NCBI GenBank assembly: GCA_029785235.1
Contig: JAFMAA010000021.1
Location: forward strand, 1-12,896
DNA length: 12,896 bases
DNA from: Nitrososphaerota archaeon
Lineage (GTDB): Archaea > Thermoproteota > Nitrososphaeria > Nitrososphaerales > UBA183
Direction of reading: 5' to 3'
Under the pieces are notes generated by a model that was given only the letters and a program-made list of their open reading frames with translations, searched no databases and was not told the origin of the DNA. How positions within the stretch are numbered: position 1 is the stretch's first letter; the number at the start of each line of letters is the position of its first letter. Shown in pieces: positions 1 to 12,896 of the stretch. Position numbers and translations under genes: made by a program.

Positions 1-1179
1 ATCATCTCCACGACCCTCGACATCGAAGGGGAATGGGTCCACCGGGGCCTTGCGTATGAGACCAAGGACGCTACATGGCTCATCCTCGCGTCCCGCACAG
101 CGACCCGGGCGAACCTCATTACGCTCTTCGAGCACAAAGGAGCCGTATCCGACCACACCGTACATCGGGTACTTCTCGCGGTGATGGTACCCTCGGCCGT
201 GATCGAAGGCGCCCGGAAGCTGGGGGTCTCGATCTACAAGTTCCCGAGCGAGCCAAAATTTACCCAGATACCTTGCTCACTATGCGGGACTCGTATCGAT
301 GCGGCCCACTACCCATGGCGGTGCCCTCAATGCCCTTCAGAATTCGGCAGTGATTACCGTCTGGTGATCTGTCACCGTTGCGGGATCCCGTACCGTACTT
401 CGCCCAGGATGGAGCGGGAGGTCTACACCACCATTGATGACGAAGAGGTGTGGAGCAAGCATTCCTTCTGCCCGGACTGCCGGCGCGAGGACCTTACCAG
501 CCCCGTACTAGGGTTCGATGGCACCGCACGCAATCTCATCCTATACGGCTTGCTGAAGGGCAAGCTCAAGATCGAGAGGTTGCCCATGCTCGGAGTTCCA
601 CAACCGTATGTCGAACGGGTGATCCGACCTTCCTTCATGCGAGTGGCCGCCTTACCCCGGGGCAGCGCCATCACGAAAGAGCTTGAGATGGCCCCGCTTT
701 CGGAACTGACGGCCGCCCAGGGTCAGGCCCAGCTCTTGAGCGCGATGGTAGCGGAGGATGGTGAATCGCACTTGGCTATCGGGAAGGTCGTGGATGAGGC
801 GCTTGGGACCAAACCCGCTCCCGAGGCCGTCCCTGTCAATCAGCTGCTCGAGGATGAGATCTCGGCTCTGGAACAGGCTTCCCACCGTGCGATCGCCCGC
901 CGGGAGGAAGAGGAGGCGGCTCCCTACCTCGAACGCATGCTGGCCATGCCTCCCACGCATCTCAAGCCATCGATATCGAAAGTCCTCGACGCCATAGACG
1001 CCGACCTTGTGGAGGCATTCCGTCGCCTGCCAGAGCAGGACCTACCGGCACTCCTTAGGGTCGCTGCAGACATCACGGCGAGAGTGGGCAAGGAACTCGA
1101 CACCCCTCAGTCCCCGGGCGAGGACATCATGACCTACCTCATGCGATTGAAATCCAAGGCCCCGCTCGACGAGGCTTGA
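1..1179 (+). CDS. Zinc-ribbon protein, 5' end outside the window
   Basis: The frame is open from the first base to the TGA at 1177-1179, so the gene begins before the window and 392 codons are seen; the ATG at 184 is internal. Numbering from the window edge, two CxxC...CxxC zinc ribbons are visible: cysteines near residues 92, 95, 108 and 111, then 124, 127, 157 and 160. The part before them (WLILAS, then VIEGARKLGVSIYKF) has the alternating strand-helix look of the end of a restriction-endonuclease-like or Rossmann-like domain, but no catalytic residues can be assigned. The C-terminal half is charged and helical. No family is recognised. A nucleic-acid-binding role is inferred from the ribbons only. 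The gene lies outside the attachment repeats and so belongs to the flank. Confidence 0.8.
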   Translation: MISTTLDIEGEWVHRGLAYETKDATWLILASRTATRANLITLFEHKGAVSDHTVHRVLLAVMVPSAVIEGARKLGVSIYKFPSEPKFTQIPCSLCGTRIDAAHYPWRCPQCPSEFGSDYRLVICHRCGIPYRTSPRMEREVYTTIDDEEVWSKHSFCPDCRREDLTSPVLGFDGTARNLILYGLLKGKLKIERLPMLGVPQPYVERVIRPSFMRVAALPRGSAITKELEMAPLSELTAAQGQAQLLSAMVAEDGESHLAIGKVVDEALGTKPAPEAVPVNQLLEDEISALEQASHRAIARREEEEAAPYLERMLAMPPTHLKPSISKVLDAIDADLVEAFRRLPEQDLPALLRVAADITARVGKELDTPQSPGEDIMTYLMRLKSKAPLDEA

Positions 1180-1213
1180 ACTGAAGTCCTCGCATTCTCG
1201 GACGGGACAGTGT

Positions 1214-1259
1214 GGGATCTGACGACGCGCTGTGCAGATCCCAGGATGTAGGGATCTGA
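1214..1259. repeat. GGGATCTG motif, two direct and one inverted copy
   Basis: GGGATCTG occurs at 1214-1221, its reverse complement CAGATCCC at 1235-1242, and GGGATCTGA again at 1251-1259. The first two can form an 8-bp stem with a 13-base loop just downstream of the zinc-ribbon gene. It could be a transcript-end structure or a protein-binding site; no poly-T follows it. Confidence 0.4.
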
Positions 1260-1432
1260 ATGCGTGCAGAACGACGAACGCGCGCGAAGTGGGGAGGGGT
1301 GCTCGTACCCCAGAGTGCGCACACCGTACTGTTCACAAACTCATCGAGCCCAACATGCTGAATCGAGTGGCGAGTCACTTATGCCGCTTCAACAGGGGTA
1401 AGGGGACGGTTTTTACGTGGGAGATGATGCTT

Positions 1433-1453
1433 CCCTCTGCTCCAAGCGGAGGG
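1433..1453. repeat. Hairpin upstream of the TATA box of the 1491 gene
   Basis: CCCTCTGCT (1433-1441) pairs with AGCGGAGGG (1445-1453) with one T-G wobble and a three-base loop. It ends five bases before the TATA-like box of the membrane-protein gene, so it sits where an archaeal activator or the BRE-binding factor would act. A regulatory role is inferred from position only. Confidence 0.4.
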
Positions 1454-1457
1454 ATGG

Positions 1458-1465
1458 AATTATAC
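1458..1465 (+). promoter_or_regulatory. TATA-like box for the 1491 gene
   Basis: AATTATAC is centred about 29 bases before the ATG at 1491, the spacing expected for an archaeal TATA box driving a leaderless or nearly leaderless transcript. No Shine-Dalgarno sequence precedes that ATG, which agrees with leaderless expression. Confidence 0.45.
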
Positions 1466-1490
1466 TCTTCCTCAATAATTATCCTAACAG

Positions 1491-1814
1491 ATGATCGACT
1501 CCCATGATTTAGATTCTTTTCGACATTTTAAAGATCATCCTGAAGAGCTTCCTCGAACTTCTGACCCACGAAATTACCCACCCGACTCCTTGGAGCCGCC
1601 CGGGAAGCTGAGGATTCTAAATCGGGTCATTTCAGTCTTCGCTGCGATCGTTGTGGCCATTTTCCTCACCATGACGGCACGAGGCGTAGGCATCGGCAAC
1701 GACCCGGTCTATCAAGAAGCAATCAGCTGGGTCCTTGTGATAGCGATTACGGGACTACTGATTTCGCTGATTCTGCTGATTGTGACTCATCTTCACACCT
1801 CAGGTAGAGAGTAA
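1491..1814 (+). CDS. Small two-helix membrane protein
   Basis: A 107-residue protein of unknown family. A hydrophilic N-terminus rich in Asp, His and Pro (residues 1-40) is followed by two hydrophobic segments at about 46-63 and 78-99, separated by a short polar loop, with a short charged tail. This is the layout of a small integral membrane protein with both ends on the same side. The ATG at 1491 fits the TATA-like box upstream. It ends 30 bases before the left attachment repeat, so it is the last flanking gene before the island. The function is unknown. Confidence 0.65.
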   Translation: MIDSHDLDSFRHFKDHPEELPRTSDPRNYPPDSLEPPGKLRILNRVISVFAAIVVAIFLTMTARGVGIGNDPVYQEAISWVLVIAITGLLISLILLIVTHLHTSGRE

Positions 1815-1844
1815 GCAACGACTTGGGATGCCTACTGATGTTGG

Positions 1845-1862
1845 AGGCGCTGAGGGGGAGAT
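1845..1862 (+). repeat. attL, left attachment repeat
   Basis: AGGCGCTGAGGGGGAGAT is identical to 12393-12410 and differs from it at both flanking bases. It is a displaced copy of the tRNA-Ser 3' end: discriminator base, 3' acceptor strand, 3' side of the T-stem and two bases of the T-loop. There is no tRNA body next to it, as expected for the far end of an island inserted into a tRNA gene. Confidence 0.85.
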
Positions 1863-1872
1863 GCACACAGCC

Positions 1873-1885
1873 CGGGAGTTCAAAT
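1873..1885 (+). repeat. Inverted 13-bp copy of the tRNA-Ser T-arm
   Basis: CGGGAGTTCAAAT here is the exact reverse complement of 12409-12421, the T-loop and 5' T-stem of tRNA-Ser. It lies ten bases inside attL and points opposite to the attachment repeat. It could be an integrase arm site, part of a palindromic attP, or a scrap of another tRNA gene. Confidence 0.5.
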
Positions 1886-1950
1886 AATGTTACAAAATCT
1901 CACGGAGACGGCTCGGCGTGAAAATCAGCGGGAGACCAGCCTGACGCGAC

Positions 1951-2000
1951 ACTCTTCGAACGTTTAAGAGTCATTGGGCTATCCCGTAGAAGGGGGGACT
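1951..2000 (+). promoter_or_regulatory. hsd operon promoter with palindrome and ribosome binding site
   Basis: TTTAAG (1963-1968) is a TATA-like box centred about 37 bases before the hsdM ATG, predicting a start of transcription near 1992. The box lies within an inverted repeat, ACTCTT (1951-1956) and AAGAGT (1966-1971), a good position for an operator that would block TBP binding. AGGGGGG at 1991-1997 acts as the ribosome binding site, five bases before the ATG at 2003. Confidence 0.45.
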
Positions 2001-2002
2001 GG

Positions 2003-3571
2003 ATGGCTGAGCGAAAGGGTAAAGGGAAGACCCCTGATGCAAATGGGGGAGCCAATCTCGGCTTCGAAGCCAAGATGTGGCAGGCCGCTGACGAACTGCG
2101 GGGGCAAGTCGATGCGGCGGAGTACAAGCATGTCGTCCTCGGGCTCGTCTTCCTGAAGTACATCTCGGACGCGTTCGAGGAGCACCATTCCCAACTCCTC
2201 AAGGAACACCCCGACGAGGCCGAAGATCGGGACGCTTACCGAGCCGAGGGCGTGTTCTGGGTTCCGAAGGAAGCGCGCTGGTCCCATCTCTCGGCGAACG
2301 CCAAGCAACCGACCATCGGGAAGATCGTAGACGACGCGATGGACGCTATCGAGCGGGACAACCCATCACTGAAGGGGGTTCTGCCAAAGGACTACGCCCG
2401 TCCGACGCTCGACAAGGTCGTTCTTGGTCGTTTGATAGACCTCGTCGGAACTATCGGGCTGGGCGACAGGGAGAACCGTTCGAAGGACGTACTTGGCAGG
2501 GTCTACGAGTACTTCCTCGGCCAGTTCGCCTCCGCCGAGGGGAAGAAGGGAGGCGAGTTCTACACACCCCGATGTGTCGTCCGTCTCCTCGTCGAAATGA
2601 TTGAACCCTTCAAGGGCCGAGTCTACGACCCCTGTTGCGGCTCAAGCGGGATGTTCGTCCAAAGCGAGGAGTTCATCAAGGAGCACGGAGGCAAACTGGG
2701 GGACATCTCCATCTACGGGCAGGAGTCGAACCCGACGACCTGGAAGCTCGCCAAGATGAACCTCGCCATTCGGGGTATCGAGGCGAACCTTGGACCGCAC
2801 AACGCAGACACGTTCCGTAACGATCTGCATAAGGACCTGAAGGCGGACTTCATCCTCGCCAACCCGCCTTTCAATATGTCGACATGGGGCGGGGAGGGGC
2901 TACGCGACGACGTTCGGTGGAAGTTCGGAGTGCCTCCCGTTCGAAATGCGAACTACGCTTGGATACAGCACATGATACACCACCTGGCCCCGAGCGGGGT
3001 CGCGGGGTTCGTCATGGCGAATGGCTCGATGTCCTCACAATCGAGCGGCGAGGGAGAGATTCGGAAGGCGATTGTCCAAGCAGATCTCGTCGACTGCATG
3101 ATTGCCCTTCCGGGCCAGCTCTTCTACGGCTCGATGATTCCCGCCTGCCTGTGGTTCCTATCGCGGGACAAGTCGAACGGGAAGTTTCGAGACCGGCGAG
3201 GACAGATTCTCTTCATCGACGCCCGCAAGATGGGCCACCTGGTCGACCGCAGGCACCGCGAGTTGTCAGACGAGGAGATTGCCAATATCGCGAAGACCTA
3301 CCACGCGTGGCGTGGAGAGAAGGATGCAGGCGAGTACGCAGACATAGCTGGGTTCTGCAAGTCGGCGACACTCAAGGAGGTCGAGTCGCACGGGTACGTC
3401 CTGACGCCAGGACGGTATGTCGGCGCGGCAGATGACACAGAGACCGACGACGGCGAGCCCTTCGACCAGAAGATCGCGAGGTTGACGAAGACACTGGAGG
3501 GACAGTTTGCGGAGTCGAACGCCCTGCAAAGGCGGATTCGCGCAAGCTTGAGCGGACTTGGCTCCACATGA
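2003..3571 (+). CDS. hsdM: Type I restriction-modification methyltransferase subunit HsdM
   Basis: This is the N6-adenine DNA methyltransferase subunit; with HsdS it modifies the host's recognition sites, and it is also needed in the HsdR-containing cleavage complex. At 522 residues it has the usual length. The N-terminal HsdM helical domain spans about residues 18-170 ([20 protein letters not shown] is typical). The AdoMet-dependent domain follows, with FYTPR at 186-190, motif [11 protein letters not shown] at 209-218 and the catalytic NPPF at 287-290. The ATG is preceded by AGGGGGG. The gene overlaps hsdS by 14 bases, indicating coupled translation. All key motifs are intact, so it should be active. 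Confidence 0.96.
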
Positions 3572-4852
3572 TGGTTGGCGCGAGCTCAGAGTAAGTGAGT
3601 TCGCGGAAGTGATCGGAGGTACGACCCCCCCTACCTCGGATCCGTCCTATTTCGGCGGGGACATCCCGTGGATTACGCCGAAAGACCTTTCAAACTTTCA
3701 AGGGAGGTACATCGCGAGAGGAGAACGCAACCTCACCCGGGAGGGGGTGGAAGCGGCGGGGCTCCGAATACTTCCAAGTGGAACCGTACTGCTTTCCACT
3801 CGGGCTCCTATCGGCTACGTTGCTATTGCAAAGAACCCCATTACCACGAATCAGGGATTCAGGAATCTCATCGTCAAGCCAGGTTTCGAACCCGAGTTTA
3901 TTTATTACCTTCTTAAGCTCGACACCGAGCGCCTCAAAGCCTTCTCCTCGGGGACTACATTCGGCGAACTTTCGGGCTCAACCCTTGCGGGACTCCGTTT
4001 CTCGATCCCGCCCCTCCCCGAGCAGCGCGCCATCGCCCGCGTCCTCGGCTCCCTCGACGACAAGATCGAGCTCAACCGTCGAATGAACCAGACGCTCGAA
4101 GAAATCTGCCGCGCCCTGTTCAAGTTCTGGTTCGTCGACTTCGGCCCCGTCCGAGCGAAGATGGAAGGTCGCTGGAAGAAGGGGGAGAGCCTGCCAGGGA
4201 TGCCCGCCGACATGTGGGACCTCTGGCCGAGTGAGTTCGAGGAGTCGGAGATCGGGGAGATTCCAAAGGGGTGGGAGGTCGGGACGATATCGTCTGTAGT
4301 TGAGGTTAATCCCGAAAGACGCCTTTTGAAGGGTGAGGTTGCTCCCTATGTAGAAATGAGTCAGCTGCCGACATCAAGTGCCCGTGTGGTTGGATGGGTA
4401 CGACGAGCGTTTACGTCAGGCAGCCGCTTCCGGAACGGGGATGTGCTCGTTGCCCGAATCACGCCTTGCCTTGAGAATGGGAAGACCGCCTACGTTGACT
4501 TCTTGGATGGTTCCAATATCGGCTGGGGTTCAACCGAGTTTCTTATCCTGAGCGCAAGAGCACCTCTCGCCCCACAGTGGGTATACTGCTTGGCTCGAAC
4601 CGAAGACTTCCGTATGCACCTCATCCAAAACATGACGGGGACTTCAGGGCGGCAACGCGCTCCCGCCGAGTGCGTGGATTCCTTCGTTTTCGCGATCCCC
4701 ACGGGAGAGATCGCCAGTCGGTTTGGCCGGCTTGTGGCCCCGTGGTTCGAGGGACTCAAAGCAAACGATGACGAATCGTCGACCCTTGCAATTGCGAGAG
4801 ATGCCCTTCTCCCCAAGCTCCTCTCGGGAGAGATTCGTGTCAAGGTCGACCC

Positions 4853-4856
<4 letters not shown>
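3558..4856 (+). CDS. hsdS: Type I restriction-modification specificity subunit HsdS
   Basis: HsdS reads the bipartite target sequence and holds HsdM and HsdR together. The 432-residue protein has two target-recognition domains, each opening in typical style ([16 protein letters not shown] at about residue 7 and [15 protein letters not shown] at about 238). Each is followed by a helical spacer: [19 protein letters not shown] near 153, and a weaker equivalent at the C-terminus ending [12 protein letters not shown]. The start is TTG at 3558, the only plausible start in this frame that keeps the first domain whole; it overlaps hsdM by 14 bases. A run of seven C at 3625-3631 lies in the first recognition domain. 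The stop overlaps the hsdR start as ATGA. Confidence 0.95.
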
Positions 4857-7930
<3,074 letters not shown>

Positions 7931-7948
7931 ACGAGAAGTTGAGGCAAC

Positions 7949-8362
7949 GTGGTCGACCCGATCTCAACCCCCTTGGCAGCAATTGCCATTGGGTTCGCCG
8001 CGCTAACTTGGTGGGAGGCGCGTAAACAACGGCATCTCCTTGAGACGCTTACCAAGTCGCTTCCATACATTTCAAGACGACGCACAAGAACTTCGTCCGC
8101 CAAGAAACCAACGGTAGCTCCACGGCAGTCTCTTTCCCCAATCAAGAGTGAGGCTCCAACCTCAGAGATGCCCGCCGCGTATCCGAACGTTCGATCCCCA
8201 TCACAATCTGAGTTACTCAAACAGAAAGCAGAGGAAAGACGGCGATTGAAGCTTGAGCTTGAGCGGGAAAAGGAGCAATGGAAACGACAGAAGGATATAG
8301 CCAAGGCAATCGGTTGGGTCCTCGACCGAATTGGAAGCGACGATGAGGAAGACGAGGGTTAG
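7949..8362 (+). CDS. Membrane-anchored coiled-coil protein downstream of hsdR
   Basis: A 137-residue protein of no recognised family. Residues about 5-22 (ISTPLAAIAIGFAALTWW) form a single membrane segment or uncleaved signal anchor. A basic linker rich in Ser, Pro and Thr follows, then a strongly charged helix at about 88-118 (QKAEERRRLKLELEREKEQW) with the periodicity of a coiled coil, and an acidic tail. The start is GTG at 7949 with GAGG four bases upstream. It lies 18 bases after the hsdR stop, so it is probably the fourth gene of the hsd operon. It might tether or regulate the restriction complex, or act separately; this is inference from position. Confidence 0.65.
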   Translation: MVDPISTPLAAIAIGFAALTWWEARKQRHLLETLTKSLPYISRRRTRTSSAKKPTVAPRQSLSPIKSEAPTSEMPAAYPNVRSPSQSELLKQKAEERRRLKLELEREKEQWKRQKDIAKAIGWVLDRIGSDDEEDEG

Positions 8363-8374
8363 GTCATGCTTCGC

Positions 8375-8428
8375 CCCCCCCTCAACGGGAGCATGGCGGT
8401 GCTGAAAGCACCGAATGCCCACATGTAG
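8375..8428 (+). pseudogene. 3' remnant of a second integrase gene
   Basis: In one plus-strand frame this reads PPLNGSMAVLKAPNAHM followed by TAG at 8426-8428. The intact integrase of this element ends APLNGSMAVLKSPTLHQ. At DNA level 24 bases (8384-8407) are identical to the reverse complement of 10994-11017. Upstream of about 8375 the likeness stops and the previous gene's end is found, so only the last 17 or so codons survive. Within it a perfect hairpin, GGTGCT-gaa-AGCACC (8398-8412), is present that the intact gene lacks. It marks an older integrase pointing right, whose body was lost. Confidence 0.75.
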
Positions 8429-8508
8429 AGGCGTGGCTGGTCTCAGGTAAGCTTGATGAACCGGTGGACGTATCTACCACTGGAAACGCATTCGCGGATG
8501 GATATAGA

Positions 8509-8982
8509 ATGACCGCTGAAAACGAAACCGAACGCATTCGTTACGTTCAGTGGGCCGCAGATTGTGCTGAAAGAGTCCTCGCAGTCGAAGATTGGTTTTG
8601 GGGAAGGCTCATGGAAAGCGCCATTCGTCATGCGCGGGCGTGGACCACCTGTCCCTGCGAACGACATCGAATTGTGGCCGCTTTGACTTCCCACAACCTC
8701 TTCGAAGTTGATGCAGGCCGATTCTCTGGGTTCCGCGGCACGGGTCCCAGTCCATATGCGGCTGTATCTGCATGTGCCAATGCAGCAAGCGCGACCTATG
8801 TTGACAATTATGACACCGTTGCAAACAAAGCGGCTTCCGATGCGGTTCAGGTGGCGCGAGACAAGAGTGCCGAAAAGAATTGGCAGGAAGAACGAAGGAA
8901 GCACTATGGGTTACCTGAGCCTCAACATCCAATTGTAGAGCCGGGAGCTAAGACTCTCCGGGACCCTCCTCCTCGTTGGTAG
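8509..8982 (+). CDS. Imm5-like alpha-helical protein (putative)
   Basis: The segment RIRYVQWAADCAERVL, followed by an amphipathic Ala-rich pattern (SACANAASATYVDNYDTVANKAASDAVQVA) and a C-terminal WQEERR, resembles the small helical proteins annotated as putative immunity proteins of the Imm5-like group. This is pattern recognition, not a database match. ATG at 8509 was chosen because GGATGG lies seven bases upstream and the conserved part begins straight after it; the frame is also open from GTG at 8464, giving 172 rather than 157 residues. No clear TATA box is seen for either. No toxin gene is next to it, so an immunity function is doubtful; it may act alone or belong to the older integrase cargo. 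Confidence 0.6.
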   Translation: MTAENETERIRYVQWAADCAERVLAVEDWFWGRLMESAIRHARAWTTCPCERHRIVAALTSHNLFEVDAGRFSGFRGTGPSPYAAVSACANAASATYVDNYDTVANKAASDAVQVARDKSAEKNWQEERRKHYGLPEPQHPIVEPGAKTLRDPPPRW

Positions 8983-9023
8983 CGGGTCGGGGTTGATAGC
9001 CGAAGAGCGGCCCCCCCCGCAAA

Positions 9024-9031
9024 ACATAGAT
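9024..9031 (+). promoter_or_regulatory. TATA-like box for the 9055 gene
   Basis: ACATAGAT is centred about 27 bases before the ATG at 9055, consistent with a leaderless transcript. A run of eight C (9011-9018) lies just upstream where the BRE would be, and a 5-bp inverted repeat (9033-9046) lies between box and start. Confidence 0.4.
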
Positions 9032-9054
9032 AAGAGATGATTCTCTGAAGTCGC

Positions 9055-9513
9055 ATGCCTCAGCGTCTCTTACCCAACCCGAACGAAGGCGATGTGGAGT
9101 CTGCATATGCGAAATGGGATGATTGGGCGCAATCACGGGGGCCATTCTCTTTCAAGATGGATGACGTGTTCCGTGATCTATTAGCCACAGCACGAAAGAG
9201 GTCAACAATTCCCTATAGCGACTTGATGAAGTCATATCACCTCCCGAGAGGGGGATGGGCTCAGCAGAACTCCGTCAGGAAGGATGTCGGGTGGGTGGTG
9301 TACGTGGTCGGGCAAGTATCAGAGATCCGATTCGGGATCTCGCTTGACTCTTTGGTCGTCCGGAAAGGCACTGGACTTCCTGCCCCTGGCTACCACGGTG
9401 GTGACGAGAACAAGGATGATGCTCGGCAGCAGCAAGAGGCCTGTTGGGACCGAATAACTAAACTCTCCGAGGCAGATTTCCAATTCGTGCTAAAGAACCA
9501 AAAGTTGCCCTGA
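9055..9513 (+). CDS. Uncharacterised small protein with a TGLPxPG motif
   Basis: The 152-residue protein is soluble, without membrane segments. Its core reads LLATARKRSTIPYSDLMKSYHL, a helix and probable winged-helix-like turn, then GISLDSLVVRKGTGLPAPGYHG, followed by a charged tail with EACWDRI. The pattern of an IxYxxL element, a helix pair, then LxxLVVxKxTGxPxxGY is one I associate with small uncharacterised proteins scattered in bacterial accessory regions. I cannot name a function. The ATG at 9055 fits the TATA-like box. It stands alone between the Imm5-like gene and a 229-base gap with a terminator-like hairpin. Confidence 0.65.
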   Translation: MPQRLLPNPNEGDVESAYAKWDDWAQSRGPFSFKMDDVFRDLLATARKRSTIPYSDLMKSYHLPRGGWAQQNSVRKDVGWVVYVVGQVSEIRFGISLDSLVVRKGTGLPAPGYHGGDENKDDARQQQEACWDRITKLSEADFQFVLKNQKLP

Positions 9514-9605
9514 ATCGCCACCGTAAGTGGCCCCTCAGGATTAGGATCGGGACGACAGAACGAGACTCGAGGGTCGACTCGCGATAGTGGACCGCTTCAG
9601 CATCT

Positions 9606-9626
9606 GTCCGGCTACCGGGCGTTTTT
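9606..9626 (+). terminator. Hairpin plus T5 downstream of the 9055 gene
   Basis: GTCCGG (9606-9611) pairs with CCGGGC (9615-9620) with one wobble and a CTA loop, followed by G and five T. Archaeal polymerase stops mainly at T-runs, so this is a reasonable end for the 9055 transcript, about 95 bases after its stop codon. Confidence 0.45.
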
Positions 9627-9711
9627 CGTGGCATGCCTGGCAGTGCGCCCAAAACTCAGGAGGGCCAAAATTGGTGTTTACAGGAGGTATCGTTGGAAAG
9701 CTCTCTGTCGC

Positions 9712-9722
9712 AAAATATATAA
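9712..9722 (+). promoter_or_regulatory. Strong TATA box of the orphan operon
   Basis: AAAATATATAA is the best TATA box in the window. Its centre is about 26 bases before the GTG at 9743, so that codon would be at or near the first transcribed base. It should drive the three packed genes that follow. Confidence 0.65.
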
Positions 9723-9742
9723 GTACATAGTGGGTCGGTACG

Positions 9743-10069
9743 GTGGTGTCTGGAATGCTTCCGTTGAACGCCAAACCTGTCGAAGTGACCGTGGACGGTG
9801 TGGACGTCTCTAGCTTTGTGGATTCCAAGTTCCTTGGTCTACTTAGCAAGAAGGTCGCGGGGGTTCGCGCCGCGTCATTGACATTCATTCACGAGGTTAA
9901 CGACAAGGACATTCACGGTGAACCGAAACTTCGAACTATTCGAATAATGTTTGTCGAGCGTCCGAAAAAGGATGGATCGAACCCAGTGTCGGTAGACACA
10001 CAGACCTCTGAGGACCTCCAGGCAACCTTATCCGCAATCGAAGACTTTATGACTCCTGCCAATAGATAA
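9743..10069 (+). CDS. Orphan protein, first gene of the three-gene operon
   Basis: A 108-residue protein of no recognised family. It alternates probable strands (KPVEVTVDGVDVSSF, AASLTFIHEV, LRTIRIMFVERP) and ends with a helix (SEDLQATLSAIEDFM), suggesting a small mostly beta domain. There is no signal peptide or membrane segment. GTG at 9743 is chosen because it falls at the predicted transcription start; ATG at 9755 in the same frame is the alternative. Its stop is three bases before the ATG of the next gene. Confidence 0.6.
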   Translation: MVSGMLPLNAKPVEVTVDGVDVSSFVDSKFLGLLSKKVAGVRAASLTFIHEVNDKDIHGEPKLRTIRIMFVERPKKDGSNPVSVDTQTSEDLQATLSAIEDFMTPANR

Positions 10070-10072
10070 AGT

Positions 10073-10555
10073 ATGTCCTGCACACCTCGGGAGGAGGTAC
10101 CATTCGCGCCCTCCAAGGAGGGTCTTGCCCATATGGCGAATCCTTGGGAGTCTGAGCCCTATCCCTCGGACGAAAAGTTACTCTTTGGTCATGCCACCGT
10201 TGGTCCCGCCGCAAAGTTGGTCGCCATCCACAGCACGTTGCCCGCGTCATGCCTCAGTGGTGGCGAACTCGCTCGGATTGAGATGCAGGTGAATTCGCTT
10301 CGCAAGGAGGTGGAGTCTCATCTCGCTGAAGTTAGGGCCAGAGGAGAGTTGGCCCAGCATGTGCTTGAGATATTCGGGCTCGGTGGCGTGACCACTTCCA
10401 TACTGGATACTTTGGCAGACGAGGCGTACTTGATGATTCAGAGTGAGGGGACGTTGGACCCGCTCACATTCGCCGAACGAAAGGATGTGGATATTCGCGT
10501 TTCCGATTTGGTGTTCAGGCAGCTTCAGCGGCAGGGTCGAATCTCGGAGGCTTGA
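10073..10555 (+). CDS. Orphan helical protein, second gene of the three-gene operon
   Basis: A 160-residue protein of unknown family. The middle (GELARIEMQVNSLRKEVESHLAEVRARGELAQHVLEIF) is a long helix likely to form a coiled coil, and the C-terminus is helical and acidic to basic. ATG at 10073 is taken because it follows the previous stop by three bases, as in translational coupling. ATG at 10133 is a serious alternative: GGAGGG lies ten bases before it, within a perfect palindrome CCCTCC-AA-GGAGGG (10109-10122), and the sequence from there (MANPWESEPYPSDEK) reads like a natural N-terminus. Its TGA overlaps the next gene's possible TTG start. Confidence 0.6.
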   Translation: MSCTPREEVPFAPSKEGLAHMANPWESEPYPSDEKLLFGHATVGPAAKLVAIHSTLPASCLSGGELARIEMQVNSLRKEVESHLAEVRARGELAQHVLEIFGLGGVTTSILDTLADEAYLMIQSEGTLDPLTFAERKDVDIRVSDLVFRQLQRQGRISEA

Positions 10556-10890
10556 GTTCGTTGTCGAGTGGAGGGCTTCCACCCCCCCCGTCCTCAAATT
10601 CGCCTTGCGTCATAGGACCCTTGGATGAAGTTGTAGCTGGCTCGCCGAATCTACGACAAACGGAGAACGCACAGTATCCCGGGTATGACGTTACGTGGTC
10701 TGGTGACAATGGAATCGAGATTCGTGCGAAGGTGAGAGCCTATAAGGTTCTCATTGCCGCTCGAGATTACACTGAACTGAAGGGCGCGCAACGGGATTTC
10801 AAGGATTACGGACTCAATGTCAGAGCCAAGGGAGACGTCATGCTTTACGTCTCCCGGAAGTTCAAAGCCAATGTGACCCGACTTCCATGA
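10552..10890 (+). CDS. Orphan protein, third gene of the three-gene operon
   Basis: A 112-residue protein of unknown family. The first 30 residues are low-complexity (Ser and Pro, encoded in part by a run of eight C at 10582-10589). The rest (YDVTWSGDNGIEIRAKVRAYKVLIAARDY, then a helix, then GDVMLYVSRKFKANVTRL) looks like a compact alpha-beta domain with a basic C-terminus. TTG at 10552 overlaps the upstream stop as TTGA; TTG at 10561, ten bases behind GGAGG, may be used instead, and TTG at 10621 would skip the C-run. No partner or function is recognised. It converges on the integrase gene across an 82-base gap in which I see no terminator. Confidence 0.55.
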   Translation: MSSLSSGGLPPPPSSNSPCVIGPLDEVVAGSPNLRQTENAQYPGYDVTWSGDNGIEIRAKVRAYKVLIAARDYTELKGAQRDFKDYGLNVRAKGDVMLYVSRKFKANVTRLP

Positions 10891-10972
10891 ATTAGGTGGG
10901 CTATGATGGAACACTTGTGGGCCAGTGCACCTCTTGATGGTCGCAAACCTTGCATGAGGGAGCGCGCATAGC

Positions 10973-12340
10973 TTACTGGTGTAGAGTAGGGGATTTCAGC
11001 ACCGCCATGCTCCCGTTAAGGGGGGCTATGTATTCCCAGCCCTGCTCTAGTAGCTTTGGGACCTCTTCTACCGGGACGGCCTTTTGTGTCTTCTTCTCCA
11101 TCCCTGGGGAGGCCCCTATGGTCTTGATGAGGGCTACGATCTCTTCGTCACTCATGGACCCTATGTTGAGCTTGTCCAGCTTCTCGGTCGGGACTCCCCG
11201 CGCTTCGAGGAGCAGCCGGATGACACGGGTCGCGTTCTCGTTGCCCTCCTCTGACTTAGGTGTGGTGAGGAGGTAGGGCTCGGCCCGCTTGTACTGGGCG
11301 CGGGCTTCCTTGAGAACTTCCGGGCCCCAAGGCTTGCCCACGTTGTACCTCCCCGACACTCCGGTGTCGTGACCCAAGATAGCTTCCCGGAGATCGCGAG
11401 TCATCTTCCCCGCTCCCTCCGCCATCATAAGGCGGGTCGAGCAGTAGGACCGGAGGACGTAGGGCCTCCAAGTGACCCCCTCCGGGAGAGAGGAGTTCAG
11501 GACCTCGTGGATTTCCCGCACGACAACGGAAGTGGACAGGAACCCGTTATCGAAGCTTGCGTTCTCCCGTCTCATCCGCGCCGCTCCGCGGGTAGGCTGT
11601 GCTGCCACCACTGGAGAATCCGGGACCAGCTTCTCCCCCGCGTCCCTACGCTCACTCAGGTAGGCAAGGAGGGCGGTAGCTTGTTGGGAGGTCCCGAAGG
11701 TCGTGTATGTGGTCCGTGTCTTGCTCAGGTTGGCGGGAACCCGGACGACGAAGGGGGTCTCAGTGAAAGAGAGAGACTTCCCCCCAAGCTGGAGGTCCGG
11801 TAGGTCTCTTAGGCGCAACCCACTCTCCCCTTGGTAGGAGCCGATGACTTGGGGACGGACCCCGCTGTGGGCCATGAAGAGAGCAACCACCCGACCCCGT
11901 AGGGAGAGCTTGTCGAGGAGCGTACCCAGCTCCTCTTGAGTTGGGACGCGCTCTCTCTGGATCGTCTCCCCGGTGGTAGAGGAAAGAGGGGGAAAGACAT
12001 CGGTGGTGACGTGTCGGTACTTGAGGTAGGCCTTGACCATCAGGAACCCCTTGGCGATGGAAGTGTCGAGCCAACCGTCCTTCTTCAGGGCCGAGGCACA
12101 CTCCGCAAAGCGAACCCGGAGCTTGTCCGGGCTCTTCTTGGCGTTGATAACGATCTCCTCGGGGGTCATACCCACGCGCTCAGAGATGAGGCAGAGCATC
12201 CGCGCGTAGGTGTCCGCGCTCAAGCGGGACTTGAGCGACTTCTCTTCGTGCCACTCCCGCACTCTGGGGTCTTTGGCAAGCAACTCATGGACCCGTCCGT
12301 GGCCCTTTTCCGGTGACCCTTCCCAGGTCTTCTTCGCCAT
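10973..12340 (-). CDS. Archaeal tyrosine recombinase (integrase)
   Basis: This 455-residue integrase would join and resolve the 18-bp attachment sites. A core-binding helical region spans about residues 15-120. The catalytic domain shows the first Arg at 162 (HSGVRP), the beta-hairpin Lys at 207 (NLSKTRTTY), Arg 297 in WRPYVLRSY (Tyr replaces the His of the HxxR box), His 324 in ILGHD, and the nucleophile Tyr 332 in GRYNV. An extra C-terminal domain ends VEEVPKLLEQGWEYIAPLNGS, a tail I associate with archaeal integrases. The ATG at 12340 is about 30 bases from a TATA-like box, so the leader is only a few bases. The gene is intact and not split by the attachment site. No excisionase is recognised. 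Confidence 0.92.
   Translation of the reverse strand: MAKKTWEGSPEKGHGRVHELLAKDPRVREWHEEKSLKSRLSADTYARMLCLISERVGMTPEEIVINAKKSPDKLRVRFAECASALKKDGWLDTSIAKGFLMVKAYLKYRHVTTDVFPPLSSTTGETIQRERVPTQEELGTLLDKLSLRGRVVALFMAHSGVRPQVIGSYQGESGLRLRDLPDLQLGGKSLSFTETPFVVRVPANLSKTRTTYTTFGTSQQATALLAYLSERRDAGEKLVPDSPVVAAQPTRGAARMRRENASFDNGFLSTSVVVREIHEVLNSSLPEGVTWRPYVLRSYCSTRLMMAEGAGKMTRDLREAILGHDTGVSGRYNVGKPWGPEVLKEARAQYKRAEPYLLTTPKSEEGNENATRVIRLLLEARGVPTEKLDKLNIGSMSDEEIVALIKTIGASPGMEKKTQKAVPVEEVPKLLEQGWEYIAPLNGSMAVLKSPTLHQ
10994..11017 (-). repeat. Integrase 3' end, inverted partner of 8384-8407
   Basis: These 24 bases, coding for the NGSMAVLK stretch of the intact integrase, are the exact reverse complement of the remnant at 8384-8407. 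The two copies face each other across about 2.6 kb containing the five orphan genes. Confidence 0.85.
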
Positions 12341-12364
12341 CCTGTAGGCTAGGTGGTCGGGGCC

Positions 12365-12374
12365 ATATCTAAAG
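12365..12374 (-). promoter_or_regulatory. TATA-like box for the integrase
   Basis: On the minus strand CTTTAGATAT is centred about 30 bases before the integrase ATG, giving a predicted leader of about four bases. It lies inside the element, about 20 bases from attR, so the promoter stays with the integrase after excision. Confidence 0.5.
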
Positions 12375-12392
12375 TAAACGAACAGTCGGGGA

Positions 12393-12410
12393 AGGCGCTG
12401 AGGGGGAGAT
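12393..12410 (+). repeat. attR, right attachment repeat within tRNA-Ser
   Basis: This is identical to 1845-1862. Its bases from 12396 are the tRNA-Ser 3' end: discriminator, 3' acceptor strand, 3' T-stem and two T-loop bases; the other three are just downstream of the tRNA. The tRNA stays complete on this side because the element supplies the 3' end. Confidence 0.85.
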
Positions 12411-12481
12411 TTGAACTCCCGCGGAGTGAACCCCCACCGGTTTTCGAGACCGGCGCCTTGACCGAGCTAGGCTACCTCAGC
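12396..12481 (-). tRNA. tRNA-Ser (anticodon CGA)
   Basis: All arms fold. The acceptor GCTGAGG pairs with CCTCAGC and G is the discriminator, as usual for serine. The D-stem is GCC/GGC, and the anticodon stem CCGGT/ACCGG encloses CTCGAAA, giving anticodon CGA (12444-12446) for the codon TCG. A 16-base variable arm typical of class II tRNAs and a T-arm GGGAG-TTCAAAT-CTCCC complete it. There is no intron, and CCA is not encoded. It is the integration target of the element. Confidence 0.95.
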
Positions 12482-12488
12482 ATCCGAC

Positions 12489-12502
12489 CCGGCGTACGCC
12501 GG
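12489..12502. repeat. Perfect palindrome in the tRNA-Ser leader
   Basis: CCGGCGTACGCCGG is a perfect 14-base palindrome seven bases upstream of the tRNA 5' end. It could form a five-pair hairpin in the pre-tRNA leader. It lies outside the element, so it is not needed in attP. Confidence 0.6.
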
Positions 12503-12527
12503 AACCGAGAGCCAGTCAGGGTTCGAG

Positions 12528-12537
12528 GATAGATAAC
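12528..12537 (-). promoter_or_regulatory. TATA-like box for tRNA-Ser
   Basis: On the minus strand GTTATCTATC is centred about 51 bases before the mature tRNA 5' end, predicting a leader of roughly 25 bases that would include the palindrome. It is the only TATA-like sequence I see in this gap. Confidence 0.4.
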
Positions 12538-12676
12538 GTTGCGTCTCAAGACAAGTGCGCGTCTCCGCTGTTGAGCATCCCAACTATGTGGGGTTGGGGG
12601 CTCGCTCGCTTAGGGAAGTTCTCTTGGAATCATCAAAGCCTTTTTCCCCACGCGGTCCATTCATTGTCTGAGCACC

Positions 12677-12896
12677 ATGGTCGCAGACTCCGCTATGGGT
12701 ACATCAAACGCCTCCGCTCCACCTCCCAAGAGTCACCCGGTAAAGTTGAACACAGTTCGAGTGCGAGTTCCCGTGGAGGATCCCAAGACCCGGACCCAAG
12801 ATTTCAAGGAGGTAATCCATTCCTATACGCTCGAAGACGCAGTTCTCGAGGCAAAGCGGTGCATCCAGTGTGGCAAGCCCTATTGTGTAGAAGCCT
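12677..12896 (+). CDS. gltA: NADPH-dependent glutamate synthase, N-terminal part (runs off the window)
   Basis: The enzyme makes glutamate from glutamine and 2-oxoglutarate with NADPH, or serves as the small, electron-transferring subunit. From ATG at 12677, 73 codons are open to the window edge. After a short Ala, Ser and Pro-rich leader come VPVEDPKTRTQDFKEVIHSY, LEDAVLEAKRCIQCGKPYCVEA: the start of the cysteine-rich iron-sulfur domain that opens glutamate synthase small subunits and homotetrameric archaeal enzymes. ATG at 12695 is a possible alternative start. It lies outside the element and is divergent from the tRNA. I see no clear TATA box; a T5 run at 12641-12645 is 30 or so bases upstream. 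Confidence 0.85.
   Translation, partial: MVADSAMGTSNASAPPPKSHPVKLNTVRVRVPVEDPKTRTQDFKEVIHSYTLEDAVLEAKRCIQCGKPYCVEA

Follow-up and report, generated by a model that had tools for sequence, protein, structure and literature searches.

The stretch of DNA analysed here, from an uncultured archaeon (the window, 12,896 nucleotides), carries on its minus strand a tRNA-Ser(CGA) gene (12,394–12,481, called by ARAGORN; Rfam, 12,396–12,481, 61.7 bits) whose 3′ end contains one copy of an 18-bp repeat. This copy, attR (12,393–12,410, no strand assigned), spans the last T-loop bases, the 3′ T-stem, the 3′ acceptor stem and 1 nt further, and attL (1,845–1,862, no strand assigned) is its exact distal counterpart. 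The original prediction had placed an exact repeat with differing flanks here, and both points were confirmed: since extension of the repeat to 35 nt leaves an identity of only 77%, the flanks of the two copies do differ. The element bounded by the repeats measures 10,548 bp (10.5 kb). As had also been predicted, a tyrosine integrase (455 aa; 10,973–12,340, minus strand) adjoins the tRNA gene at a distance of 53 nt and reads inwards.

Cargo between the repeats

Three overlapping plus-strand genes encode putative type I restriction-modification subunits. The DNA methyltransferase gene hsdM (2,003–3,571) matches Pfam N6_Mtase (5e-109) and HsdM_N as well as PADLOC MTase_I, and scores 185 bits against the NCBIfam hsdM equivalog, under the cut-off of 242.75. 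Its frame overlaps at 3,558–3,571 with that of the specificity subunit hsdS (3,558–4,856; Pfam Methylase_S, 5.9e-38), which in turn overlaps at 4,853–4,856 with that of the restriction/translocase subunit hsdR (4,853–7,930; Pfam HSDR_N, SWI2_SNF2 and T1RH-like_C; NCBIfam TIGR00348 above its cut-off). Judged by these family matches, HsdM, HsdS and HsdR make up a complete type I system in one operon. Related hsd operons lie in an element in the tRNA-Ala gene of another genome, G003, and on other contigs of G001, G002 and G005. Identity to the locus L035 is 89% for hsdM and 87% for hsdR versus only 38.7% for hsdS.

The ORF that follows hsdR (137 aa; 7,949–8,362, plus strand) has a 97.8% identical copy after hsdR in G001 (contig C98); a RepB-like reading of it (E 0.022) fails the Pfam cut-off and is not used. 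Beyond it, on the plus strand at 8,376–8,441, lies a remnant of an integrase 3′ end, in the opposite orientation to the functional-length gene. Positions 8,376–8,427 are 81% complementary to 10,974–11,025 within the working gene, and 8,378–8,441 are 81% identical to the 3′ end of the L003 integrase, including 12–13 nt beyond the stop codon. The same junction recurs in G001:C98. We considered whether the segment between 8,376–8,427 and 10,974–11,025 is invertible; no result shows flipping.

The remaining plus-strand ORFs encode proteins of 172 aa (8,464–8,982; no family match in NCBIfam, PHROGs or PADLOC), 152 aa (9,055–9,513; no family match in Pfam, NCBIfam, PHROGs or PADLOC), 108 aa (9,743–10,069; nothing above a cut-off in NCBIfam, PHROGs or PADLOC), up to 160 aa (10,073–10,555; one further homologue, 83% identical, among 135 scored candidates, its own record aside) and 112 aa (10,552–10,890; no family match in Pfam or PADLOC). 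The scans covered 9 of the 10 element ORFs with PHROGs (all but 10,552–10,890), 8 with Pfam (all but 8,464–8,982 and 9,743–10,069), 9 with PADLOC and 7 with NCBIfam. No replication gene was recognised by these four scans at that coverage, no virion, capsid, terminase or portal gene by PHROGs among 9 of 10 ORFs, and no relaxase or conjugation gene by Pfam (8 of 10), NCBIfam (7) or PHROGs (9). For the ORFs scanned, the cargo is thus as originally described: a whole type I restriction system plus orphan genes, with no recognised replication or virion gene.

An empty site in a close relative

A natural empty site is present in FK3.bin56 (G002), a related Thermoplasmata MAG. Positions 16,117–16,620 of its contig C54 correspond to window 12,393–12,896 at 99.8% identity and positions 16,603–18,475 to window 1–1,862 at 95.5% identity; the two window flanks are contiguous there, overlapping by exactly one 18-bp copy. 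The zinc-ribbon and membrane-protein flank therefore sits directly beside tRNA-Ser, an arrangement that had been predicted for relatives lacking the insert. The insertion left the tRNA-Ser(CGA) gene intact, its right flank being the one that is 99.8% identical in the empty site. From the near-identity of this relative we judge the host to be a member of the Thermoplasmata. G002, whose genome is about 2.3 Mb, contains the 18-mer twice, at the unoccupied tRNA-Ser site and at the far end of an element in tRNA-Ser(TGA); G001 contains it once, and its reversed pattern occurs in neither. Neither a locus without any empty site nor a widespread repeat, the two observations that would have spoken against the original prediction, was thus found in the two relatives tested, G001 and G002. 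That a close relative keeps the empty site shows the insertion to be genuine. The locus is very probably best explained as an integrative element of 10,548 bp carrying hsdMSR in the 3′ end of tRNA-Ser(CGA), in support of its earlier reading as an integrative defence island.

The integrase family, its arms and its sister elements

The integrase belongs to a large family, within which that of locus L001 is 96% identical to it. Across 35 aligned sequences, R162, K207, Y294-x-x-R297, H324 and Y332 are invariant (pattern R..YxxR..GH..Y), and by their positions these residues would make up the catalytic set, with about 120 aa following the putative catalytic Tyr332. No Pfam match was found at E≤0.1, and the match to a phage integrase PHROG is weak (1.2e-06). 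With an AlphaFold model of moderate quality (pLDDT 76, pTM 0.59), Foldseek returned 10 matches at E≤0.001, all of them tyrosine recombinases (Brujita Int, XerA, the Xer structure 4a8e, an integron integrase and XerH), the best being Brujita Int and XerA with TM-scores of about 0.27–0.51 and large rmsd. Residues and modelled fold support membership of the tyrosine recombinase superfamily. The gene is not split as in SSV-type (suicidal) integrases: a full-length ORF lies inside the repeats and outside att. At 44 of 55 non-redundant loci, the 150 nt upstream of the integrase include a tRNA T-loop, compared with 330 of 11,000 random windows.

On the element side of the family's target genes is a T-loop-like motif, GTTCAAATAC, 32–33 bp from the tRNA T-loop; the window's proximal arm motif, GTTCGTTTAC (12,374–12,383, minus strand), lies 33 bp away, a position conserved in the family. 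At the other end, a distal-end module (1,871–1,922, no strand assigned) holds a T-loop-like motif, GTTCAAAT (1,878–1,885), inverted relative to the tRNA. The module matches element distal ends in G002:C29 (tRNA-Ser(TGA)) and G003:C8 (tRNA-Ala) at 80% and 83%; a search of 10 genomes recovered it in 2, so it is not family-wide. Inverted arm repeats exceed shuffled chance in 7 of 11 complete elements, although the scores of L089, L090 and L101 are not independent, since their far ends were picked partly by arm similarity. The window's element is not among the seven: the similarity between its two arms is not significant (of 1,000 shuffles, which preserve base composition only, 834 reach the score) and is lower than in the other 10. 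Comparison of each arm with its own tRNA T-loop gave a mixed result, with at least 7 of 8 matches at 9 of the 21 close loci and at 5 of the 25 distant ones, counts that include the duplicates L009/L082 and L089/L090. A test at fixed position was clearer, and is partly circular because its consensus was derived from the close loci.

Sister elements carry other defence systems as cargo, and some carry a primase. One of them, L034, in the tRNA-Ser(TGA) gene of G002, is 12,583 bp long with a 16-bp repeat, an integrase 92% identical to the window's and a Prim-Pol protein, which in both L034 and the G003 element lies between the integrase and the rest. The repeat-flanked primase segment of sister elements is absent from the window, and their dispersed repeat of about 80 nt has only a 15-bp match there (9,528–9,542, E 0.34), which we took as chance. 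No virion family was found in the sister-element ORFs scanned with Pfam, which are part of the total (eight from L034, six from L082, four from L070, three from L087, two each from L104 and L103 and one each from L089, L101 and L003). The tRNA-Ala element shares the window's hsdM and hsdR, distal end and integrase C-terminal third, but not the N-terminal part. Integrases of the family are chimeric, with an exchange point inside the protein at about residues 281–300.

Interpretation and relation to known elements

We infer that the integrase recombines attP of a circular form with the tRNA (attB) within the 18-bp core, and that it may do so by binding arm sites on the element whose sequence is similar to the tRNA T-loop. 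The integrated element would maintain itself and defend its host through HsdMSR. With no gene for replication or transfer recognised, excised copies would need help in trans; conjecturally, they could be replicated or moved by primase-carrying sisters with a similar integrase in tRNA-Ser. Over time, cargo and target would change through recombination within the integrase gene and at its 3′ end.

How mobile the element is, and from what it derives, can be read in several ways. The view that hsd is a fixed part of the chromosome and the repeat a coincidence has no observation here in its favour and is rejected, given that the empty site in G002 with its one repeat copy excludes a chance repeat and that the 18-mer occurs only twice in that genome. 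A provirus remnant that keeps only its integrase and cargo would fit the weak PHROG match but is very improbable in view of the missing structural and packaging genes (PHROGs, 9 of 10 element ORFs) and of the sister ORFs scanned; moreover, of 21 pattern-matching stretches in IMG/VR, none was confirmed by tblastn. We also find it rather unlikely that the element is a domesticated, immobile fossil that integrated once, can no longer excise and is under selection for its restriction system only. The lack of a recognised replication or transfer gene, the integrase remnant, which attests a past rearrangement, and the dissimilar arms are what such a fossil might show, but the integrase is full length with its invariant residues kept and a near-identical relative in L001, both 18-bp copies are still exact, and the insert is absent from a close relative.

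There is, in our estimate, nearly an even chance that the element is a satellite, derived from the family's primase-carrying elements, lacking replication genes and mobilised by those elements in trans. Pointing this way are the Prim-Pol of L034 and the G003 element, the latter with 89% (hsdM) and 87% (hsdR) identity to the window's genes; the similar integrase and nearly identical att of L034 in a genome that also has the empty site; and the window's missing primase segment. Mobilisation in trans is conjecture, however, and a divergent replication protein could be concealed among the ORFs without matches. The window's insert looks like a replication-less member of its family.

With its integrase, att repeats and, among the ORFs scanned, no virion or conjugation genes, the element is of a kind already known, the cryptic integrated element (CIE); the relaxase or conjugation genes that define ICEs and IMEs were not found in those ORFs. 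As described for Thaumarchaeota, CIEs have the integrase as their most conserved gene, occupy tRNA 3′ regions, and are mostly smaller than 20 kb, and type I restriction-modification subunits rank among the commonest protein families of thaumarchaeal integrated elements (PMC6563490). The window's element resembles them in integrase, tRNA 3′ region, size and restriction cargo, as compared by description, and differs in belonging to another archaeal phylum and in an integrase without a Pfam match. In the account of PMC8371274, pNOB8-type integrases likewise have an R...YxxR...Y signature, a gene left intact on integration and a tRNA target, but Sulfolobales examples have cores of 40–50 bp rather than 18 bp. 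The pNOB8/XerA family is marked by PF00589 plus a SAM-like domain; the window's integrase has no Pfam match at E≤0.1 and extends about 120 aa past its putative catalytic tyrosine, and fam30-08 integrases also lack Pfam domains. The same source relates that suicidal integrases of Thermococcales exchanged N- and C-terminal parts by recombination, with a proposed change of target (Badel et al.). The window's family shares this exchange, but att does not interrupt its integrase, and the point of exchange falls within the protein. Archaeal islands beside tRNA genes, partly of Thermoplasmatales, are also described from acid-mine archaea (25 strains; PMC12302457), in passages that mention neither this integrase family nor its arm sites; the main text of that paper does not contain the word 'restriction'. 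The family's T-loop-like arms, chimeric integrases and varied cargo were not met in the published descriptions compared.

We tentatively propose, as a possibility short of an even chance, that in this Thermoplasmata family the integrase recognises the shared tRNA T-loop via the element-borne arms, 32–33 bp away and inverted at the other end, and retargets by swapping its N-terminal two-thirds, while the C-terminal tail remains linked to the distal end and the defence cargo. If so, one defence cassette could move among many tRNA genes.

The locus provides an integrative defence island resolved to the base pair, and the matching empty site, from an archaeal class that has received little study. 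Within its family, the choice of integration site, the exchange of cargo and the mobility of defence systems can be compared. Should the T-loop-like arms prove to be where the integrase binds, the use of so many different tRNA genes by a single integrase family would be explained, and the N/C chimeras would reveal which part of the integrase sets the target.

The element and its empty attachment site

The original prediction had placed a complete integrative element between two exact 18-bp repeats, and the repeats, at 1845-1862 and 12393-12410, are indeed exact, the second covering the 3′ end of the target gene, tRNA-Ser(CGA) (12394-12481, minus strand), for an element of 10,548 bp from repeat to repeat. 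As predicted, the integrase gene adjoins the tRNA and is oriented inwards, and a whole type I restriction system lies between the repeats, with hsdM, hsdS and hsdR forming one overlapping operon. Six element ORFs had no family match above cut-off in Pfam, NCBIfam, PHROGs and PADLOC, each search covering part of the six.

An empty site had been expected in a relative and was present in G002 (titled Thermoplasmata archaeon FK3.bin56), where C54:16117-16620 matches window 12393-12896 at 99.8% and C54:16603-18475 matches window 1-1862 at 95.5%, the flanks being joined through an overlap of exactly one 18-bp copy. This site is an uninterrupted attB with the tRNA gene intact. The 18-mer occurs twice in G002, once at the empty site and once where a sister element ends distally; a second relative, G001, has one copy, and the pattern read backwards gave no match in either genome. 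The G001 integrase is 96% identical to that of the window and sits beside the same tRNA, but the two sequences part after the integrase 3′ end, and the window's left flank had no match in G001. The empty-site genome carries its own related hsdMSR elsewhere (L122, C77:7624-13566), with hsdR 84% identical and hsdS divergent. Both the observation and the interpretation made from it stand.

A tRNA-associated integrase family

Scanning GTDB genomes with an integrase alignment returned 23 loci, including one from G002 (L002), whose MAG titles read Thermoplasmata archaeon except for two titled archaeon and one titled bacterium. The MAG of locus L001 (JAKBKR010000127.1) bears the title bacterium, yet its tRNA-Ser, flank and integrase region are 95-98% identical to the window, and the title is perhaps a label error. 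Among 7,999 scored candidates, 328 integrase relatives were listed, and the family was present in 67 of the 200 genomes searched for relatives, G001 and G002 included. The window integrase had no Pfam match at E≤0.1, while its AlphaFold model (pLDDT 76) matches tyrosine recombinases. R162, K207, Y294xxR297, H324 and Y332 are invariant across 35 integrase sequences and probably form the catalytic set; the YxxR it carries is a likeness to pNOB8-type integrases, of which it is given as the signature in passages of PMC8371274.

At 44 of 55 non-redundant loci a T-loop sequence preceded the inferred integrase start by no more than 150 nt, compared with 330 of 11,000 random 150-nt windows. Among the other 11 loci is L103, where the T-loop of the tRNA is a variant. 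The tRNAs called just upstream of family integrases are Ser, Ala, Arg, Met and Leu.

Far ends were sought by combining core repeat and arm similarity at 32 loci, five of them second copies of the same locus; nine scored 22-30, against 19 for the best reverse-strand control and at most 17 for the remaining 23. Adding L103 and the G003 element (L003/L035) gave 11 complete elements, among which L089 and L090 are near-identical. Ten span 9.3-19.2 kb, with two candidate far ends giving 9.3 or 13.7 kb for L101, and, going by contig positions, the G003 element measures about 15.8 kb. The core begins inside the T-loop or a few bases 3′ of it. A second partial core copy lies further out in L070 (13137 and 17677) and L101 (9596 and 14060), as if two insertions had occurred in tandem.

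Arms and a T-loop-like motif

Inverted similarity between arms averaged 11.55 within elements, the ends of L089, L090 and L101 having been picked partly by it, versus 7.07 for 110 cross pairs, the largest of which scored 13. In seven of the 11 complete elements no more than 15 of 1,000 shuffles that preserve base composition reached the arm score, and in three 63-66 did; the window's own arms showed no inverted similarity beyond chance (834 of 1,000).

In the family, a GTTCAAATAC-like motif lies beside the tRNA on the side of the element, 33 bp from the T-loop in the close group and 32 bp in the distant group. Its best match at offsets 31-34 averaged 7.18 of 10 at integrase-adjacent T-loops (at least 7 in 30 of 44) and 3.71 at seven other available tRNAs (at least 7 in none), a test that is partly circular because the consensus was derived from close loci. 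The motif arrives with the element, since in seven complete elements, of nine listed, the far-end chromosomal flank scored 2-5 and the element side 6-7. Comparing the arm with each tRNA's own T-loop gave a weaker result, with 9 of 21 close and 5 of 25 distant loci reaching 7 of 8 matches. For some loci the motif might instead be an archaeal TATA box, although several loci show, by eye, a separate A/T-rich stretch further on. Neither the Thermoplasmata integrase-element family nor its T-loop-like arms are described in passages from the main texts of the nearest published papers (PMC8371274, PMC6563490 and PMC12302457).

Integrase modularity and exchangeable cargo

Compared with the window's integrase, five others (P0009, P0013, P0015, P0017 and P0020) show 32-76% identity block by block across residues 17-300 and 73-91% identity from residue 300 onward, where 22 more distant aligned integrases reach 13-71% in three tail blocks; P0006 is 82-94% identical to residue 345 and 29-58% thereafter. 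In a tree of the N-terminal part, built on 121 sequences, the ranks of the five by distance from the window are, in that order, 13, 21, 100, 98 and 108 out of 120; the tree of the tail, built on 120, puts them at 7, 12, 6, 11 and 5 out of 119 and unites them with the window in one clade of 13 (support 0.975). P0006 moves from rank 4 to rank 48. P0010 is also among the chimeric integrases with exchanged C-terminal parts.

The N-terminus of the L003 integrase reads as P0015, and the L003 element is inserted in tRNA-Ala(CGC). Near residue 281 the identity of this integrase to the window's climbs, from 54% before that point to 83% after it. The G003 element has hsdM 89% and hsdR 87% identical to the window's, with hsdS only 39%, and shares a distal-end module with the window and L034, the sister element in tRNA-Ser(TGA) of G002. 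In this one clear pair (window and L003), cargo, distal end and integrase tail have thus stayed together in combination with another N-terminal part and another tRNA; we infer the direction and mechanism of this exchange of integrase parts. The idea of a chimeric integrase is not new, because chimeric suicidal integrases of Thermococcales are described in parts of PMC8371274; in contrast to those, the integrase here is unsplit.

An inverted integrase 3′-end remnant (8376-8441) lies between the hsd genes and the unmatched ORFs; the junction recurs in G001:C98 behind copies of hsdR (92.5%) and ORF 7949-8362 (97.8%), beyond which the sequences diverge. Both L034 and L003 have a Prim-Pol gene within a roughly 6-kb segment bounded by inverted repeats (2868-2934 and 8976-9042, 67 nt, 99%; 1575-1637 and 8052-8114, 63 nt, 81%), and related copies also occur in L001 and L120. 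These repeats may be an origin, an inversion site or an exchange site. In the window the place of the primase segment is taken by unmatched ORFs totalling about 2.5 kb, and we read the window's element as a replication-less member, for which a satellite life is possible. One homologue (83%) is listed for the window ORF 10073-10552 besides its own record, which stands on 6 contigs.

Restriction or other defence genes occur in at least six of the 11 complete elements among the ORFs scanned, a lower bound as the scan covered one ORF each for L089 and L101 and none for L090. Type I restriction is carried by the window, the G003 element and L104, type III by L087 and L103, and Gabija GajA/GajB with SMC-type and JetD-type (Wadjet) ORFs by L082. 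The two ORFs before the SMC/JetD-type pair had no Pfam match. Outside these six, L034 carries two DNA methylases, and L070 a D5/DUF5906 protein and an IS66 transposase. L082 (G005:C41, about 392-13728) is a complete 13.3-kb element whose recognised cargo is the Gabija pair and the Wadjet-like set. Another G005 locus (L123, C5) has a related hsdMSR (hsdR 83%), with hsdM from 6505, about 1.9 kb from tRNA-Glu (4518-4592), and is perhaps another element.

The window element is of an already known kind, because sections of PMC6563490 name type I subunits among the most frequent protein families in integrated elements of thaumarchaea; what deserves follow-up is its family's features, namely the arm sites, the modularity of the integrase and the exchangeable defence cargo.
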